A DNA stretch of 64,000 nucleotides from Paenibacillaceae bacterium (GTDB taxonomy: Bacteria; Bacillota; Clostridia; Lachnospirales; Lachnospiraceae), in NCBI GenBank assembly GCA_015057705.1, contig SVDU01000003.1, forward strand, positions 186,001-250,000. Reading direction: 5' to 3'. Made by a program: the position numbers and the translations under genes. How positions within the stretch are numbered: the first letter of the stretch is position 1; every line of letters begins with the position of its first letter. The notes below the pieces were generated by a model that worked only from the letters and a program-made list of their open reading frames with translations, was not told where the DNA came from and made no database searches. Shown here piece after piece: positions 1 to 64,000 of this stretch.

Positions 1-925
1 TGTTTACAATTCCTGCCTGCAATGCTGACCAGTTAAGAGTACCGCCGCCCTCCAGCAATATGCTGTCAATTTTTTCTTCACCAAGTTTTGTCATGAGCTC
101 TGATAAATCCAAATGTCCATCTGACTGTTTTACAAATAGTATCCGGCATCCAGCGTTTCCATAGGCCTGCTGTGCCTGCAGATCTCTGCAGGATGTTGCG
201 ATTAAAGTCGGAACCTCATTTGCAGTCGTCACAATCTTTGATGTAAGCGGAAGACGCAGATTTGTATCGCAGATAATGCGAAGGGGGTTGCGTCCTCCCT
301 CCGTCCGACAGGTAAGAAGGGGATCATCTGCCATAACGGTACCAATTCCCACCATTATGGCACTGTAACGAAGCCGGTCTTTTTGTACGTTTTCCCTTGC
401 AGCTTTCCCGGTTATCCATTTGGAGTCGCCTGAATACGCTGCTGTTTTTCCGTCCATGGTCATGGCATATTTCATGACAACATATGGTTTCCCCGATTGG
501 ATAAAATGGAAAAATACTTCATTGAGCCTGTCACACTCCGATTTTCGTATTCCCTCTGTAACTTCAATTCCTTTTTCCAGCAGCTGTTTAATCCCCTTTC
601 CTTTGACCAAAGGGTTAGGATCCAAACTTCCAACTACGACTCTTCGGATTCCTGCATTTAGAATAGCTTCTGTACAGGGAGGAGTCTTTCCATAGTGGCA
701 GCAGGGTTCCAGTGTTACATAAAGAGTTGCCCCATCCGGAGATTCTTCACAGCTGGCAAGGGCATTTATTTCTGCGTGGGTAGCACCAAACTGCGCATGG
801 TACCCTGTGCCAATCACCCTTCCATCCTTTACAATTACAGCTCCAACCATTGGATTGGGATTTACAAAGCCACACCCATTTTTTGCAAGCTCCAAAGCCA
901 TACCCATACATTCCATGTCGTCCAT
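1..925 (-). CDS. ribD: Bifunctional riboflavin deaminase/reductase RibD, partial
   Basis: RibD carries out two early riboflavin steps: deamination of the pyrimidine and NADPH-dependent reduction of the ribosyl side chain. Reading from the ATG at 925, the deaminase zinc motif HAE is at residues 50-52 and PCCHYGKTPPC at 74-84, followed by the reductase domain with MKYAMTMDGKTA. About 308 residues are present; the C-terminus lies beyond base 1 (family about 360 residues). The site AAAGGTGG precedes the ATG; a second in-frame ATG lies at 916. It is preceded by an FMN riboswitch and terminator, so it is probably the first gene of a rib operon continuing to the left. Confidence 0.93.
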   Translation of the reverse strand, partial: MDDMECMGMALELAKNGCGFVNPNPMVGAVIVKDGRVIGTGYHAQFGATHAEINALASCEESPDGATLYVTLEPCCHYGKTPPCTEAILNAGIRRVVVGSLDPNPLVKGKGIKQLLEKGIEVTEGIRKSECDRLNEVFFHFIQSGKPYVVMKYAMTMDGKTAAYSGDSKWITGKAARENVQKDRLRYSAIMVGIGTVMADDPLLTCRTEGGRNPLRIICDTNLRLPLTSKIVTTANEVPTLIATSCRDLQAQQAYGNAGCRILFVKQSDGHLDLSELMTKLGEEKIDSILLEGGGTLNWSALQAGIVN

Positions 926-944
926 ATCACACCACCTTTCATTC

Positions 945-982
945 AAAAAAAATGCCTTGAACACAGGGTTCAGGGCATTTTT
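945..982 (-). terminator. Intrinsic terminator of the FMN riboswitch expression platform
   Basis: On the minus strand the arms TGCCCTGAA and TTCAAGGCA pair around a 7-base loop (one G-U) and are followed by eight T. It sits between the riboswitch aptamer and the ribD ribosome site, the usual place for FMN-dependent transcription attenuation. Confidence 0.8.
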
Positions 983-1092
983 CCGGCAATCCATCCATTG
1001 TTTATGGCCATCAACACAAAAAGCTCTGAAATGAAATGATCATTCCAGAGCGTGTTAATCAGCAGATATATCATAAATATGAAAAAGCTGCA

Positions 1093-1204
1093 TCATCTTC
1101 TTTCATCCAGACTTTACTGTCGGCTTCGGAGTTACACCGAATCATGCCTTGCGGCTCGTGGGCTATACCACCGGTAGGGAATTACACCCTGCCCTGAAGA
1201 TTGT
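1093..1204 (-). promoter_or_regulatory. FMN riboswitch (RFN element)
   Basis: The minus strand contains the conserved RFN blocks in order: CTTCAGGGCAGGGTG, then AATTCCCTACCGGTGGTAT, then AGCCCACGAGCC, then GATTCGGTGTAACTCCG and TGGATGAAAGAAGAT. The outer ends ATCTTC and GAAGAT pair as P1. This is a clear match to the FMN aptamer and should switch off ribD when FMN is plentiful through the terminator at 945-982. A second stem, GCTCTGGAATGA and its partner near 1025-1055, lies between aptamer and terminator and may belong to the antiterminator. Confidence 0.95.
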
Positions 1205-1219
1205 TGTTCAATTGGGGTT

Positions 1220-1248
1220 ATAATACTCCCCTATGAGATAAATGTCAA
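1220..1248 (-). promoter_or_regulatory. SigA-type promoter of the ribD leader
   Basis: On the minus strand there is TTGACA (1248-1243), a 17-base spacer and TATTAT (1225-1220), followed after about 20 bases by the FMN aptamer. The -35 is a perfect match and the -10 has one mismatch. Confidence 0.8.
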
Positions 1249-1330
1249 GTGAAAAAGTGAAAATCCCTTCTGCAAACTGTTCTGAAACGTCAGAATCCTA
1301 ACTATTATTATAAAAAAAATTAAATCATGC

Positions 1331-1391
1331 TTGCAATTCATACTGTTTTGGTATAGTATGAAATCACAAAGATATGTTAGTAAATACTAAC
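1331..1391 (+). promoter_or_regulatory. suf operon promoter with palindromic candidate operator
   Basis: TTGCAA at 1331-1336 and TAGTAT at 1354-1359 are 17 bases apart, about 75 bases before sufC. Just downstream of the expected start site lies the dyad GTTAGTAAATACTAAC (1376-1391; 7-base arms, 2-base centre). A second inverted pair, CATACT/AGTATG, spans the -10 (1339-1360). These placements fit repressor binding, but no regulator is encoded nearby, so its identity is unknown. Confidence 0.55.
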
Positions 1392-1433
1392 CATTAAATT
1401 CTCATTTGGGGAATAAAGGAGGTTGATTGATAT

Positions 1434-2198
1434 ATGAGTCATTCATTACTTGAAATTAAAGATTTAATTGTTTCTGTGGAAGATAAAATAATACTAAACG
1501 GAATTAATCTTTCCATAGGTTCGGGAGAACTTCATGTCCTTATGGGACCAAACGGAACAGGTAAATCCACTCTCGTATCTGCCATTATGGGGGATCCCCG
1601 GTTTCAGATTGAAAGCGGACAGATCCTTTTAGATGGGAAGGATATCACAGAAATGAAAGCAGACGAGCGAGCAAAAGCCGGTGTCTTTCTCTCATTCCAG
1701 GTTCCGGAAGAGATTCCGGGTGTCACTTTGGAAGATTTTCTCCGCACAGCGAAAGGCTCTCTTGAAAAACGTCCCCCAAAGATCCTGCAGTTTAAAAAGG
1801 AACTGAAAGAACAGATGAAAGCGTTAGATATGGATCCCAGTTATGCGGAACGGTACTTAAATGTTGGCTTTTCCGGCGGTGAAAAAAAGAAAACGGAGAT
1901 TCTTCAGCTTCTTATGCTACAGCCAAAGCTGGCTCTTTTAGACGAAACGGATTCCGGGCTTGATGTGGATGCAGTCCGTACCGTTACAAAAGGGATCCGG
2001 GCTTTTAAAAACCGGAAAAACGGGCTTTTCATCATTACACATAATGCCAGAATTTTAGAAGGTCTTGACGTGGATGTGGTACATGTACTGGAAGGAGGCA
2101 AAATAGCCTATACCGGCGGTCAGGAACTGATTTCAAAAATTACACAGGATGGCTTTGGCGTTCTGGGGAAGGGGGTTGGACTCCATGAAGGACTTTAA
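1434..2198 (+). CDS. sufC: Fe-S assembly ATPase SufC
   Basis: SufC is the cytoplasmic ABC-type ATPase of the SUF iron-sulfur scaffold SufBCD. The 254-residue protein shows a Walker A GPNGTGKST at 38-46, a signature FSGGE at 146-150 and a Walker B reaching LLDETDSGLD at about 169-178, typical of SufC. The ATG is preceded by AAAGGAGG about 12 bases upstream. It is the first gene of sufCBDSU and its end overlaps sufB by 14 bases, suggesting translational coupling. The order C-B-D-S-U differs from the Bacillus subtilis order C-D-S-U-B. Confidence 0.97.
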   Translation: MSHSLLEIKDLIVSVEDKIILNGINLSIGSGELHVLMGPNGTGKSTLVSAIMGDPRFQIESGQILLDGKDITEMKADERAKAGVFLSFQVPEEIPGVTLEDFLRTAKGSLEKRPPKILQFKKELKEQMKALDMDPSYAERYLNVGFSGGEKKKTEILQLLMLQPKLALLDETDSGLDVDAVRTVTKGIRAFKNRKNGLFIITHNARILEGLDVDVVHVLEGGKIAYTGGQELISKITQDGFGVLGKGVGLHEGL

Positions 2199-3603
2199 GG
2201 AGGAAAAAACAAGAGTCGACCAGGCTGATCGGACCATTTATGATGTGAAAGACAGGCTGGATCCGGCGTTCCTTATGGACTCCGGTATTACCCCGGAGAT
2301 TGTAAACCAGATCTCAAAGGAAAAAAATGAACCGGAATGGATGCGTCTGTTCCGCCTAAAATCATTAAAATTATATAATGAAATACCGCTTCCCACCTGG
2401 GGGCCATCTCTTGACGAACTGAATATGGATCAGATTGTCACTTATGTCCGTCCAAAATCAACCATGAAAGCCAAGTGGTCCGATGTCCCCGAGGATATCA
2501 AGGAAACCTTTGAACGTCTTGGAATTCCGAAAGCGGAGCGGAAATCTCTGGCAGGCGTGGGGGCACAGTACGACTCTGAAGTGGTTTACCACAATGTCCG
2601 TGCAGAGGTTGCTTCCCAAGGCGTAGTCTATACCGATATTGAGAGCGCTCTTACCGGCCCTTACAGTGAAATGATACGAAAGCATTTTATGAAACTGGTA
2701 CCTCCGTCTGACCACAAGTTTGCGGCTCTTCACGGAGCAGTCTGGTCCGGAGGTTCTTTTGTTTATGTCCCCGCAGGAGTTTCGGTTGAAATCCCGCTTC
2801 AGTCCTATTTCAGGCTTAACGCTCCGGGTGCTGGTCAGTTTGAGCATACGCTGATTATTGTAGAGGAAGGAGCCTATCTTCATTTTATAGAAGGCTGTTC
2901 CGCTCCCAGATACTACGTTGCCAATCTGCATGCAGGCTGTGTGGAGCTGTATGTTGGTAAAAATGCAAGACTCCGCTACTCCACCATCGAGAACTGGTCC
3001 AAGAATATGTACAATTTAAACACAAAACGCGCCTCAGTGGAGGAAGGCGGAACTGTTGAATGGATCTCAGGGTCCTTTGGCTCCCATATCTCCTACCTAT
3101 ACCCCATGAGCATTTTGAAAGGGAAAAAGGCACGTATGGAGTTTACAGGCATCACATTTGCGGGAGAAGGACAGAACCTGGATACAGGTGCGAAGGTTCT
3201 CCACGCTGCTCCGGATACCACCTCTCACATTTCAACCAAATCCATATCCAGGGATGGTGGCAATTCCACATTCCGAAGCGTGGTAACCGTTACGGAAAAA
3301 GCAGAAGGAAGCAAATCAGCGGTTTCCTGTGAATCACTGATGCTTGACAGTATTTCCCGTTCCGATACCATACCGGTTATGGATATCTCCTGTAATCAGG
3401 CAGATATCGGTCATGAGGCAAAAATCGGAAGAATCAGTGAATCAGCAATCTTTTATCTGATGAGCCGCGGTCTGTCCGAGGATGATGCAAGAGCTTTAAT
3501 CGTAGGCGGTTTTGCAGAACCCATTGCAAAAGAACTGCCGTTAGAATATGCGGTGGAAATGAACAATCTAATTCATCTTGAAATGAAAGGAAGCATTGGC
3601 TGA
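2185..3603 (+). CDS. sufB: Fe-S scaffold protein SufB
   Basis: SufB is the scaffold subunit on which Fe-S clusters are built with SufC and SufD. The length from the ATG at 2185 is 472 residues, close to the usual 465-470. The beta-helix SufBD core is recognisable, with conserved segments such as VPAGVSVEIPLQSYFR, ENWSKNMYNLNTKR and the C-terminal SRGLSEDDARALIV. An upstream in-frame ATG at 2149 would add 12 residues lying inside sufC; 2185 fits the family N-terminus better. It is followed after 16 bases by sufD. Confidence 0.96.
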   Translation: MKDFKEEKTRVDQADRTIYDVKDRLDPAFLMDSGITPEIVNQISKEKNEPEWMRLFRLKSLKLYNEIPLPTWGPSLDELNMDQIVTYVRPKSTMKAKWSDVPEDIKETFERLGIPKAERKSLAGVGAQYDSEVVYHNVRAEVASQGVVYTDIESALTGPYSEMIRKHFMKLVPPSDHKFAALHGAVWSGGSFVYVPAGVSVEIPLQSYFRLNAPGAGQFEHTLIIVEEGAYLHFIEGCSAPRYYVANLHAGCVELYVGKNARLRYSTIENWSKNMYNLNTKRASVEEGGTVEWISGSFGSHISYLYPMSILKGKKARMEFTGITFAGEGQNLDTGAKVLHAAPDTTSHISTKSISRDGGNSTFRSVVTVTEKAEGSKSAVSCESLMLDSISRSDTIPVMDISCNQADIGHEAKIGRISESAIFYLMSRGLSEDDARALIVGGFAEPIAKELPLEYAVEMNNLIHLEMKGSIG

Positions 3604-3619
3604 AAGGAGGAACGAAACT

Positions 3620-4705
3620 ATGAATACACAAATTAATCGGCTCCCCGTTCCTACCTGGAACCGGACCGGAGTAAACTGGCTGGATCAAAAAGCACTGCCT
3701 CCTGACAGAGAATATATACAAGGCAGACACCTTCCTTATGACGGCATTCTTCCTCATGGAATCACTCTGATGGACCATCTCCCAGCAGATGTTGCTGAAA
3801 TTAAAAGTGGTATGGGGGAATGGCTGGATGAATTTATCAGAAATGGCGCAGATAAAACCTGTTACTTATTGGGTGATGGCATTGCCAGTGAACCTGTTAT
3901 CATCACACAGAATCTAGATCATACCCAGCCAGTTATCAGAACTCATTTTGCCATAAAAGCAAAACCGGGAAGTAACCTTACAGTGGTTCAGATTAATCGA
4001 GGGGATGCAAAAGGCGGTGTTATTGAAAATTTAACTCAGATAGATGCCCAGGCAGATTCCTTTGTCCGCCTCATTTCCATCCAGTTGCTGGGAAAGAACA
4101 GCCAGAGCTTTGATGCCGTTGGCGCACGCATTGGAAAAGGCGCAAAAGTAGAACTGATTCGTGCCGTATTTGGCGGAAAAACTGCTGCCTGCGGATCAAT
4201 GGCTCATCTGGAAGGTCAGGGAGGAGGCTATCAGCAGGATACCGCATACTTTACTGATGAGGATCAGATTTTTGACTTTAATGACATTGCCAGCCACATT
4301 GGGCGGGAAACAGTTAGTGAAATGCATACCGCCGGAGTTCTCTCAGGCCGCAGCAGCAAGATTTTAAGAGGAACCATTGACTTTAAAGCAGGATCCTCAC
4401 ACTCCGTCGGACACGAAAATGAAACCGTACTTCTATTAAGCCCCAGCGCCAGAAACAGGACAGTTCCCTTAATCCTTTGCGGAGAAGAGGCTGTGGAAGG
4501 ACAGCATGCGGCCACTCTGGGCCGGTTTGATGAGAAACATCTCTACTATCTCTGTTCCAGAGGGCTTAGCCTGATGGAGGCAAAGCGTATGCTGGTAGAA
4601 GCCCGTTTTATGCCGGTGCTTAACAAAATCACTCAGGACGATCTGCGCCAGGAGATTCTGACTATCATTGAAAGGAGGCTTGATGAACATGAAATCAGTT
4701 CGTGA
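3620..4705 (+). CDS. sufD: Fe-S assembly protein SufD
   Basis: SufD is the SufB paralogue that completes the SufBC2D scaffold and is needed for iron entry. The 361-residue protein has the SufBD beta-helix core and the C-terminal pattern GRFDEKHLYYLCSRGLSLMEA, parallel to the end of SufB. The ATG at 3620 is chosen because AAAGGAGG lies 9 bases upstream; an upstream start at 3596 would sit inside the end of sufB. The end overlaps the start of sufS by about 20 bases, so translation is probably coupled. Confidence 0.94.
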   Translation: MNTQINRLPVPTWNRTGVNWLDQKALPPDREYIQGRHLPYDGILPHGITLMDHLPADVAEIKSGMGEWLDEFIRNGADKTCYLLGDGIASEPVIITQNLDHTQPVIRTHFAIKAKPGSNLTVVQINRGDAKGGVIENLTQIDAQADSFVRLISIQLLGKNSQSFDAVGARIGKGAKVELIRAVFGGKTAACGSMAHLEGQGGGYQQDTAYFTDEDQIFDFNDIASHIGRETVSEMHTAGVLSGRSSKILRGTIDFKAGSSHSVGHENETVLLLSPSARNRTVPLILCGEEAVEGQHAATLGRFDEKHLYYLCSRGLSLMEAKRMLVEARFMPVLNKITQDDLRQEILTIIERRLDEHEISS

Positions 4706-5909
4706 TCAGTTTCCCATACTTTCCGTCCCGGAAAATGATAAGAGACTGATATACTTAGATAATGCAGCAACTTCTTTCAAGCCTCTGTCAGTTTTAAAGG
4801 CAGTGGATGATTATTACCGCATGGATAATGCCAATCCACACAGGGGCGTTTACACTTTAGGTGTCCGATCCACAGATATTCATGAAAACGCCAGACTGAC
4901 CGCAGCCCGCTTTGTAAACGCCGGCCCGGAGGAAATTATTTTCACCCAGAATGCCACCGAAGCTCTCAATCTTGTCGCTTACAGCTATGGCATGGAGTTT
5001 TTAAAAGAGGGGGATGAAATTCTTATCTCCGTGGCAGAACATCACAGCAATCTGGTTCCCTGGCAAAGAGTTGCAAAGCACACGGGTTCCAGGCTGGTTT
5101 ATCTATATCCAGGATCAGACGGGCGGATCACAGAAGAAGAACTGGATCAGAAAATAAACCCGCGCACAAGGCTGATTGCCATTGCCCATGTATCAAACGT
5201 ACTGGGTACGGAAGCACCGGTAAAATCCATTGTGAAACGAGCCCGTTTACATGGTGCTGCAGTCGTTTTAGACTGTGCCCAGAGTGTCGCTCATATGCCG
5301 GTTGATGTAAAAGAGCTGGGCGTGGACTTTGCAGCATTTTCCGGTCATAAAATGTACGCCCCAATGGGCATTGGCGTTCTATACGGCAAAAAAGAACTGC
5401 TTGATAAAATGCCCCCGTTTTTAAGCGGAGGTGATATGATTGCAAGCGTCCATGAACAGACATCTTCCTATGCAGAAGTCCCCCGCCGTTTTGAGGCAGG
5501 AACGAGAAATGTAGGCGGAGAAGCGGGTCTTGCTGCAGCCATAGAATATATAAATTCCATAGGCTGGGAAACAATTCGTACCCATGAATATGCGCTGATG
5601 GATCAGGCCCTGAAAGGTCTTAATGCTCTGCCCTATATTACCGTATACGGCAGTACCGACAGCCGTGACCGGCATGGGGTCATCTCCTTTAATGTAGATG
5701 GAGTTCATCCCCATGATACAGCATCAATTCTGGATTCAGAAGGAATTGCAGTCCGTGCCGGCCATCACTGTGCACAGCCATTAATGGAATACCTGGGAAT
5801 CGGATCCTGTGTCCGGGCAAGCATTGCCATCTACAATACAGAGGAAGATATTTCGGTATTTTTAAATAGCTTAGGACAGGTAAGGAGGTGGATGGGTTAT
5901 GGAGCTTAA
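4683..5909 (+). CDS. sufS: Cysteine desulfurase SufS
   Basis: SufS is a PLP enzyme that takes sulfur from cysteine and hands it as persulfide to SufU. From the ATG at 4683 (408 residues) the PLP lysine is K223 in FSGHKMYAP, the PLP-binding H120/D197 regions are present, and the catalytic cysteine is C363 in RAGHHCAQPL, the group II signature. A second start at 4689 is equally possible: GGAGG lies 4 bases before the first ATG and 10 before the second. The gene overlaps sufD upstream and sufU downstream. Confidence 0.96.
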   Translation: MNMKSVRDQFPILSVPENDKRLIYLDNAATSFKPLSVLKAVDDYYRMDNANPHRGVYTLGVRSTDIHENARLTAARFVNAGPEEIIFTQNATEALNLVAYSYGMEFLKEGDEILISVAEHHSNLVPWQRVAKHTGSRLVYLYPGSDGRITEEELDQKINPRTRLIAIAHVSNVLGTEAPVKSIVKRARLHGAAVVLDCAQSVAHMPVDVKELGVDFAAFSGHKMYAPMGIGVLYGKKELLDKMPPFLSGGDMIASVHEQTSSYAEVPRRFEAGTRNVGGEAGLAAAIEYINSIGWETIRTHEYALMDQALKGLNALPYITVYGSTDSRDRHGVISFNVDGVHPHDTASILDSEGIAVRAGHHCAQPLMEYLGIGSCVRASIAIYNTEEDISVFLNSLGQVRRWMGYGA

Positions 5910-6342
5910 CGCTTTATACAATCAGATTATCGTAGAAAACAGTCGTTCCAATCAAAACCGTCATAAAGTATCTGATGCGACAGCCAGCCTGGAAGGAGTC
6001 AATCCCAGCTGCGGCGATGACATCGTTCTGGAACTTCGGGTGAAGGACGGAATCATTGAAGATGCCGGCTTTACTGGAGAAGGCTGTGCCATTTCCCAGG
6101 CTTCTGCATCTCTCATGATTGATCTCATTCTTGGAAAGCCGGTAGAGGAGGCCCAGAAACTGCTTCAGACCTTTCTCGGAATGATAAAAGGAGAAATATC
6201 AGATGAGGAGCAGTTGGAATTCCTGGAGGATGCAATTGCTCTCCAGGGAATCTCTCATATGCCGGGCAGAGTGAAATGTGCTGTCCTTCCCTGGCATACA
6301 TTAATGGGAATCCTTGATGAAAAGGAAACAGAAAATAAATAA
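5899..6342 (+). CDS. sufU: Zinc-dependent sulfurtransferase SufU
   Basis: SufU is the zinc protein that accepts persulfide from SufS in Firmicutes. The 147-residue sequence keeps the zinc and sulfur ligands: C38 and D40 in NPSCGDD, C63 in GEGCAISQAS and C127 in RVKCAVLPW. It starts 11 bases before the sufS stop, with AAGGAGG upstream. It is the last gene of the suf operon and is followed by a strong hairpin terminator. Confidence 0.95.
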   Translation: MELNALYNQIIVENSRSNQNRHKVSDATASLEGVNPSCGDDIVLELRVKDGIIEDAGFTGEGCAISQASASLMIDLILGKPVEEAQKLLQTFLGMIKGEISDEEQLEFLEDAIALQGISHMPGRVKCAVLPWHTLMGILDEKETENK

Positions 6343-6350
6343 TGACAGCA

Positions 6351-6413
6351 AAAAACGTCCGGAGTTGGTTTTGGAAATGTATCCTGAAACCGATTCCGGA
6401 CGTTTTAATTTTT
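6351..6413. terminator. Bidirectional terminator between sufU and pepT
   Basis: Arms of about 20 bases (AAAACGTCCGGA... and ...TCCGGACGTTTT, a few mismatches in the upper stem) enclose a short loop. A-rich sequence on one side and TTTTAATTTTTATT on the other let it serve both convergent operons. Confidence 0.8.
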
Positions 6414-6439
6414 ATTCAAGCAATTACTTATTCTAACAA

Positions 6440-7666
6440 TTACTTTTCAGCAAACTTTTCAACAATTTTAAGAAGCAGCTTTACTACCTTTTCCATAGAC
6501 TGAACTGGAACAAATTCAAATTTCCCATGATAATTGTATCCACCGGTGCAAAGGTTTGGACAGGGAAGTCCTTCGTAGGATAAACGTGCTCCGTCCGTAC
6601 CGCCTCTGATCGGAGTAACCAGCGGCTCAATACCCAGATCTTCCATGGCGGTTTTTGCAATGTTGATCAGGTACATATGGGGCTCAATCTTTTCTTTCAT
6701 GTTAAAATAGCTGTCTTTTAAAATCAACTCTACTGTCCCGCTTTGATATCTGTGATTTAAGTAATCTGCCACGCGGGTCATAAATTCTTTCTTATCTTCA
6801 AACTTCTTCTTGCTATGATCACGGATAATATAATCCAGTCTGGCTTCCTCTACAGATCCGCTCATGGAATCCAGGTGGTAGAATCCTTCGTATCCTTCGG
6901 TATACATTGGATTTTCCGCTGACGGAAGCATATTGTGAAATTCCATTCCCATTAAAAGTGCATTTCTCATTCTACCTTTGGAAGAACCGGGATGGATGCT
7001 GGATCCATGAATTAAAACTCTGGCAGAAGCAGCATTGAAGTTTTCGTACTCCAGCTCTCCTAACCCACCGCCATCCACGGTATAAGCAACATCAGCAGCA
7101 AATCCTTTTACATCAAAGAAATCTGCCCCTCTGCCCACTTCTTCATCCGGTGTAAATCCGATTCGAATGGTTCCATGAGGAATTTCCGGATGGGCAAGTA
7201 AGTATTCCGCCATAGTCATGATCTCAGCCACACCAGCCTTATCATCTGCTCCTAGCAGAGTAGTCCCATCTGTAGTGATAATATCCTGTCCGATATATTT
7301 TAATAAATCCGGAAAATCTTCCGGGCTCATGGTAAGTCCTGTGTCCGCATTCATCAGAATATTCTTACCATCGTAATTCTTTACGATCTGCGGCTTTACA
7401 TTAGCGCCTGAGTAGGCCGGTGAGGTATCCATGTGGGCGATAAATCCCAGTACAGGGACTGTTTTATCTATAGTTGCCGGGATGGTAGCATACACATAGC
7501 AGTGCTCGTCAATTCTTACGTCTGCGGCCTTCATAGCCTGCAGTTCTTTTACCAGTTCTTCCGCAAGTATCCGCTGTTTGGATGTACTTGGAACAGCGTC
7601 AACCTCATCCTTTGACTGGGTATCATAGGATACATATTTTAAAAAATGATTGATCACTTCTGACAT
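6440..7666 (-). CDS. pepT: Peptidase T (tripeptide aminopeptidase)
   Basis: PepT is an M20B zinc metallopeptidase that removes the N-terminal residue from tripeptides in the cytoplasm. From the ATG at 7666 it has 408 residues, the family length. Metal and catalytic motifs are visible: HMDTSP at 78-83, LLGADDKAG, and [10 protein letters not shown] with the catalytic glutamate. The C-terminus carries [15 protein letters not shown]. An in-frame upstream ATG at 7774 adds 36 residues without family similarity; AGAGGCG sits before 7666. It is a single gene facing sufU. Confidence 0.95.
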
Positions 7667-7812
7667 TGTTAATCGCCTCTTTTTCAATATATTTCTGGTA
7701 ACGGCGTAAATGAATTCAGCCGGATCCAGTTCTCCTGAAGGTTCTGTATTCTCCGGTAGTATTCTCCGGATCAACCGGAAAAATCACCAGAAAGGACCAT
7801 TTGGATTTCCTT

Positions 7813-7841
7813 ATTATACCATAAGGCTCTTTTAATGTCTA
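7813..7841 (-). promoter_or_regulatory. SigA-type promoter upstream of pepT
   Basis: TAGACA, a 17-base spacer and TATAAT on the minus strand. This leaves a leader of about 140 bases before pepT, which contains a direct repeat of CCGGAGAATAC near 7745-7775 of unknown meaning. Confidence 0.6.
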
Positions 7842-7880
7842 TGTAGCCTGAAAACCATATTTTAATTGTATCGTCGGTTT

Positions 7881-8483
7881 CTATTCTATTTCATCGTCAC
7901 TTACTGCAATCAATTTAGAATTATCTAAATATTCTCCCAGCATAATTTTTACATCAGACTCCTTTAAGAAAAACATACTCTCCTCTTTTAATATATTTTT
8001 TATTATAGAGATAATCCACACATCCGCTATACTGCGAAACTTTTGCTGCAACTGTATTAACATATCATTTATTTCATGCCTTAACACGCGAGTCTGCTTA
8101 TTGAATTTTCCGATGATATCTTTTTCAATGTTATAATAACAATCAAATATATATATAAAATCCCATAATCCCGTGCAATCAATTTCTGAAACGCAGTCTC
8201 TTGTATCGTAGAAGTCGATTCTATAGCATGGAGAATGATCAAGGAAGCTTGTATGTAAAAATGATAAATACACCCATTCCAGTATCCCCTCCTCGCCGGT
8301 ATCTTGTAATTTTATGTATTGGCTGTAAATATTATTAAGTACAATTTTTAGACTATCAGTAATTTCAGCAATATATGAATCAATTTCTTTTTCTATCTTC
8401 TGTGAATACCATAGATAACGATCATCTGCAATAGTCTGCAGCTCATTTATAACTTTATTTTTCAAATTTGCTTCATTAATCAA
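7881..8483 (-). CDS. Hypothetical protein, AT-rich accessory region
   Basis: Not recognised. The predicted 200-residue protein is soluble, rich in Ile, Asp, Glu and Lys, has no signal peptide or clear membrane segment, and appears mostly alpha-helical. The start is a TTG at 8483, supported by AAGGAG 9 bases upstream and by the absence of an in-frame ATG nearby. It lies 31 bases downstream of the DUF2628-like gene and is probably the last gene of that operon. Its base composition is clearly more AT-rich than the flanking housekeeping genes. An immunity-type or accessory role is possible but nothing in the sequence proves it. Confidence 0.6.
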   Translation of the reverse strand: MINEANLKNKVINELQTIADDRYLWYSQKIEKEIDSYIAEITDSLKIVLNNIYSQYIKLQDTGEEGILEWVYLSFLHTSFLDHSPCYRIDFYDTRDCVSEIDCTGLWDFIYIFDCYYNIEKDIIGKFNKQTRVLRHEINDMLIQLQQKFRSIADVWIISIIKNILKEESMFFLKESDVKIMLGEYLDNSKLIAVSDDEIE

Positions 8484-8514
8484 TTATCAAGACTCCTTCT
8501 TTTAATAAGCCAGT

Positions 8515-9069
8515 CTAGATTTGGGCCATTACAGTGGCCATTGCAATTCCAATTGCGCCTACAACAGCATCTCCAAAATCTAGTAAAATTAAAAAAACAA
8601 TTGCACTCCATATAGAAGCACCTTTACATTCTACAGAATTTGCCAACCTTTGAATTATACTTCGTTTTTTTCCATCTTCCCAATAAGAAGCATCTATTCT
8701 CTTTTGTATCTTCCACCAGTAGATGGAATCAGCCATCTTTCCTATTATCACAAATTTTACAATCCAAAGTAAAAATAATAACAGTCCGGCAGATTCTTTG
8801 GTATATATTATATTTGCCAAAACTAACATATCAATAATAAACGAAGCGAATAATGTAATTACAGAAGAAATGAACCATAATAACAATCCTTCTATCCACA
8901 TCATTCGATAAGCAAACCATGATGGACCAAAAAATGCAGCGGCTCCATTAAATTTTTTCTTTCTATCAATTTGTCTGAATCTATTTAAGTACTCTTCTTG
9001 ATTTTTTTCCAGATATCCTCTTATCTCAGATATTGAATATCCGCCTATCTGGTTTTCATCATAGTCCAT
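8515..9069 (-). CDS. DUF2628-like multi-spanning membrane protein
   Basis: The 184-residue protein has a polar N-terminal region of about 40 residues, then FNGAAAFFGPSWFAYRMMW, which resembles the conserved start of DUF2628 membrane proteins, followed by three or four hydrophobic segments at about 55-80, 83-110 and 155-180. Function is unknown for the family. The ATG at 9069 is chosen because GAGGAG lies 8 bases upstream; a GTG at 9078 would overlap that site. The start overlaps the end of the broken TPR gene by 11 bases, indicating co-translation. Confidence 0.65.
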   Translation of the reverse strand: MDYDENQIGGYSISEIRGYLEKNQEEYLNRFRQIDRKKKFNGAAAFFGPSWFAYRMMWIEGLLLWFISSVITLFASFIIDMLVLANIIYTKESAGLLLFLLWIVKFVIIGKMADSIYWWKIQKRIDASYWEDGKKRSIIQRLANSVECKGASIWSAIVFLILLDFGDAVVGAIGIAMATVMAQI

Positions 9070-10301
9070 TTTCGTCACTCCTCACTTCTCCCCATTTTTC
9101 TTTTAAATCTGCCTCAGCCTGTTTAAGCTGCTCCTGTGTCCAGGTTTCATAATCCAAATCTGTTTGCACAAGATTTTTGTACGCATATATTAACATGTCT
9201 TTATACCTGACAAATGGATCATTAAATCCATCGTGTTGCCAAAGATAGTATGCTCTGGCATAACACTTAACCTCTTGCTCAGGTTGTTTTAAGTTTTCAT
9301 ATGCCCATGCTAACTCAATATAGGTTGAATATGCCAACTCTGGGTACGATGAACATTGAGCTAAAGCTTAATTGCTTTATATTGATCCTGCCTTATAAAG
9401 GAGTAGAGAGCACCTCTTCTGGCATAAGCACATAGTAAATCATAGTGATATTTTGTTTGCCAATTTTCCAAAATCTCTATGCATTTATTATAGCATTTCA
9501 ATGCTTTATCAAAATCTTCTGAATTGTTAGAATAATAGTTTGCCATTTCAAGATAGAGATTTGCCTCTACAGATTTATACTGATAAGTATTCTGATTTAA
9601 TTGTAATGCTTTTTTCATATAATGGATACCTACGTCATTTCTAACATAGTTATAATTGGCCAGTGCAATCATATAATAATTGTAGACCCCGATTGCCTGA
9701 TTTGATCCTAATAATTTTTTTCTTGTTTTATTAGTTTTTTTGCGGTTTTAATCACCTGCTTATAACTTATTTCACTATTCAGGTATCTCTTTTTTAACAT
9801 ATTGCTATCCAGAATCAGGCGTTTTACTGGATCTGAGATATCCTTTTCATAAGCTTCTTCTGCATAGCGATCAACTTCATCTATTTTATCTTGATATAGA
9901 CAGCACTCTGATAAATTTGTTAATGCACAGGCTTTTTCTTCCTCCGTAACCGACAGGTCTAGGGCCGCTTTTAAATGGCGTTCTGCATCATCAAATCTTC
10001 TGAGACGCAAATAAGCAACACCTAATGCATTTTCTGTTTTTGCGTCACGCTCCATTCCCTGAAATTGCTCTATAACAGTTTTAAGTACATCCCCATTTCC
10101 TTTCAACTGTGAGACCAGGCCCTTGTAGTTTTCCTGTTCCGCCTCCTCACAAAGCATTAAAATCCAGTTATTATCCACGATATACCAGGTATCATCTGCT
10201 AGCGTAACCGTCTTTTTATGACAGCCTGTAAGCATGATGCTGATAATGAAAATAAAAGCTAAAAATGGAAAAATTTTTCTCATCTCCTCTACAATCTTCA
10301 A
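9059..10301 (-). pseudogene. TPR-repeat lipoprotein gene broken by two -1 frameshifts
   Basis: Three consecutive reading-frame blocks (10301-9708, 9672-9361, 9337-9059) join into one TPR protein of about 410 residues. The first block begins with a lipoprotein signal peptide ending in LTGC (cysteine 21 counted from the ATG at 10283) and contains TPR-like helices. The frame is lost in an A7 run near 9715; moving one base back lets translation continue through LLGSNQAIGVYNYYMIAL into the second block. The second break is near 9362-9368, where the other frame continues as LAQCSSYPELAYSTYIELAW. Each break corresponds to one missing base. The start is unsure: ATG 10283 directly abuts GAGGAG, TTG 10301 lies upstream. 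Decay, sequencing error or slippage are all possible. Confidence 0.7.
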
Positions 10302-10349
10302 TTAAATACTTTTATTTATAAACTATTTTCAAAAATAAAAACAAGAAGT

Positions 10350-10769
10350 TTATCTATAATCTTTATAATAGGCGTAAATCGCTATTAAGAGCCAGAATAA
10401 AATACATGAAAAGCCAATAAATGCCCGTTTAAACCAAACATATTCTTCACCTTCAGGAACAAAATTTTTTGGCTTTTTTTCATCAAAACTGATTATCTTT
10501 TCTTGACCTATCTGTATTAAATTTGGGGACTTTTTACAAAACGGAAAATCTTCTTCATATGTAATTCCATCAACAATATAGCGATATGTGGGATAATAAA
10601 GTGTCTTTTTGTTTAATTTATAATATGTTACATATTCACTAACATTTATAATTTCACCTATGGTATGTCCCTTATATTTGCGAATTTTTATACTCATTAT
10701 AGCAGCTTTTATAGTAAGATATATAAGATAGCATATTAAGCATATATAAAATATCAACATTATGATCAT
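10350..10769 (-). CDS. Small membrane protein with two terminal TM segments, DUF3592-like layout
   Basis: The 139-residue protein has a hydrophobic segment at about 1-25, a central polar domain (about 35-105) with several aromatic-rich strands such as YYPTYRYIVDG, and a second hydrophobic segment near 112-133. This layout resembles DUF3592-type proteins, but the match is weak and the function unknown. ATG 10769 is preferred since AAGGAG lies 8 bases before it, versus 2 bases for ATG 10775. It is the first gene of the minus-strand accessory cluster running toward 7881. Confidence 0.55.
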   Translation of the reverse strand: MIIMLIFYICLICYLIYLTIKAAIMSIKIRKYKGHTIGEIINVSEYVTYYKLNKKTLYYPTYRYIVDGITYEEDFPFCKKSPNLIQIGQEKIISFDEKKPKNFVPEGEEYVWFKRAFIGFSCILFWLLIAIYAYYKDYR

Positions 10770-10953
10770 TAACATATCTCCTTGTAATCTTCATATTCAC
10801 GTTATTGCTTTTTAAAAATTTGCTGTAGTCAAGCATTTTGTAACAAAAAAATCTTTAGCGTCAAATTTAAATCAGAACTTGTAATCGAGCTGTTTAGTTA
10901 TCTGGAGAGTATTCCGCTATTCTCCCCATGCTCATTGTCACTCATCATAGTCA

Positions 10954-11112
10954 TTATAAAAATCTCGGATTTTTATCACTGTGACTTTCATCGGTTATAT
11001 TATCCATCAATCCTTCTAATTTGAGAATGGCATTTTCGTTCATTTCTGCATTCATCTCAAAACTCAATACTTTATTTAATTCTACTGCACCTGTCACAAA
11101 TATCTTATCCAT
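10954..11112 (-). pseudogene. 52-residue ORF resembling the N-terminus of a VgrG/late-control-D protein
   Basis: A short ORF begins with MDKIFVTGAVEL and continues with VLSFEMNAEMNENAILKLEG before a stop at 10954. The pattern of a beta strand followed by a 'K..NE-HA-L...G' type segment resembles the start of phage late-control D and VgrG spike proteins, which are normally several hundred residues long. After the stop, another frame reads TVIKIRDFYNDYDE, so the ORF may be a decayed remnant. A TTG at 11127 with GGGAGG just upstream is an alternative start. The family assignment is by eye and tentative; it may also be a small intact gene of unknown function. Confidence 0.35.
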
Positions 11113-11127
11113 ACTTATCCCAACCAA

Positions 11128-11474
11128 TATGCCTCCCCCTTCGCATAAATAATCCTGTTACTAAAAATACGCCTAACTAATCACTTTTAGATGGTATGTA
11201 TCTACTAATATTTACCATTTTACGACATTAATTTCAACCCAAGTGCCAAAATTGTACACGTTAGCTTCCAAAATTGTACTTTGCACAGTCGAAAGAGCCA
11301 ACCTTCCATTATGATGAGAGGTTGACTCTTTCGATATAGTTTCTGAATCTGTAGATCTCAGGGCATATATTATTCCGGTCTAAGTTACGTATTGGCATTG
11401 ATACCCATACAGTACATCTGCTGCACTCTTACAGCTCTGATGTCCTCAAAATGATTGACCTTCATCAGACCTGC
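11128..11474. other. Gene-poor stretch with possible insertion-sequence debris
   Basis: No convincing gene. It contains two direct copies of CCAAAATTGTAC (about 11246-11279), a 15-bp inverted repeat with a G-U pair (11290-11333, CGAAAGAGCCAACCT and its partner) lacking a T-run, and a 26-codon minus-strand ORF (11465-11385) starting MKVNHFEDIRAVRVQQMY that lies 10 bases after the subtilase stop. Repeated terminal motifs of this kind are found at ends of IS21-type elements, but no transposase is present. Confidence 0.35.
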
Positions 11475-12986
11475 CTAATTATTCACATGCTTTTCATATG
11501 CCTTTGAAACAGCTTTAAATGCATTTATTCTCCCATGACCGGTATAATTATCGAAACCTTTAGTGCCAATGTCATCTGCAGTATTTCGGATTATCTCTTC
11601 CACTTCACTTGCTTTTAGCTCTGGAGCAACAGAAAGCATAAGTGCTGCAACTCCTGCAACATGCGGGGTCGCTGCAGACGTACCGTTAAAATCTTCTACG
11701 TAATTATTAGAACTATAGCCGTCCTTATTCATAATATCAGTTGTGAAAATATGAACACCCGGGGCTGCCACATCAACTTCCGGACCATAGTTACTACCCC
11801 AAAAATATTCGCCGTCTCTACTTGTCTTACTTTTTCTTTCACCATACTCATTACATGCTGCAACAGTTATAACATTATCTAATCTACCAGGATAAGAAAC
11901 GCTGCCATCATCGTTGCCAGCTGCAAAACAAACAACGCAGCCTTTTCCGTTTCGGCCATTTCGTTTGGCATAATTTATTGCATTTGTAATTGTTTGGCTG
12001 TCTTCTCCGCCTCCCCAGCTGTTACTAAGGACATCCGCCCCTCTGTCCACAGATTTAACAATTCCATCTGCAATTTTTGCATCATCAGTAACCCATAATC
12101 TTTCGCCACCTTCCATAACTCCATATGCAATTCTTATTCCCATTATTTTACATTCCGGAGCCACGCCGGCGATTCCTTTATTATTATTACTTTTTGCAGC
12201 CGCTATGCCTGCACAAGCAGTTCCATGGGCATCAGCACTTTTAGGAGTTGGATCATTACGCTTGTAACAGGCATCATACCCGGTTACCAGTTTATCAGAT
12301 ACATTTAAATCTTCATGTTTGTAATCCACACCTTCATCAATGATAGCAATAATAATATCTTTATTTCCTTTCGTAATTTTCCATGCTTCTGAAATATGGA
12401 TGTCTTCACCTGGAATTCCTCCAGTTTGCCCAGTATTGTTAAGAGCCCATTGCTTGTTTACGTATGTATCATTACTTATTGCTGCCATAGGTTTTAGCAA
12501 CCGAACAAAATTAGGTTGTGCATATATTACCTTATCATTTTCATGATAAGTATTTGCCATCTCCAATGTACTTACTGCTTTACCTTCTGTGGTTTCCACA
12601 AGATAAGAATTCTCCTCCCAATTAATGTTTTCGATAATTTTAACACTATTAGAATCATTAATTTTATTAATTTCTTCTCTTGTTACATCTGGTTTGAACT
12701 GGATAATAAACTGATTTGTAAGTATCATTGGTGTTTTATCTTCTGCTTCTAATACCAGAAAATCATCATCATCTCGCTGTGTTTTGCTTGAAAATGAAGT
12801 GGTTTTTGAAATTTGACTAATTGTCTCTAATATAATACCATTTTTCAGATCAGTCATTTTAGGTTTTAGGTTAGAGGTTAAAGATTTGTATTTACTTTCC
12901 ATATAACCATTCTCTTTAGATGCCCGATATGATTCAGATTTTTTTAAGGTTATTTTTTTTCCATTGCTATAATAAATAAATTCCAT
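11475..12986 (-). CDS. Subtilisin-family (S8) serine protease without signal peptide
   Basis: The 503-residue protein contains a complete peptidase S8 domain from about residue 205: catalytic D217 (AIIDEGVD), H254 (ADAHGTACAG) and S437 (NGTSAATPHVAG), with the oxyanion asparagine N358 in FAAGND. Residues 75-165 form an N-terminal prodomain-like region with the QFIIQFKPDVTREEI motif of fervidolysin/I9-type propeptides. No signal peptide or membrane segment is visible, so it is either cytosolic, released by lysis, or exported by an unusual route. AAGGAG precedes the ATG. Substrate unknown; its position beside possible injection-system debris is suggestive only. Confidence 0.9.
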   Translation of the reverse strand: MEFIYYSNGKKITLKKSESYRASKENGYMESKYKSLTSNLKPKMTDLKNGIILETISQISKTTSFSSKTQRDDDDFLVLEAEDKTPMILTNQFIIQFKPDVTREEINKINDSNSVKIIENINWEENSYLVETTEGKAVSTLEMANTYHENDKVIYAQPNFVRLLKPMAAISNDTYVNKQWALNNTGQTGGIPGEDIHISEAWKITKGNKDIIIAIIDEGVDYKHEDLNVSDKLVTGYDACYKRNDPTPKSADAHGTACAGIAAAKSNNNKGIAGVAPECKIMGIRIAYGVMEGGERLWVTDDAKIADGIVKSVDRGADVLSNSWGGGEDSQTITNAINYAKRNGRNGKGCVVCFAAGNDDGSVSYPGRLDNVITVAACNEYGERKSKTSRDGEYFWGSNYGPEVDVAAPGVHIFTTDIMNKDGYSSNNYVEDFNGTSAATPHVAGVAALMLSVAPELKASEVEEIIRNTADDIGTKGFDNYTGHGRINAFKAVSKAYEKHVNN

Positions 12987-13379
12987 AATAATTCTCCTTC
13001 TATTATTTTTTGAATTTGCAAATTCAATAATAAGAAAGAAAAATTAATCATATTTGTAAACTTGAAACGTTTCTTTAAGGTCTATGAAGCAGCGGTTGAT
13101 TGGGTACTGGGGAATTGTCCACACATCGGCAGGCCACAGATGTTTCTCTCTATACTGAGCCTAATGTGGATATAGATATGGTATTTTAATGTATTTTTTA
13201 CTATTTACATTGATAAAATTCTAAGACTAAAAAAATAGATATGTAACTCCCAACTCTGAAACTATTCTCATTGTAATACCATTAATATATGTTTATAATA
13301 ATTATACAAAATCTGTACATACATTGCATAGCAAACCACGATTTAATCCCTTATGATAGGAATTACGGAGGAACGAAAT
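12987..13379. other. AT-rich intergenic region with two palindromes
   Basis: About 390 bases between the divergent subtilase and AraC-type genes without a credible ORF. It carries the perfect 18-bp palindrome TTGAATTTGCAAATTCAA at 13010-13027, 24 bases upstream of the subtilase start, and the 10-bp palindrome GAAACGTTTC at 13064-13073. Both are candidate operators. The promoter of the AraC-type gene is listed separately. Confidence 0.5.
13271..13299 (+). promoter_or_regulatory. SigA-type promoter of the AraC-type regulator
   Basis: TTGTAA at 13271-13276, a 17-base spacer and a perfect TATAAT at 13294-13299, 80 bases before the start codon. Confidence 0.65.
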
Positions 13380-14285
13380 ATGAATAGCAGTAAAACTTTT
13401 GATGATGTAATACAATATCTTGAGAAAAGCATTACCGACGGTTCTGAAATCGATTATAACGAGATTTCCAAAATAGCCATGAGCCCGGCAGCTTTATTCC
13501 AGCGCATTTTTATATTCGTATCAGGTATCAGCATTGCCGATTATGTAAGAAAACGCAGATTAACATTAGCTGGATATGACTTAAAAAACAGTAATATTAC
13601 CGTTTTGGATGTAGCGATTAAGTATGGCTTTCACTCCCATTCTGCCTTTTCACGGGCATTTAAAGAGCACCATGGAATTACACCATCAGAAGCCAAGTCT
13701 GATACTGCTAAACTGATTAATTATCTTCCGATTAATTACCTGGAAATGAGATTTATAGGAGGGAAACGGATTATGGCAGATATGAAAAAGATTATTTATA
13801 AGGAAACAAATGAACGCCTGATGGTAGGTCTGGGTCGAGAAACATCATTTTTTGAAGCAGGGAATGTATGGAGAGAATTCTTTGAAGGGGATACAATTGA
13901 AAAACTGGGTTCTCTTTCCGATTCAACATGTTGTGAAGATATAGATCCCAATGCGGGTATCGGTATGATGTATAATTTTAAAGATATGAATAATTTTGAA
14001 TTCATTATTGGAGATTTTATAAATATAAACACCGAAATTCCGGAAGGTCTGACCGCAAAACATGTTCCAGCAGGTTTAACTGCCCACATTCAGATTGAAG
14101 GAAGCAATGTTGCAGAAATACTTGATTCCGCATATTTACTAATCACGGAAGCCATTGAGAAAACTGGTAAACAAATTGATCAGGAACATTTCTACTGGTG
14201 TGAAGTATACACAAACGAACGTTATTGTGAGCCTTTAAACCGGGGCGAAAAGGTTATTATTGATTATATACTTCCAGTTATATAA
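13380..14285 (+). CDS. AraC-family regulator with GyrI-like effector domain
   Basis: The 301-residue protein has an N-terminal AraC double helix-turn-helix (about residues 1-105), including SIADYVRKRRLTLAGYDL and the second helix-turn-helix VAIKYGFHSHSAFSRAFKEHHGITPSE. Residues 140-300 match the GyrI-like/AraE-type small-molecule binding fold, often linked to sensing of drugs or hydrophobic compounds. ATG 13380 follows GGAGG by 8 bases; an upstream ATG at 13353 has no ribosome site. No obvious target gene is adjacent; it is convergent with the his operon. Ligand unknown. Confidence 0.88.
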   Translation: MNSSKTFDDVIQYLEKSITDGSEIDYNEISKIAMSPAALFQRIFIFVSGISIADYVRKRRLTLAGYDLKNSNITVLDVAIKYGFHSHSAFSRAFKEHHGITPSEAKSDTAKLINYLPINYLEMRFIGGKRIMADMKKIIYKETNERLMVGLGRETSFFEAGNVWREFFEGDTIEKLGSLSDSTCCEDIDPNAGIGMMYNFKDMNNFEFIIGDFININTEIPEGLTAKHVPAGLTAHIQIEGSNVAEILDSAYLLITEAIEKTGKQIDQEHFYWCEVYTNERYCEPLNRGEKVIIDYILPVI

Positions 14286-14288
14286 ACC

Positions 14289-14335
14289 GGTAAATGGTAC
14301 CTTAACAGGGTTAACCTGCCAAGGTACCATTTACC
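14289..14335. terminator. Long hairpin between the AraC-type gene and the his operon
   Basis: A perfect 15-bp stem GGTAAATGGTACCTT/AAGGTACCATTTACC with a smaller inner CAGG/CCTG stem. It lies between convergent genes but has no clear T-run on either side, so termination strength is uncertain. Confidence 0.55.
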
Positions 14336-14350
14336 CTTAGTGATTTCTTA

Positions 14351-15640
14351 CTAACGATTGGCCAGTTCTCTGGTAATATCCTCCCAGGTCACTCCCTTTT
14401 GCGCCATAAGAACCATCATATGATAAAGAAAATCAGAAATCTCATACTTCACTTCTTCGGAATCAGGATTTTTCGCAGCGATAATAATCTCAGTCGCTTC
14501 TTCACCCAGTTTTTTTAAGATCTTATCAATGCCTTTGTCAAAAAGGTAATTGGTATAAGAGCCTTCCTTGGGATTTTCCTTTCGGTCAAGAATAACTTCA
14601 AAAACTTCTTCAAAAACTTTTAGCGGATTGGAGTCCTGGTATTCTTTCTTTACCAGTTCCTGATAAAAACAGCTTCTGGAGCCCGTATGACAGGCAGCCC
14701 CAATCTGATTTACCTTGGCAAGAAGGGTATCGTTGTCGCAATCCAGAGACAGTGATTTTACATACTGATAATGACCGGAAGTTTCACCTTTCAGCCAGAG
14801 ACTTTGACGGCTTCTGCTGTAATAAGTCATCAGTCCGGTTTTTAATGTTTCTTTAAAAGCTTCCTCATTCATATATGCCAGCATGAGAACTTCACCGGTC
14901 CGGTAATCCTGGGTAATAACAGGAATCAGTCCGTCTCCGTTTAATTTAAATTCAGAGAATTCTATGGAACTTTCAAATGTTTCCACTGGGATCCCCTGTA
15001 TCTTTAATTCCTGTTTTATCTCCATACAGCCAGTTTTTCCATCAGAAATGCCAATAATTCCTGCAATGTTCTCTCTTTTTAAAGCATCTGCCAGGAAAAA
15101 AGAATCGTCACTAAGTCCGGTAATAATAAATACCTCTTCCCGTGCAGATACTTCATCAAGCCCATTTTCTGAAAGAACTCCAGCTCCTAAAATCATAGCA
15201 GAGGCTCCCAGCTGTGCGTATTCTTCTGTATGAGACAGATAGGATATGTCGGGTAAATATGCATAAATCTTATCGTCTCCAAAACGGTCAGATGCTTCCT
15301 TCATCATATCTACATTTTCTTCCAGCCTCACATCAAGAAAAGCTGCTTTGGCACCAGCATACAAATATTTTTTTACATCCTCCAGACGTTTTACCTTTCC
15401 GCCTGCAAGGACAGGAATATCTGAAACTCTTCCAATCTCTTTCATCAGACCGATGGTGCGCTCATGATCTGCTTCCGTTTCTGAAATGTCATAAAGAAAA
15501 AGTTCATCTGAGCCATTATCTCCAAAAAAGCAAGCCAGAGAAAGAGGACGTTCCTCATAACAGACGGACAAATCATCAAGTCTCCATGCTTTCCCTTCCC
15601 GTATTCCGAAACCTGCAATTAATTTTTTACATTCCATCAT
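14351..15640 (-). CDS. hisIE: HisIE with additional N-terminal HisF/HisA-like domain
   Basis: Bifunctional histidine enzyme: phosphoribosyl-AMP cyclohydrolase (HisI) and phosphoribosyl-ATP pyrophosphatase (HisE). At 429 residues it is about twice the normal size. HisI spans about 232-330 with [18 protein letters not shown] (273-290), LDCDNDTLL (299-307) and ACHTGSRSC (316-324); HisE spans about 340-429 with [14 protein letters not shown]. Residues 1-225 look like a degenerate (beta-alpha)8 HisF/HisA domain: [19 protein letters not shown] (75-93) and [11 protein letters not shown] align with HisF, but the catalytic aspartates of HisF appear replaced (AGFGIREGK at 9-17 and YAYLPD at 126-131). 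It ends the his operon, in which hisF and hisH are missing. GGGAGG precedes the tandem ATGs. Confidence 0.9.
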
Positions 15641-15661
15641 ATTTCCTCCCTTGATGGGTCT

Positions 15662-16381
15662 TTACAGTTCAAAGGTCTTAACCGCCTCCGCAAGATCAAT
15701 CCGCTTTTCATACAGGGCTTTTCCGATAATTGCACCCTGAACCCCTGCCTCATATAATTGTCTTAAATCTTCCATAGAAGACATACCGCCGGATGCAATT
15801 ACATCAAGACCAGTTTCATCTGTCAGCTTCTTCGTATAAGCCACGTTGGGACCGGAAAGCATACCGTCCCTTGAAATATCCGTATACACAATGTGGCGGA
15901 TGCCGTATTCCTTCATCTGGGAGCAAAGACTGGATGCTGTGATTTTGCTTACTGTTTCCCAGCCCTCTACCGCTACCATTCCGTCCTTGGCATCCACACC
16001 TAACACGATTCGGTCAGCTCCAAACGTTTCAATCATATCTCGTATAAACTCCGGCTGCTTTACTGCTTTCGTTCCGATAATCACCCGGGCCACTCCTAAG
16101 GAAAGCATGGAAGCAATGGCCCCTTCACTGCGAATCCCGCCGCCGATCTCCACAGGGATGGAAACTGTATTCACAATTCTGCGTATTACTTCCTCATTAA
16201 CCGAATGTCCGGCCAGTGCGCCATCTAAATCAACCAGATGAAGATAGGTAGCACCCTGTTCCTGCCACAGTGCTGCTATCTCTTCCGGTTTATCAGAATA
16301 TACGGTAATCTCTTTAAATTCACCTTGCTTTAAACGAACACATTGTCCGTTCTTTAAATCGATTGCTGGATAAAGCTGCAT
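15662..16381 (-). CDS. hisA: ProFAR isomerase HisA
   Basis: HisA isomerises the aminoaldose ProFAR to the aminoketose PRFAR, step four of histidine synthesis. The 239-residue (beta-alpha)8 barrel has the catalytic aspartate in YPAIDLKNGQCVRL near the N-terminus and the second in VYTDISRDGML, plus the phosphate sites VEIGGGIRS and VIASGGMSS. It lies 21 bases upstream of hisIE and 11 bases after hisB. In many operons hisH precedes and hisF follows hisA; neither is here. Confidence 0.96.
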   Translation of the reverse strand: MQLYPAIDLKNGQCVRLKQGEFKEITVYSDKPEEIAALWQEQGATYLHLVDLDGALAGHSVNEEVIRRIVNTVSIPVEIGGGIRSEGAIASMLSLGVARVIIGTKAVKQPEFIRDMIETFGADRIVLGVDAKDGMVAVEGWETVSKITASSLCSQMKEYGIRHIVYTDISRDGMLSGPNVAYTKKLTDETGLDVIASGGMSSMEDLRQLYEAGVQGAIIGKALYEKRIDLAEAVKTFEL

Positions 16382-16392
16382 ATGGGTTCTCC

Positions 16393-16980
16393 TTATAATG
16401 TACCTTTTGTAGACAAAACGCCGGTAATCCGTGGATCCGGTAAAGTGGCATCATCAAGCGCCTTGGCAAATGCCTTAAATACCCCTTCAATAATATGATG
16501 ATTGTTATCCCCTGAAAGCTTTCTGATGTGAAGATTCATTTCTGCAGAATAGGATACAGCATAGAAGAATTCCTTCACCATCTCCGTTTCAAAATCTCCT
16601 ACCCGCTCCGCAGTTAAAGGAACATCAAACCCAAGATAAGGCCGGCCGGATAAATCCACTGCACATAAGATTAAAGTCTCATCCATGGGCAGTATCATAT
16701 TTCCGTAACGTTTTATAGACTTTTTATCACCCAGAGCTTCCTTAATGGCTGCTCCCAGGACTATTCCTGTATCTTCAATGGTATGGTGGGTATCTACTTC
16801 CAGATCTCCCTTAACCGCCAGTTCCAGATCAAAAAATCCATGGCGCGCAAAGCTGTTTAACATGTGGTCAAAAAAACCGATGCCTGTATGAATATTGGCG
16901 ATTCCGCTCCCGTCAATATTAAACTTCATCTGAATATCGGTTTCTTTGGTTATTCGAGATATCACTGCACTTCGTCCCAT
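16393..16980 (-). CDS. hisB: Imidazoleglycerol-phosphate dehydratase HisB
   Basis: HisB removes water from imidazoleglycerol phosphate, a manganese-dependent step. The 195-residue protein is the monofunctional form without the phosphatase domain. The metal-binding histidine motifs are GFFDHMLNSFARHG, DTHHTIEDTG and GDNNHHIIEGVFKA. It sits 12 bases after hisD in the operon. Confidence 0.97.
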   Translation of the reverse strand: MGRSAVISRITKETDIQMKFNIDGSGIANIHTGIGFFDHMLNSFARHGFFDLELAVKGDLEVDTHHTIEDTGIVLGAAIKEALGDKKSIKRYGNMILPMDETLILCAVDLSGRPYLGFDVPLTAERVGDFETEMVKEFFYAVSYSAEMNLHIRKLSGDNNHHIIEGVFKAFAKALDDATLPDPRITGVLSTKGTL

Positions 16981-16992
16981 ATATTTTCCCCT

Positions 16993-18300
16993 TTATTCCT
17001 GGATTTCATCCTCTTCAAACCGTATTTTCACCGAATTGGCATGGGCTGTCAGCTGCTCTGCCTGAGCAAAGAAGTCAATCTCCTTATAAACATCTGCCAG
17101 TGCCTCTTTGGAATAGTAAATAATACTAGATTTCTTAATAAAGTCGTCTACGCTGAGAGCTGAGAAAAATCTTGCGGTACCATTAGTTGGAAGAACATGA
17201 TTTGGTCCTGCAAAATAATCTCCCAAAGGCTCAGAACTGTATTCACCGATAAAAATGGCGCCTGCATTATGAATCCTTGTCATATCTTCAAATGGATTCT
17301 TCGTAACAATTTCAAGATGCTCCGGCGCAATTTCATTGACGGCAGAAATTGCATCCTTCAGATTATCCGCCACAAGAATACAGCCGTAATTGTCCAGTGA
17401 TTTATTAATAATCTCAGATCTGGAAAGTTTTGAAGCCTGCAGTCTCGCTTCTTTTGAAACCTTTTCGGCCAGTTTCATGCTGGTTGTTACAAGAATTGCA
17501 GAAGCAAGCTCATCATGCTCCGCCTGGGACAACAGATCCGCTGCCACGAACCTTGGATTCGCACTTTCATCTGCAAGAACTAAAATCTCACTGGGTCCTG
17601 CAATGCTGTCTATGCTGGCATGACCGTAAACTGCTTTTTTCGCCAGTGCCACAAATATATTACCGGGACCTACGATTTTATTAACCCTTGGAATGGACTC
17701 AGTACCAAAAGCCAGTGCAGCAATTGCCTGGGCTCCACCCACCTTATACACCTCAGTCGCTCCTGCAAGATGAGCAGCCGTCAGTGTAACCGGATTTACC
17801 TTTCCATCCTTTCCGGGAGGCGTTACCATAACGATCCGTCCCACGCCCGCCACCATGGCCGGTATAATATTCATCAAAACTGACGACGGATAAGCTGCCT
17901 TTCCACCCGGAACATACACACCTGCGCTCTCAAGGGCTGTTATCTTCTGGCCGAGAATGGTTCCGTCCGGCTTGCTGTCAAACCAGCTGTACTGTCTCTG
18001 TTTTTCGTGGAACAGCCGGATATTATTCATGGATTTTTCCATCACTTCCAAAAGTCTGGGATCTACGGATGTTACCGCTTCTTCGATTTCCTCTTTTGTT
18101 ACCCGAATATTGGTCTCATTCACTTCTGCTTTGTCAAATTCTCTGGTATAGGCAAAAACTGCTTTGTCTCCCTCTTCCTTTACCCGATCTACAATCTCCT
18201 GAACGGTTTTGGCATAGGAATCGTATTGGTTGGGATCTCTTTTTAACAATCCGGAAAGTATATTCTGTTTGGATGTCTCGTCTAATTTTACAATCTTCAT
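16993..18300 (-). CDS. hisD: Histidinol dehydrogenase HisD
   Basis: HisD oxidises L-histidinol to L-histidine in two NAD-dependent steps using zinc. The 435-residue length is typical. Family segments include [54 protein letters not shown] with LLSQAEHD (zinc ligands Q and H), APEHLEI and [14 protein letters not shown]. It overlaps the end of hisG by four bases (ATGA-type junction), indicating coupled translation. Confidence 0.97.
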
Positions 18301-18947
18301 TGGTTTTCCTCCTGCAGCAAAAGTCTCAAATCCCGGATCAGCTTTGTGATCCTGTCATTTTCCCGCTTCATGCTCACCTGGTTTACCACCATGCGGGCAG
18401 AGAGGGGGCAGATTTCTTCCAGTACCGTAAGCCCGTTCTCCTTTAAGGTCGTTCCTGTTTCCACAATGTCAACAATCACCTCAGAAAGACCAACGATGGG
18501 AGCCAGCTCAATGGAACCGTTCAGCTTAATGATTTCCACAGTCTGATGCTTTTTATTGTAAAAATAATCCTTGGCGATAGCCGGATATTTGGTTGCTACG
18601 CGGATTCGCTCATGGTGCTTTAGAAGTTCACTAGCTGACTGGGGACCGCAAACGCACATACGGCAGTTTCCGATTCCCAGGTTCATTACCTCATAAAGCT
18701 TTCGTCCCTCTTCTAAAATCGTATCCTTACCAACGATACCGATGTCAGCGGCACCATATTCCACATAGGTGGGAACATCACTGGCTTTTGCCAGGAAAAA
18801 ACGGATTTTAAGCTCTTCATTGGTAAAGATCAGCTTACGGGAGTCCTTATCTTTCATCTCTTCACAGGTGATTCCGATCCGTTCGAACATTTCAAGTGAC
18901 TGCTTGGCGAGACGCCCTTTTGCCAGGGCAAATGTCAGATATCTCAT
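18297..18947 (-). CDS. hisG: ATP phosphoribosyltransferase HisG, short form
   Basis: HisG joins ATP and PRPP, the first committed and feedback-controlled step of histidine synthesis. At 216 residues it is the short form, which lacks the C-terminal regulatory domain and needs His[11 protein letters not shown] begins the family fold; [10 protein letters not shown] and [15 protein letters not shown] (PRPP loop) are visible. The ATG at 18947 follows GGGGG and matches the family N-terminus; an ATG at 18959 overlaps the hisZ stop and lacks a ribosome site. Confidence 0.95.
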
Positions 18948-18958
18948 ACGTACCCCCA

Positions 18959-20221
18959 TTATTTTAAGTATTCTGAAAGCGGAACCACATCCATACGCTT
19001 TAAGTCAAGATTAATTACAGTTACCGATATTCCTTCCTGATCCAGATACAATAAATTCTTTAAGTCCCGCCGCATGGCATATTCTTTATAAGCTTCTATG
19101 GACCGTTCCGGCTTCTTACACTGCAGCTGAACCGGAACCTTTAAATTACGAAAATGTCCGGCAAGAGAGATGGCATTTTCTCTTGACTCCTGCTCATAAA
19201 GAATCATGGTGTTTGTCATTGAAACCTCTGTTTCAATCTTCTGCCTGCTTAAAGCCAGCAAAAGTTCATCCACAGAAATACCAAATCCCACGGCTGGGGA
19301 ATCCTTGCCAAATTGTTTTAAAAGGCTGTCATACCGGCCTCCGTTTACAATATAATCCCCTGTACCATACGTATATGCCTTAAATATAATTCCGGTATAA
19401 TACTGATACTGGCTGAGCATTCCAAGATCATAGGAAACATAATCAGAAAGCCCGTAATGTTCCAGAATCCGGTTCACTTCTTCCAGACGGCTGATGGCTC
19501 TTAACGCCCGCTCATTGGAAGTCAGGCCTCTGGCAGCCTGTATCTGCTCCAAAGAACCAAAGAGCTCGGGAAGCTTTAAAAACACCTGTTTTAACTCCTG
19601 GGAAATAGGCTGGGTCATGACTAATTCTTCCACACCAAAGTAATTCTTATTTTCAATCAGTTCCCGAAGAGTTTCTTCCATCTCCTCATCCATACCGGCT
19701 TCTTCCAACAGCCCTTTAAAGAAATCCACCTCTCCCAGTTCCACCTGAAACTCAGTCAGTCCGGTAGATTTCAGTGCCTGAATTACCATTGCCAGGATTT
19801 CTCCATCTGCATCCGCTGAATCATCACCAATTAACTCAACCCCTGTCTGGCTGGCTTCCTTCAGCCTTCCCTGATAGCTGGAATTGTTGATAAAGGTACG
19901 TTCCACATAACAAAGCCTGATTGGCATATCCTCATCCAGAAAATACTTGGCTGCACATCTGGCGATGGCTGGCGTTTCATCGGGCCGAAGTACCAGAGTG
20001 TGATTATCCCGGTCAAAGAACTTGAACATTTCCTTTGCCTTTACGCTTCCTCTTGACTCATTAAAGATATCAAAAAATTCAAAGGTAGGAGTTTCTATAT
20101 CCTGATAACCGCAAAGGTGAAACTCTTTCAGCATCTTTTCCTGAATGACTGCTTTTCTAGTACACTCTATTCCATAAATATCCCGGACACCATCCGGTGT
20201 ATGTAACAGTTTATTAGCCAT
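18959..20221 (-). CDS. hisZ: ATP phosphoribosyltransferase regulatory subunit HisZ
   Basis: HisZ is a histidyl-tRNA synthetase paralogue that forms an octamer with short HisG and supplies histidine feedback control. The 420-residue protein keeps synthetase-like motifs, for example [13 protein letters not shown], motif 2 with [22 protein letters not shown], and [22 protein letters not shown]. It lacks the C-terminal anticodon-binding domain in usual form. ATG 20221 has GGAGG 6 bases upstream. It is the first gene of the his operon and lies just downstream of a consensus promoter. Confidence 0.93.
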
Positions 20222-20272
20222 AACAACCTCCAACCGTTCAAGAAATAATATTTCATGTAAATCAGTTTTAAT

Positions 20273-20344
20273 CTACTTTCATATAGTAAAGTGATAATTT
20301 AATAACGTGTAGTTTATTATAGGCGAGAACTGTATTCTTGTCAA
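20273..20344 (-). promoter_or_regulatory. his operon promoter with nearby imperfect dyad
   Basis: On the minus strand a perfect TTGACA (20344-20339), 17-base spacer and perfect TATAAT (20321-20316). The -35 overlaps the recU stop codon. In the leader at 20293-20273 is the imperfect dyad CACTTTACTATATGAAAGTAG, a candidate operator for a histidine-responsive repressor. No T-box is visible: the leader is only about 85 bases. Confidence 0.75.
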
Positions 20345-20874
20345 TCTCTTCTGTCCAAATCTTTTTGAATCAGTTCCAGATAGTGAATCAGAATATCCCT
20401 GCAGCTGGATATTTTCCAGGTCTTATCCAGTTCCTCGTAGGTAAAGCTTTTTCTTCCCCCTGCTTCCATTCTTTGAAAATAACACTGAATCTGGTCAAAG
20501 GGAAGGTAATAAACTTCATTTTTATGAGTATAGGATACGATAATAAATGCGATTCCACCCTGTTTTTCAAATTCCTCCATAAAAGTAACCTGGTGCGGGT
20601 GAATATTCTGCAGCGGAAATGTTTCAGAAGCACATTCCTTTGCATCAAAACAGACAGGAATTCCCTGAACTGCACCAATATAATCCACCGTACTTTTCTG
20701 ATCAAAATAGGCCAGGGTAATATGTCTGCTTTCTTTATCTATGGAAATAGGTGTAATGGGAGTGGGGATTTTCTGAATCAGAGCCAGCCCTTTTTCCCGA
20801 TAACTGTCATTGCTTCGGTTAATCAGCTCCTCTAACGTGGAACCTCTTAACCCTCTTGTTTTCCAGGTACCCAT
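20341..20874 (-). CDS. recU: Holliday junction resolvase RecU
   Basis: RecU is the Firmicutes Holliday junction resolvase used in recombinational repair and chromosome segregation. From the ATG at 20874 the protein has 177 residues, with RGLRGSTLEELINRSNDSYREK at the N-terminus (typical of RecU), IPTPITPISID, the nuclease segment STVDYIGAVQGIPVCFDAKE containing the metal-binding D and E, and FPLQNIHPHQ. It follows the RluA-family gene with almost no gap. RecU is often next to a penicillin-binding protein gene; that is not the case here. Confidence 0.9.
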   Translation of the reverse strand: MGTWKTRGLRGSTLEELINRSNDSYREKGLALIQKIPTPITPISIDKESRHITLAYFDQKSTVDYIGAVQGIPVCFDAKECASETFPLQNIHPHQVTFMEEFEKQGGIAFIIVSYTHKNEVYYLPFDQIQCYFQRMEAGGRKSFTYEELDKTWKISSCRDILIHYLELIQKDLDRRD

Positions 20875-20876
20875 CT

Positions 20877-21845
20877 TTATTCCTGCCTCCATTCCCTGCA
20901 TATGGCAGAATAAACAGGAGGGAGGGGGGCGGTAAATTCCTTTCCTGACAGATAAGAAAGGGGCTCCGGAAGCTGGGGCAATACCAGCTGATAAGAATGA
21001 AGAAGCTGTGACTGTACTTTGTAAACCCTCTTCGCTTCTTCATTTACCCGTTTATCTCCGTATTTATAATCTCCTACAATTGGATGCCCAATGGAAGCCA
21101 GATGAGCACGGATCTGATGGGTGCGCCCAGTGATCAGCGTCACCCTTAACAGCGTAAAGTTGCCGTAATAATCTATTGGCACATATTCCGTTGAAATTGG
21201 CACACTGTCTTTAAATTCGCTGGTTCGGACAGTGACCTGATTGGTCTTTTCATCCTTTGAAAGAAACCCGGTAATCATCTGTCTCCCAGCCACATGTCCT
21301 TTCACCACACACTGGTAATACTTGTGAATGGATCTGTCCTTAAACACCTCTGACATGATCTGGAGACCAGCCAGGGATTTTCCTCCTACAACAAGACCGC
21401 TGGTATTCCGGTCCAGCCGGTTACAGACAGAAGGACGGAAACTTTTTAACTGTTCTGTGGATAACTCGCCTTTTGAAAGCAGATAATCAATCAGATATTC
21501 CACAAGGGATTCATCGGAATCCTTTGCTTTTTGTGACAGCATTCCTGCAGGCTTATTAATCAGAATAATATTTTCATCTTCATATATGATGCTTAATTTA
21601 ACTTTACTTACCTTGGGAACCTTAACCTGGGAAAATTTTTCAATGGTCTCATCGGAAAGAAACAGTTTGATCTCATCTCCCTGGGAGAGCTTTTCAGAAC
21701 CGTCGCATTTTTTCCCATTTAAAGTGATGTTCTTTTTCCTCATCATCTTATAAAGGAAGCTTTTCCCTGCAAGATTTAAATATTTGGACAGCAGCTTATC
21801 AAGCCGCTGTCCTGCTTCATTCGTCGATACAATCACAGACTGCAT
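20877..21845 (-). CDS. RluA-family 23S rRNA pseudouridine synthase (RluC/RluD-like)
   Basis: Converts specific uridines in 23S rRNA to pseudouridine. The 322-residue protein has an N-terminal S4 RNA-binding domain (about 12-70) and a catalytic domain with D145 in the NRLDRNTSG motif, followed by RTHQIRAHLASIGHPIVGD. The exact target uridine cannot be told from sequence. It is followed directly by recU and preceded by a membrane protein gene 24 bases upstream. Confidence 0.92.
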   Translation of the reverse strand: MQSVIVSTNEAGQRLDKLLSKYLNLAGKSFLYKMMRKKNITLNGKKCDGSEKLSQGDEIKLFLSDETIEKFSQVKVPKVSKVKLSIIYEDENIILINKPAGMLSQKAKDSDESLVEYLIDYLLSKGELSTEQLKSFRPSVCNRLDRNTSGLVVGGKSLAGLQIMSEVFKDRSIHKYYQCVVKGHVAGRQMITGFLSKDEKTNQVTVRTSEFKDSVPISTEYVPIDYYGNFTLLRVTLITGRTHQIRAHLASIGHPIVGDYKYGDKRVNEEAKRVYKVQSQLLHSYQLVLPQLPEPLSYLSGKEFTAPLPPVYSAICREWRQE

Positions 21846-21869
21846 AATGGTTCCCTCTTTTACTGAATT

Positions 21870-22439
21870 TTACATGGACAGACTCTTTAACAGGGTAACT
21901 GCCTGGTCAGATCTGTCGTTTTCTTCATTTTTCTCTTTTGGTTTCAGACTGCTTAAACGCTTAAAAAAAGAATTTTCATCAAAAATCACTTTTACATTAT
22001 AATCCAGCTTATGCTGGTTCAGCATCTGTTTTATATATTGTTCCGCTTTGTCAGAATCTGCCTTATTAGCAGTGCAGTAAGCATAGACTTCCCCCGGCAT
22101 AACCAGTATCACATCCATTGGCAGGAGCTGTTCCTTCGATGAAATAATAAGATCATACAAAAGGACTCCTTTTTCTTCATAGGCAGAAGCCTTTTTTTCA
22201 AGCATTGGGGATAAAGACCGGTACTTGAAAGAGGCAAGCAGAGGTGCTGCTATATTAGCCACTGGCAGGACGGAAAGGATTGCCATCACAGTTAACGTAT
22301 TCTTTAAAGCAGTACTGTCAGCAAATTCTCTGAATATTAACTGAATGATGATGAGAACTGCACCGATCAATACCTTTAACAGTTCTTTCTTTTTGTGGTA
22401 ATCCCGGTAACCTGACTGCCCTTTTAAGCATCGTTTCAC
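21870..22439 (-). CDS. Hypothetical membrane protein with two TM segments
   Basis: Not recognised. The 189-residue protein has a basic N-terminus (KRCLKGQSGYRDYHKKKE), two hydrophobic segments at about 21-38 and 45-75, and a C-terminal soluble domain (about 85-189) containing ILVMPGEVYAYCTANKAD and a helical region AEQYIKQMLNQH. It lies between the SDR and RluA-family genes with short gaps, so it is probably in one operon with them. Function unknown. Confidence 0.75.
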   Translation of the reverse strand: MKRCLKGQSGYRDYHKKKELLKVLIGAVLIIIQLIFREFADSTALKNTLTVMAILSVLPVANIAAPLLASFKYRSLSPMLEKKASAYEEKGVLLYDLIISSKEQLLPMDVILVMPGEVYAYCTANKADSDKAEQYIKQMLNQHKLDYNVKVIFDENSFFKRLSSLKPKEKNEENDRSDQAVTLLKSLSM

Positions 22440-22457
22440 TTTCGTAACCCTCTTTCT

Positions 22458-23240
22458 TTATCTTCGGTTGTCCACTACCCGCATAAATCCTTTCATGAGA
22501 CGGAGTATGATGGAATGGGGAACTGTCTTACATAAAAGCCTGAAAAACTTCATGGTCATTCCGTATACGGAAACCGGTCTCCCCATCATACTGTCACGTA
22601 ATGCCAGTCGCACTACCTTTTTAGGATCAGCCATTACGATCTTTTTATAGAAAGGAATTCTGCCAGTCGCCTCGGCAACATCAAAAAATTCTGTTCTGAC
22701 AGGACCAGGACATACGGCTGTAACAAGAATTTTCCTTGGCTTTAATTCCTCATTTAAGGCTCTGCTGTAGCTTAAAACAAAGGCTTTCGTTGCTGCGTAA
22801 ATGGCAAAGCCAGGCTGAGGCAGAAACGCAGCCGCAGATGCAAACTGTATGATTCTGCTGTTTTCTGACATATAGGGAAGTACCATATGGGTCACTGCAC
22901 AAAGCGCTCTGCAGTTTAAATCCACCATTCCCAGTTCATCATTTAAATTAATGGAACCTGCAGCGCCGATCTTTCCATAACCGGCAGCATTGATAAGCCA
23001 CTTTACCTCTGGTTTTTCTTCAAATAAAACATCCTGCAGACACTCCAGTCTGCTGTCATCTGTTAAATCAATGGCAAATGATCTTACCTTCACCGGAACA
23101 AGAGGAGATAATTCTTCAATCCGTTCCTGTCTTCTGGCAATTGCCCAGATCTCTCCGATGCCGCCAAAGCGGTCGGCAATCTGCATGATAAACTCTCTTC
23201 CCATACCGGAAGACGCTCCTGTTACGATAGCTACCTTCAT
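22458..23240 (-). CDS. Short-chain dehydrogenase/reductase
   Basis: NAD(P)-dependent oxidoreductase of the classical SDR family. Counting from ATG 23240 (260 residues), the nucleotide motif TGASSGMG is at 7-14, NAAG at 84-87, and the catalytic triad is S135, Y148 and K152 (YAATK). The C-terminus has a basic hydrophobic helix (MKFFRLLCKTVPHSIILRLMK) that may bind membrane. The substrate is not evident. The start was chosen by AAAGGA 5 bases upstream; ATG 23243 is also possible. Confidence 0.88.
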   Translation of the reverse strand: MKVAIVTGASSGMGREFIMQIADRFGGIGEIWAIARRQERIEELSPLVPVKVRSFAIDLTDDSRLECLQDVLFEEKPEVKWLINAAGYGKIGAAGSINLNDELGMVDLNCRALCAVTHMVLPYMSENSRIIQFASAAAFLPQPGFAIYAATKAFVLSYSRALNEELKPRKILVTAVCPGPVRTEFFDVAEATGRIPFYKKIVMADPKKVVRLALRDSMMGRPVSVYGMTMKFFRLLCKTVPHSIILRLMKGFMRVVDNRR

Positions 23241-23271
23241 CATGATCCTTTCTTTCAATCAGACATCGTTA

Positions 23272-25209
23272 TTATTTTTTAGTTGATTTCTTATGAACAT
23301 TGCGGATGGTCTTTTTCTTTCGGTCCCTCTGACCTCCCGCCGGGCTTTCCGTCCTTTTCCCATTTCCATTATCTTTTCCCGTTTTTCCCTGGGAAAAACC
23401 TGGTTTAAAACCAGATTTAGGGCGAATCAGGCATTTCTTATCAAATCCAATTAAATCAGTTCTGCCAGCTTTCGTTAATGCCTCTTCCACCAGTTCATAG
23501 TTTTTCGGATTCCGGTATTGGATTAATGCTCTCTGCATCGCTTTTTCATGGGGATTGGTGGGAACATAAACCGGTTCCATGGTTCTAGGGTCATAGCCTG
23601 TGTAATACATACAGGTGGAAATGGTAGAAGGCGTAGGATAAAAATCCTGAACCTGCTCCGGCATGTATCCAAGATCCCTTAAATACTCCGCAAGCTCAAT
23701 GGCTTCCTTTAATCCCGATCCCGGATGGGAGGACATTAAATATGGAACCAGATACTGTTTTAAACCAAGACGACCGTTCATGTCGTTATATTCCTTTACG
23801 AACTTACGATATATATCATTTCTTGGTTTTCCCATTTTGCTGAGAACATTGTCCGCTACATGCTCCGGTGCTACCTTTAACTGACCGCTGACATGATATT
23901 CGCAAAGCTCTTTTAAAAATTTCTTGCCCGGATCTGCAAGGACGTAATCAAAACGGATTCCTGAACGGATAAATACTTTCTTTACTCTGGGTAAATTTCT
24001 TAACTTTCTCAAAAGCTCAATATAATCGGAATGGTCTGCCCTTAAATTCTTACAGGGTTCCGGGAACAGACACTGCTTATTGGGACAGGCTCCTTTCCCG
24101 ATCTGCTTTTCACAGGCTGGATAACGGAAATCCGCGGTGGGACCGCCTACATCATGGATATAGCCTTTAAAATCAGGTTCATTGGTCAGCCATTTCGCTT
24201 CCTCAATCAGGGAATCATGACTTCTGGCCTGTATAATCCGTCCCTGATGGAAAGTAAGGGCACAGAAGCTGCATGCTCCGAAACAGCCGCGGTTGCTGAT
24301 AAGACTGAACTTAATTTCTCTGATCGCCGGTACTCCGCCCAGTTCTTCATAGGAAGGGTGATAATTTCTCATATAAGGCAGGGAATAAACCTGATCCATC
24401 TCCTCTGTTGACAGCGGTTTTGCCGGTGGATTCTGAACCACGTATAAATTGTCCTTGTAGGGTTCCACAAGACGCTTTCCAATAAAAGGATCTGTATTAC
24501 CATACTGAATATAATAGCTTTTTGCATACTCCAGCTTATCTTTTTTCATGCTGTCATATGATGGAAGAACCAGTGCATCATACACCGATTCCAGGCTGTC
24601 TGTTTTGTAAACCGTTCCCTCTACAAAGGTAATATCCCGAATGTCAATGCCGCTGTTTAAGGCATCTGCGATTTCAACAATGGATTTCTCCCCCATTCCA
24701 TAGGAGATTAAATCTGCCTGAGAATCAATTAAAATGGAGTGTTTCAGACGGTCTGACCAGTAATCGTAATGAGCAAGACGCCTTAGACTGGCTTCAATTC
24801 CACCGATTATAACAGGTGCTTTCTTATAAACAGAACGAATGAGATTGCAGTAAACCGTAGTGGCATAGTCCGGACGCTTTCCCATGACTCCTCCTGGAGT
24901 GTAGGAATCCTGCTGACGTTTTTTCTTGGAAACGGAATAATGATTCACCATAGAATCCATATTTCCGCCGGAAACCAGAAATCCAAGCCTTGGTTCACCA
25001 AGAACAGAAATGCTTGATGGATCCTTCCAGTCGGGCTGTGCTATGATACCCACCTTATATCCATGTGCCTCTAACAGACGGCTGATTATGGCGTGTCCAA
25101 AAGACGGGTGGTCTACATAGGCATCCCCTGTTACATAGACAAAGTCACATTGTTTCCACCCCCGGATATTCATGTCCGCCCTGGTGATCGGTAGATAGTC
25201 GTGCATCAT
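23272..25209 (-). CDS. YgiQ-family radical SAM protein
   Basis: The 645-residue protein matches the YgiQ/UPF0313 family: an N-terminal region with FLPITRADM-like start (YLPITRADMNIRGW), a B12-binding-like part, and a radical SAM core with the cluster motif C309-x3-C313-x2-C316 (RGCFGACSFCALTFHQGR). The family C-terminal segment with YTGYDPRTMEPVYVP is present, followed by a basic tail ending KKSTKK. The reaction is unknown for this family. It overlaps the upstream HAD gene by four bases. Confidence 0.92.
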   Translation of the reverse strand: MMHDYLPITRADMNIRGWKQCDFVYVTGDAYVDHPSFGHAIISRLLEAHGYKVGIIAQPDWKDPSSISVLGEPRLGFLVSGGNMDSMVNHYSVSKKKRQQDSYTPGGVMGKRPDYATTVYCNLIRSVYKKAPVIIGGIEASLRRLAHYDYWSDRLKHSILIDSQADLISYGMGEKSIVEIADALNSGIDIRDITFVEGTVYKTDSLESVYDALVLPSYDSMKKDKLEYAKSYYIQYGNTDPFIGKRLVEPYKDNLYVVQNPPAKPLSTEEMDQVYSLPYMRNYHPSYEELGGVPAIREIKFSLISNRGCFGACSFCALTFHQGRIIQARSHDSLIEEAKWLTNEPDFKGYIHDVGGPTADFRYPACEKQIGKGACPNKQCLFPEPCKNLRADHSDYIELLRKLRNLPRVKKVFIRSGIRFDYVLADPGKKFLKELCEYHVSGQLKVAPEHVADNVLSKMGKPRNDIYRKFVKEYNDMNGRLGLKQYLVPYLMSSHPGSGLKEAIELAEYLRDLGYMPEQVQDFYPTPSTISTCMYYTGYDPRTMEPVYVPTNPHEKAMQRALIQYRNPKNYELVEEALTKAGRTDLIGFDKKCLIRPKSGFKPGFSQGKTGKDNGNGKRTESPAGGQRDRKKKTIRNVHKKSTKK

Positions 25210-25871
25210 GATTGAACTCCATTTCTTTCAAACAGCTGGTAATAATCGTAAATAAAATAATCGGCAAGTTCCCGTTTTTCTGCTTCCATTGCTTTGGAAA
25301 ATCCGTCATCTATGGCACAGACTGTCATTCCTGCACGTTTCCCTGCCAGTATTCCTGCCGGAACATCTTCAAACACCAGACACTGTGACGGTATGACGTT
25401 AAGCTCCTTTGCAACCTTTAAATAAATATCAGGTGCAGGCTTCCCAGCTGCAACCTCACAGGAAGTAGCTACTACATTAAAATACTTCCCGATTTTTAAG
25501 GAATCAATCACCGCATCCACCATCTCTCTGCCGTTGCTGGTAGCAATTCCCATGGACAGCCCCTGAGATGACAGATAAGCCAGAAATTCTCCTGCTCCTG
25601 CTTTTAAAGGGACTTCATTCTTATATTTATCCAGAGACATATCCGTCCATATTCCCTTGATCTCTTCCAGAGATTCTGTAAGCTTAAAACGCTCTTTAAA
25701 ATAAAAGGCAGTTTCCGTAAAGCTCATTCCTTCAATCTCTTTTTCCAAATCTTCCGGACAGGGAATACCCCTGCTTCCTAAAAATTCTATATCAATGGAT
25801 TTCCACATCCACATGGAATCCACCAGGGTCCCATCCAGATCAAAAATCACGGCTTTTTTCTCATTCAACAT
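25206..25871 (-). CDS. HAD-superfamily hydrolase, beta-phosphoglucomutase-like
   Basis: A cytosolic HAD phosphatase or mutase of about 221 residues. Motif I is VIFDLDGTLVDS with nucleophile D11 and D13, motif II ATSN near residue 112, motif III K in AAGKPAPDIY and motif IV VFEDVPAGI. The four-helix cap between motifs I and II places it in subfamily IA. Substrate cannot be assigned. The start at 25871 overlaps the end of the pseudouridine synthase gene by 11 bases; an upstream ATG at 25895 has no ribosome site. Confidence 0.85.
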   Translation of the reverse strand: MLNEKKAVIFDLDGTLVDSMWMWKSIDIEFLGSRGIPCPEDLEKEIEGMSFTETAFYFKERFKLTESLEEIKGIWTDMSLDKYKNEVPLKAGAGEFLAYLSSQGLSMGIATSNGREMVDAVIDSLKIGKYFNVVATSCEVAAGKPAPDIYLKVAKELNVIPSQCLVFEDVPAGILAGKRAGMTVCAIDDGFSKAMEAEKRELADYFIYDYYQLFERNGVQS

Positions 25872-26607
25872 CTTTTGTTTTTTCTTCCTTTCCATGGCGC
25901 TTTAATAAGTCAATCTCTTCTATTGTAAGCGGGCGGTAATCTCCCGGCTGTAAACTCTCATCCAGCTTTAAACTTCCCATAGAGAGTCTCTTTAAGTATA
26001 CCACACTGCACCCCAGTGCTTCAAACATTCGTTTTACCTGATGGAATTTTCCTTCCCTTATGGTAAGAAGAACGGTAGATGGATTTCCGTATTCCAGAAT
26101 TTCAAGACTGGCAGGCATGGTTAAAGTCCCATCTTCCAGTTCCACTCCTTCTTCCATGCGCTTCGTTGCATCTGCAGGGATGTCTCCGTCTATTTTTACA
26201 TAGTACACCTTATCCACATGCTTTTTTGGAGATAAAAGCTGATGAGCCAGATCTCCGTCATTGGTAATAAGAAGAAGGCCTTCTGTATCAATATCCAGTC
26301 TTCCTACCGGGAATAAATCTCCCCGCTTTCGATCGGTAATTAAGTCAATCACTGTCTGATACCGTTTATCTTCTGTCGCTGATACAACCCCCTGAGGCTT
26401 GCACAGCATATAATATTCTACTTCTGCATAGGAGATCGTTCTTCCGTCAACAGCAATGACATTCTGATCGGGTATAATTTTACGCTCCGATTTTTTCTCT
26501 GGAATTCCGTCAACGGTAATTCTGCCTTTTCTTGCCATCTCTTTGATCTGACTTCTTGTTCCTTCTCCCATTTCAGTTAAATATTTATCTAATCGAATCT
26601 CTTTCAT
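25861..26607 (-). CDS. RsuA-family pseudouridine synthase
   Basis: RsuA/RluB/RluE/RluF-type enzyme making pseudouridine in rRNA. The 248-residue protein has an N-terminal S4 domain (LDKYLTEMGEGTRSQIKEM), the catalytic D105 in PVGRLDIDTEGLLLITNDG, and the C-terminal EGKFHQVKRMFEALGC. The exact target is not deducible. Its ATG at 26607 overlaps the stop codon of the upstream methyltransferase (TGATG), implying coupled translation. Confidence 0.9.
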   Translation of the reverse strand: MKEIRLDKYLTEMGEGTRSQIKEMARKGRITVDGIPEKKSERKIIPDQNVIAVDGRTISYAEVEYYMLCKPQGVVSATEDKRYQTVIDLITDRKRGDLFPVGRLDIDTEGLLLITNDGDLAHQLLSPKKHVDKVYYVKIDGDIPADATKRMEEGVELEDGTLTMPASLEILEYGNPSTVLLTIREGKFHQVKRMFEALGCSVVYLKRLSMGSLKLDESLQPGDYRPLTIEEIDLLKRHGKEEKTKDVE

Positions 26608-27971
26608 CACTGCCACCGCCATCCCGGATAGTATTTATTTTTAAGGGTATCACCATTGCCTTTTGCAAATCCCAGAGGGAATCCATCTACGCAGATTAAG
26701 CACCAGCCTTTTATTCGTTCTTCCGTTTCTGTTAAAAAAACAGTTTCTCCTTTTAAATACCGGATCACTCTCTCATCTTCTTTCTTAAATGAAAGTGTTA
26801 GTTTAAATTCTTCCATTTTTAAAGACTGGGCCAGCGCCTGAGAAGGTTCAAACCGTTCTTTTTTCATCTCTCCAAGGCAAAGGCCTGTTCGCAGATAACG
26901 GAGTTTTCCTCCGTTTTCCGGAAAATATTCCGGAAGATAATACACACAGTCATTCTTTATCTCGATGCGGGAGCTGATGAGAGGTTTTGATATCAGGGAA
27001 AGAAACTGGGAAAGCTCTTTTGGAAGCTCTTTTTCCTTTTTCCTTCCAGTCTTTGTTCCTTCTGTCCCAACAGATTCGCCCTTTTTCCTTAAAAGTGCCA
27101 TAAAATGGCCCTCTCCCTTAATTTTATGGGGAAACAGACGCAGGCAGCCTGACAGACCGATTCCGTCGGAAGCTCCTTCAAACAGCGGCAACTTTACCAG
27201 TTCCATATCAGTATGGTTTTCCAGGATCAGACGGATGATATCTTCATTTTCAAAAATAGAGAAGGTACATGTGGAGTACATCATAAGTCCGCCGGGAGCC
27301 AGCATATCCACTGCATGTCCAACGATTTCTTTCTGAATTGCGCAGTAGTATTCCGGCCCATGCTCTTCATAGCTTTTTACCATGTCTGCGTCTTTTCGAA
27401 ACATCCCTTCTCCGGAACAGGGTGCATCCACAAGAATTTTATCAAAGAAACCAGTAAATGTGGTTTTTAACTTTTGAGGTTCCTCGCTGGTAACACAGAT
27501 ATTTTCGATCCCCCACAGTTCCAGATTTTTTAACAGTGCACGTGCTCTGGAATTGCTGATATCATTAGAGACCAGCAGCCCCTTTCCCTTTAACTTTGCC
27601 CCAAGTTCCGTGCTTTTACCTCCTGGAGCAGCACAAAGATCCAGAACCTTATCTCCCGGCACGATTGGAAGCATATGTGCCGGTGTCATGGCGCTGGGCT
27701 CCTGCAGATAATAAAGTCCGGCGTAATAATAAGGATCTTTTGCAGGACGCTGTTCTCCTTCATAATAAAATCCGTTGCTGATCCATGGAACGGGATGTAG
27801 CTTTAACGATGTCATTTCCACAAACGCTTCGGGGGAAATCTTCAATGTATTGACACGCAGTCCGTACAGCCGCTCTTCCTCAAAGCTTTTTAGATAGGTC
27901 TTATAATCCTCTTCTCCCAGCAAGTCCCTCATTCTGTTTAAAAATTCTTCCGAAATCTTGATTTCTTTCAC
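26607..27971 (-). CDS. RsmF/NOP2-type RNA m5C methyltransferase
   Basis: S-adenosylmethionine-dependent RNA cytosine-C5 methyltransferase, probably acting on 16S rRNA. In the 454-residue protein the SAM site DLCAAPGGKST is at 111-121, catalytic-loop cysteine C185 is in DAPCSGEGMFRKD (motif IV) and the catalytic C235 is in YSTCTFSIFENE (motif VI). The C-terminal part (about 330-454) looks like the RsmF/PUA-like RNA-binding extension. First gene of a run with the pseudouridine synthase, HAD and YgiQ genes. Confidence 0.9.
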   Translation of the reverse strand: MKEIKISEEFLNRMRDLLGEEDYKTYLKSFEEERLYGLRVNTLKISPEAFVEMTSLKLHPVPWISNGFYYEGEQRPAKDPYYYAGLYYLQEPSAMTPAHMLPIVPGDKVLDLCAAPGGKSTELGAKLKGKGLLVSNDISNSRARALLKNLELWGIENICVTSEEPQKLKTTFTGFFDKILVDAPCSGEGMFRKDADMVKSYEEHGPEYYCAIQKEIVGHAVDMLAPGGLMMYSTCTFSIFENEDIIRLILENHTDMELVKLPLFEGASDGIGLSGCLRLFPHKIKGEGHFMALLRKKGESVGTEGTKTGRKKEKELPKELSQFLSLISKPLISSRIEIKNDCVYYLPEYFPENGGKLRYLRTGLCLGEMKKERFEPSQALAQSLKMEEFKLTLSFKKEDERVIRYLKGETVFLTETEERIKGWCLICVDGFPLGFAKGNGDTLKNKYYPGWRWQ

Positions 27972-28014
27972 TTTTTTACTCCCATTTCATCTCTATGTAA
28001 GCAATCTTAATATA

Positions 28015-28824
28015 CTAATATGAATATTTCAACCGGTATTTCTCCAGATATTTTAATACCCAGTAGGGGTTTACACTCATCTCTTCGTTGTTGTCCGTCC
28101 GGATATAGATTCCCAGATGAAGGTGTACATCAAAGTTGCCAGTAGTACCTTCTACTTTACTGTATCCGGTATCACCCATAAATCCCAGCAGCTCTCCTGC
28201 AATCACCTTATCACCCTTTTTCCACTCCCGGCTGTAACTGTAGAGATGGGCATAATATAAATATGCCCCTCCAGGAGCCCGAATCCCCAGCCGCCAGCCG
28301 CCTTTTTCCAGCCAGCCCACCTTTTCCACCACTCCGTCGCTGATACTGATGATGGGATAGGTTCCTCTTGGTTTTGTGTTTCCCATCACATCACAGCCTT
28401 CATGTCCCCGCTCTCCTCCATAGCTGCGGCTTTCCATCCAGCCGTTTTGGAATTTCACGTCAGGAAAATCAGGATTGGCATTTTCAGGAACCGGAAAATA
28501 CTTTAAATCACCCAGTATAATTTCATATGCCTTTTTTAATTTCCGGTACTCTGCAGGCTTTATTTTTAAAAGTCTGTCGGTATGTACGGTTAAATCCTTT
28601 ACTTTTGTTAAATCATACTGATGCTCTACCATCAGGGAAGTCAGGGTATCGTAGTCGATATCTTTTAAGTCAGCAACTATATTTCCAAGCTGCATACTTC
28701 TGAAATCATCACTTTCCCAGGTATAGGCATTCAGCTGATAAAACGTCGGATTATTATACAGATAATCAATCATGGTCACATGAAATACAGAAAGGATCAG
28801 GATTAAAAAAACAATCACCATCAT
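28015..28824 (-). CDS. M23-family (LytM-type) metallopeptidase, membrane anchored
   Basis: Predicted cell-wall peptidase or sporulation-type peptidase. The 269-residue protein starts with a hydrophobic segment (2-22) acting as signal anchor. The zinc motifs of M23 are H141-x3-D145 (GHEGCDVM) and H234-x-H236 (DVHLHLGIY), with YAHL at 191-194, so the catalytic set appears complete. The region between (about 40-115) is helical and unrecognised. It is divergent from ylbJ with only about 50 bases between the starts. Confidence 0.88.
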   Translation of the reverse strand: MMVIVFLILILSVFHVTMIDYLYNNPTFYQLNAYTWESDDFRSMQLGNIVADLKDIDYDTLTSLMVEHQYDLTKVKDLTVHTDRLLKIKPAEYRKLKKAYEIILGDLKYFPVPENANPDFPDVKFQNGWMESRSYGGERGHEGCDVMGNTKPRGTYPIISISDGVVEKVGWLEKGGWRLGIRAPGGAYLYYAHLYSYSREWKKGDKVIAGELLGFMGDTGYSKVEGTTGNFDVHLHLGIYIRTDNNEEMSVNPYWVLKYLEKYRLKYSY

Positions 28825-28876
28825 ATCAATCTTGCCTTCTCAATATAATTGTATAAAACAATCTATTCAGGTGCGT

Positions 28877-29803
28877 ATGAAAAAATCCTTTTTCCGTCTT
28901 CTTTCTGTAGCCGCACTCTTTGCGCTGCTCCTTTTTCATGATACCGCATTTGAAGGAGCAAAAAGCGGACTGATTCTCTGGGGCAGCGTGGTAGTGCCCA
29001 CTCTCCTGCCGTTTATGATCTGTTCCAATGTAATTGTTTCCCTAAATGCAATACATATTCTGATTTTTCCGGTCAGACAGCTTCTGCACAGTTTCTTCTG
29101 CCTGTCTGATGCCGGGTGCTACACCTTTATCTCCGGACTGCTCTGCGGTTATCCCATGGGTGCTAAAACCTGCAGCGAATTTATGGATGCCGACCGGATT
29201 ACACAAAAGGAAGGAAAATACTTATTAGCAATCTGTAACCACCCCAGCCCCATGTTTCTTTTGGGATATGCAGCCACTGGTCTGCCTAAGAGTGTTCCGG
29301 TCTGGATGCTCCTGCTTTGCATTTATGCCCCAGTCATACCAGTAGCACTGGCAGCCCGGTTCTGTTACAAGGTGGATCGTCCGTTCCGCTCCATGCCTGT
29401 TTCAAAAGATTCCATAAAGTCCTTTGATGAAAGCCTTATGAGTTCCTGTGAGGTAATGGTAAAAATCGGCGGATATATTATGCTTTTTTCCATCCTTGCT
29501 TTCTATATTACAAAGCTTCCCATCCTTTGTCCTGAATATAAAGCAGTGCTTCTTGGTTTTGTGGAAATCACCACAGGTATCCAGGCTGTTTCCCATGTAT
29601 TCTCCGGTACTATGGGCGGTTTATGGATCAGCGGGGCAACTGCCTTCGGAGGTTTATCCGGTGTGTTCCAGACAAAGAGTGTCATAAAAAATGCCGGATT
29701 ATCCATCCGGCACTATGTAGCATGGAAAGCAATACATACTCTCCTGACAATTCTACTGTTTATTCTGCTGACCCGTTTTGCGGTTCTTCTGCCGTCTGCA
29801 TAA
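28877..29803 (+). CDS. ylbJ: YlbJ-like sporulation integral membrane protein
   Basis: Polytopic membrane protein with a nucleoside-recognition (Gate) fold, 308 residues. SGLILWGSVVVPTLLPFMIC near residue 32-50 and the motif GLLCGYPMGAKTCSE are typical of YlbJ, a SigE-controlled protein needed for spore development in Bacillus. Six or more hydrophobic segments are visible. The start is uncertain: ATG 28877 has only AGGTG close by, and a GTG lies at 28871. The gene order with coaD and rsmD matches the Bacillus ylbH-ylbI-ylbJ block, but here ylbJ is on the other strand and its 3' end overlaps the facing gene by 44 bases. Confidence 0.85.
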   Translation: MKKSFFRLLSVAALFALLLFHDTAFEGAKSGLILWGSVVVPTLLPFMICSNVIVSLNAIHILIFPVRQLLHSFFCLSDAGCYTFISGLLCGYPMGAKTCSEFMDADRITQKEGKYLLAICNHPSPMFLLGYAATGLPKSVPVWMLLLCIYAPVIPVALAARFCYKVDRPFRSMPVSKDSIKSFDESLMSSCEVMVKIGGYIMLFSILAFYITKLPILCPEYKAVLLGFVEITTGIQAVSHVFSGTMGGLWISGATAFGGLSGVFQTKSVIKNAGLSIRHYVAWKAIHTLLTILLFILLTRFAVLLPSA

Positions 29804-30341
29804 CAGCTCCTGTCAGTTCCTGACGGTTAGAAGAAACAATATCGTAGCTTGACTGCATGGAAGTCATAAAAGCGTCAAAACGCCCCTGTGCGCCCTCCAT
29901 GGAGTGACTGATGATCGTCTGCAGACTCTTTAACATATCATCAGTATATTGAACAGAGCTTTGACGAATGCCGTTTGCATCGGAGACAGCCTGTTCAACG
30001 ATCTGCTGTGCCTGAACCTGAGCCTGTTCAATAATCTCGTTGGCCTGAGCATAGGCTTTTTGCATAATCTCGTGTTCATTTACCAGTTCATTGGTCTGGG
30101 CGTTGGCCTGGGCTAAAATGGAATCTGCCTGCTGACGTGCTTCGCCCATGATGGCATCCCTGTTGCTGATAATCTTCTGGTACTGCTTGATCTCATCCGG
30201 AATTCGAAGGCGAAGTTCCACCAGCAGCTCTTCCAGTTCATCTTTGTTTACCACAATCTTGCTGTTAGAAAGGGGCTGGTACTTACAACTGTCAATATAT
30301 TCTTCGATTTCACCGATTAACTGTTCAATTCTGCTCATCAT
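29760..30341 (-). CDS. Coiled-coil protein, ATPase-stalk/DivIVA-like
   Basis: The 193-residue protein is almost wholly helical, with a long Ala/Gln/Glu-rich coiled coil from about 65 to 135 (many AQANE and QAQ units) that resembles stalk subunits of ATPases or DivIVA-type proteins. No membrane segment or catalytic motif. It follows coaD by 19 bases in the same operon. A homologue in this position is common in Clostridia as far as I recall, but its function is unknown to me. The start has AAGGAG about 10 bases upstream. Confidence 0.75.
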   Translation of the reverse strand: MMSRIEQLIGEIEEYIDSCKYQPLSNSKIVVNKDELEELLVELRLRIPDEIKQYQKIISNRDAIMGEARQQADSILAQANAQTNELVNEHEIMQKAYAQANEIIEQAQVQAQQIVEQAVSDANGIRQSSVQYTDDMLKSLQTIISHSMEGAQGRFDAFMTSMQSSYDIVSSNRQELTGAVMQTAEEPQNGSAE

Positions 30342-30360
30342 AATACAGACACTCCTTGCT

Positions 30361-30849
30361 TTATTTCGTTCTATCTTCTATTTTTTTCCTTACACGTTCT
30401 GCAATCTCTTCCGGCACAAACGCGTTTATCTCACCGCCATAAGAGGCAATCTCCTTCACAATGCTGGAACTTAGATAGGAATACTTTAAATTCGTTGTTA
30501 AAAACACAGTATCCACCTCTGGTGCAATCACCCGGTTTGTCTGTGCAATCTGTAATTCGTATTCAAAATCTGTTACAGCGCGAAGTCCGCGGACTACCGC
30601 ATCCGCCTGATTGGCTCGTACAAAATCTATCATCAGCCCACCAAAGGATTTTACTTCAACATTAGTAAAATTACTAGTCAGGCTCTTTAACATATTAACA
30701 CGTTCTTCTACAGAAAACAACGGAGTTTTTGAATAATTATTTAAAACCCCGATAATTAAATGGTCACACATTCTTGCCGAGCGCTCAATGATATCAAGAT
30801 GGCCAAAGGTCACCGGATCAAAGCTTCCCGGATATACTGCTTTTTTCAT
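30361..30849 (-). CDS. coaD: Phosphopantetheine adenylyltransferase CoaD
   Basis: CoaD transfers AMP from ATP to 4'-phosphopantetheine, the fourth step of coenzyme A synthesis. The 162-residue length is exact for the family. The nucleotidyltransferase motif is [16 protein letters not shown] (T/HxGH at 15-18), [14 protein letters not shown] binds substrate, and [13 protein letters not shown] is the C-terminal ISSS motif. It lies 18 bases after rsmD, the usual Firmicutes pairing. Confidence 0.97.
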
Positions 30850-30867
30850 ATTGTTACTTCCTTTTAT

Positions 30868-31431
30868 TTATTCTTTTCCTGTTCTTTTAACAAACACATG
30901 CTTATTTGTTTTGTAATTTTTCTCTTTCATAATCTCGTAACCCATCGAGTTAAGATAATCAAAATCTGTATCCAGGGACGCTTCAATAATGATGGTGGTT
31001 TCTTCTCCAATCAGAGAGGATTCAGTGAAATATTCCAGAACTTTCTTTTCCCATTCCATGCGGTATGGAGGATCCATAAAGACTACATCAAACTGATAGT
31101 CTTTGCATTCCAGCCGCTTCATTGCAGTCAGTACATCGCAGTTCATCACTACGGCATCGGTATCCAGCCTGGTAGTCTTTAAGTTTTCCCGGATGCATTC
31201 TGCCGCTTTGGGGTTTTGTTCCACAAAAACAGCCAGCTTTGCTCCCCTGCTTAAAGCTTCTATTCCAATGGCTCCGCTTCCGGAGAATAAATCCAGAAAG
31301 GAGCAGTCGTAAATACTGTCATGTATCATATTAAAAAGTGTTTCTTTTATCCGGTCGGTTGTCGGTCTCGTATCCAGACCTTCTATGGTCTTTAAAATAA
31401 GCCTTCTGGCTTTTCCAGCAATTACTCTCAT
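30868..31431 (-). CDS. rsmD: 16S rRNA guanine-N2 methyltransferase RsmD
   Basis: RsmD methylates G966 (E. coli numbering) of 16S rRNA. The 187-residue protein has RVIAGKARRLIL at the start, TRPTTDRIKETLFNMI, the SAM loop LDLFSGSGAIGIEALSRGA and the catalytic motif FMDPPY. First gene of the rsmD-coaD operon. Confidence 0.95.
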   Translation of the reverse strand: MRVIAGKARRLILKTIEGLDTRPTTDRIKETLFNMIHDSIYDCSFLDLFSGSGAIGIEALSRGAKLAVFVEQNPKAAECIRENLKTTRLDTDAVVMNCDVLTAMKRLECKDYQFDVVFMDPPYRMEWEKKVLEYFTESSLIGEETTIIIEASLDTDFDYLNSMGYEIMKEKNYKTNKHVFVKRTGKE

Positions 31432-31492
31432 ATACTACGTTCCTCACATTATTTTTCCAAACTATTATAGTATGAATACGGAAATTATACAA

Positions 31493-31552
31493 CAAAAAAA
31501 AAGAAAGGAGCTGCAGCCCCTTTGTAATCAATTGATTACCGGCTGCAGCTCC
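31493..31552 (-). terminator. Terminator of the SASP gene
   Basis: A perfect 12-bp stem GGAGCTGCAGCC/GGCTGCAGCTCC with an inner palindrome GTAATCAATTGATTAC-like extension, followed on the minus strand by a long T-rich run. Confidence 0.9.
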
Positions 31553-31569
31553 CTTTGAAATGTTACAGA

Positions 31570-31773
31570 TTATTTTCCTGCAATCTGTCTTTCATAGGCT
31601 TCAATCATTTTCTTAACCATATATCCGCCTACGGAACCATTCTGTGCGGAAGTTAAGTTACCGTTGTATCCATTTGTTAACGGTACTCCTAATTCGTTTG
31701 CTACTTCCATTTTGAAACGATCCATTGCTTCTTTTGCTTCTGGTACATTTGTAGTGTTAGATTTTCCTGACAT
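31570..31773 (-). CDS. Alpha/beta-type small acid-soluble spore protein
   Basis: SASPs coat spore DNA and protect it from UV and chemicals. The 67-residue protein carries both family signatures: KMEVANELGVPL with the GPR protease site region near the N-terminus and GSVGGYMVKKMIEAYERQ near the C-terminus. AAAGGAGG lies 9 bases before ATG 31773; the longer reading from 31794 runs through this site. It is monocistronic with its own terminator. Expression would be expected in the forespore under SigG. Confidence 0.95.
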   Translation of the reverse strand: MSGKSNTTNVPEAKEAMDRFKMEVANELGVPLTNGYNGNLTSAQNGSVGGYMVKKMIEAYERQIAGK

Positions 31774-31847
31774 AATTAAATGCCTCCTTTTCATCTATTC
31801 ACCATGTTCGTAAATCTTTTTTCATGGTGTGTTTTGTGCTACACTCC

Positions 31848-31875
31848 TATTATGGCTTTAATAAGGTGAAATACA
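31848..31875 (-). promoter_or_regulatory. Candidate SigG-type promoter of the SASP gene
   Basis: CATAATA (31854-31848 on the minus strand) matches the SigG -10 consensus CATWHTA. The -35 region (GTGTA or GTATT, 15-17 bases away) is a weak match. A stem CACCATG/CATGGTG lies in the leader near 31799-31829. Confidence 0.4.
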
Positions 31876-31952
31876 CTAGAAGGTTTTTCGTAAAATGTTA
31901 TTTTCAGGAAAAAAATGAACCGCTTCATATTGCTTATGATTCACAAGGCAAA

Positions 31953-32567
31953 TCAGCCCTCATTTAGTATCTTTTCAATATTTGTTTTGACCAGCTGAAA
32001 GGCCACCTCATTCATGCCGCTGTTAATAATTACGTCAGCCAGAGGCTTTGTTGGTTCAACATAAAGATAATGCATGGGCTTGACTGTGGTTAAATACTGT
32101 TCCACAACTCCTTCAATATCTCTGCCCCGGTCTTTTACGTCACGGATTACCCGGCGTAGAATCCTCTCGTCTGCATCAGCCTCAACAAAAATCTTAATAT
32201 CAAACATATCTCTTAAACGCTCATCGGCAAAAACTAATATTCCTTCGACTAAAATTACCTTCTTAGGCTCTACTTTAACGAACTTGTCAGAACGATTGTG
32301 TTTGGAATAATCATAAATCGGACACTCCACTGACTCTCCGTTTCGCAGTGCAGCCAGCTGATTGAGCAAAAGTTCAGTCTCAAATGCTTCCGGATGATCG
32401 TAATTCATCTTTTTTCTTTCTTCAAAAGGAACCCCATCCTGCCGCTTATAATAATTATCATGGTAAAGAACTGCTATATTATCACAAAATGCATCTTTCA
32501 ACCGGTTGGTAAATGTTGACTTTCCTGAACCGGTACCTCCGGCAATTCCTATTATAATACAATTCAT
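31953..32567 (-). CDS. udk: Uridine kinase Udk
   Basis: Phosphorylates uridine and cytidine in pyrimidine salvage. From ATG 32567 the protein has 204 residues with the P-loop GIAGGTGSGKST, the uridine-binding segment YHDNYYK, NYDHPEAFE, and the lid-type RRVIRDVKDRGRD. GGAGG lies 10 bases upstream; an upstream start at 32606 is less likely. It stands alone between the SASP gene and the DUF975 gene. Confidence 0.95.
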   Translation of the reverse strand: MNCIIIGIAGGTGSGKSTFTNRLKDAFCDNIAVLYHDNYYKRQDGVPFEERKKMNYDHPEAFETELLLNQLAALRNGESVECPIYDYSKHNRSDKFVKVEPKKVILVEGILVFADERLRDMFDIKIFVEADADERILRRVIRDVKDRGRDIEGVVEQYLTTVKPMHYLYVEPTKPLADVIINSGMNEVAFQLVKTNIEKILNEG

Positions 32568-32664
32568 CTTCCGCAATCCTCCACTAATCTGGTTCTGTAC
32601 ACACAAAAATTATTTTATCAGAAAGACCGGAGGAATTCAATGGTTTTTCTCTCTGTATCTGTTC

Positions 32665-33318
32665 TTATTCTTTTATTTCATTATAGTAATTTGCCAGGGT
32701 CACAGTTATATAGGGATATACATAAATATAAGCAAGAGTGCAGGTGACAAGTGCCAGTAAATGCCACAGGATAAATGACAATTCCAAAACAAAATATTCC
32801 CATAATCGTCCGTCCATCATATCCTTACTCTCTTGGATGCACTGAAAAATACCTTTTTCCGGATTTTCAACCATAATAAAGATTGCCTGAGAATACCTTA
32901 ATGAAGCTATAATTCCAGGAATGATGAGCAATAGAGACCAAAGAGTAACAAACACTCCTATCATAAAATAAAGACCAAATGCTTTTAAAAAATAATAAGC
33001 ACTGGAAAATAAATCACCATAAGACATGGATTCGTCACGTTTAGACACTTTTAAACAGTAAGACTGATAACCGAATTCCAACAGCGTATTAATAATTAAA
33101 TATACGATTAAAAAAACAATACTAAAGAGGATATAAGACCGCCACTGATCGGCTCCTGCATGACTGTTTTCCAGTATTTTCTGCCATTTATCCAGAAACA
33201 TCTGTATAACTGATAATACCGTAAGAATGATACCCATAATTACAGTAACCAGATATGGGCTTATTAATGCCTGTTTCATGGCATTTTTAGCATCTGCTTT
33301 TAACGCTTCTCTGTTCAT
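32665..33318 (-). CDS. DUF975-family integral membrane protein
   Basis: The 217-residue protein has about five hydrophobic segments (22-42, 62-85, 112-140, 172-210) and the DUF975 traits: a basic N-terminus NREALKADAKNAMK and, centrally, LWSLLLIIPGIIASLRYSQAIFI followed by a predicted re-entrant region and a conserved E-S-K-D-M motif. The family function is unknown. AGGAGG lies just upstream of the ATG. It lies between udk and recG. Confidence 0.85.
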   Translation of the reverse strand: MNREALKADAKNAMKQALISPYLVTVIMGIILTVLSVIQMFLDKWQKILENSHAGADQWRSYILFSIVFLIVYLIINTLLEFGYQSYCLKVSKRDESMSYGDLFSSAYYFLKAFGLYFMIGVFVTLWSLLLIIPGIIASLRYSQAIFIMVENPEKGIFQCIQESKDMMDGRLWEYFVLELSFILWHLLALVTCTLAYIYVYPYITVTLANYYNEIKE

Positions 33319-33354
33319 ACTGCTGCCTCCTGATTAATAATTTAATTCCTTCAA

Positions 33355-35406
33355 TTACAAATTCAGCCTGTCGTAACTTTTTTCCAGATATTCACTAAGC
33401 TTTCTGCTTAGTTCTGTATTCTCCTCTTTTTCCAGATCAGGATCTTCTGAAAAAATATGTTTCACTTCCTCAGATACCGTTTTTAATAAATTGGCATCGG
33501 TAAAAATATCGCCTAATTTAAATTCCATCTCTCCGCTTTGACGAATGCCGAATATATCACCTGGCCCTCTAAGCTTTAAATCTTCCGAGGCAATAAAAAA
33601 GCCGTCGTTAGACCGGTTTAAGATATCCAGTCGTTCCTTCGTGCCATCCTGATCCGAGCCATTTACTAAAATGCAGTAGGACTGATATTTGCCGCGCCCC
33701 ACCCGGCCTCTTAACTGATGAAGCTGTGCGAGACCAAATCGCTCCGCATTCTCTATCATCATAACTGTAGCATTTGGTACATTAACTCCAACCTCGACGA
33801 CAGTTGTGGAAACAAGAACAGAAATTTCCCCGGAAGCAAACCGTTCCATAATGCTGTTCTTTTCTTTTGCTTTCATCTTTCCATGAAGATATTCAATACT
33901 CATTCCTGGAAGTGCTTCTTTTAACGCGGCAGTATAATCCACCACATTTTCTGCTTCGATCATCTCGCTTGCTTCCACCATAGGACAGATCACGTATGCC
34001 TGACGTCCGGCTGCAACTTCTTTTTTAATAAAATCATAAGCCTTCTTCCGGTACCCCGTATCCACCACGCAGTTTTTAATCGGGAGCCGGTTGGCAGGAA
34101 GTTCATCGATCACGGAAATGTCCAGATCTCCGTAAATAATGATTGCCAGGGTTCTTGGAATGGGAGTTGCACTCATTACCATCACATGAGGTTCTTCTCC
34201 TTTTTTCCCCAACAGTTCTCTTTGCCCTACGCCGAAGCGGTGCTGCTCATCTGTAATTACCAGAGCAAGCTTATCATAAATAACCTTATCCTGAATCAGT
34301 GCATGAGTTCCAATTATAATGTCAGCCTGGTGGTTTGCTATTTTCTCATAAGCAATTCTTTTTTCCTTAGCAGTCATGGATCCGGTAACGAGAACCGGCA
34401 CCTTATTAATCTGGTATTGTAAGAACAGCTCATTCATGGATTCATAATGCTGTCTGGCAAGAACCTCCGTGGGAACCATGAGAGCTCCCTGATAACCGTT
34501 AAAGGCCGCCTGAAGCAAAGCCAGTATGGCTATAATTGTTTTTCCCGATCCAACATCTCCCTGTACCAGCCGGTTCATAACCAGACCGCCTGTCATGTCT
34601 GCATAAACCTCATCAAGTACTTTTTGCTGGGCAGCTGTCAAAGAATACGGCAGTCTGCTCTGAAATGTTTTCACTTCCTCTGATAACCGGATTGCAAACG
34701 GGCTGGTTTTATTCTCTCTTTTGTCCTTTAAACGTCTGACAGCCATTAAGAAAAGGAAAAACTCATCAAAAACCAGTCTTTTTCTGGCAAACAAAAGTTC
34801 CTTTCTGTCTGACGGAAAATGAATATGTTCAATGGCAAAATTATATTCTGCCAGTTCGTGCTTCCTTCGCAGATCGGCAGGCAGATAATCCCTGATTATA
34901 AGGCGGGCACTGAGTGCCTGCTTTTGTGCCCGGACAATGGTCTTATTACTTAAGCCCTTCGTCTGACCGTAAACAGGCTGCATGGAATGAATGATCTCTC
35001 CATAGGCCTCTGCCGTATAAACTTCAGGCTGCTCCATGATGAGACGGCCGCTTTTCTTAATAATCTTTCCGCGAAAAACTGCCCGCATTCCAGCCTTTAA
35101 CGTAGCATGCAGATAAGGCATATTGTACCAGATCAGCTGCATGGTGCCAGATCCATCTCTTAAAATAGCTGTAACAACCTGTACACGACTGTATCGTTTT
35201 ACATCCGGTGTTCTCTCAAGCATCCCGGCCACGGTCATAACGCTGTCCGGTTTGATTTCAGCAATTGGTGAGGGGTCCTCATACGTATCATATGCCCTTG
35301 GATAATATTCCAGAAGATCTTCTATTGTGTCCACTCCAATCTTTTGAAACAGTTTCCCGGTTTTTTCTCCAATACCTTTCAGGGATTCAATGGGGGTTTG
35401 GTTCAT
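33355..35406 (-). CDS. recG: ATP-dependent DNA helicase RecG
   Basis: RecG remodels stalled replication forks and Holliday junctions. The 683-residue protein has the N-terminal wedge/OB domain (about 1-150) and two helicase domains: Walker A GDVGSGKT at 283-290, DEQH box at 386-389, SATPIPRT (motif III) and the C-terminal QLRGRVGRG (motif VI), then the TRG-type segment. It follows fakA after a strong terminator, so it may have separate transcription. Confidence 0.97.
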   Translation of the reverse strand: MNQTPIESLKGIGEKTGKLFQKIGVDTIEDLLEYYPRAYDTYEDPSPIAEIKPDSVMTVAGMLERTPDVKRYSRVQVVTAILRDGSGTMQLIWYNMPYLHATLKAGMRAVFRGKIIKKSGRLIMEQPEVYTAEAYGEIIHSMQPVYGQTKGLSNKTIVRAQKQALSARLIIRDYLPADLRRKHELAEYNFAIEHIHFPSDRKELLFARKRLVFDEFFLFLMAVRRLKDKRENKTSPFAIRLSEEVKTFQSRLPYSLTAAQQKVLDEVYADMTGGLVMNRLVQGDVGSGKTIIAILALLQAAFNGYQGALMVPTEVLARQHYESMNELFLQYQINKVPVLVTGSMTAKEKRIAYEKIANHQADIIIGTHALIQDKVIYDKLALVITDEQHRFGVGQRELLGKKGEEPHVMVMSATPIPRTLAIIIYGDLDISVIDELPANRLPIKNCVVDTGYRKKAYDFIKKEVAAGRQAYVICPMVEASEMIEAENVVDYTAALKEALPGMSIEYLHGKMKAKEKNSIMERFASGEISVLVSTTVVEVGVNVPNATVMMIENAERFGLAQLHQLRGRVGRGKYQSYCILVNGSDQDGTKERLDILNRSNDGFFIASEDLKLRGPGDIFGIRQSGEMEFKLGDIFTDANLLKTVSEEVKHIFSEDPDLEKEENTELSRKLSEYLEKSYDRLNL

Positions 35407-35446
35407 CTGTTCACCCGCCTCCTTTCATTTTGTTTCTCCGAATATT

Positions 35447-35480
35447 AAAAAAACGGGCAGACGAGAGTCACGTCTGCCCG
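35447..35480 (-). terminator. Terminator after fakA
   Basis: A perfect 10-bp stem CGGGCAGACG/CGTCTGCCCG with a 7-base loop, followed on the minus strand by seven T. Confidence 0.92.
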
Positions 35481-35504
35481 GAATCATACAGCTTCGACTC
35501 CTTT

Positions 35505-37175
35505 TTATTCCACGGAAATCAGATAATAGTAAATCGGCTGACTACCGCAGTGAAGCTCTACTTCACAGTTTAAAAATTGTTCTTCTGTTTTCTCCTTCAG
35601 GGCTGTGGCATCTTCTTCACTCACATCCTTACCATAATAAATGGTAATCAGTTCTGATTCTTCTTCTACCATAGCTTCCAGTGATTTCAGTGCAGTTGCT
35701 TCAATCTCTTCCCCAACAGCAAGAATGCCATGGTCCCCCAGAGCCATGATATCGCCTTCCTTGATCTCGATATCATCGATGGTAGTATTACGGACTGCAT
35801 AAGTAATCTGTCCGGTCTTAACACGGCTCATCTCTTCTGTCATAATTGTTTCATTTTCCTCAGGAGATAAATCAGGTGCAAAGTTAATAATTGCAGTAAT
35901 ACCCTGTGGAATTGTCTTGGATGGAATGACGATTACTTTCTTATCCTCTACCAGACTTCTGGCCTGTTCTGCAGCCAGAATAATGTTCTTGTTATTCGGC
36001 AGAATGTAGATTGTATCTGCATTTACCCGGTCAATGGCATTTAACATGTCCTCAGTACTGGGGTTCATGGTCTGACCGCCCTGAATTAAATAATCGGCTC
36101 CAATACCGCTAAAGATCTCATCAAGCCCCTCACCTGCTGATACAGAGATAAAGCCATAAGCCTTTCTTGGCTCTGATTTCTTTCCTTCTGCCTTCTGCTG
36201 TGCTGCCAGCTTTTCTGATTCTTTAATCAGTCTTTCCTGATGCTCTTCCCTCATATTATCAATCTTCATGCGGGACAAAGAGCCAAGGGTAAGCGCCCTT
36301 TGAATGGCAAGTCCAGGATCGTTGGTATGAACGTGAACTTTTACAATATCATCATCGGATACAACTACAAGGGAATCTCCAATGGATTCTAAATATCCTT
36401 TGAATTCCTGCTCTGTTTTTTCGTTATAAGGCTTTTCTAAATTTACAATAAATTCTGTGCAGTAGCCGAATTTAATATCAGCTTCTTTCAGTGCACTTCC
36501 TTCCATAGAGACAACTGGCTCCACACGTACTGCGGTTTCTACGGTTAAGTCAACTTCTTTCCCTGAGAGGAAGTTAAAAGCACCCTTTACTACCTGCATC
36601 AGTCCCTGACCGCCAGAATCCACAACACCTGCCTGTTTTAATACCGGAAGCATCTCTGGTGTCTGGCTTAATACGTAATCACCCTGTTCTACAACCTGTC
36701 TGCAAAATTCAAGAATGTCTTCTGTTTCAGTTACTAGCTCAGCCGCTTTTTCTGCCATTCCTCTTGCTACTGTCAGAATGGTTCCCTCTTTGGGTTTCAT
36801 GACTGCCTTATAAGCTGTCTCTGTGGCTCTCACAAAGGAATTAGCCAAAATAGTAACGGTCACCTGGTCAGCGCTTGCGATCTCTTTTGTAAATCCTCGG
36901 AATAACTGGGATAAGATAACGCCGGAGTTTCCTCTTGCGCCTCTTAAAGAACCGGAAGAAATCGCTTTTGCCAAAGATTCCATCGTTGGATTCTCTATGG
37001 CAGCCACTTCTTTTGCCGCTGACATGATGGTCATCGTCATGTTTGTTCCGGTATCTCCATCTGGAACTGGAAATACATTCAATTCATTAATCCAGTCCTT
37101 TTTGGCTTCCAGTCCTTTTGCACCTGCTAAAAATGCTTTCTGCAGCATCTTTGCGTCTATATACTTCATACCCAC
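35505..37175 (-). CDS. fakA: Fatty acid kinase FakA (DhaL-DegV-like, YloV)
   Basis: FakA is the ATP-binding kinase subunit that phosphorylates FakB-bound fatty acids. The 556-residue protein has an N-terminal DhaL domain with metal/ATP motifs VPDGDTGTNM (37-46) and RGARGNSGVILSQ (78-90), a middle domain and a C-terminal DegV-like region (about 330-556). The start is a GTG at 37175 with GGAGG 9 bases upstream. It follows the Gls24/YloU gene by 14 bases, the conserved Firmicutes order. Confidence 0.93.
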   Translation of the reverse strand: MGMKYIDAKMLQKAFLAGAKGLEAKKDWINELNVFPVPDGDTGTNMTMTIMSAAKEVAAIENPTMESLAKAISSGSLRGARGNSGVILSQLFRGFTKEIASADQVTVTILANSFVRATETAYKAVMKPKEGTILTVARGMAEKAAELVTETEDILEFCRQVVEQGDYVLSQTPEMLPVLKQAGVVDSGGQGLMQVVKGAFNFLSGKEVDLTVETAVRVEPVVSMEGSALKEADIKFGYCTEFIVNLEKPYNEKTEQEFKGYLESIGDSLVVVSDDDIVKVHVHTNDPGLAIQRALTLGSLSRMKIDNMREEHQERLIKESEKLAAQQKAEGKKSEPRKAYGFISVSAGEGLDEIFSGIGADYLIQGGQTMNPSTEDMLNAIDRVNADTIYILPNNKNIILAAEQARSLVEDKKVIVIPSKTIPQGITAIINFAPDLSPEENETIMTEEMSRVKTGQITYAVRNTTIDDIEIKEGDIMALGDHGILAVGEEIEATALKSLEAMVEEESELITIYYGKDVSEEDATALKEKTEEQFLNCEVELHCGSQPIYYYLISVE

Positions 37176-37189
37176 AGGTAGTTTCCTCC

Positions 37190-37546
37190 TTAATCAATCA
37201 CTCTTACGCCTTCGACAAAGATGTTAATCTTATCTACCGTCATACCGGTGAATTCTTCTACTTTGTATTTTACATTTTCAATCAGATTATCGGCTACTGC
37301 AGAAATGCTGATTCCATATGCTACGATTACATGAAAATCAATGGTGATATGGTTGTCCTGAATCATCACATTAATACCATGTGTCAGTCCTTCCCGTTTT
37401 AATAACTTAACGAGTCCGTCTTTCATGCTGACAGCCGCCATACCGACAATACCGAAGCACTCTACTGCTGTGGTTCCGGCGTACATAGCGATAACATCAG
37501 GGCTTACCTGGATCTCGCCCAGTTTATTATTGATATAACCCTTCAT
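37190..37546 (-). CDS. Asp23/Gls24-family envelope stress protein (YloU-like)
   Basis: The 118-residue protein matches the Asp23/Gls24 domain: GEIQVSPDVIAMYAGTTAVEC, GIVGMAAVSMKDG and a C-terminal VNIFVEGVRV-type end. These proteins are membrane-associated in related species; function is incompletely known. GGAGG precedes the ATG. It is placed upstream of fakA and divergent from rpmB, as in Bacillus. A TATAAT lies about 50 bases upstream, with a weak -35. Confidence 0.9.
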   Translation of the reverse strand: MKGYINNKLGEIQVSPDVIAMYAGTTAVECFGIVGMAAVSMKDGLVKLLKREGLTHGINVMIQDNHITIDFHVIVAYGISISAVADNLIENVKYKVEEFTGMTVDKINIFVEGVRVID

Positions 37547-37625
37547 AGTCTCTACCTCCGTTCTTTCTGTCTGTAATGATTATACATGATTTTTCCAAAA
37601 AAAGAAACAAATTTTTATTTTTCAC

Positions 37626-37654
37626 TTGCAAATCGCTGTAATTTCTGTTATCAT
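37626..37654 (+). promoter_or_regulatory. SigA-type promoter of rpmB
   Basis: TTGCAA at 37626-37631, 17-base spacer and TATCAT at 37649-37654, 61 bases before the rpmB start. Confidence 0.65.
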
Positions 37655-37715
37655 ACACTTGTTGTGGATTTTTCAACCAATAAAAAATCCAAGTTACTTT
37701 TAAGGAGGTGCAATC

Positions 37716-37901
37716 ATGGCTAAATGTGCAATTTGTGAAAAGGCTGCTCACTTTGGCAACGCAGTGAGCCATTCCCATAGAAGATCCAACAAGATGTGGA
37801 AAGCAAATGTAAAGTCCGTTAAAGTTAAAGTAACAGGCGGCGCTAAGAAGATGTACGTATGTACTTCCTGTTTAAGATCCGGATTAGTTGAAAGAGCTTA
37901 A
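37716..37901 (+). CDS. rpmB: 50S ribosomal protein L28
   Basis: The 61-residue ribosomal protein L28 of the large subunit. MAKCAICEKAAHFGNAVSHSH is typical, with C4/C7 and a later C-x2-C pair (CTSC, 50-53) that together mark the zinc-binding (C+) form. AAGGAGG precedes the ATG. Monocistronic with its own promoter and terminator. Confidence 0.97.
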   Translation: MAKCAICEKAAHFGNAVSHSHRRSNKMWKANVKSVKVKVTGGAKKMYVCTSCLRSGLVERA

Positions 37902-37910
37902 TCGTAGGAA

Positions 37911-37945
37911 ACTCCTGGCTGATATCAGTCAGGAGTATTTTTTTT
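37911..37945 (+). terminator. Terminator of rpmB
   Basis: ACTCCTG...CAGGAGT stem with an inner CTGATATCAG dyad, followed by eight T. Confidence 0.9.
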
Positions 37946-37953
37946 ATAATTAT

Positions 37954-37980
37954 GAGACCCGGTTGATTCAATCGGGTCTC
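37954..37980. terminator. Hairpin downstream of the gerW cluster
   Basis: Perfect 8-bp stem GAGACCCG/CGGGTCTC with an 11-base loop, 23 bases after the stop of the small minus-strand gene. The T-run is weak in both directions, so it could be either a minor terminator or a stability hairpin. Confidence 0.5.
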
Positions 37981-38003
37981 AATGATAGCAACAGTTTTCG
38001 CTG

Positions 38004-38141
38004 TCAGCAGCAAAACAGATTATATCCCAGTACCAGGCATCCAATTATAAACAGAATTGTAACGATCGTCGCCGGGATAAACAGTAGGATTGCCATACCT
38101 GCTCCAAAACAGAACAGCATAAGTCCACATACTCTTCTCAT
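38004..38141 (-). CDS. 45-residue hydrophobic membrane protein
   Basis: A small gene just downstream of gerW. The protein begins MRRVCGLMLFCFGAGMAILL, has two hydrophobic stretches (about 4-22 and 24-42) and ends YNLFCC. GAGGG lies 5 bases before the ATG. Its codon use is normal and no gene lies opposite in a better frame. I recall similar short proteins with a terminal NLFCC-type end in Clostridia, but cannot confirm this here. Sitting in the gerW/DUF2953 cluster, a sporulation role is possible. Function unknown. Confidence 0.65.
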   Translation of the reverse strand: MRRVCGLMLFCFGAGMAILLFIPATIVTILFIIGCLVLGYNLFCC

Positions 38142-38195
38142 ATCATCCCTCAATCCATTCAGGCTATATAATATCCTATGCGGCTTATCCCTTTC

Positions 38196-38606
38196 TTATT
38201 CTTCTGCTTTTTCTTTCTCTGCTGCCGCAGCCATCTCCTCTGCCATTTTAATCGCTTCCGGTGATACATCTTTGTTTCCTGATGTAAACTTATTAACAAA
38301 ATCCGGAACCATGTCAAGGATTTTTGTCACTGCATCCTGCTGCTTGATGTTGACCAGCTTTGTCACACCGTTTTGTATAATCAGTATGGCGCTTGGGCTC
38401 ATCTTGGCATGCATACCTCCCGCACCCTTTTCCTTTGAATTTTCCGAAAAGGATCCGGCAGCCATTCCACAGGTCACATCAACCAAAGGCAGAATAATGG
38501 TATCATCCACCTTAACCGCATCTCCTACAACTGTTTTTGTCGCTACAAAGGCATCCATACCTTTAAACAATGCCTCTACTGTAGACGTAAAATAATTATC
38601 TGCCAT
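38196..38606 (-). CDS. ytfJ: Sporulation protein GerW/YtfJ
   Basis: YtfJ/GerW is a spore protein affecting germination in Bacillus. The 136-residue protein has VEALFKGMDAFVATKTVVGDAVKV at the N-terminus and the Gly-rich segment GMAAGSF...GAGGMHAKMSPSAILII, both typical of the family, and a charged Glu/Ala C-terminus. ATG 38606 fits the family start; the upstream ATG at 38636 would put AAAGGAGG inside the ORF. The DUF2953 gene directly upstream mirrors the Bacillus ytfI-ytfJ pair. Confidence 0.92.
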   Translation of the reverse strand: MADNYFTSTVEALFKGMDAFVATKTVVGDAVKVDDTIILPLVDVTCGMAAGSFSENSKEKGAGGMHAKMSPSAILIIQNGVTKLVNIKQQDAVTKILDMVPDFVNKFTSGNKDVSPEAIKMAEEMAAAAEKEKAEE

Positions 38607-38623
38607 TGAACGCAATTCCTCCT

Positions 38624-39529
38624 TTATCGTAGCCATCTCTTTAACAGAACTCTGAAATTTTTATCAAGAAGCATCCGTATGACGATGATCAGGACTGTCC
38701 CCAGGCGTATTCTTCCCCGAAAAGTTCCTTCTGCATTAAACACAGATTCATCAAAAACCGGATATAGATTCCAATATTTATGAAAGAAGGGATACAGTAC
38801 ACTGGCTGCCATTAGTGCCTGTCCCGTCAGTGCCGGGTCATCAAAACCAAATGTCACGTTACCATGCCCCTTTACAGGGAAAATATGACGAATCAGACGT
38901 TTCATCTGTCTGTAAAGCAGCTTTGCGGTCTTCTGATTTTCGCTGTTGGAAAGAAAAGCCTGTATTTCATCTTTCTTCTCTTTCATGTTATTCAGTGTAT
39001 CACAAAATTTCCGGTATAAGTACTTAATTTTTTCCAGAATATGGATTAATTTCTTCTTTATCTTATTATAAAAATTCTGAAGCCAGGAAATATGCTCTGT
39101 TTGTTCTGTCTGCCTGATCTCTTTTTGTACTGGTTCCCTGGACAGTGGTTCTCCCTGAACAGTTTTTTTCACATCCTGACCTAATTGTCTTGCTTCTTTT
39201 ATGGTTTCCGGCTCTTTTATTTCCATTGCCTGAACCATGATTTCTTTTGCCTCTTTTAGCTCATCATCCATCTTTTTTGGTCTCATAATCCGAAATCCAA
39301 ACAGGCGGACAGCAATGACAACTTCTTCTTCATACCGTACCGAGACAGAAAGGATATGTAGTAGCCAGGAAATTTTCATATTTCCCTTCACTTTTTCAAA
39401 ATAAGATCCTTGTCCACGGTAACGGACCGGTACAAACAGCACCAGAAGAACTGCCAGAATAATAAGTCCTAAAAGGATCAGGATTAGAATTCCTAACAGC
39501 TTTAAAATAAATAAAATTACATGAAGCAT
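38624..39529 (-). CDS. DUF2953 membrane protein (YtfI-like)
   Basis: The 301-residue protein begins with a strong hydrophobic segment (about 3-34) followed by VPVRYRGQGSYFE and a beta-rich region, a charged linker (about 85-150), and a C-terminal part with GHGNVTFGFDDPALTGQALM, the DUF2953 hallmark. Function unknown; family members sit next to gerW in spore formers, so a sporulation role is likely. ATG 39529 is chosen with GAGG just upstream; a GTG lies at 39535. Confidence 0.85.
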   Translation of the reverse strand: MLHVILFILKLLGILILILLGLIILAVLLVLFVPVRYRGQGSYFEKVKGNMKISWLLHILSVSVRYEEEVVIAVRLFGFRIMRPKKMDDELKEAKEIMVQAMEIKEPETIKEARQLGQDVKKTVQGEPLSREPVQKEIRQTEQTEHISWLQNFYNKIKKKLIHILEKIKYLYRKFCDTLNNMKEKKDEIQAFLSNSENQKTAKLLYRQMKRLIRHIFPVKGHGNVTFGFDDPALTGQALMAASVLYPFFHKYWNLYPVFDESVFNAEGTFRGRIRLGTVLIIVIRMLLDKNFRVLLKRWLR

Positions 39530-39543
39530 GAACACCTCACATC

Positions 39544-39864
39544 TTACCGGTCACTTTTCAAAAAATCAGACAGATTAAATCCTTCTGTTTTCCGGTATAA
39601 ATCATGAATCACACGTCCAGCCACTTCCATTGCCTCCCAGTAATCAGAGGCTATTCCAAGGATAAAGAACTCTTTTTCCTTATAAAATGGAGATATTATT
39701 TCAGCAGCTGGAAAGATATCAAGTATATTATTCCCATTTGAAGCAGGTGTAATCACATAAATATCCAAACCGGGTTTCCCCTTCCTGATTCCCTGAATGA
39801 TCCGGTATCGTTTCTTCTTCGCTTTTTCTCCGACGTATAAACGGTTATACCAGCTTATTTTCAT
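39544..39864 (-). CDS. Hypothetical protein
   Basis: Not recognised. The 106-residue soluble protein is basic at the N-terminus (VGEKAKKKRYRIIQGIRKG) and has an alternating strand/helix pattern, including LDIYVITPASNGNNILDIF and FFILGIASDYWEAMEVAGRVIHDLY. It overlaps the end of the upstream 443-residue gene by 20 bases and lies 14 bases before the DUF2953 gene, so all are probably one operon with gerW. Confidence 0.75.
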   Translation of the reverse strand: MKISWYNRLYVGEKAKKKRYRIIQGIRKGKPGLDIYVITPASNGNNILDIFPAAEIISPFYKEKEFFILGIASDYWEAMEVAGRVIHDLYRKTEGFNLSDFLKSDR

Positions 39865-41176
39865 AATCCATCAGCTCTTCCAATAATTCCATGCATGTTT
39901 CTTTTTCAGCGTGATCTAAGCAGCTTGAAAGACTGCCTCTTACGTATTCCTGGATTTCATCGATCGAATTAAAGTAAACAGGCAGATCCGATAGTACTTT
40001 GGCCATGACAGCACGAACCACCGGTTTGGGTGCATCTGCAAAAAGCTGATCCAGTTCATGTATATAGGTTTCTGCCTGCTGATCTAAAAATGACTTATCC
40101 ACTACTTCACTTTCTTCCCCAGGAAGAGTCTTACTGCCTTCTTCTATTATAAGTTCAGCAAAGCTGCTTCCGGACAACAGCCTGTCTACATTCATAGAAC
40201 GGGTATAGTCCCCATCATCAGCTGACTCTTCGTTTAGAACTTCTACTTTTAAATAACGTTCGTAGTAAGCTTCCTGCCTGCCTTCTAACTGGGTAAGCTG
40301 GTCGAGAAATTCATCTTCCTCAACAGAAAAATCTTCCTGATCCAGTTTTACCTGAATGCGGCTTATTACAGATCGGTAAAATTCCTCTTCACTGACATCT
40401 ATGACAGCATCCTGCTTAGCAAACATCAATACACATAAGTCATTAATCACATCCTGAAGCATCACATAAAAACCAGACTCATCCGTAAGAACCTGACTTG
40501 CATAGGATAATTTTGCGGAAGCTTCCTCATAGCGTTCAAACGTCATATCACGGTAATCCATACGCTTAAACTGTTGTAGTATTTCGTAAATATCCTTGTG
40601 ACCTTCCTCCATACCATCCGGAAGCGAAACCATAGACTCGGTCCTAAGGGTGTACATCATATCCCGCAGATTCTCCCTTGGAGAACTAAGATAAACGGAA
40701 AGTCCCACCATAAGGAGACTGTAAAACTTCTGTTTTGTCAGCCGGACCGGAAGCTGACCGATCACTTGTTTGATTCGTCCGTTCATAACAGCGGAGTCAC
40801 TGGTGTCAGTAATAAATTCCATCAGCCGCTTTATAAATGTTTCGTCTCCGTCATTTGTTTTGCCAGAAGAAATAAACTTTCGTTCCATGCGGTTTAATAT
40901 ATACTCAAAAATCTGAAAACAATCGGCATAGGAGGTCAGAACCTCTACTTCGTGAGTCATGTCCTTCCTCAGCGCCAACAGATCCTTATTTGCTTCGTTT
41001 CCGGAAATACATTCTCCTATCAGGCTGTTTAACCGCTTTAAGTAAGCAGTCATCTGCTGGGTCTGGGGTGCTTCTTCTGCAATGGTCTCCAATAATGTAT
41101 AGTAATTTAATACAAGCCTTACATAAGAATACTGATAAGCAGCAGTCATCTGCTTTTTCATCAAACGGGTTTCCAC
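39845..41176 (-). CDS. Hypothetical alpha-helical protein
   Basis: Not recognised. The 443-residue protein is predicted almost entirely helical and acidic, without signal peptide, membrane segments or known motifs. It contains repeated Leu-rich helices and a Glu/Asp-rich section around 280-330. It is co-transcribed with the following 106-residue gene (20-base overlap) and lies 22 bases after cinA. Its placement between cinA and the gerW cluster gives no direct hint of function. Confidence 0.75.
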   Translation of the reverse strand: METRLMKKQMTAAYQYSYVRLVLNYYTLLETIAEEAPQTQQMTAYLKRLNSLIGECISGNEANKDLLALRKDMTHEVEVLTSYADCFQIFEYILNRMERKFISSGKTNDGDETFIKRLMEFITDTSDSAVMNGRIKQVIGQLPVRLTKQKFYSLLMVGLSVYLSSPRENLRDMMYTLRTESMVSLPDGMEEGHKDIYEILQQFKRMDYRDMTFERYEEASAKLSYASQVLTDESGFYVMLQDVINDLCVLMFAKQDAVIDVSEEEFYRSVISRIQVKLDQEDFSVEEDEFLDQLTQLEGRQEAYYERYLKVEVLNEESADDGDYTRSMNVDRLLSGSSFAELIIEEGSKTLPGEESEVVDKSFLDQQAETYIHELDQLFADAPKPVVRAVMAKVLSDLPVYFNSIDEIQEYVRGSLSSCLDHAEKETCMELLEELMDYENKLV

Positions 41177-41198
41177 GTGTTATCTCCTCTCGGGGGCA

Positions 41199-42443
41199 TT
41201 AATGATAATTGGATAAAATGGATCTCCTCAGGAAATCAAGAGCCTTTACGACAGACTGCTCCCTGATTTTATCACGGTTACCTTTAAAATGGTATTCCTC
41301 CACCTTAACTTTGTCCTTCATATAGCAGGCTATATACACAAGGCCAACAGGCTTTTCTCCATCTGCGTCCGGACCGGCAATACCAGTAACTGCAATACAG
41401 GCATCTGCATCCGAAGCAAATACACCTCCGGTTGCCATCTCTTTGGCTGTCTGTTCACTGACTGCCCCATATTTTTTTAAAGTGCCCTTGCTGACATCTA
41501 AATACTTTCTTTTTGCTTTGTTGGAATAGGTAATAAAGCCTTCCCTGAAAACCTCCGATGCACCCGGAACATTAACCAGTCTGCCAGCGATCAGACCGCC
41601 TGTACAGGATTCTGCCGTTGTAACGGTCAGTTCATGCTTTTTTAAAAGACGCACAACTGCCATCTCAAGGGTTTCTTCTTCCTTGGTTGTAAATACAGCA
41701 TTTTCAAATCGGTTCTTGATCTCTTTTACTACAGGCTTAAGGAGATTTTTCGCTTCATCCTCGTTGGCTGCCTTAGCGGTCACTCTTAAATGAACCTCTG
41801 CTGTCTTGGCATAAGTGGCAATGGTAGGATTGGTCTGGGTATTGATTAAATCAATCAGTTTATCTTCCACCTGGCTCTCACCATAGCCGCATATTTTAAC
41901 CATCTGGGACCGGATTACTTCCGGCTGGCGGCTTTGCAGGTAAGGGAATACCTGCTCAGTAAATAAAGGCTTTAACTCATTGGGAGGTCCTGGAAGCAAA
42001 ATTGCTGTTTTTCCATCTCTCTCCATAATAAGTCCCGGGGCAGTTCCGTTGCTGTTATCAAGTACAGTTGCTCCCTGGGGAATCATAGCCTGTTTCCAGT
42101 TATTGTCCGGAATTTCTTTATATATGCTGTTTTTAAAATATTCACTGATCCGTTCTCTGGTGTGTTCATCTTCAACCAGATCAAAGCCCATTACCTCTGC
42201 GCATACTTCTTTCGTCAGATCGTCTTCTGTTGGTCCGAGACCACCGGTAAGAATTACCACATCAGAACGATTCAGTGCTGTTTCAAGTACTGCAAAGAGC
42301 CGTTCCCTGTTATCCCCAACCGTCACCTGATGATACATGGAGAGTCCCAAGAGGGCACATTTTTCTGCGAGATACTGGGTGTTTGTATTAACGATGTTTC
42401 CAAGAAGAATTTCTGTTCCAACTGAAATCAGTTCAACTACCAT
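41199..42443 (-). CDS. cinA: CinA-family protein (competence/damage inducible, NMN deamidase type)
   Basis: The 414-residue protein has an N-terminal molybdopterin-binding-like domain (SVGTEILLGNIVNTNTQYLAE, LTGGLGPTEDDLTKE; about 1-170) and a C-terminal CinA domain (about 250-414) with TTAESCTGGLIAGRL, YSNKAKRKYLDVS and GIAGPDADGEKPVGLVY. The C-terminal domain is an NMN deamidase in characterised members. It lies in the Firmicutes order rimO-pgsA-cinA, often followed by recA elsewhere; recA is absent here. Confidence 0.95.
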   Translation of the reverse strand: MVVELISVGTEILLGNIVNTNTQYLAEKCALLGLSMYHQVTVGDNRERLFAVLETALNRSDVVILTGGLGPTEDDLTKEVCAEVMGFDLVEDEHTRERISEYFKNSIYKEIPDNNWKQAMIPQGATVLDNSNGTAPGLIMERDGKTAILLPGPPNELKPLFTEQVFPYLQSRQPEVIRSQMVKICGYGESQVEDKLIDLINTQTNPTIATYAKTAEVHLRVTAKAANEDEAKNLLKPVVKEIKNRFENAVFTTKEEETLEMAVVRLLKKHELTVTTAESCTGGLIAGRLVNVPGASEVFREGFITYSNKAKRKYLDVSKGTLKKYGAVSEQTAKEMATGGVFASDADACIAVTGIAGPDADGEKPVGLVYIACYMKDKVKVEEYHFKGNRDKIREQSVVKALDFLRRSILSNYH

Positions 42444-42446
42444 GGT

Positions 42447-42989
42447 TTACATACTCCCTTCTGTAAGTACGCGATAATTTTTTGCTATATAATCTACAAG
42501 TGAAACCACTGTGAGTATTGCCGCAATCCAGATAAAAGCATTGGTAACAATCGATAATGCAGGTATGTTTAAAATCAGCAGAACCGACATCACCATCTGT
42601 GAAGCTGTCTTGAATTTTCCCCAATAGCCTGCCGCAATCACAACTCCGTTATCGGAAGCAACCAGGCGGAATCCGCTGATAATAAACTCACGGCTGATAA
42701 TTACAATCACGATCCAGGCCGGAAGCTGTCCAAGTGCAGTGAAGCAAACCAAACCTGCACAGACCAGAAGTTTATCCGCTAGAGGATCCATAAATTTTCC
42801 AAAATTAGTTACCAGATTATACTTTCTTGCAATCTTGCCATCCAGCAAATCCGTAAAGCTTGCAACAATAAACACAGCAGCAGCTATATAGCGGTAAGTT
42901 AGATTATTACCGCCGTCAAGCAGCAAAAAAAGGACAAAAAACGGAATCATAATAACCCTTAAAACAGTCAGTTTATTCGGTAAATTCAT
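42447..42989 (-). CDS. pgsA: CDP-diacylglycerol-glycerol-3-phosphate 3-phosphatidyltransferase PgsA
   Basis: Makes phosphatidylglycerol phosphate in the membrane. The 180-residue protein starts NLPNKLTVLRVIMIP and carries the CDP-alcohol transferase motif D47-x2-D50-G-x2-A-R-x8-G64-x3-D68-x3-D72. Four or more hydrophobic segments are visible. The start overlaps the end of rimO by 17 bases. Confidence 0.96.
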   Translation of the reverse strand: MNLPNKLTVLRVIMIPFFVLFLLLDGGNNLTYRYIAAAVFIVASFTDLLDGKIARKYNLVTNFGKFMDPLADKLLVCAGLVCFTALGQLPAWIVIVIISREFIISGFRLVASDNGVVIAAGYWGKFKTASQMVMSVLLILNIPALSIVTNAFIWIAAILTVVSLVDYIAKNYRVLTEGSM

Positions 42990-44313
42990 CTTCCAACTCT
43001 CCTATTAAATCATACTCCATTGCTCCGGTAACACGGATTTTTGCAAAATCCCCAGACATCAGTTCCTCACCTGTCTGAACAAAAATCATTCCATCCACTC
43101 CCGGACCATCCATATAGGTTCTTGCTACATATGCATTCTCATCAGCAACTTTTCCCTCAATCATAACTTCCAGTGTTTTTCCAACCATGGACTGGGAAAG
43201 ATCAAGGGAAATCTCCTGCTGAAGCTCCATAATTGCATCTCTGCGATCCTCTTTAATCTCCTGTGGAACCTGATCAGGAAATTCTGCAGCTGGTGTATCT
43301 TCCTCTGCTGAATAAGCGAATACCCCAAGCCGTTCAAACTCCATCTCATCCACGAATTCCATCAGTTCTTCGTGATCTTCCTCTGTTTCTCCCGGAAATC
43401 CGGAGATCAGTGTGGTTCTCAGTGCAATGTCAGGGATTTCACTGCGAAGCTTGTTAATGATGTCCTTCAGCTGCTCTTTTGATGTTCTTCTTCCCATGCG
43501 TTTTAAGATACGGTCGCTTGCATGCTGAATCGGCATATCTAAGTACCGGCAGATTTTGCTTTCTTCTTTCATAACTGCAATCAGCTCGTCCGTAATCTCC
43601 TCTGGATAACAGTACTGAATACGAATCCACTGAATCCCTGATATCCGGCATAGCTTCTTTAATAATTCAGGAAGAGATTTTTTCCCATATAAGTCAACAC
43701 CGTATAAAGTCGTCTCCTGAGCTACTAAAATCAGCTCCTTCACGCCTTTATCAGCCAGTTTCTCTGCTTCTTTGATCAGATTTTCCATGGGAACACTGCG
43801 ATAGTTACCTCTTAAAGATGGGATGATACAGTAAGTACAATGCTTGTCGCATCCTTCTGCAATTTTTAAAAAGGCATAATGGCCCCCCGTGGTAAGGATT
43901 CTGTCTGTTTCTGTCTGGGGAAGTAAATCCAGTTCATGGAAACAGGATACGGATCCCTCGCCTCCCAATGCCTTCTTTAAAACATTGGATATTTCGTCAT
44001 AGGTTGATGTTCCAAGAATACCATCTACTTCCGGTATCTCATCAATAATCTCCTGCTTATAACGCTGTGCCAGGCAGCCTGTAACAATCAGTGCTTTACA
44101 GTTGCCGTCTATTTTTCTCTGTGCCATCTCTAAAATGGTATTGATACTTTCTTCCTTGGCATCGCCAATAAAACAGCAGGTATTGATTACAATGACATCT
44201 GCCTCATACTCGTCATCCGTAAAAGTATAACCGTCTCTATTTAAAAGGCCTAACATCATCTCCGTATCAACCAGATTCTTATCACAGCCCAGTGATATGC
44301 ATAATAACTTCAT
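42973..44313 (-). CDS. rimO: Ribosomal protein S12 methylthiotransferase RimO
   Basis: RimO adds a methylthio group to an aspartate of ribosomal protein S12. The 446-residue protein has the UPF0004 domain cysteines (SLGCDKN, NTCCFI, GCLAQRY), the radical SAM motif EGCDKHCTYCIIP and a C-terminal TRAM domain (about 375-446). The start CISLGCDKNLVDTE is the RimO type rather than MiaB. It begins downstream of the rpoZ terminator. Confidence 0.95.
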   Translation of the reverse strand: MKLLCISLGCDKNLVDTEMMLGLLNRDGYTFTDDEYEADVIVINTCCFIGDAKEESINTILEMAQRKIDGNCKALIVTGCLAQRYKQEIIDEIPEVDGILGTSTYDEISNVLKKALGGEGSVSCFHELDLLPQTETDRILTTGGHYAFLKIAEGCDKHCTYCIIPSLRGNYRSVPMENLIKEAEKLADKGVKELILVAQETTLYGVDLYGKKSLPELLKKLCRISGIQWIRIQYCYPEEITDELIAVMKEESKICRYLDMPIQHASDRILKRMGRRTSKEQLKDIINKLRSEIPDIALRTTLISGFPGETEEDHEELMEFVDEMEFERLGVFAYSAEEDTPAAEFPDQVPQEIKEDRRDAIMELQQEISLDLSQSMVGKTLEVMIEGKVADENAYVARTYMDGPGVDGMIFVQTGEELMSGDFAKIRVTGAMEYDLIGELEDEFTE

Positions 44314-44342
44314 GTTTAAACTCCTGTCATTCGTTTTTCCTG

Positions 44343-44376
44343 AAAGAAAAGGCCATCTACCATAACGGAGACGGCC
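44343..44376 (-). terminator. Terminator after rpoZ
   Basis: Stem GGCCGTCT/AGATGGCC (one G-U pair) followed on the minus strand by TTTTCTTT, six bases after the rpoZ stop. Confidence 0.8.
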
Positions 44377-44382
44377 CTCTTC

Positions 44383-44637
44383 TTAATTATCGTCTTCTTC
44401 TGTTGCGTCCGCTTCGCTTAAAATCTTCACTTTGCCCTCATATAACTCTTCTACGGCAACTGAAAGCGGCTTTTTGCCAGCTCCCGGAATCTCAGTGTCA
44501 GAGCCTCCGATGATCTGTCTTGCTCTCTTTGCTGCGGCAATCACGATAGAATAACGGCTCTGTACAACCGGAGCATCTCCCGGCTCAACCTCACTGTTTA
44601 CTACATTAATCAAATCTGAATAAGATGGATGTAACAT
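44383..44637 (-). CDS. rpoZ: RNA polymerase omega subunit
   Basis: The 84-residue omega subunit stabilises RNA polymerase assembly. LHPSYSDLINVVN and SRYSIVIAAAKRARQI are family motifs, followed by KPLSVAVEELYEGKV. It follows gmk, as in most Firmicutes. Confidence 0.94.
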   Translation of the reverse strand: MLHPSYSDLINVVNSEVEPGDAPVVQSRYSIVIAAAKRARQIIGGSDTEIPGAGKKPLSVAVEELYEGKVKILSEADATEEDDN

Positions 44638-44663
44638 CTTCCATTCCCCTTTCTCAAACCAGT

Positions 44664-45284
44664 TTATATATTCTTTAATTCTTCCCGGATCTGGGATAAA
44701 AATGCCATATTATTGGAAGCACGCTTATGCTGTACCTGAATCATAAGATGCATCTCCTCCACGCATGTGTCGATCTCATCATTAATTAAAATATAATCAT
44801 AAGCCTCCATGCCCTGTGCTTCTTCTGAAGCCCTGCGCAGTCTGGCATTAATTACCTCCATGCTTTCTGTACCTCTGCCGATCAGACGGCGTTTCAGCTC
44901 TTGTGCATTAGGAGGCATGACGAACAGCAGGATTGCTTCCGGAAAACGTTCCTTTACTTTCAGCGCTCCCTGGATTTCTATTTCAAGAATAACATCTTTC
45001 CCCATTTTCATCTGGTTTAAAACATATTCCTTAGGAGTGCCGTAAGAATGATTGACGTACTGTGCATATTCAATCAATTCTTCCTTTTCAATCATATCGT
45101 TAAAATGTTCTTCTGTAACAAAAAAATATTCTTTTCCATCCACTTCACCCGTTCTGGGCGCTCTTGTGGTTGCGGAAATAGACAACGCGTAATTCTCATA
45201 CCGGTTCAGAAGCTCTTTCATAAGTGTGCCCTTTCCGGCACCGGAAAAACCGGATACAACTACCAGCATGCCATGTTCGTTCAT
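44664..45284 (-). CDS. gmk: Guanylate kinase
   Basis: Converts GMP and ATP to GDP and ADP. The 206-residue protein has the P-loop GFSGAGKGT at 8-16, the GMP-binding SISATTRAPRTGEVDGKEYFF, and IEYAQYVNHSYGTPKE. Between yicC and rpoZ; remA, which is often in this place, is absent (gap of 12 bases to yicC). Confidence 0.96.
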   Translation of the reverse strand: MNEHGMLVVVSGFSGAGKGTLMKELLNRYENYALSISATTRAPRTGEVDGKEYFFVTEEHFNDMIEKEELIEYAQYVNHSYGTPKEYVLNQMKMGKDVILEIEIQGALKVKERFPEAILLFVMPPNAQELKRRLIGRGTESMEVINARLRRASEEAQGMEAYDYILINDEIDTCVEEMHLMIQVQHKRASNNMAFLSQIREELKNI

Positions 45285-45296
45285 ACTGCGATTCTC

Positions 45297-46175
45297 CTAC
45301 TCAATATTCTGGATCTGTTCCCGTACTTTCTCAATTTCAGTCTTTAATATAATTGCCTTGTCTGAAACCTCTAAATCACTGGCCTTTGAAAGAATGGTAT
45401 TGGCTTCCCGATTCATCTCCTGGGCTATGAAATCCAGTTTTCTGCCCACAATTCCTCCAGCTTCCAATTCTGACCGTGTATGTTCAATGTGACTTCTTAA
45501 ACGGACCGTCTCTTCATCCACACAGATCTTATCTGCATAAATGGTAACTTCGGCAGCAATTCTGCCCTCATCAACGGCAGCTCCTGCCAGAAGCTCTTTC
45601 ACCTTATCTTCCAGCTTTGCCCGGTATTCCACAAGAATCTTTGGAGATCTCTCTTCAATAAATTCAAGAATATCATTCATCAGGTTCAGCTTGCCAAGAA
45701 GATCCGCCTTTAAGTTTTCGCCTTCTGTTAATCTTGTTTCTACAAAACGCTTTGCAGCTTCCTCAACTGTTTCTGAAAGAAGCTTCCACATCTGATCCTC
45801 ATCTTCCGGTACTTCTTCCATAATAAGTACTTCCGGACATCTGGCGAGTGCAGAAACCTTGATATCGTTCTGAATTCCGAACTGCTCTTCCATCTTTGCA
45901 AAATATCCCATGTATTCAGCAGCCAGCGCACTGTTATACTTTAGACACAGCTTGTTTTCCGTATAATCTTCATAACTGATAAAAACGTCTACTTTACCGC
46001 GCTGAATATAATTCTTTAACAGATTTCTGATCCCTGCTTCAAAGAAATTAAACTTTTTCGGCATCTTTATGCTTAAATCCAAATATCTGTGATTTACAGC
46101 CTTCATCTCGACGGAAATTTTATATTCATCTGTGACGGTTTCGTACCTGCCAAAACCTGTCATGCTCTTAATCAT
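45297..46175 (-). CDS. YicC/YloC-family endoribonuclease
   Basis: The 292-residue protein has the N-terminal YicC signature MIKSMTGFGRYE and SVEMKAVNHRYLDLSIKMP, and the C-terminal DUF1732 portion GRKLDFIAQEMNREANTILSKAS. Family members have been shown to have endoribonuclease activity. ATG 46175 has GAGAGG 8 bases upstream; the upstream reading to 46211 lies on the -10 box of its own promoter. First gene of yicC-gmk-rpoZ. Confidence 0.93.
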   Translation of the reverse strand: MIKSMTGFGRYETVTDEYKISVEMKAVNHRYLDLSIKMPKKFNFFEAGIRNLLKNYIQRGKVDVFISYEDYTENKLCLKYNSALAAEYMGYFAKMEEQFGIQNDIKVSALARCPEVLIMEEVPEDEDQMWKLLSETVEEAAKRFVETRLTEGENLKADLLGKLNLMNDILEFIEERSPKILVEYRAKLEDKVKELLAGAAVDEGRIAAEVTIYADKICVDEETVRLRSHIEHTRSELEAGGIVGRKLDFIAQEMNREANTILSKASDLEVSDKAIILKTEIEKVREQIQNIE

Positions 46176-46209
46176 TACAAATGCCTCTCTTTCGCCATAG
46201 ATATAAACC

Positions 46210-46238
46210 ATTATAAGTCATAATAAAAAACAAGTCAA
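46210..46238 (-). promoter_or_regulatory. SigA-type promoter of yicC-gmk-rpoZ
   Basis: TTGACT (46238-46233), 17-base spacer and perfect TATAAT (46215-46210) on the minus strand, about 35 bases before ATG 46175. It stands back to back with the rqcH promoter. Confidence 0.75.
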
Positions 46239-46250
46239 ATGGTTTTAAAT

Positions 46251-46279
46251 TTTACATAACCGTGTTTCTGTGGTATACT
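46251..46279 (+). promoter_or_regulatory. SigA-type promoter of rqcH
   Basis: TTTACA (46251-46256), 17-base spacer and TATACT (46274-46279), 37 bases before the rqcH ATG. The -35 boxes of this and the divergent yicC promoter are only 12 bases apart. Confidence 0.72.
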
Positions 46280-46315
46280 ATCTCCATCTATAAACCTTAC
46301 CGGAGGACACAAACA

Positions 46316-48061
46316 ATGGCATTTGATGGAATTGTTATGGCAAATCTCACGGCAGAAATGAAAGACCGGCTGGAAGGCGGAAAGATCTCTAAAATCGCCC
46401 AGCCGGAAAAAGATGAACTGCTGTTTACTGTTAAAAATCAAAAAAATACATGGAAACTTTTAATTTCAGCCAGTGCCAGCTTACCACTGGTTTATTTCAC
46501 GGAAAACAATAAGCAAAGTCCTCTGACTGCTCCTAATTTCTGCATGCTTTTAAGAAAACATATCGGCAATGGCAGGATCATGAGAATCAGCCAGCCTGGT
46601 CTGGAACGAATCCTTTGCATGGAAATTGAACATTTAGATGAACTGGGCGATAGACGGACGAAAAAACTCATGATAGAAATTATGGGAAAACACAGCAACA
46701 TCATCTTCTGTAATGAAGATGATATGATTCTGGACAGTATTAAGCACATCTCTGCCCAGGTAAGTTCCATTCGTGAGGTATTGCCCGGGAGAAAATACTT
46801 TATTCCCCAGACCATGGACAAGAAAGATCCCCTGACTATTAACGAAGAAGAATTTATTTCTACAATCAGACATGCGGCTGCACCAGTACAAAAAAGTCTC
46901 TACTTAAATCTGACCGGTATTAGTCCCATCATTGGACATGAACTTTGTCATCTGGCCTCTATTGATGGAGATCATTCTGCTAATGAGCTGTCAGAGACAG
47001 AACTCTTACATCTGTACCGCATGTTCTCTTTTATGATAGAAGATATAAAAAAAGGATCATTTAAACCAAATATTGTTTATAAGAATGAGGAACCGGTAGA
47101 ATTTGCAGCTGTTTCACTTACCTGCTATGAAGGAAGCGATTATGAAGCCAAAACCTTCGAATCCATCAGTACTCTTTTAGAGACCTATTATGCTTCTAAA
47201 AACGCAGTAACGAGGATTCGTCAGAAATCCGTTGATTTAAGGAAGATTGTACAGACAGCTCTGGAACGTAATTACAAAAAATACGATCTCCAGGAAAAGC
47301 AACTAAAAGATACGGAGAAAAAGGATAAGTATAAAGTATACGGAGAGCTTTTAAATACCTACGGCTATGAACTGACGGGAGGCGAAAAGAAGCTCACCTG
47401 CCTTAACTATTATACCAATGAGGAGATTACCATTCCCTTAGACGATCAGCTTTCCGCCAGGGAAAACGCTCAGAAATATTTTGATAAATACAATAAATTA
47501 AAACGAACCTTTGAAGCCGTTACAGGGCAGATCAGCGAAACCCGGCAGGAAATTGACCACCTGGAGTCCATCAGTGCAGCACTGGATATTGCTTTGCTGG
47601 AAGAAGATCTAGTACAGATTAAAGAAGAGCTTATGGAATATGGCTATGTCAAGCATCGCAGAAGCGGAGACAAAAAACCGAAAGTTACCAGCAAGCCCTT
47701 CCACTATATTTCATCTGACGGCTTTCATATGTACGTAGGAAAGAATAACTATCAAAATGAAGAGCTTACATTTAAGGTGGCAAGCGGTAATGACTGGTGG
47801 TTTCATGCCAAAGGAATTCCCGGCTCCCACGTCATTGTCAAATCAGAAGGAAAAGAACTTCCCGACCGCACCTTTGAAGAAGCTGGTGCTCTGGCGGCAT
47901 ACTATTCCAAAGGAAGAGAAAATGATAAGGTTGAGATAGATTATATACAGAAAAAACAGATTAAAAAGGTTGCCGGAGCCGCTCCTGGTTTTGTCATCTA
48001 TCATACGAATTATTCTATGGTTGCAGAACCAAAAATCTATTTAGAAATGATAAATAATTAA
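46316..48061 (+). CDS. rqcH: Ribosome quality control protein RqcH (NFACT family)
   Basis: RqcH binds stalled 50S subunits and recruits alanyl-tRNA to add alanine tails to incomplete peptides. Older annotations call the family fibronectin-binding. The 581-residue protein has the N-terminal NFACT-N domain with MAFDGIVMANL and the DR-type segment LRKHIGNGRI, a coiled-coil middle part (about 265-430), and the NFACT-R domain with SSDGFHMYVGKNNYQNEELT and DWWFHAKGIPGSHV. GGAGG precedes ATG 46316; a longer reading from 46262 runs over the promoter. Confidence 0.93.
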   Translation: MAFDGIVMANLTAEMKDRLEGGKISKIAQPEKDELLFTVKNQKNTWKLLISASASLPLVYFTENNKQSPLTAPNFCMLLRKHIGNGRIMRISQPGLERILCMEIEHLDELGDRRTKKLMIEIMGKHSNIIFCNEDDMILDSIKHISAQVSSIREVLPGRKYFIPQTMDKKDPLTINEEEFISTIRHAAAPVQKSLYLNLTGISPIIGHELCHLASIDGDHSANELSETELLHLYRMFSFMIEDIKKGSFKPNIVYKNEEPVEFAAVSLTCYEGSDYEAKTFESISTLLETYYASKNAVTRIRQKSVDLRKIVQTALERNYKKYDLQEKQLKDTEKKDKYKVYGELLNTYGYELTGGEKKLTCLNYYTNEEITIPLDDQLSARENAQKYFDKYNKLKRTFEAVTGQISETRQEIDHLESISAALDIALLEEDLVQIKEELMEYGYVKHRRSGDKKPKVTSKPFHYISSDGFHMYVGKNNYQNEELTFKVASGNDWWFHAKGIPGSHVIVKSEGKELPDRTFEEAGALAAYYSKGRENDKVEIDYIQKKQIKKVAGAAPGFVIYHTNYSMVAEPKIYLEMINN

Positions 48062-48063
48062 GT

Positions 48064-48111
48064 AAAAAAGCAGATAAATAAAGAGACAAGCTCATTATTT
48101 ATCTGCTTTTT
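48064..48111. terminator. Bidirectional terminator after rqcH
   Basis: A perfect 17-bp stem (AAAAAGCAGATAAATAA and its complement) with a 13-base loop and T-rich ends in both directions. It serves rqcH and the convergent agr-side genes ending at 48132. Confidence 0.92.
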
Positions 48112-48131
48112 CCTTTGCACTATCCGTTGTT

Positions 48132-48320
48132 TTATTCTTGATAAATATCTAAATGCTCAATAACAACTCGTCGTTCAGGAATCGTCGTTATCACTTCTAT
48201 CAGATATTCTCTTGGAATAATCATTCTCTTATTATCCCTCGCCGTGTCCTCATTGAGAACAGAACAATGAGAGATTTCACACTCCAACCCAAGAATTTTT
48301 CGAAACATTTTTGTTTTCAT
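48132..48320 (-). CDS. 62-residue hypothetical protein downstream of agrBD
   Basis: Not recognised. The protein is polar and charged, with two cysteines (C14, C19) near the N-terminus, a middle segment NKRMIIPREYLIEVITTIPE and an acidic end. AGGAG lies 9 bases before the ATG, which favours a real gene. It lies on the same strand as agrB and agrD, about 195 bases downstream, and ends at a strong terminator. A regulatory or peptide role in the agr locus is possible but not shown. Confidence 0.5.
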   Translation of the reverse strand: MKTKMFRKILGLECEISHCSVLNEDTARDNKRMIIPREYLIEVITTIPERRVVIEHLDIYQE

Positions 48321-48515
48321 CTGTACTTTCTCCTAGCCAATCTAACGCACAGTAAAACATTTAATACACAACTATCAATTATATAAACACTCATAGATGA
48401 CCAATTCATATGATATAATTACGGTCATACTCCCCTGCCTAATGACAATAAAATCACATGATTGAGATTATAAATATTAGGCTAATAAATAGAATTACGA
48501 AAGAAACATTTAAAT

Positions 48516-48665
48516 TTAGTTATTCTTTGCCTCGGCTTCATGTTTCTTCAGCACCGCTTTTGGTATTTCTCTTTCATACATAGTTGCTGGAATGCTTTTT
48601 CCAACAGAATTAACAGATACCGTAAGCAATACCTTTTGTAATCCTTCAACAATTTTCTTCTTCAT
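48516..48665 (-). CDS. agrD: AgrD-like cyclic peptide precursor (49 residues, no cysteine)
   Basis: Starts inside the last codons of agrB with AAAGGAG upstream. The peptide has a basic amphipathic N-terminus (MKKKIVEGLQKVLLTVSVN), a core candidate SIPATMY at 24-30 and a charged C-terminal part EREIPKAVLKKHEAE with the conserved acidic residue and P35 expected after the AgrB cleavage site. There is no cysteine, so any ring would be a lactone through S24 (or S20, T28). This layout fits cyclic lactone autoinducer precursors, and the agrB overlap supports it. Confidence 0.75.
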   Translation of the reverse strand: MKKKIVEGLQKVLLTVSVNSVGKSIPATMYEREIPKAVLKKHEAEAKNN

Positions 48666-49233
48666 TTTTGTAATCTCCTTTCATAACATCTTTATTTGGA
48701 GGAAGTAAGGTTAAAACTTCCAAAGTAACCGGATAAATGATCAACTCTCTTAGATTCTCATTGTAAATAGCGATCAATGCCAAAAGGGTCAACAATAAAA
48801 TCGATACAACTTTTTTCTTTAATATTGCTGTATGGGTAAAGTAAGTAATATTTTTGCTTTTAGGTACCAGACATATAAATATAGTCAGGCTAAACAAATA
48901 AATTGCAAGTACATTTAATAAGTTTAATTTAAGTACAACCGCTCCCGATAATGACAAAAGCCAGATTATCAACATACCTAAAAAGCAGCCTGCATTTGTT
49001 TTTGCATGTATTCCACCAGCCTGCAAGCGAAGAGTGCAAAATACAAATAAAACAATAAAGGTTTCAACTCCCTTACCTAATAAAATACCAAGTAATTGAA
49101 TGAATAAAAGTTTTAATAAATTATCTAATATCAGTTCAACTCCGTATTGTATTGTAATATTATCATCCTCATCTCTGGGATTGATCTTATTTAACAAACA
49201 ACATAGAGCTGCTGAAAATCTCGAAATAATCAC
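48646..49233 (-). CDS. agrB: AgrB-like peptide-processing membrane protease
   Basis: AgrB cuts and cyclises the AgrD precursor in the membrane. Counting from the GTG at 49233 (195 residues), the catalytic pair is H76 in QAGGIHAKTNAGC and C83, matching H77/C84 of Staphylococcus aureus AgrB. Five or six hydrophobic segments are visible. The GTG follows GGTGG by 7 bases and matches the family N-terminus; an in-frame ATG at 49257 lacks a ribosome site. The C-terminus overlaps agrD by 20 bases. Confidence 0.9.
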   Translation of the reverse strand: MIISRFSAALCCLLNKINPRDEDDNITIQYGVELILDNLLKLLFIQLLGILLGKGVETFIVLFVFCTLRLQAGGIHAKTNAGCFLGMLIIWLLSLSGAVVLKLNLLNVLAIYLFSLTIFICLVPKSKNITYFTHTAILKKKVVSILLLTLLALIAIYNENLRELIIYPVTLEVLTLLPPNKDVMKGDYKNEEENC

Positions 49234-49351
49234 TTTATCACCACCAAACAATGCCATTTTACCATAAATTCCAACTTACAAATGTTTTTGCAATTAACGT
49301 AGTTTTTTTATTCCTGAGCGTCAATTTCTTAACTTTTAAATACAATTTCAC

Positions 49352-49380
49352 TTTACTTTTTACCATAGGAATTGTAGAAT
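49352..49380 (+). promoter_or_regulatory. Promoter of the agrC/agrA-like genes
   Basis: TTTACT (49352-49357), 17-base spacer and TAGAAT (49375-49380), 30 bases before ATG 49411. AACTTTT at 49331-49337 and TACTTTT at 49354-49360 form a loose direct repeat spaced 23 bases that could be a LytTR regulator site; this is weak. Confidence 0.45.
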
Positions 49381-49410
49381 AATAGTACCCGGCAGATGAG
49401 GTGGCATAAT

Positions 49411-50736
49411 ATGACTTACTTAATTTATTCTCTTACAGGAAGCCTTTGCAGTTATTTTTCATGCGTTAATTTACTTCCTCATAAACTAAACGTTTATAAG
49501 AAATTGACTTTGTTTTTATACTCATTCATGACAGTTTATCTGTTCAATCGAATGTTTGGGCAAATCAGTACTTTTTTAACTTATGGAGGAATATTGATTA
49601 TAGCGATGATATTTTCAAAATTTGATTTTTTTGCTTCCTCCTGCATTCTTTTTGGTTACATATATTCAGTCACATTCAATTATATTATTATGTGGCTGAC
49701 TGGCTATTTTCTTCGTATGGATATGGCAGAATTATTAGTCCGGGATAATCTGACAATTATATTTTCCATACTTTACTGCATATTTTGCGGTGTAACTACT
49801 AAAATGCTGGGTTGGTTTTTTCATAAAAAGCTGAATTTGTCCAATTATTTAACCAATCGTCATCTTTTAAAGGCCATCTTTACTGACCTTTTTATTTTAG
49901 TTTTCTTTTATATTTTTAATTTTTCATACGGTGAGCAATTAGGATACAATTATGGTGTAATTGCCCTGAACGGGATACTGTTTTTACTGCTGTTTACAAT
50001 CACTGTTTTTTTAATGTACTCCATTTATAAAGCAACTATGGGGGAACAGGCTTATAAGCACCGAATGTCTCAATTTGAAAATCTTAGGACTTACACTGAC
50101 CGACTTGAAATGTCTTACGGTACCATGCGAAAATTCAAGCATGATTACATGAATATTCTTATAACAATGTCAGGGTTTATGGAAGAAAATGATCTGCAGG
50201 GATTAAAAGAATATTATGGAGAAAAAATTATTCCAATCAGTCACGCTTTCACAGAATCAGATACGAAACTTGGCACTTTATCAAATATAAAGGACACTGC
50301 TTTAAAAAGCCTTCTCTCCTCAAAATTTATTTATTCTATGGAAACAGGAATAAAAGCAGAAATTGAGTTAACAGAACCTATTACAAATTTGTATATGGAT
50401 TCTCTTGATTTATCCCGTATCATTGGCATTTTTTTGGATAATGCCATTGAGGCAACTGGGGAAACAGTTGAAAAAGAGTTGCATTTTTGCATGTTTTATA
50501 AGGAAGACAATCTTTATATTATTATTAAGAATACTGCTCTCCCTCCTGATTATTCTTTATATGAGCTTCGAGAACAGGGGATATCAACAAAAGGGGAGAA
50601 CAGAGGCGTCGGTCTGTACAATGTTTCCAAGGTACTGAATCATTATGATAATGTAGTATGGAACACAGTTTATAAAGAACCATATTTTACTCAGGAACTG
50701 ATTCTGATGCATTATGGTAACAAGGAGCAGGTATGA
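49411..50736 (+). CDS. AgrC-like sensor histidine kinase (GHKL)
   Basis: Membrane sensor expected to detect the mature AgrD peptide. The 441-residue protein has six or so hydrophobic segments in residues 1-210, then a dimerisation helix with the phosphorylated histidine H244 in KFKHDYMNIL, the N box IFLDNAIEATGE (N344) and the G box KGENRGVGLYNVSKVL (about 394-409), the HATPase_c_5 type found in AgrC-like kinases. ATG 49411 has AGGTGG 6 bases upstream. It overlaps the response regulator by four bases. Confidence 0.9.
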   Translation: MTYLIYSLTGSLCSYFSCVNLLPHKLNVYKKLTLFLYSFMTVYLFNRMFGQISTFLTYGGILIIAMIFSKFDFFASSCILFGYIYSVTFNYIIMWLTGYFLRMDMAELLVRDNLTIIFSILYCIFCGVTTKMLGWFFHKKLNLSNYLTNRHLLKAIFTDLFILVFFYIFNFSYGEQLGYNYGVIALNGILFLLLFTITVFLMYSIYKATMGEQAYKHRMSQFENLRTYTDRLEMSYGTMRKFKHDYMNILITMSGFMEENDLQGLKEYYGEKIIPISHAFTESDTKLGTLSNIKDTALKSLLSSKFIYSMETGIKAEIELTEPITNLYMDSLDLSRIIGIFLDNAIEATGETVEKELHFCMFYKEDNLYIIIKNTALPPDYSLYELREQGISTKGENRGVGLYNVSKVLNHYDNVVWNTVYKEPYFTQELILMHYGNKEQV

Positions 50737-51473
50737 TTCATATATATCTTTGCGAAGATGATAAAAGACAATTATTACGCTGGACATCAATTATAGAAAA
50801 ATACTTATTAATGAACTCAACGGAGTCGCTGCTGTATTGCACTGCATCTTCTCCCGATGATTTGCTAACGGTCAGAAAAGATTCTAATATTACCGGACTG
50901 TATTTTCTGGATATTGATTTAAGAGCGAAAAAGAATGGAATTGAATTAGCAGAAGAAATCCGCAAATATGATCCCCGTGGATATATTGTATTTGTAACAA
51001 CACATAGTGAAATGGCATATCTGACCTTCCAATACAAAGTAGAAGCCATGGACTTCATAGTAAAGGATAAAATAAGTGATCTTCCGGAACAGATCTATTC
51101 CTGCATAAGAAATGCGGAAACAAAATACCGGAATCAATTAGATTCATCTGACCGTCTTTTATCCATTAAGGTCGATAAAGCTTCACTGGTTATGGATCAG
51201 GATGATATCGTTGCCATAACTACAAGTGAAGAATACCACAAAATAGTTATCCATACACTAAATGGTTTCCGTCAGATGTCTGGTTCTCTTAAAGAACTGA
51301 GTGCATCTTTGAACTCCCATTTTTGTCAGTGCAACAGATCCACAATTGTGAATTTGAATCATGTGATTAAATATTCAAGAGATGAGGCACTTTTGTACAT
51401 GAATAATAAGGAATCTTATTCTGTATCTGTTCGGTTGTTGTCTAAAGTACATAAATCACTAAAATGCTTGTAA
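50733..51473 (+). CDS. LytTR-family response regulator (AgrA-like)
   Basis: Partner of the AgrC-like kinase. The 246-residue protein has a receiver domain with acidic pocket CEDD (7-10), phosphorylation site D60 in YFLDIDLRAKKNG and K in VKDK, and a C-terminal LytTR DNA-binding domain (about 143-246) with IVAITTSEEYHKI and FCQCNRSTIVNLNHVI. It likely activates the divergent agrB-agrD genes. A hairpin terminator follows the stop. Confidence 0.92.
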   Translation: MIHIYLCEDDKRQLLRWTSIIEKYLLMNSTESLLYCTASSPDDLLTVRKDSNITGLYFLDIDLRAKKNGIELAEEIRKYDPRGYIVFVTTHSEMAYLTFQYKVEAMDFIVKDKISDLPEQIYSCIRNAETKYRNQLDSSDRLLSIKVDKASLVMDQDDIVAITTSEEYHKIVIHTLNGFRQMSGSLKELSASLNSHFCQCNRSTIVNLNHVIKYSRDEALLYMNNKESYSVSVRLLSKVHKSLKCL

Positions 51474-51478
51474 TGAAA

Positions 51479-51512
51479 GAAGCAGAAACCGGATTTGTCC
51501 AGTTTCTGCTTC
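51479..51512. terminator. Terminator between the LytTR regulator and the threonine dehydratase gene
   Basis: Perfect 11-bp stem GAAGCAGAAAC/GTTTCTGCTTC with a 12-base loop and TTATTTTG on the plus side, shared by two convergent genes. Confidence 0.85.
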
Positions 51513-51529
51513 TTATTTTGATACATTCA

Positions 51530-52753
51530 TTAATCCCCATATGTTCCTTTTGATTTCACCAGCTTTGGCCGATAACCCTGAGAAGTAAGGGCAGCCATAA
51601 TAGCATTCTTATGATCTGTACCAAAAGCTTCCAGTGTAATTCTTAATTCTACTGCTGTATTCCGGTTAATGCTGATAAACTGGTTATGTTCCAGACGGAT
51701 GACATTGCCCTGCTCTTTTGCAAGAAGCGTAGATACTTTTGCCAGCTCTCCTGGTTTATCCGGAAGCAGAATGGAAACGGTAAAGATCCTATCTCTCTGA
51801 ATCAGTCCCAGCTGCACGATAGAAGCCATTGTAATAACATCCATATTTCCGCCGCTTAAGATGGATACAATCTTTTTATTATCCACATCAATATGTTTTA
51901 AAGCGGCAACCGTAAGAAGTCCGGAATTTTCAACTACCATCTTATGATTTTCCATCATGTCTAAAAATGCTACGATCAGTTCTGAATCTTCAATTGTTAT
52001 AATACTGTCCACATTTTCCTGGATGTAGGGAAAAAGTTTGTCACCAGGACATTTAACAGCTGTACCATCCGCGATTGTATTGACTGTTGGAAGAGATACT
52101 ACTTTCCCCTGACGAATTGACTCCTGCATGCAGTTTGCACCTGCAGGCTCCACACCAATTACCTTGATTTTGGGATTTAACATCTTTGCCAATACGGAAA
52201 CTCCTGTGCAAAGACCGCCGCCGCCGATTGGAACCAGAATATAATCAACAGTGGGAAGTTCTTTTATGATTTCCATTGCTATGGTACCCTGTCCGGTTGC
52301 CACATCTAAATCATTAAACGGATGTACAAAGGTAAGTCCTCTTTCTTCGGCCAGCTTATAAGCATGATTACAGGCTTCATCAAAGACATCCCCTTCCAGA
52401 ATTACTTCTGCTCCGTATCCTTTCGTCCGGTTAACCTTCATCAGAGGAGTTGTTGTAGGCATGACAATGGTAGCGGGAATCCCGGCAAGCTTTGCAGCAT
52501 AGGCAACACCCTGTGCATGATTGCCGGCAGAGGCGGTAATCAAACCTTTGGATTTTTCTTCCTCTGTCAGAGTGCTGATTTTATAATAAGCACCTCTTAC
52601 TTTATAGGCCCCTGTATATTGCATGTTTTCCGGCTTAAAATACACCTTATTACCAGTCTGAGCAGAAAAATACTCACTGTATATAAGCTTTGTTTCCAGG
52701 GTAACCTTGCCAACGACTTCTGATGCTTCCTCAAACTTTTCCAATGTCAACAT
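51530..52753 (-). CDS. ilvA: Threonine dehydratase with ACT domain
   Basis: PLP enzyme converting threonine to 2-oxobutanoate and ammonia, for isoleucine synthesis or threonine breakdown. The 407-residue protein has the PLP lysine K51 in YTGAYKVRGA, the ASAGNHAQGVA segment, the phosphate-cup GGGGLCTG, and a C-terminal single ACT domain (about 325-400), the layout shared by TdcB/short IlvA enzymes. It begins 3 bases after ftsY, at the end of the smc-ftsY run. Confidence 0.9.
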   Translation of the reverse strand: MLTLEKFEEASEVVGKVTLETKLIYSEYFSAQTGNKVYFKPENMQYTGAYKVRGAYYKISTLTEEEKSKGLITASAGNHAQGVAYAAKLAGIPATIVMPTTTPLMKVNRTKGYGAEVILEGDVFDEACNHAYKLAEERGLTFVHPFNDLDVATGQGTIAMEIIKELPTVDYILVPIGGGGLCTGVSVLAKMLNPKIKVIGVEPAGANCMQESIRQGKVVSLPTVNTIADGTAVKCPGDKLFPYIQENVDSIITIEDSELIVAFLDMMENHKMVVENSGLLTVAALKHIDVDNKKIVSILSGGNMDVITMASIVQLGLIQRDRIFTVSILLPDKPGELAKVSTLLAKEQGNVIRLEHNQFISINRNTAVELRITLEAFGTDHKNAIMAALTSQGYRPKLVKSKGTYGD

Positions 52754-52756
52754 AAT

Positions 52757-53698
52757 TTACGCCTCTTCTTTCTCTTCTACGTGAAACAATGCATTTACAA
52801 ATTCTTTTGCATTGAATTTCTGCAAGTCATCAATCTTCTCCCCGACACCAATATATTTCACCGGAATTCCCAGCTCGGACTGAATTGCTACCGCAATCCC
52901 TCCTTTTGCCGTACCATCCAGCTTAGTAAGAATAATTCCGGTAATATCTGCCACTTCCATAAACTGTTTCGCCTGCACAAGAGCATTCTGGCCGGTAGTT
53001 CCATCTAAGACCACAAGAGTTTCCCGATATGCTTCGGGATATTCTTTGTCAATAATCCGGTTAATTTTTTTCAGCTCTTCCATCAGGTTCTTTTTATTGT
53101 GGAGACGTCCTGCCGTATCACAAATTAATATATCCGCCTGTCTGGATTTTGCTGCAGCAACTGCATCGTATACAACTGCCGCCGGGTCAGAGCCTTCCTG
53201 CTGGGCAATAATATCCACGTTTGCCCTTCTAGCCCATTCCGTCAGCTGTTCAATTGCAGCTGCGCGGAATGTGTCGGCAGCTGCAACGATCACTTTTTTT
53301 CCATCGTCTTTCATCTGTCCTGCCAGCTTACCCACAGAAGTAGTTTTTCCCACCCCGTTCACTCCGATTATTAATAAAACAGAGCGGCGCTTTTCAAATT
53401 CATATGCATTTTCTCCCAAATCCATCTGTTCCATGATACTGTCCATAAGAAGCTGCTTACATTCTGACGGATCCTTGATATTTTTTTCTTTTACTTTTTT
53501 TCTCAAGTCTTCCACAATTGATGTAGTCGTCTGGATACCCAGATCACCCATGATCAGAATTTCTTCAATTTCCTCATAAAACTCATCATCAATGGCCGAA
53601 AAACCGTTGAAAATGGAATCCACACCTGCGATAATATTATCTCTTGTTTTTTGCAGTCCAGCTACCAGTTTTCCAAAGAATCCCTTTTTTTCTCCCAT
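52757..53698 (-). CDS. ftsY: Signal recognition particle receptor FtsY
   Basis: SRP receptor GTPase that docks ribosomes at the membrane. The 313-residue protein has a short N domain without the long acidic A region, then G1 GVNGVGKTTSVGKLA, DTFRAAAIEQL, DTAGRLHNKKNLM and TKLDGTAKGG. It lies 11 bases after smc, the conserved Firmicutes order. Confidence 0.96.
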   Translation of the reverse strand: MGEKKGFFGKLVAGLQKTRDNIIAGVDSIFNGFSAIDDEFYEEIEEILIMGDLGIQTTTSIVEDLRKKVKEKNIKDPSECKQLLMDSIMEQMDLGENAYEFEKRRSVLLIIGVNGVGKTTSVGKLAGQMKDDGKKVIVAAADTFRAAAIEQLTEWARRANVDIIAQQEGSDPAAVVYDAVAAAKSRQADILICDTAGRLHNKKNLMEELKKINRIIDKEYPEAYRETLVVLDGTTGQNALVQAKQFMEVADITGIILTKLDGTAKGGIAVAIQSELGIPVKYIGVGEKIDDLQKFNAKEFVNALFHVEEKEEA

Positions 53699-53709
53699 TG
53701 TCGGCCTCC

Positions 53710-56700
53710 TTAACTTTCTAAATCTTCTTCAATCAGATTAACAGATACAAGCGTCGAGACGCCTTTTTCCTGCATGGTGATACCATACAGACGATCCGCA
53801 GACACCATGGTACCGCGCCTGTGTGTAATAACAATAAACTGTGTAAATTTTGTTAACTTATGCAAATATTTTGCAAAACGATCCACATTGGAGTCATCCA
53901 GCGCGGCCTCAATCTCATCAAGAAGACAAAACGGAGATGGCTTCAAATTCTGAATTGCAAAAAGCAGTGCTATGGCTGTCAGTGCTTTTTCTCCACCGGA
54001 TAGCTGCATCATATTCTGAAGCTTTTTGCCAGGCGGCTGGGAAACAATCTGTATTCCCGCCTCCAGAATATCCTCATCTTCCACAAGTTCAAGTGCACCA
54101 CGTCCGCCACCGAACAGTTCCTTGAAAACTTTATCAAACTCTACTCTGATTTCCCGGAATTTTTCTTCAAACTGTTTTCTCATTCCAGTATCAAGTTCAT
54201 CGATGATTTTTAATAAGGTTCCCTCAGCAGTAATCAGATCATCATGCTGTGTCTTCATAAATTCATACCGCTCTGAAACTTCTTTATAATCTTCGATAGC
54301 ATTTACATTGACATTGCCAAGCTTGCGTATCTCTTCTTTTAAGGAACCGATCATCTTCTTAATGTCCGGCAGAGATGTCCATTCTTCATTTCTCAAAGCT
54401 TCCGCTTTTGAAAATGTCAGTTCGTACTCATTCCACATATAGTTTACGTGGTTATCCATACGCTCTTCCATTTTCTCTTTCTGGCTCTGAAGGCGGAACA
54501 GTTCCTTATCCAGCAGACTGATACGCTGGGTGAGTTCTTCTCGTTTTTGAAACAGTTCTTTCTGCTCTTTTGATTTCATCTCTTTTTTAGCCAGTTTCTC
54601 ATTAATTGCCTCATCTAGTATTTCTCTGGCTGAACTGATCTCTGCAATTCTGGCTTTAATAGATTCTATTTCTTTTTGTTTTTCTTCAATAATCAGGCCA
54701 GATCCGCTGGATCCCTGAGACAGCTTTAACAGTTCCTCTTCCAATCTGCTAATCTCATCTTTTACCCGTCGGATATTTTCCAGCTCAAAATCATCCTTTT
54801 GCTTCAGACTGGAGGCTGCCAGCTGGGCTTCTGACAATTCTCTGGAGAATGTCTCCCTGTCGGCTTTTGCTTTTTCAAGATCAGCATTCAGCCCCTCTAA
54901 GTCACCGTCTATATCCTGGCTCCGCACTGCCAGCTTTTCAACTGCAAGGATTAAATCCTGCCTGTTTTCGCCAATCTCTTTTTTCTGTACCTCAAGCTGG
55001 GTATTTTCCAGTTCTAAATCACCGTAGGATTCTATAATCTCTGCTTTTTTATCTTCAATCCTGCGCAGATTTATTTTAACCGTATTCTGTCTTAAATAAA
55101 GCTTCTGTTTCTCACTTCGGATGGTTTCAAGCTCTTCTTTACATTCACTTAAAAGCCCTTCGTTCATGACCAGCTCTGTCTCAATCTGTCCGGTTTCTTT
55201 CAGCGCCTTTTCACAGGCTGCTTCCAGTTCCTCCATTTCGCGCTTTCGTCCCAGTAAATTGCTGGTGTTTTTGAAAGCACCACCAGTCATGGAACCGCCA
55301 GCACTTAACAATTCTCCTTCCAGAGTAACAATTCTTAAAGAATACTGGAATTTCTTAGCAAGTGCGATTGCATGGTCAATGGTATCCACAACAACCACTC
55401 TGCCAAGAAGATAGTTTAAAAGTCCCTCGTACTGAGGATCCGCTTCAACCAGAGAATTTGCAAGTCCTAAAACTCCTGGTTCACTAAGAGCTTTCTCCTG
55501 ATTAAAGCCGTTTTTATTCCCAATACTGGTAAGAGGGAGAAATGTGGCTCTTCCGTATTTATTTTTCTTTAAATACTCAATCAGCTGCTTTGCTGTCTGG
55601 TCTGAGTCGGTAACAACGTTTTGGATGCTTCCCCCCAGTGCTGTTTCTATAGCGACTTCATACTTTTTAGAAACAGTAATTAAATCCGCCACAACACCGT
55701 GAATTCCATGCACCCGGTCCTTTACTTCCATGACCCGGCGTATGCTGCCACCATATCCTTCATACCGTTCGGCAAGATTTCGAAGAGATTCCAGCTTAGT
55801 GGAGTTGGTGTGGTACTCCTGCTGTCTGTCGTTTAAATTCTTCCCAAGACGTTTAACTTCATGCTCCAGTTCCCCGGCTCTGCTTTCGCCTTGTTCCTGA
55901 AGTTCATTGTACTTAAGAATACCAGCATCAATTTCATCCGCTTCTTTTTGAAGAACCAGCAGCTGTTGATCCTGTTCTGATTCATCACTTTTATATTTAA
56001 GAAGCTTTTGGAGCACTTCAGATCTTCGTACATTTACCTGCTCAAGCATGGTCTCATAACGCTGCTGCCTGGCATTTAAGGTGGCTTTTTCATTGAGAAG
56101 CTCAATGATGCTCCCCTTACCAGATTCAATCCTTTGTTCCAGAAGATGAATTTTTTCGTCTTCTGCTGCAAGTACCGTTTGCCCCTGCTTTAACTGCTCC
56201 ATTGCAGTCTTTACTGATTCTGCAATGACAGAACGTTCCTCTTCATAGGAGGACGCCTGGGACTTTTTCATATCTATCTCGGAGTGAATGGACCTCACCC
56301 TGCCTGCAATGTGCTCCGCATTCATCTGTTCTGTATTGATCTGCTCTTTTAAAACATTGATGCGTCCCTGTAAATTTCCAGTCTCTATATCAGAACTGTT
56401 TTTTTCATTGCGGCTTACTAAAATAGATTCATCCAACTGGGATAAATATGTATCAAGAGTCTCATACTGCTCTCTGATGCCCTCAGATGCGTTTTTTGCT
56501 TCTTCCAGATCACGGCTGACGATTACTTCTTTCTCATCTACTTCTTTCATCTGGAAGCGCAGTCCTTCTGTTTCCATCAGGAACTGATTTACATCATACT
56601 TTTTCAGTTCTTCCTTTAATCTTAAATATTCTTTTGCTGCCTCAGACTGTTTTGCCAAAGGACCAACCTGTTTTTCCAGTTCTGAAAGAATATCACTGAC

Positions 56701-57270
56701 ACGAACCAGATTCTGTTTTTCATCCTCCAGTTTTTTCTGGGCAATGGCTTTACGGCGTTTAAATTTAACAATTCCCGCAGCTTCATCAAAAAGTTCTCTG
56801 CGTTCTTCCGGTTTTCCGCTTAGGATTTTATCAATCTGCCCCTGACCGATGATGGAATAACCTTCCTTGCCGATTCCGGTATCATAAAAGAGCTCATTAA
56901 TATCCTTCAACCGGCAGGCACTTCCATTGATCATATATTCGCTTTCGCCAGACCGGTAGACTCTTCTTGATACTGTCACCTGATCATAGTCAATGGATAA
57001 GTGGTGATCTGAATTGTCAAGCGTTATGGCCACATAGGCAAATCCCTGGGGTTTTCTCATTTCCGTTCCCGAGAAAATAACATCCTGCATACTGGAACTT
57101 CTTAACTGCTTCACTTTTTGTTCACCCAGTACCCAGCGTACAGCATCAGCAACATTGCTCTTACCGCTTCCGTTGGGGCCTACAATGCCTGTAATTCCAT
57201 TGTGGAACTCGAATACTATTTTGTTGGCAAAAGATTTAAACCCCTGAATCTCTATACTTTTTAAATACAT
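53710..57270 (-). CDS. smc: Chromosome segregation protein SMC
   Basis: SMC organises and segregates the chromosome with ScpA and ScpB. The 1186-residue protein has the N-terminal head with Walker A GPNGSGKSN (33-41), two long coiled coils (about 170-500 and 680-1020), a hinge around 510-670 with GYGGSIRRVM and GGSMTGGAF, and the C-terminal head with signature LSGGEKALTAIALLFA and Walker B LLDEIEAALDD. It lies between rnc and ftsY. Confidence 0.97.
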   Translation of the reverse strand: MYLKSIEIQGFKSFANKIVFEFHNGITGIVGPNGSGKSNVADAVRWVLGEQKVKQLRSSSMQDVIFSGTEMRKPQGFAYVAITLDNSDHHLSIDYDQVTVSRRVYRSGESEYMINGSACRLKDINELFYDTGIGKEGYSIIGQGQIDKILSGKPEERRELFDEAAGIVKFKRRKAIAQKKLEDEKQNLVRVSDILSELEKQVGPLAKQSEAAKEYLRLKEELKKYDVNQFLMETEGLRFQMKEVDEKEVIVSRDLEEAKNASEGIREQYETLDTYLSQLDESILVSRNEKNSSDIETGNLQGRINVLKEQINTEQMNAEHIAGRVRSIHSEIDMKKSQASSYEEERSVIAESVKTAMEQLKQGQTVLAAEDEKIHLLEQRIESGKGSIIELLNEKATLNARQQRYETMLEQVNVRRSEVLQKLLKYKSDESEQDQQLLVLQKEADEIDAGILKYNELQEQGESRAGELEHEVKRLGKNLNDRQQEYHTNSTKLESLRNLAERYEGYGGSIRRVMEVKDRVHGIHGVVADLITVSKKYEVAIETALGGSIQNVVTDSDQTAKQLIEYLKKNKYGRATFLPLTSIGNKNGFNQEKALSEPGVLGLANSLVEADPQYEGLLNYLLGRVVVVDTIDHAIALAKKFQYSLRIVTLEGELLSAGGSMTGGAFKNTSNLLGRKREMEELEAACEKALKETGQIETELVMNEGLLSECKEELETIRSEKQKLYLRQNTVKINLRRIEDKKAEIIESYGDLELENTQLEVQKKEIGENRQDLILAVEKLAVRSQDIDGDLEGLNADLEKAKADRETFSRELSEAQLAASSLKQKDDFELENIRRVKDEISRLEEELLKLSQGSSGSGLIIEEKQKEIESIKARIAEISSAREILDEAINEKLAKKEMKSKEQKELFQKREELTQRISLLDKELFRLQSQKEKMEERMDNHVNYMWNEYELTFSKAEALRNEEWTSLPDIKKMIGSLKEEIRKLGNVNVNAIEDYKEVSERYEFMKTQHDDLITAEGTLLKIIDELDTGMRKQFEEKFREIRVEFDKVFKELFGGGRGALELVEDEDILEAGIQIVSQPPGKKLQNMMQLSGGEKALTAIALLFAIQNLKPSPFCLLDEIEAALDDSNVDRFAKYLHKLTKFTQFIVITHRRGTMVSADRLYGITMQEKGVSTLVSVNLIEEDLES

Positions 57271-57307
57271 ACTCCACGCTGACAGCCATCACCAGCTGCC
57301 CTTTCTT

Positions 57308-57416
57308 TACCTTATTATTGTCCATGTTCTTTGGACATAGAGGGATACCCGAAGGGTGTTACCTTATTATTGTCCATGTTCTTTGGACATAGAGGGATAC
57401 CCGCTTATTGTCCACG
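57308..57416. repeat. Two tandem copies plus a partial copy of a 42-44 bp hairpin repeat, rnc-smc gap
   Basis: Identical 44-base copies at 57308-57351 and 57360-57403, spaced by 8 bases. Each contains the inverted pair TGTCCA...TGGACA and GGGATACCC. A 12-base partial copy (57405-57416, TTATTGTCCACG) covers the rnc stop codon and matches the divergent copy at 58105. In the mRNA each copy would form a small hairpin. Confidence 0.9.
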
Positions 57417-58091
57417 CAGCTTCAATATTCCGTGATAAGCCGCCACCTGCTCCGCAGCTTTCTTTGTTCTTCCTGTTCCCTGTCCGATAATAGTATCCCC
57501 GATTTTTACCTGCGTCTCAAATATCTTATTATGATCCGGGCCTTCCTCTTTTAAGAGCTCATAAATTAACGCCTCTTCCGTCTGGCTTTGTACAATCTCC
57601 TGCAAGATAGTCTTGCTATCAAAAAAGAGCTGCTTATGTTCCAGATCATTCATGATGAAACGAAGGATAAACTCTTTTGCATTAGCAAAACCACCATCCA
57701 GATAAATGGCTCCTATCAGTGCTTCCATTGCATCCGAAACAATTGAAGCTCTCCCTCTACCCCCGGTTGCTTCTTCCCCCCTGCCTAAAAGGAGATATTC
57801 CCCAAGCTTTATCACTTCTGCACAATAAGCAAGGGTGGGTTCACAAACAATACTGGCACGAATTTTTGTTAGATCACCCTCTGGCTTTTGTGGATATTTA
57901 TGATACAGACAATCACTGGATACCACTTCCAGAACCGAATCACCTAAGAATTCAAGTCTCTCGTTACATTCTGTTTTATTCAGTCGGTGTTCATTGGCAT
58001 AGGAACTGTGGGTCATAGCCTGTGTCATAAGATGCTTGTCCGAAAAACGATAACCGATCCGTTCTTCCAGTTCTTTTATATTTCTACTCAT
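57405..58091 (-). CDS. rnc: Ribonuclease III
   Basis: RNase III cuts double-stranded RNA in rRNA and mRNA processing. The 228-residue protein has the catalytic motif NERLEFLGDSVLE (43-55), the second metal-binding region DAMEALIGAIYLDGG and a dsRNA-binding domain (about 155-227) with GRTKKAAEQVAAYHGI. GAGGG lies before the ATG. Its last four codons (R-G-Q-stop region) lie in a partial copy of the repeat that flanks it on both sides. Confidence 0.97.
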   Translation of the reverse strand: MSRNIKELEERIGYRFSDKHLMTQAMTHSSYANEHRLNKTECNERLEFLGDSVLEVVSSDCLYHKYPQKPEGDLTKIRASIVCEPTLAYCAEVIKLGEYLLLGRGEEATGGRGRASIVSDAMEALIGAIYLDGGFANAKEFILRFIMNDLEHKQLFFDSKTILQEIVQSQTEEALIYELLKEEGPDHNKIFETQVKIGDTIIGQGTGRTKKAAEQVAAYHGILKLRGQ

Positions 58092-58104
58092 CTCATCCCT
58101 CTTT

Positions 58105-58146
58105 CCTTATTATTGTCCACGTTCTTTGGACATAAAGGGGTACCCG
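58105..58146. repeat. Third, diverged copy of the 42-bp repeat, acpP-rnc gap
   Basis: Matches the copies at 57310-57351 and 57362-57403 at 39 of 42 positions, in the same orientation, with TGTCCACG...TGGACA pairing. It lies directly upstream of rnc in the mRNA. Confidence 0.88.
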
Positions 58147-58157
58147 ATTACCCCCTA

Positions 58158-58204
58158 TTATGAAAGAAGGTGCTGCGGTCAGACCAAACGGTCCTAGCAG
58201 CACC
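58158..58204 (-). terminator. Hairpin after acpP
   Basis: Stem GGTGCTGC/GCAGCACC with an inner GACC/GGTC stem, 9 bases after the acpP stop; the T-run (TTCTTTC) is poor, so it may only partly stop transcription before rnc. Confidence 0.6.
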
Positions 58205-58212
58205 CACATCTA

Positions 58213-58443
58213 TTAATTTAATGCATTCTTGACCTGTTCTACTGCGTCGCTGACACTTACAATATTCTCTGCCACTTCAGTTGGAATCTCAATATCAAAT
58301 TCCTCTTCAATGCCCATAACGATCTGGAACACATCAAGGGAGTCAGCACCCAGGTCATCCACGAATGTGGAGTTCATAGTAACTTCCTCCGGCTCAATAT
58401 TTAATACCTCTGCAATAATTTTCTGTAATTTTTCAAATTCCAT
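58213..58443 (-). CDS. acpP: Acyl carrier protein
   Basis: The 76-residue carrier of fatty-acid intermediates. The phosphopantetheine serine is S35 in [22 protein letters not shown] precedes the ATG. Order plsX-acpP-rnc-smc-ftsY is standard in Firmicutes (fabD and fabG are not here). Confidence 0.97.
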
Positions 58444-58462
58444 TTGTTTTCCTTCCTCTCTC

Positions 58463-59479
58463 CTATTCTTGATTTTCTTCTTTCATTTTAAGACTTTCTC
58501 TTATCTTATCATTAATTCCCTGTTCTTTGAAGGTTACGCATTGAAGTATGGAGTTTTTTATTTCTGCTGCTTTTGAGTTACCATGAGTCTTTACCACCAG
58601 ACCATTCAGCCCTAAAAGCGGAGCGCCGCCGTACCGGGATGAATCAAATGATTTTAAAGTCTCTTTTAAAGCAGGTTTTACAAGCAGAGCACCAATTTTG
58701 CTCCTGAAGCTACCCATCATACCACTCTTTACCTTGTTAATCAAGGTCGCGCCCACTCCCTCATACAACTTCAGGATTACATTGCCCACAAATGCCTCAC
58801 ATACTATGACATCTGCACCGCCATGCGGAATCTCTCTGGCCTCAATGCTTCCGGTAAAATGAATATCCTTACAATCCTTTAACAGCGGAAATGTCTCTTT
58901 CACTAGCGCATTTCCCTTTTCTTCCTCTGCGCCGATGTTGACAATGGCAACTGTTGGATTCTTAATGCCTACAACATGCTCCATATATAAGGAGCCCATT
59001 TGGGCAAACTGTACCAGATGAGAGGGTCTGGCATCCACATTAGCACCGCAGTCTATCAGCAGGGAAACGCCTTTTTCTGTTGGAATAAGGGGTGCAAGCG
59101 GTGGTCTTTCTACACCCTTGATCCGTCCGACTATCACCTGTCCGCCAACCAGTATGGCGCCTGAGCTACCGGCCGATACAAATGCATCCGCCTCTTTTTG
59201 TTTTACCAGATTCATTCCCACAACGATGGAAGAATCTTTCTTCTTACGTATGGCGTTAACCGGAGGTTCTTCCGTCTCGATTACCTCTGTCGCATTCACA
59301 ATCTGTATCTGATCCTTATTAAAAGTGTATTTTGCAAGTTCATCAGATATCATCTGCTCCTGCCCTACTAAGAGAACCCGGATCTCTTTATTCGCGTTTA
59401 CCGCCTCTACGGCACCTGCTACCGTCTGTACTGGTGCATAGTCACCGCCCATGGCATCCACAGCTACTTTTATCATCAT
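58463..59479 (-). CDS. plsX: Phosphate acyltransferase PlsX
   Basis: PlsX makes acyl-phosphate from acyl-ACP, the first step of phospholipid synthesis in Firmicutes. The 338-residue protein starts [16 protein letters not shown], with [43 protein letters not shown] and [19 protein letters not shown] lies before the tandem ATGs (59479 or 59476). Confidence 0.97.
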
Positions 59480-59519
59480 GATTCCCCTTTCAAGTGTTTC
59501 CTAAGATAATCTATTACAT

Positions 59520-59548
59520 AATATACTAAATATTATACTATAAATCAA
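59520..59548 (-). promoter_or_regulatory. Promoter of plsX-acpP
   Basis: TTGATT (59548-59543), 17-base spacer, TATATT (59525-59520) on the minus strand. An overlapping TATAAT lies further upstream without a good -35. No obvious FapR site. Confidence 0.55.
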
Positions 59549-59585
59549 TAATAAATTTAGAAATTTAAAAGCAGATAAAACAGCC

Positions 59586-60932
59586 TTAGCTGACCAGCTT
59601 TTTCTCAACCTTTTTTATAACGTAAACATATGATATTCCAGTGAACAATGCAGCACTCAGCCATGCTGCCGGGTCACAGGCACAGGCAAGCGGGAAGCTT
59701 ACAAACCTTATTGCAAGCGTAGCCGTAACCAATCTGGCTGCCAGTTCCACTACGCCGCCCAGCATGGGAAGTAATCCATATCCGCACCCCTGCATGGTAT
59801 TTCGGAAAATAAAAATAGTTCCCAGAGGAATGTAAAAAGATGCACAAAGATAACTGTAGGTTTTTGCCCATGGAAGAATCTCCGCCAGATCTACATTACC
59901 GGAGAAGAACAGCCTTAGGGCAAAGGGAAGACCCAGAATTACAATAACGGAGCAAACAACGGCATAGATTACTTCTGTTGTAAGTGCAAGGCGGACACCC
60001 CGTTTGATTCTTCCAATATCACCTTTTCCATAGTTTTGTCCCGAATAAGTAGCCATGGTTTGTCCCATTGCCATCATTCCCTGAATCACCATACTTTGAA
60101 ATTTATTGGCTGCTGTATTTGATGCAACTGCTATGGAACCAAATAAATTAACTGCAGACTGCATAATCATCGTTCCCGAAGCGGTGATTCCAAACTGAAG
60201 AGCCATGGGAATCCCCACAGACAGCTGGATCTTCGTATCATAACCATGCAGCTTCCAGTGATGCTTTTCCGGTGTTAGAACAGGTACCTTTTTTGTAATA
60301 TAAATAATACATAAAAAAGCGGATATTCCCTGAGATACATTGGTTGCCCATGCAGCACCCGCGACTCCCATCTTAAAATTAATAACAAAAACCAAATCCA
60401 ACACGATATTTAAGCAGGCGGATAGCACCAAAAATATAAGCGGTATCCGGCTGTTACCCACAGAACGAAGAAAGGAAGAGAACAAATTATAAAATACATT
60501 TGCAAAGATCCCTATGCAAATAATTGAGATATAAGTATATGCATCTTCCATAATATTCTGGGGGGTATTCATAATTTTCAAAAGTGTTCTCATGAATGTC
60601 AGACTGATGAATGTCATAAATACAATAACAAACAATGACAGTAAAATTCCATTTGCCACCGATCGCTTCGTCCCGTTTTCATCCCCAGCCCCAAACCTCT
60701 GACTGGTAAGTACTGTAAATCCCGTACTCATTCCCTGTGAAAAACCAATTACCAGGAACATGATGGTACCTGTTGATCCCACAGCTGCCAATGCATCCGC
60801 TCCGACGAAACGACCTACAATAATAGTATCCACCATATTATAAAACTGCTGAAAAATATTTCCGATTAATAGCGGAAGTGTAAATTTTAAAATGATGGGA
60901 AGAGGATTCCCTCTCGTCATGTCGGTCTCCAT
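59586..60932 (-). CDS. MATE-family efflux transporter
   Basis: Cation-coupled drug/metabolite exporter of the MATE family (448 residues, twelve predicted membrane helices). TRGNPLPIILKFTLPLLIGNIFQQFYNMVDTI starts the family fold, and the second half repeats the pattern (GIPMALQFGITASGTMIMQ). Substrate cannot be told from sequence. AAGG lies close to the ATG. Monocistronic. Confidence 0.93.
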   Translation of the reverse strand: METDMTRGNPLPIILKFTLPLLIGNIFQQFYNMVDTIIVGRFVGADALAAVGSTGTIMFLVIGFSQGMSTGFTVLTSQRFGAGDENGTKRSVANGILLSLFVIVFMTFISLTFMRTLLKIMNTPQNIMEDAYTYISIICIGIFANVFYNLFSSFLRSVGNSRIPLIFLVLSACLNIVLDLVFVINFKMGVAGAAWATNVSQGISAFLCIIYITKKVPVLTPEKHHWKLHGYDTKIQLSVGIPMALQFGITASGTMIMQSAVNLFGSIAVASNTAANKFQSMVIQGMMAMGQTMATYSGQNYGKGDIGRIKRGVRLALTTEVIYAVVCSVIVILGLPFALRLFFSGNVDLAEILPWAKTYSYLCASFYIPLGTIFIFRNTMQGCGYGLLPMLGGVVELAARLVTATLAIRFVSFPLACACDPAAWLSAALFTGISYVYVIKKVEKKLVS

Positions 60933-60991
60933 AAGCCTTCACCCTTTGCTGTTTTATTATTCTGCCATACTTTTCCATGCGGCACAGACGT

Positions 60992-61020
60992 ATTTTACCA
61001 TGTTCTCAACCACTTGTCAC
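60992..61020 (-). promoter_or_regulatory. Promoter of the MATE gene
   Basis: GTGACA (61020-61015), 17-base spacer and TAAAAT (60997-60992) on the minus strand, about 55 bases before the start codon. Confidence 0.55.
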
Positions 61021-61063
61021 GATTCTTTTCAAACAGTTTTATCTTTCTTTTTCATTTTAATGC

Positions 61064-61111
61064 AAAAAATCTGCTGCCAGAAACCGGTTCATCAGGGAAT
61101 CTGACAGCAGA
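61064..61111 (-). terminator. Terminator of the sugar ABC operon
   Basis: Stem TCTGCTGTCAGA/TCTGGCAGCAGA (one G-U pair) followed by six T on the minus strand, 16 bases after the binding-protein gene. Confidence 0.88.
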
Positions 61112-61126
61112 CTGTATCTGTTAAAT

Positions 61127-62143
61127 TTATTCTTTTGTAACCAATCCGTTTACATTTTCAGAAGTAACCAGCTCATTATCCAGAATAACATATTTCTCTA
61201 CATTCTTTCCCTCCAGATAGTCATAAGCTGTTTTTAATATTGCTTTTCCAAGGAAAAATGGAGGCTCTGCAATGGTTGCCTCAATTTTTCCTGCCTTAAT
61301 TGCCTCAATGGTGTCATCAATGGCATCACAGCCGATCATAGTGATTTCATCTAATCGTCCGGCTGCTTCAATTGCTTCTAACGCCCCAAGAAGCATTTCA
61401 TCATTTGCAGCATACAATCCGTCAATGTGATCATTTGCCTGTAAAATATTCTCCATTACACTCATGCCCTTTGCACGGTCAAAATCCGCTACCTGGCATG
61501 CCACAATTTTCATATCTGGATTCTGGCTTATGATTTCATTAAAACCTTTGGAACGGTTCTGGGCCACATTGGTGCCCATGATCCCCTGGAGTTCTACAAT
61601 ATTTCCCTTTCCGCCAAGAGTATCTGCCAGATACTGTCCTGCCAGTTTTCCTGATTTAATGGCATCATATCCAATATGAGATACCACTTCTCCACCACTG
61701 GCTTCCCTGTCCATGGTGAGCACCGGAATTCCAGCTTTATTGCAGTCCTCAATGGATGAGACTATGGCATCTGAGTCACAGGTGTCAATAATAATGCAAT
61801 CAGGCTTCTTTGTAATTAAGTTCTCCACATCCTTCATCTGGACAGCCGGATCGTCCTGGGCATCTGTAATGTATAATTCCACGCCCAGCTCATCAGCGGC
61901 TTTTTGTACCCCATCCTTTACATCCACAAAGAATGGATTGGTCTGCGTATTCATTGCGAGACCAATTACATATTTTTTCTTGGTTCCTGCATCTGTTTTT
62001 GCTGTTGTTTCTTCAGGCTTTGTTACTGTTTCTGTCTGCGTTGTTTCTTTGGCAGTCTCCGTAGCTGTTTCTGTACTGCAACCAGCCATCGAAAATAAAA
62101 CAAACCCTGCCATCATTGTAGCTGCAATTCTCTTTTTCATCAT
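61127..62143 (-). CDS. Ribose-type sugar ABC transporter substrate-binding lipoprotein
   Basis: Extracellular sugar-binding lipoprotein (338 residues). The lipobox SMAGC gives lipid-modified C22, followed by a Thr/Glu-rich linker (25-55) and a periplasmic-binding-protein type 1 (RbsB-like) domain starting YVIGLAMNTQTNPFFVDVKDG. The sugar is not deducible from sequence; ribose, galactose or inositol-type sugars are all possible. Last gene of the operon behind the permease, 43 bases downstream. Confidence 0.92.
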   Translation of the reverse strand: MMKKRIAATMMAGFVLFSMAGCSTETATETAKETTQTETVTKPEETTAKTDAGTKKKYVIGLAMNTQTNPFFVDVKDGVQKAADELGVELYITDAQDDPAVQMKDVENLITKKPDCIIIDTCDSDAIVSSIEDCNKAGIPVLTMDREASGGEVVSHIGYDAIKSGKLAGQYLADTLGGKGNIVELQGIMGTNVAQNRSKGFNEIISQNPDMKIVACQVADFDRAKGMSVMENILQANDHIDGLYAANDEMLLGALEAIEAAGRLDEITMIGCDAIDDTIEAIKAGKIEATIAEPPFFLGKAILKTAYDYLEGKNVEKYVILDNELVTSENVNGLVTKE

Positions 62144-62186
62144 AATTCTGCCCTTCCCTTCTCAAATACATTAAAATAGTTTCTAT

Positions 62187-63149
62187 TTATTCCGCTTTTG
62201 CGGATAAATCCTTGACTTTTTTATCCACCAGTACTGCAATCAGTACGACAGATCCTTTTACAATGCTGGTTGCGTGAGGATTGACGTTCATCAGAGTAAG
62301 GATATTATCAATGATCCCCATAATCATGGCACCCACCACGGTAGGAAGTACAAATCCGGTTCCTCCGCTTAAGCTGGTTCCGCCAAGGATAACTGCTGCA
62401 ATTGCATCCATTTCAATTCCCTGTCCGCTGGTGGATTGCGCCGATCCAAGCCTGGCTGTCAGTACAACGGCAGCGATTCCGCTTAATAATCCATTCATGA
62501 TATAAGCGGTCCATTCGGTCCTTTTAACTGAAATTCCTGACAGGCGGGCGGCTTCCCGGTTTCCTCCAAGAGCATAGATGCTCCTTCCAAAGGGGGTTTG
62601 TGTCAATATGTAATGTGCTGCCAGAAAAAGTAGTATGAGAATGATTACAGGTACCGGCACTCCTAAGACAGAACCCTTTCCAATAAATTTATAGACCTCA
62701 GATTTTACCGGAATAGGCGAACCTTTCGTATAAATCAAAACACAGCCCCGCAGCAAAGTCATAGTACCCAGTGTTGCAATAAATGGAGGAATTCCGCAAT
62801 GAGAGATAAAAAATCCGTTGGCAGTCCCACAAACAGTGCCAATAGCCAATGCTGTCGCTACAGCCAGGAATGTGTTTCCGGTGGAAGCCAGTACCCCTGA
62901 AGCAACCACTCCGGAAAGTCCAAGTATAGAACCAACGGATAAGTCAATTCCTCCGGTCAGAATTACGAAAGTCATTCCGCATCCAATAATACCGGCAACA
63001 GTAACCTGTTTAAATACGTTAAAAAGATTGGATATATTTAAAAAGCTTTTTGACAAAAATGCAGCAAACAGGCATATGATCAGCAGTATTAAAACCGAAC
63101 GGTAAATATTAATCTGATTAATCAATTGTTTCTTAGCTTTTTCATTCAT
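62187..63149 (-). CDS. Ribose-type sugar ABC transporter permease
   Basis: Membrane permease of the BPD_transp_2 (RbsC-like) family, 320 residues with eight to ten hydrophobic segments. FVILTGGIDLSVGSILGLSGVV and the EAA-like GGNREAARLSGISVKRTEW are diagnostic, as is AVILGGTSLSGGTG. It overlaps the end of the ATPase gene by eight bases. Confidence 0.94.
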   Translation of the reverse strand: MNEKAKKQLINQINIYRSVLILLIICLFAAFLSKSFLNISNLFNVFKQVTVAGIIGCGMTFVILTGGIDLSVGSILGLSGVVASGVLASTGNTFLAVATALAIGTVCGTANGFFISHCGIPPFIATLGTMTLLRGCVLIYTKGSPIPVKSEVYKFIGKGSVLGVPVPVIILILLFLAAHYILTQTPFGRSIYALGGNREAARLSGISVKRTEWTAYIMNGLLSGIAAVVLTARLGSAQSTSGQGIEMDAIAAVILGGTSLSGGTGFVLPTVVGAMIMGIIDNILTLMNVNPHATSIVKGSVVLIAVLVDKKVKDLSAKAE

Positions 63150-64000
63150 TTTCTCTCACCCCTCCAGATGCATGTGCTAAAATTATTTCCTGATTCATGT
63201 CTTCGCCTGAAATTTCCAATACCATACGTCCTTCCCTCATTACAATGACACGGTCACTGACCCCAATCAGTTCGGGTAAATCGGTGGAGAGCATAAGAAT
63301 ACTTTTTCCTTTTTGAGTCAGCTGGTTTATAATTGCATATATTTCCGCTTTCGCCCCCACATCCACGCCTCTTGTCGGTTCGTTCAGAATGAGAATATCG
63401 GAATCTGCCTCTAGCACCTTTGCAAAAACAATCTTCTGCTGATTGCCTCCGCTCAGTTTACCAGCTAGCTGTGAGGCTGAACTAATCCGGATATTCAGCG
63501 ATTGAACCTGCTGGTTTACCCGTTCTGTTTCTAATCTGGTATTTAAATGAATTCCTTTTGTGAGCTTCTTTAAGGAAGAGATGGAAATATTCTCCCGGAT
63601 GCTTCTTATTAATATCAGTCCTTCCTGTTTCCTATCATCAGAAACAAAACCAATTCCGGCTTTCAGCGCTTTTCCAGGTGCTGAGCAGTCTTTTTTTACC
63701 CCATTGACAAAGACTTCTCCGTTTTCCATTGGTATGGCACCGTATAATAGTTTTGACAATTCAATGGTTCCTGAGCCAAGAAGACCGGTTATGCCAAGTA
63801 TCTCTCCTTTATGAAGTTTCAGGCTCATATCATGTACATTCCGGCTGTTAATCTCTTTGGCTTCAAACACCACTTCCTGCTCCTTGTAATTACGGACAGG
63901 ATATAGATTAGAAACGTTTCTGCCTACCATCATGGACACCACATCATCATAATCTGTCTCATTAATTTGTTTGGAAGCCACATATCTGCCATCCCGGAAT
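63142..64000 (-). CDS. Ribose-type sugar ABC transporter ATPase, 5' truncated by window edge
   Basis: The C-terminal half of an RbsA-type duplicated ATPase is present; the start lies beyond base 64000. In this second nucleotide-binding domain the P-loop is degenerate (GLLGSGTIEL, no K-T/S), the signature is LSGGNQQK, and the Walker B region reads LILNEPTRGVDVG with N in place of the usual D. Loss of Walker A in the second domain is normal for the family; ATP turnover depends on the first domain, not seen here. Confidence 0.93.
   Translation of the reverse strand, partial: FRDGRYVASKQINETDYDDVVSMMVGRNVSNLYPVRNYKEQEVVFEAKEINSRNVHDMSLKLHKGEILGITGLLGSGTIELSKLLYGAIPMENGEVFVNGVKKDCSAPGKALKAGIGFVSDDRKQEGLILIRSIRENISISSLKKLTKGIHLNTRLETERVNQQVQSLNIRISSASQLAGKLSGGNQQKIVFAKVLEADSDILILNEPTRGVDVGAKAEIYAIINQLTQKGKSILMLSTDLPELIGVSDRVIVMREGRMVLEISGEDMNQEIILAHASGGVRENE

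Follow-up and report, generated by a model that had tools for sequence, protein, structure and literature searches.

An agr locus with a cysteine-free AgrD in a Lacrimispora-type genome and its predicted six-residue serine-lactone signal

Gene content and conservation of the locus

The window, i.e. the whole stretch of 64,000 nucleotides that was analyzed, comes from a Lacrimispora-type genome (family Lachnospiraceae); its nearest named records are four of Lacrimispora and one MAG labelled Hungatella. Positions 48516–51473 hold an agr-type circuit of agrB, agrD, a GHKL kinase and a LytTR regulator. Such a locus had been proposed in a first-pass annotation; the open reading frames were as described there, and AgrB, the GHKL domain and the LytTR domain all scored above their Pfam cut-offs. 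The following features were placed on the window:

48132..48320, minus strand: orf62, conserved 62-residue protein downstream of agrD, present in 25/25 genus loci
48516..48665, minus strand: agrD, 49-residue cysteine-free autoinducer precursor (TIGR04223 16.1 bits; genus orthologues 25/25; dN/dS about 0.12; Shine–Dalgarno sequence)
48579..48596, minus strand: codons of S24–M29 (SIPATM), predicted six-residue lactone ring with S24 as nucleophile and the cut after M29, as suggested by the register against 73 AgrDs and a Cys/Ser swap
48646..49233, minus strand: agrB, membrane peptidase/cyclase (PF04647 88 bits; His and Cys invariant in 122/122), with GTG at 49233 as the preferred start
49293..49321, minus strand: AgrA/LytTR-like tandem repeat upstream of agrB, with ACG-centred blocks 21 bases apart
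49396..50736, plus strand: agrC-like GHKL sensor kinase (PF14501 51.6 bits; NF046015 AgrC 201 bits)
50733..51473, plus strand: agrA-like LytTR response regulator (PF04397 57.3 bits, PF00072 41.9 bits; NF046049 AgrA 170 bits)

AgrB matched PF04647 at 88 bits (cut-off 23). Read from the first ATG (49257), the gene spans 48646–49257 on the minus strand, encodes 203 amino acids and overlaps agrD by 20 bases. The catalytic pair is H84/C91 in this numbering; the residues themselves had been recognized before, and their earlier numbers, H76 and C83, fit a start at the GTG of codon 9. Both were invariant in 122/122 aligned AgrBs. For the start of the gene, 23 genus upstream regions were compared (two of the 25 loci were omitted as truncated), 19 of which were readable at the place of this GTG: ATG stood at or within 3 bases of it in 14, and GTG in the 5 that comprise the window and its closest kin. 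On this comparison, the GTG appears a better start than the first ATG. Among 145 related genomes searched, this AgrB was present in all 25 members of the genus, in one of which (G023) agrB was matched as two pieces, and gave weak matches in 3/120 others (E ≤ 1e-10). No plasmid relative was matched at E ≤ 1e-5 among 72,556 plasmid records, nor any PDB structure at E ≤ 10.

The translation of agrD contains no cysteine over its 49 residues, and the core lacks the cysteine that characterizes thiolactone AIPs; as had been pointed out, a thiolactone is impossible from this peptide. In form it is a small precursor adjoining agrB, with leader, core and a charged, proline-containing tail all present, and the Shine–Dalgarno sequence AAAGGAGA lies upstream. 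Pfam profiles gave no match to the peptide. NCBIfam TIGR04223 covered it over all 38 model positions at 16.1 bits (cut-off 19), a full-length but weak resemblance to an autoinducer profile, and a genus scan with the same model (E ≤ 1) listed five window-type AgrDs at 14.1–15.7 bits, the other twenty being absent from the list. Since all window-type AgrDs of the genus fall below the NCBI cut-off, inventories based on TIGR04223 would miss them.

An AgrD with a cysteine-free core lies behind the same AgrB in 25/25 genus genomes, each time in a short open reading frame carrying the motif S-[IF]-P-[AV]-x-[MIV]-Y-E-R-[KE]-I-P, and no relative in the genus was found to keep agrB without it. Twelve residues (M1, Q10, S17, S20, S24, P26, Y30, E31, R32, I34, P35 and V38) were invariant in the 19 distinct genus peptides aligned. 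S17 and S20 are thus as constant as S24, an observation that counts against singling out S24. Over 38 codons in 24 distinct sequences, 36 third, 22 first and 16 second positions were variable; mean dN was 0.147 and mean dS 1.25 (averaged over the 180 of 276 sequence pairs with usable dS), giving a ratio of about 0.12 that is rough, dS being near saturation. The third-position excess and this ratio indicate that agrD is a real gene, translated and under purifying selection, and the earlier reading of the frame as an AgrD precursor is borne out by them and by its retention throughout the genus.

The kinase and the regulator are encoded divergently, on the plus strand, as first described. The kinase scored 51.6 bits for the GHKL domain (Pfam cut-off 22), and the regulator 57.3 bits for LytTR (cut-off 22.6) and 41.9 bits for Response_reg (cut-off 30.2). 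Scores against the NCBIfam models for AgrC (NF046015, 201 bits) and AgrA (NF046049, 170 bits) lay below the equivalog cut-offs of 500 and 400, respectively. Upstream of agrB, ACG-N18-ACG was present in 22 of the 23 genus regions, the remaining one having GCG in block 2; we take these ACG-centred blocks to resemble AgrA-type repeats. With up to 2 mismatches allowed, the agrB promoter was the sole match in its own genome, i.e. no wider regulon was found by a search that gave 3 matches with a reversed control pattern and covers diverged boxes poorly.

Downstream of agrD, orf62 has a match in 25/25 genus loci, mostly preceded by a Shine–Dalgarno-like AGGAGA, and one match in its own genome. It matched no Pfam or NCBIfam profile and had no counterpart at E ≤ 0.1 in thirteen other agr loci (the two paralogous loci of its own genome and eleven of the AgrB group described below). 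It is possibly a fifth gene of the cassette. The gap between agrD and orf62 gave no convincing match to RNA families.

The genome carries three AgrBs in all, together with two AgrDs that score above the TIGR04223 cut-off. Both contain cysteine, and each lies less than 3 kb from an AgrB of its own. For 75 of the 77 above-cut-off AgrDs of the genus, a different AgrB is encoded no more than 4.5 kb away, and the remaining two (in G020 and G001) have no window-type AgrB near them. No window-type AgrB shares a contig with any of the 77 at a distance of 45 kb or less, some contigs being short. A second, cysteine-bearing AgrD serving the AgrB of the window, which the first-pass annotation had named as a possible objection, was rejected, the two candidates in the genome being paired with AgrBs of their own.

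Ring register and the S24 column

For the placing of the ring, AgrB was surveyed in 150 genomes of the family, giving 100 places in 58 genomes. With a few added from other searches, 104 loci were scanned with an iterated AgrD profile, 25 of which gave none. The alignment had 77 rows, among them weak ones; removal of two duplicate loci, a spurious match and a row lacking the tail residue left 73 AgrDs. In 62 of these, Cys (44) or Ser (18) occupied position −5, counted back from the conserved tail [HYFG][EQ]...P. By class, 44 were Cys(−5), 17 Ser(−5), 3 Cys(−6), 6 Ser(−6) and 3 other, one of the three Cys(−6) peptides having Ser at −5 as well. With 14/73, cysteine-free AgrDs are no rarity in the family.

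The AgrD of the window has I25 at −5 and S24 at −6, and belongs to the six of class Ser(−6), which lack both Cys and Ser at −5; its Y30 falls in the alignment column that directly follows the ring in the 73 AgrDs. The −5 register fits the five-residue AIPs tabulated in PMC12312760, such as [CLWFT], [CFMFV] and [STGFF], and on this basis the ring of the window peptide would end at M29, with I25 at the usual nucleophile position. In Staphylococcus aureus, AgrD is described as cut between M32 and D33, with D33 and E34 essential for cleavage (PMC10196373); E31 and P35 of the window peptide are, like S24, invariant in the 19 aligned genus peptides. Cys or Ser occurred at −6 in 5/8 AgrDs without either residue at −5 and in 8/61 with one there (Fisher p 0.0046), in a test that omits the window, the other row from its own genome (L005) and two profile-found rows, and that uses classes defined after the data had been seen.

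In a tree of 122 AgrBs, the 25 genus proteins formed one clade (100/99) within a wider group with support of 90/95, for which the bootstrap had not settled. Among the non-genus AgrBs of this group, four were accompanied by a Ser(−6) AgrD, one (G185) by an AgrD that combines Ser at −6 with Cys at −5, and five initially by no known AgrD. For these five loci, a Ser at −6 without a Cys at −5 was predicted beforehand, and larger flanks were then read. An AgrD was found in all five. Four have Ser at −6, in the cores GKS-VVVGV (G184, V at −5), QKS-PICGL (G049, P at −5), GKS-TSIFY (G161, T at −5) and AS-SLAGL (G146, Ser also at −5). The fifth, G221 (GK-C-MVPGL), missed the prediction in its letter, having Cys at exactly the S24 column and Met at −5, and is to our reading the most telling of the five. 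Its predicted ring is the thiolactone [CMVPGL]. In all, −6 was Ser in eight and Cys in one of the nine non-genus clade members found through AgrB, two of which also carry Cys or Ser at −5; the tenth member, G474, was found with the peptide profile. Five-residue rings are possible in G185 and G146, given their Cys and Ser at −5. Wider flanks of eleven loci of the group contained kinase-sized and regulator frames nearby, assigned by eye on the basis of their length and initial residues.

Searches with peptide profiles yielded six more Ser(−6) AgrDs (G329, G474, G250, G243, G275 and G316), a set biased by a profile that already had Ser at this position and whose AgrBs, except that of G474, are absent from the tree; the G329 locus showed no agrB of 120 amino acids or more. 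With these six among the 15 non-genus peptides and with the 25 from the genus, the −6 residue was Ser in 39/40 and Cys in 1/40 AgrDs of the window type. In the AgrB clade of the window, a cysteine falls inside the ring stretch in G153 (C39) and G049, a point that counts against the serine lactone.

Outside the family, a scan of a class sample with the clade profile (E ≤ 0.01) matched 20/391 genomes, all of other families, at 22 loci, 3 of which were chance matches to long proteins. The 19 readable peptides, found with a profile of the window register and in two cases (L238 and L241) assigned their register by eye, were Cys(−6) in 10, Cys(−5) in 5 and Ser(−5) in 4, and none of the 19 had Ser at −6 alone. 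From these counts, Cys rings of six residues seem to be common among other Clostridia, and the Ser form seems confined, in the genomes searched, to the group of the window.

Proposed signal and alternatives

We consider an agr circuit whose AgrB makes a six-residue serine-lactone signal from S24–M29 to be the best explanation of the locus, and hold this view with fair confidence. The catalytic Cys of AgrB would cut AgrD after M29 and keep the core as a thioester; attack on this thioester by the S24 hydroxyl, one residue before the Cys position of most family AgrDs, would give a six-residue (19-atom) lactone S-I-P-A-T-M. The N-terminal leader would be trimmed by a second protease, probably leaving a short tail, and the extracellular peptide would bind the divergently encoded kinase. 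Phosphorylation of the LytTR regulator by this kinase would lead to its binding at the tandem repeat before agrB and to increased agrBD transcription. Cleavage, cyclization, ring size, tail, sensing and autoinduction of this system are all what we infer from comparison of sequences.

S24 had been put forward earlier as the likely nucleophile, within a ring SIPATMY or with S20 or T28 in its place. The choice of S24 remains the likely one, given Ser or Cys at −6 in 40/40 peptides and the Cys swap in G221; the ring is most likely the six residues SIPATM, slightly larger than usual, and the other assignments fared less well. T28 is not favoured, as it varies inside the genus. A seven-residue ring from S24 to Y30, or a ten-residue ring closed by S20, could draw on the invariance of Y30 and S20 in the 19 genus peptides, but Y30 is the first post-ring residue in the register of the 73 AgrDs, 62 of them with Cys or Ser at −5, and S20 is replaced by Ala or Thr in several relatives. 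Either of these rings is improbable in our estimation.

Equally small is the chance that the lactone only precedes an O-to-N acyl shift and that head-to-tail cyclo(SIPATM) is the real signal. There is a precedent in the Listeria AIP without tail, for which an S-to-N shift is described, as is an O-to-N shift for its lactone analogue (PMC11297923). The shift would require removal of the leader exactly before S24, however, and the conserved stretch preceding this residue (S20, mostly NSVG[KR]) rather suggests a retained tail. A linear signal, with AgrB merely cleaving AgrD, would agree with the absence of cysteine and with serine being the weaker nucleophile. We regard it as unlikely to a similar degree, because a column occupied by Ser or Cys in 40/40 peptides, together with the Cys of G221, is hard to explain without a nucleophile, and Ser lactones are known from Staphylococcus pseudintermedius and Enterococcus faecalis (PMC12312760). 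That the locus is a decaying remnant which has lost its cysteine, for which the two-piece agrB of G023 might also speak, is highly improbable against agrB and agrD kept in 25/25 genomes, a dN/dS of about 0.12 and intact catalytic residues.

A broader reading has about an even chance of being right, namely that these loci form a separate autoinducer class of the Lachnospiraceae. Its marks would be six-residue Ser lactones, an AgrB clade of its own, a nucleophile one residue upstream with the usual position freed, and Ser/Cys switching at that upstream position; it would be core to Lacrimispora, where its AgrDs lie below the profile cut-off and where orf62 would be its partner or output.

Relation to known systems

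The agr system of S. pseudintermedius (AIP RIPT[STGFF], a serine lactone) likewise uses Ser for Cys as the nucleophile (PMC12312760), but is described with a five-residue ring and Ser at the usual position, whereas in the window Ser stands one residue earlier and a six-residue ring is predicted. That of Clostridium acetobutylicum (AIP [CVLVTL]) shares the six-residue ring and, as in the window, separate agrBD and agrCA operons; its ring is closed by Cys as a thiolactone, unlike the Ser lactone predicted here. Six-residue Cys rings have also been predicted in relatives of C. acetobutylicum. The Fsr system of E. faecalis (GBAP, QN[SPNIFGQWM]) has in common with the predicted signal a serine lactone, Pro close behind Ser and Met at the ring end (PMC12312760), although its ring has nine residues rather than six. 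Clostridioides difficile agr2 (given as NSA[SSWVA]) and the family's own Ser(−5) AgrDs share the Ser nucleophile and a similar C-terminal tail, but their Ser is at −5 and their ring has five residues. Within Lacrimispora itself, cyclic-lactone-autoinducer clusters called by antiSMASH are reported as common in the genus, with five in L. brassicae (PMC11316579); these resemble the present locus in genus and cluster kind, are described at the level of clusters rather than of AgrD sequence, serine or ring size, and may include the present locus.

No paper on a six-residue Ser-lactone AIP was found in the literature searched, which took in few subscription journals. The kind of system is known, and the six-residue Ser-lactone variant looks new, with its ring a prediction. 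For the genus-wide signal of these anaerobes, this prediction gives an exact structure, namely a Ser lactone of six residues whose third ring residue is Pro, and it points to a way in which the nucleophile and the size of the ring can shift with the catalytic residues of AgrB left intact. Relatives that differ in Cys or Ser form a natural pair for studying the determinants of ring size.

A conserved ORF and a short element downstream of agrD

Downstream of agrD, the agr loci of the Lacrimispora-type genus carry a further small ORF, orf62, a counterpart of which was present at all 25 loci and, at one (L023), as two copies in tandem.

48132-48320 of the window, minus strand: orf62, 62-aa ORF downstream of agrD

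The C-terminal sequence reads IIPxEYxIEVITTIPER, and comparison of orf62 with protein families (Pfam, NCBIfam) gave no match. It is possible that orf62 is a fifth agr gene or an output of agr.

At 16 genus loci, the gap between agrD and orf62 also holds a CCGGTATGAGT...GAAAAAGC element, the first part of which, CCGGTATGAGT, is present as a single copy at each of these loci and has no further occurrence across the loci that were fetched.

L013 2308-2318; also L016, L017, L020, L028 and others (16 genus loci in all): CCGGTATGAGT...GAAAAAGC element

The element was looked for at the window locus and not found, and comparison with Rfam gave nothing convincing. One possibility is a regulatory element or a small RNA that the closest relatives of the window have lost.

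Genes around the agr loci

Alongside the Lacrimispora agr locus, which lies between two genes, presumably rqcH and ilvA, there are no secreted-protein-, lipoprotein- or ABC permease-like ORFs of the kind that, judged by eye, follow the agr genes in several relatives outside the genus (L183, L187-L190, L192), where they are possible agr outputs. Elsewhere in the window lies a riboswitch.

1091-1205 of the window, minus strand: FMN riboswitch, 114.5 bits

Agr systems at other loci

One locus (L182, genome G329) has agrD, kinase and regulator, with no AgrB ORF of at least 120 aa in 8 kb of sequence, and from its gene content may be an orphan or broken system. AgrDs with Cys at -6, counted from the predicted cut, were found in other clades of the Lachnospiraceae and in other families of the Clostridia sample.

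L157, L167, L170; L227, L229, L230, L234, L236, L239, L242-L245: AgrDs with Cys at -6

These peptides are predicted from their sequences to form six-residue thiolactones.
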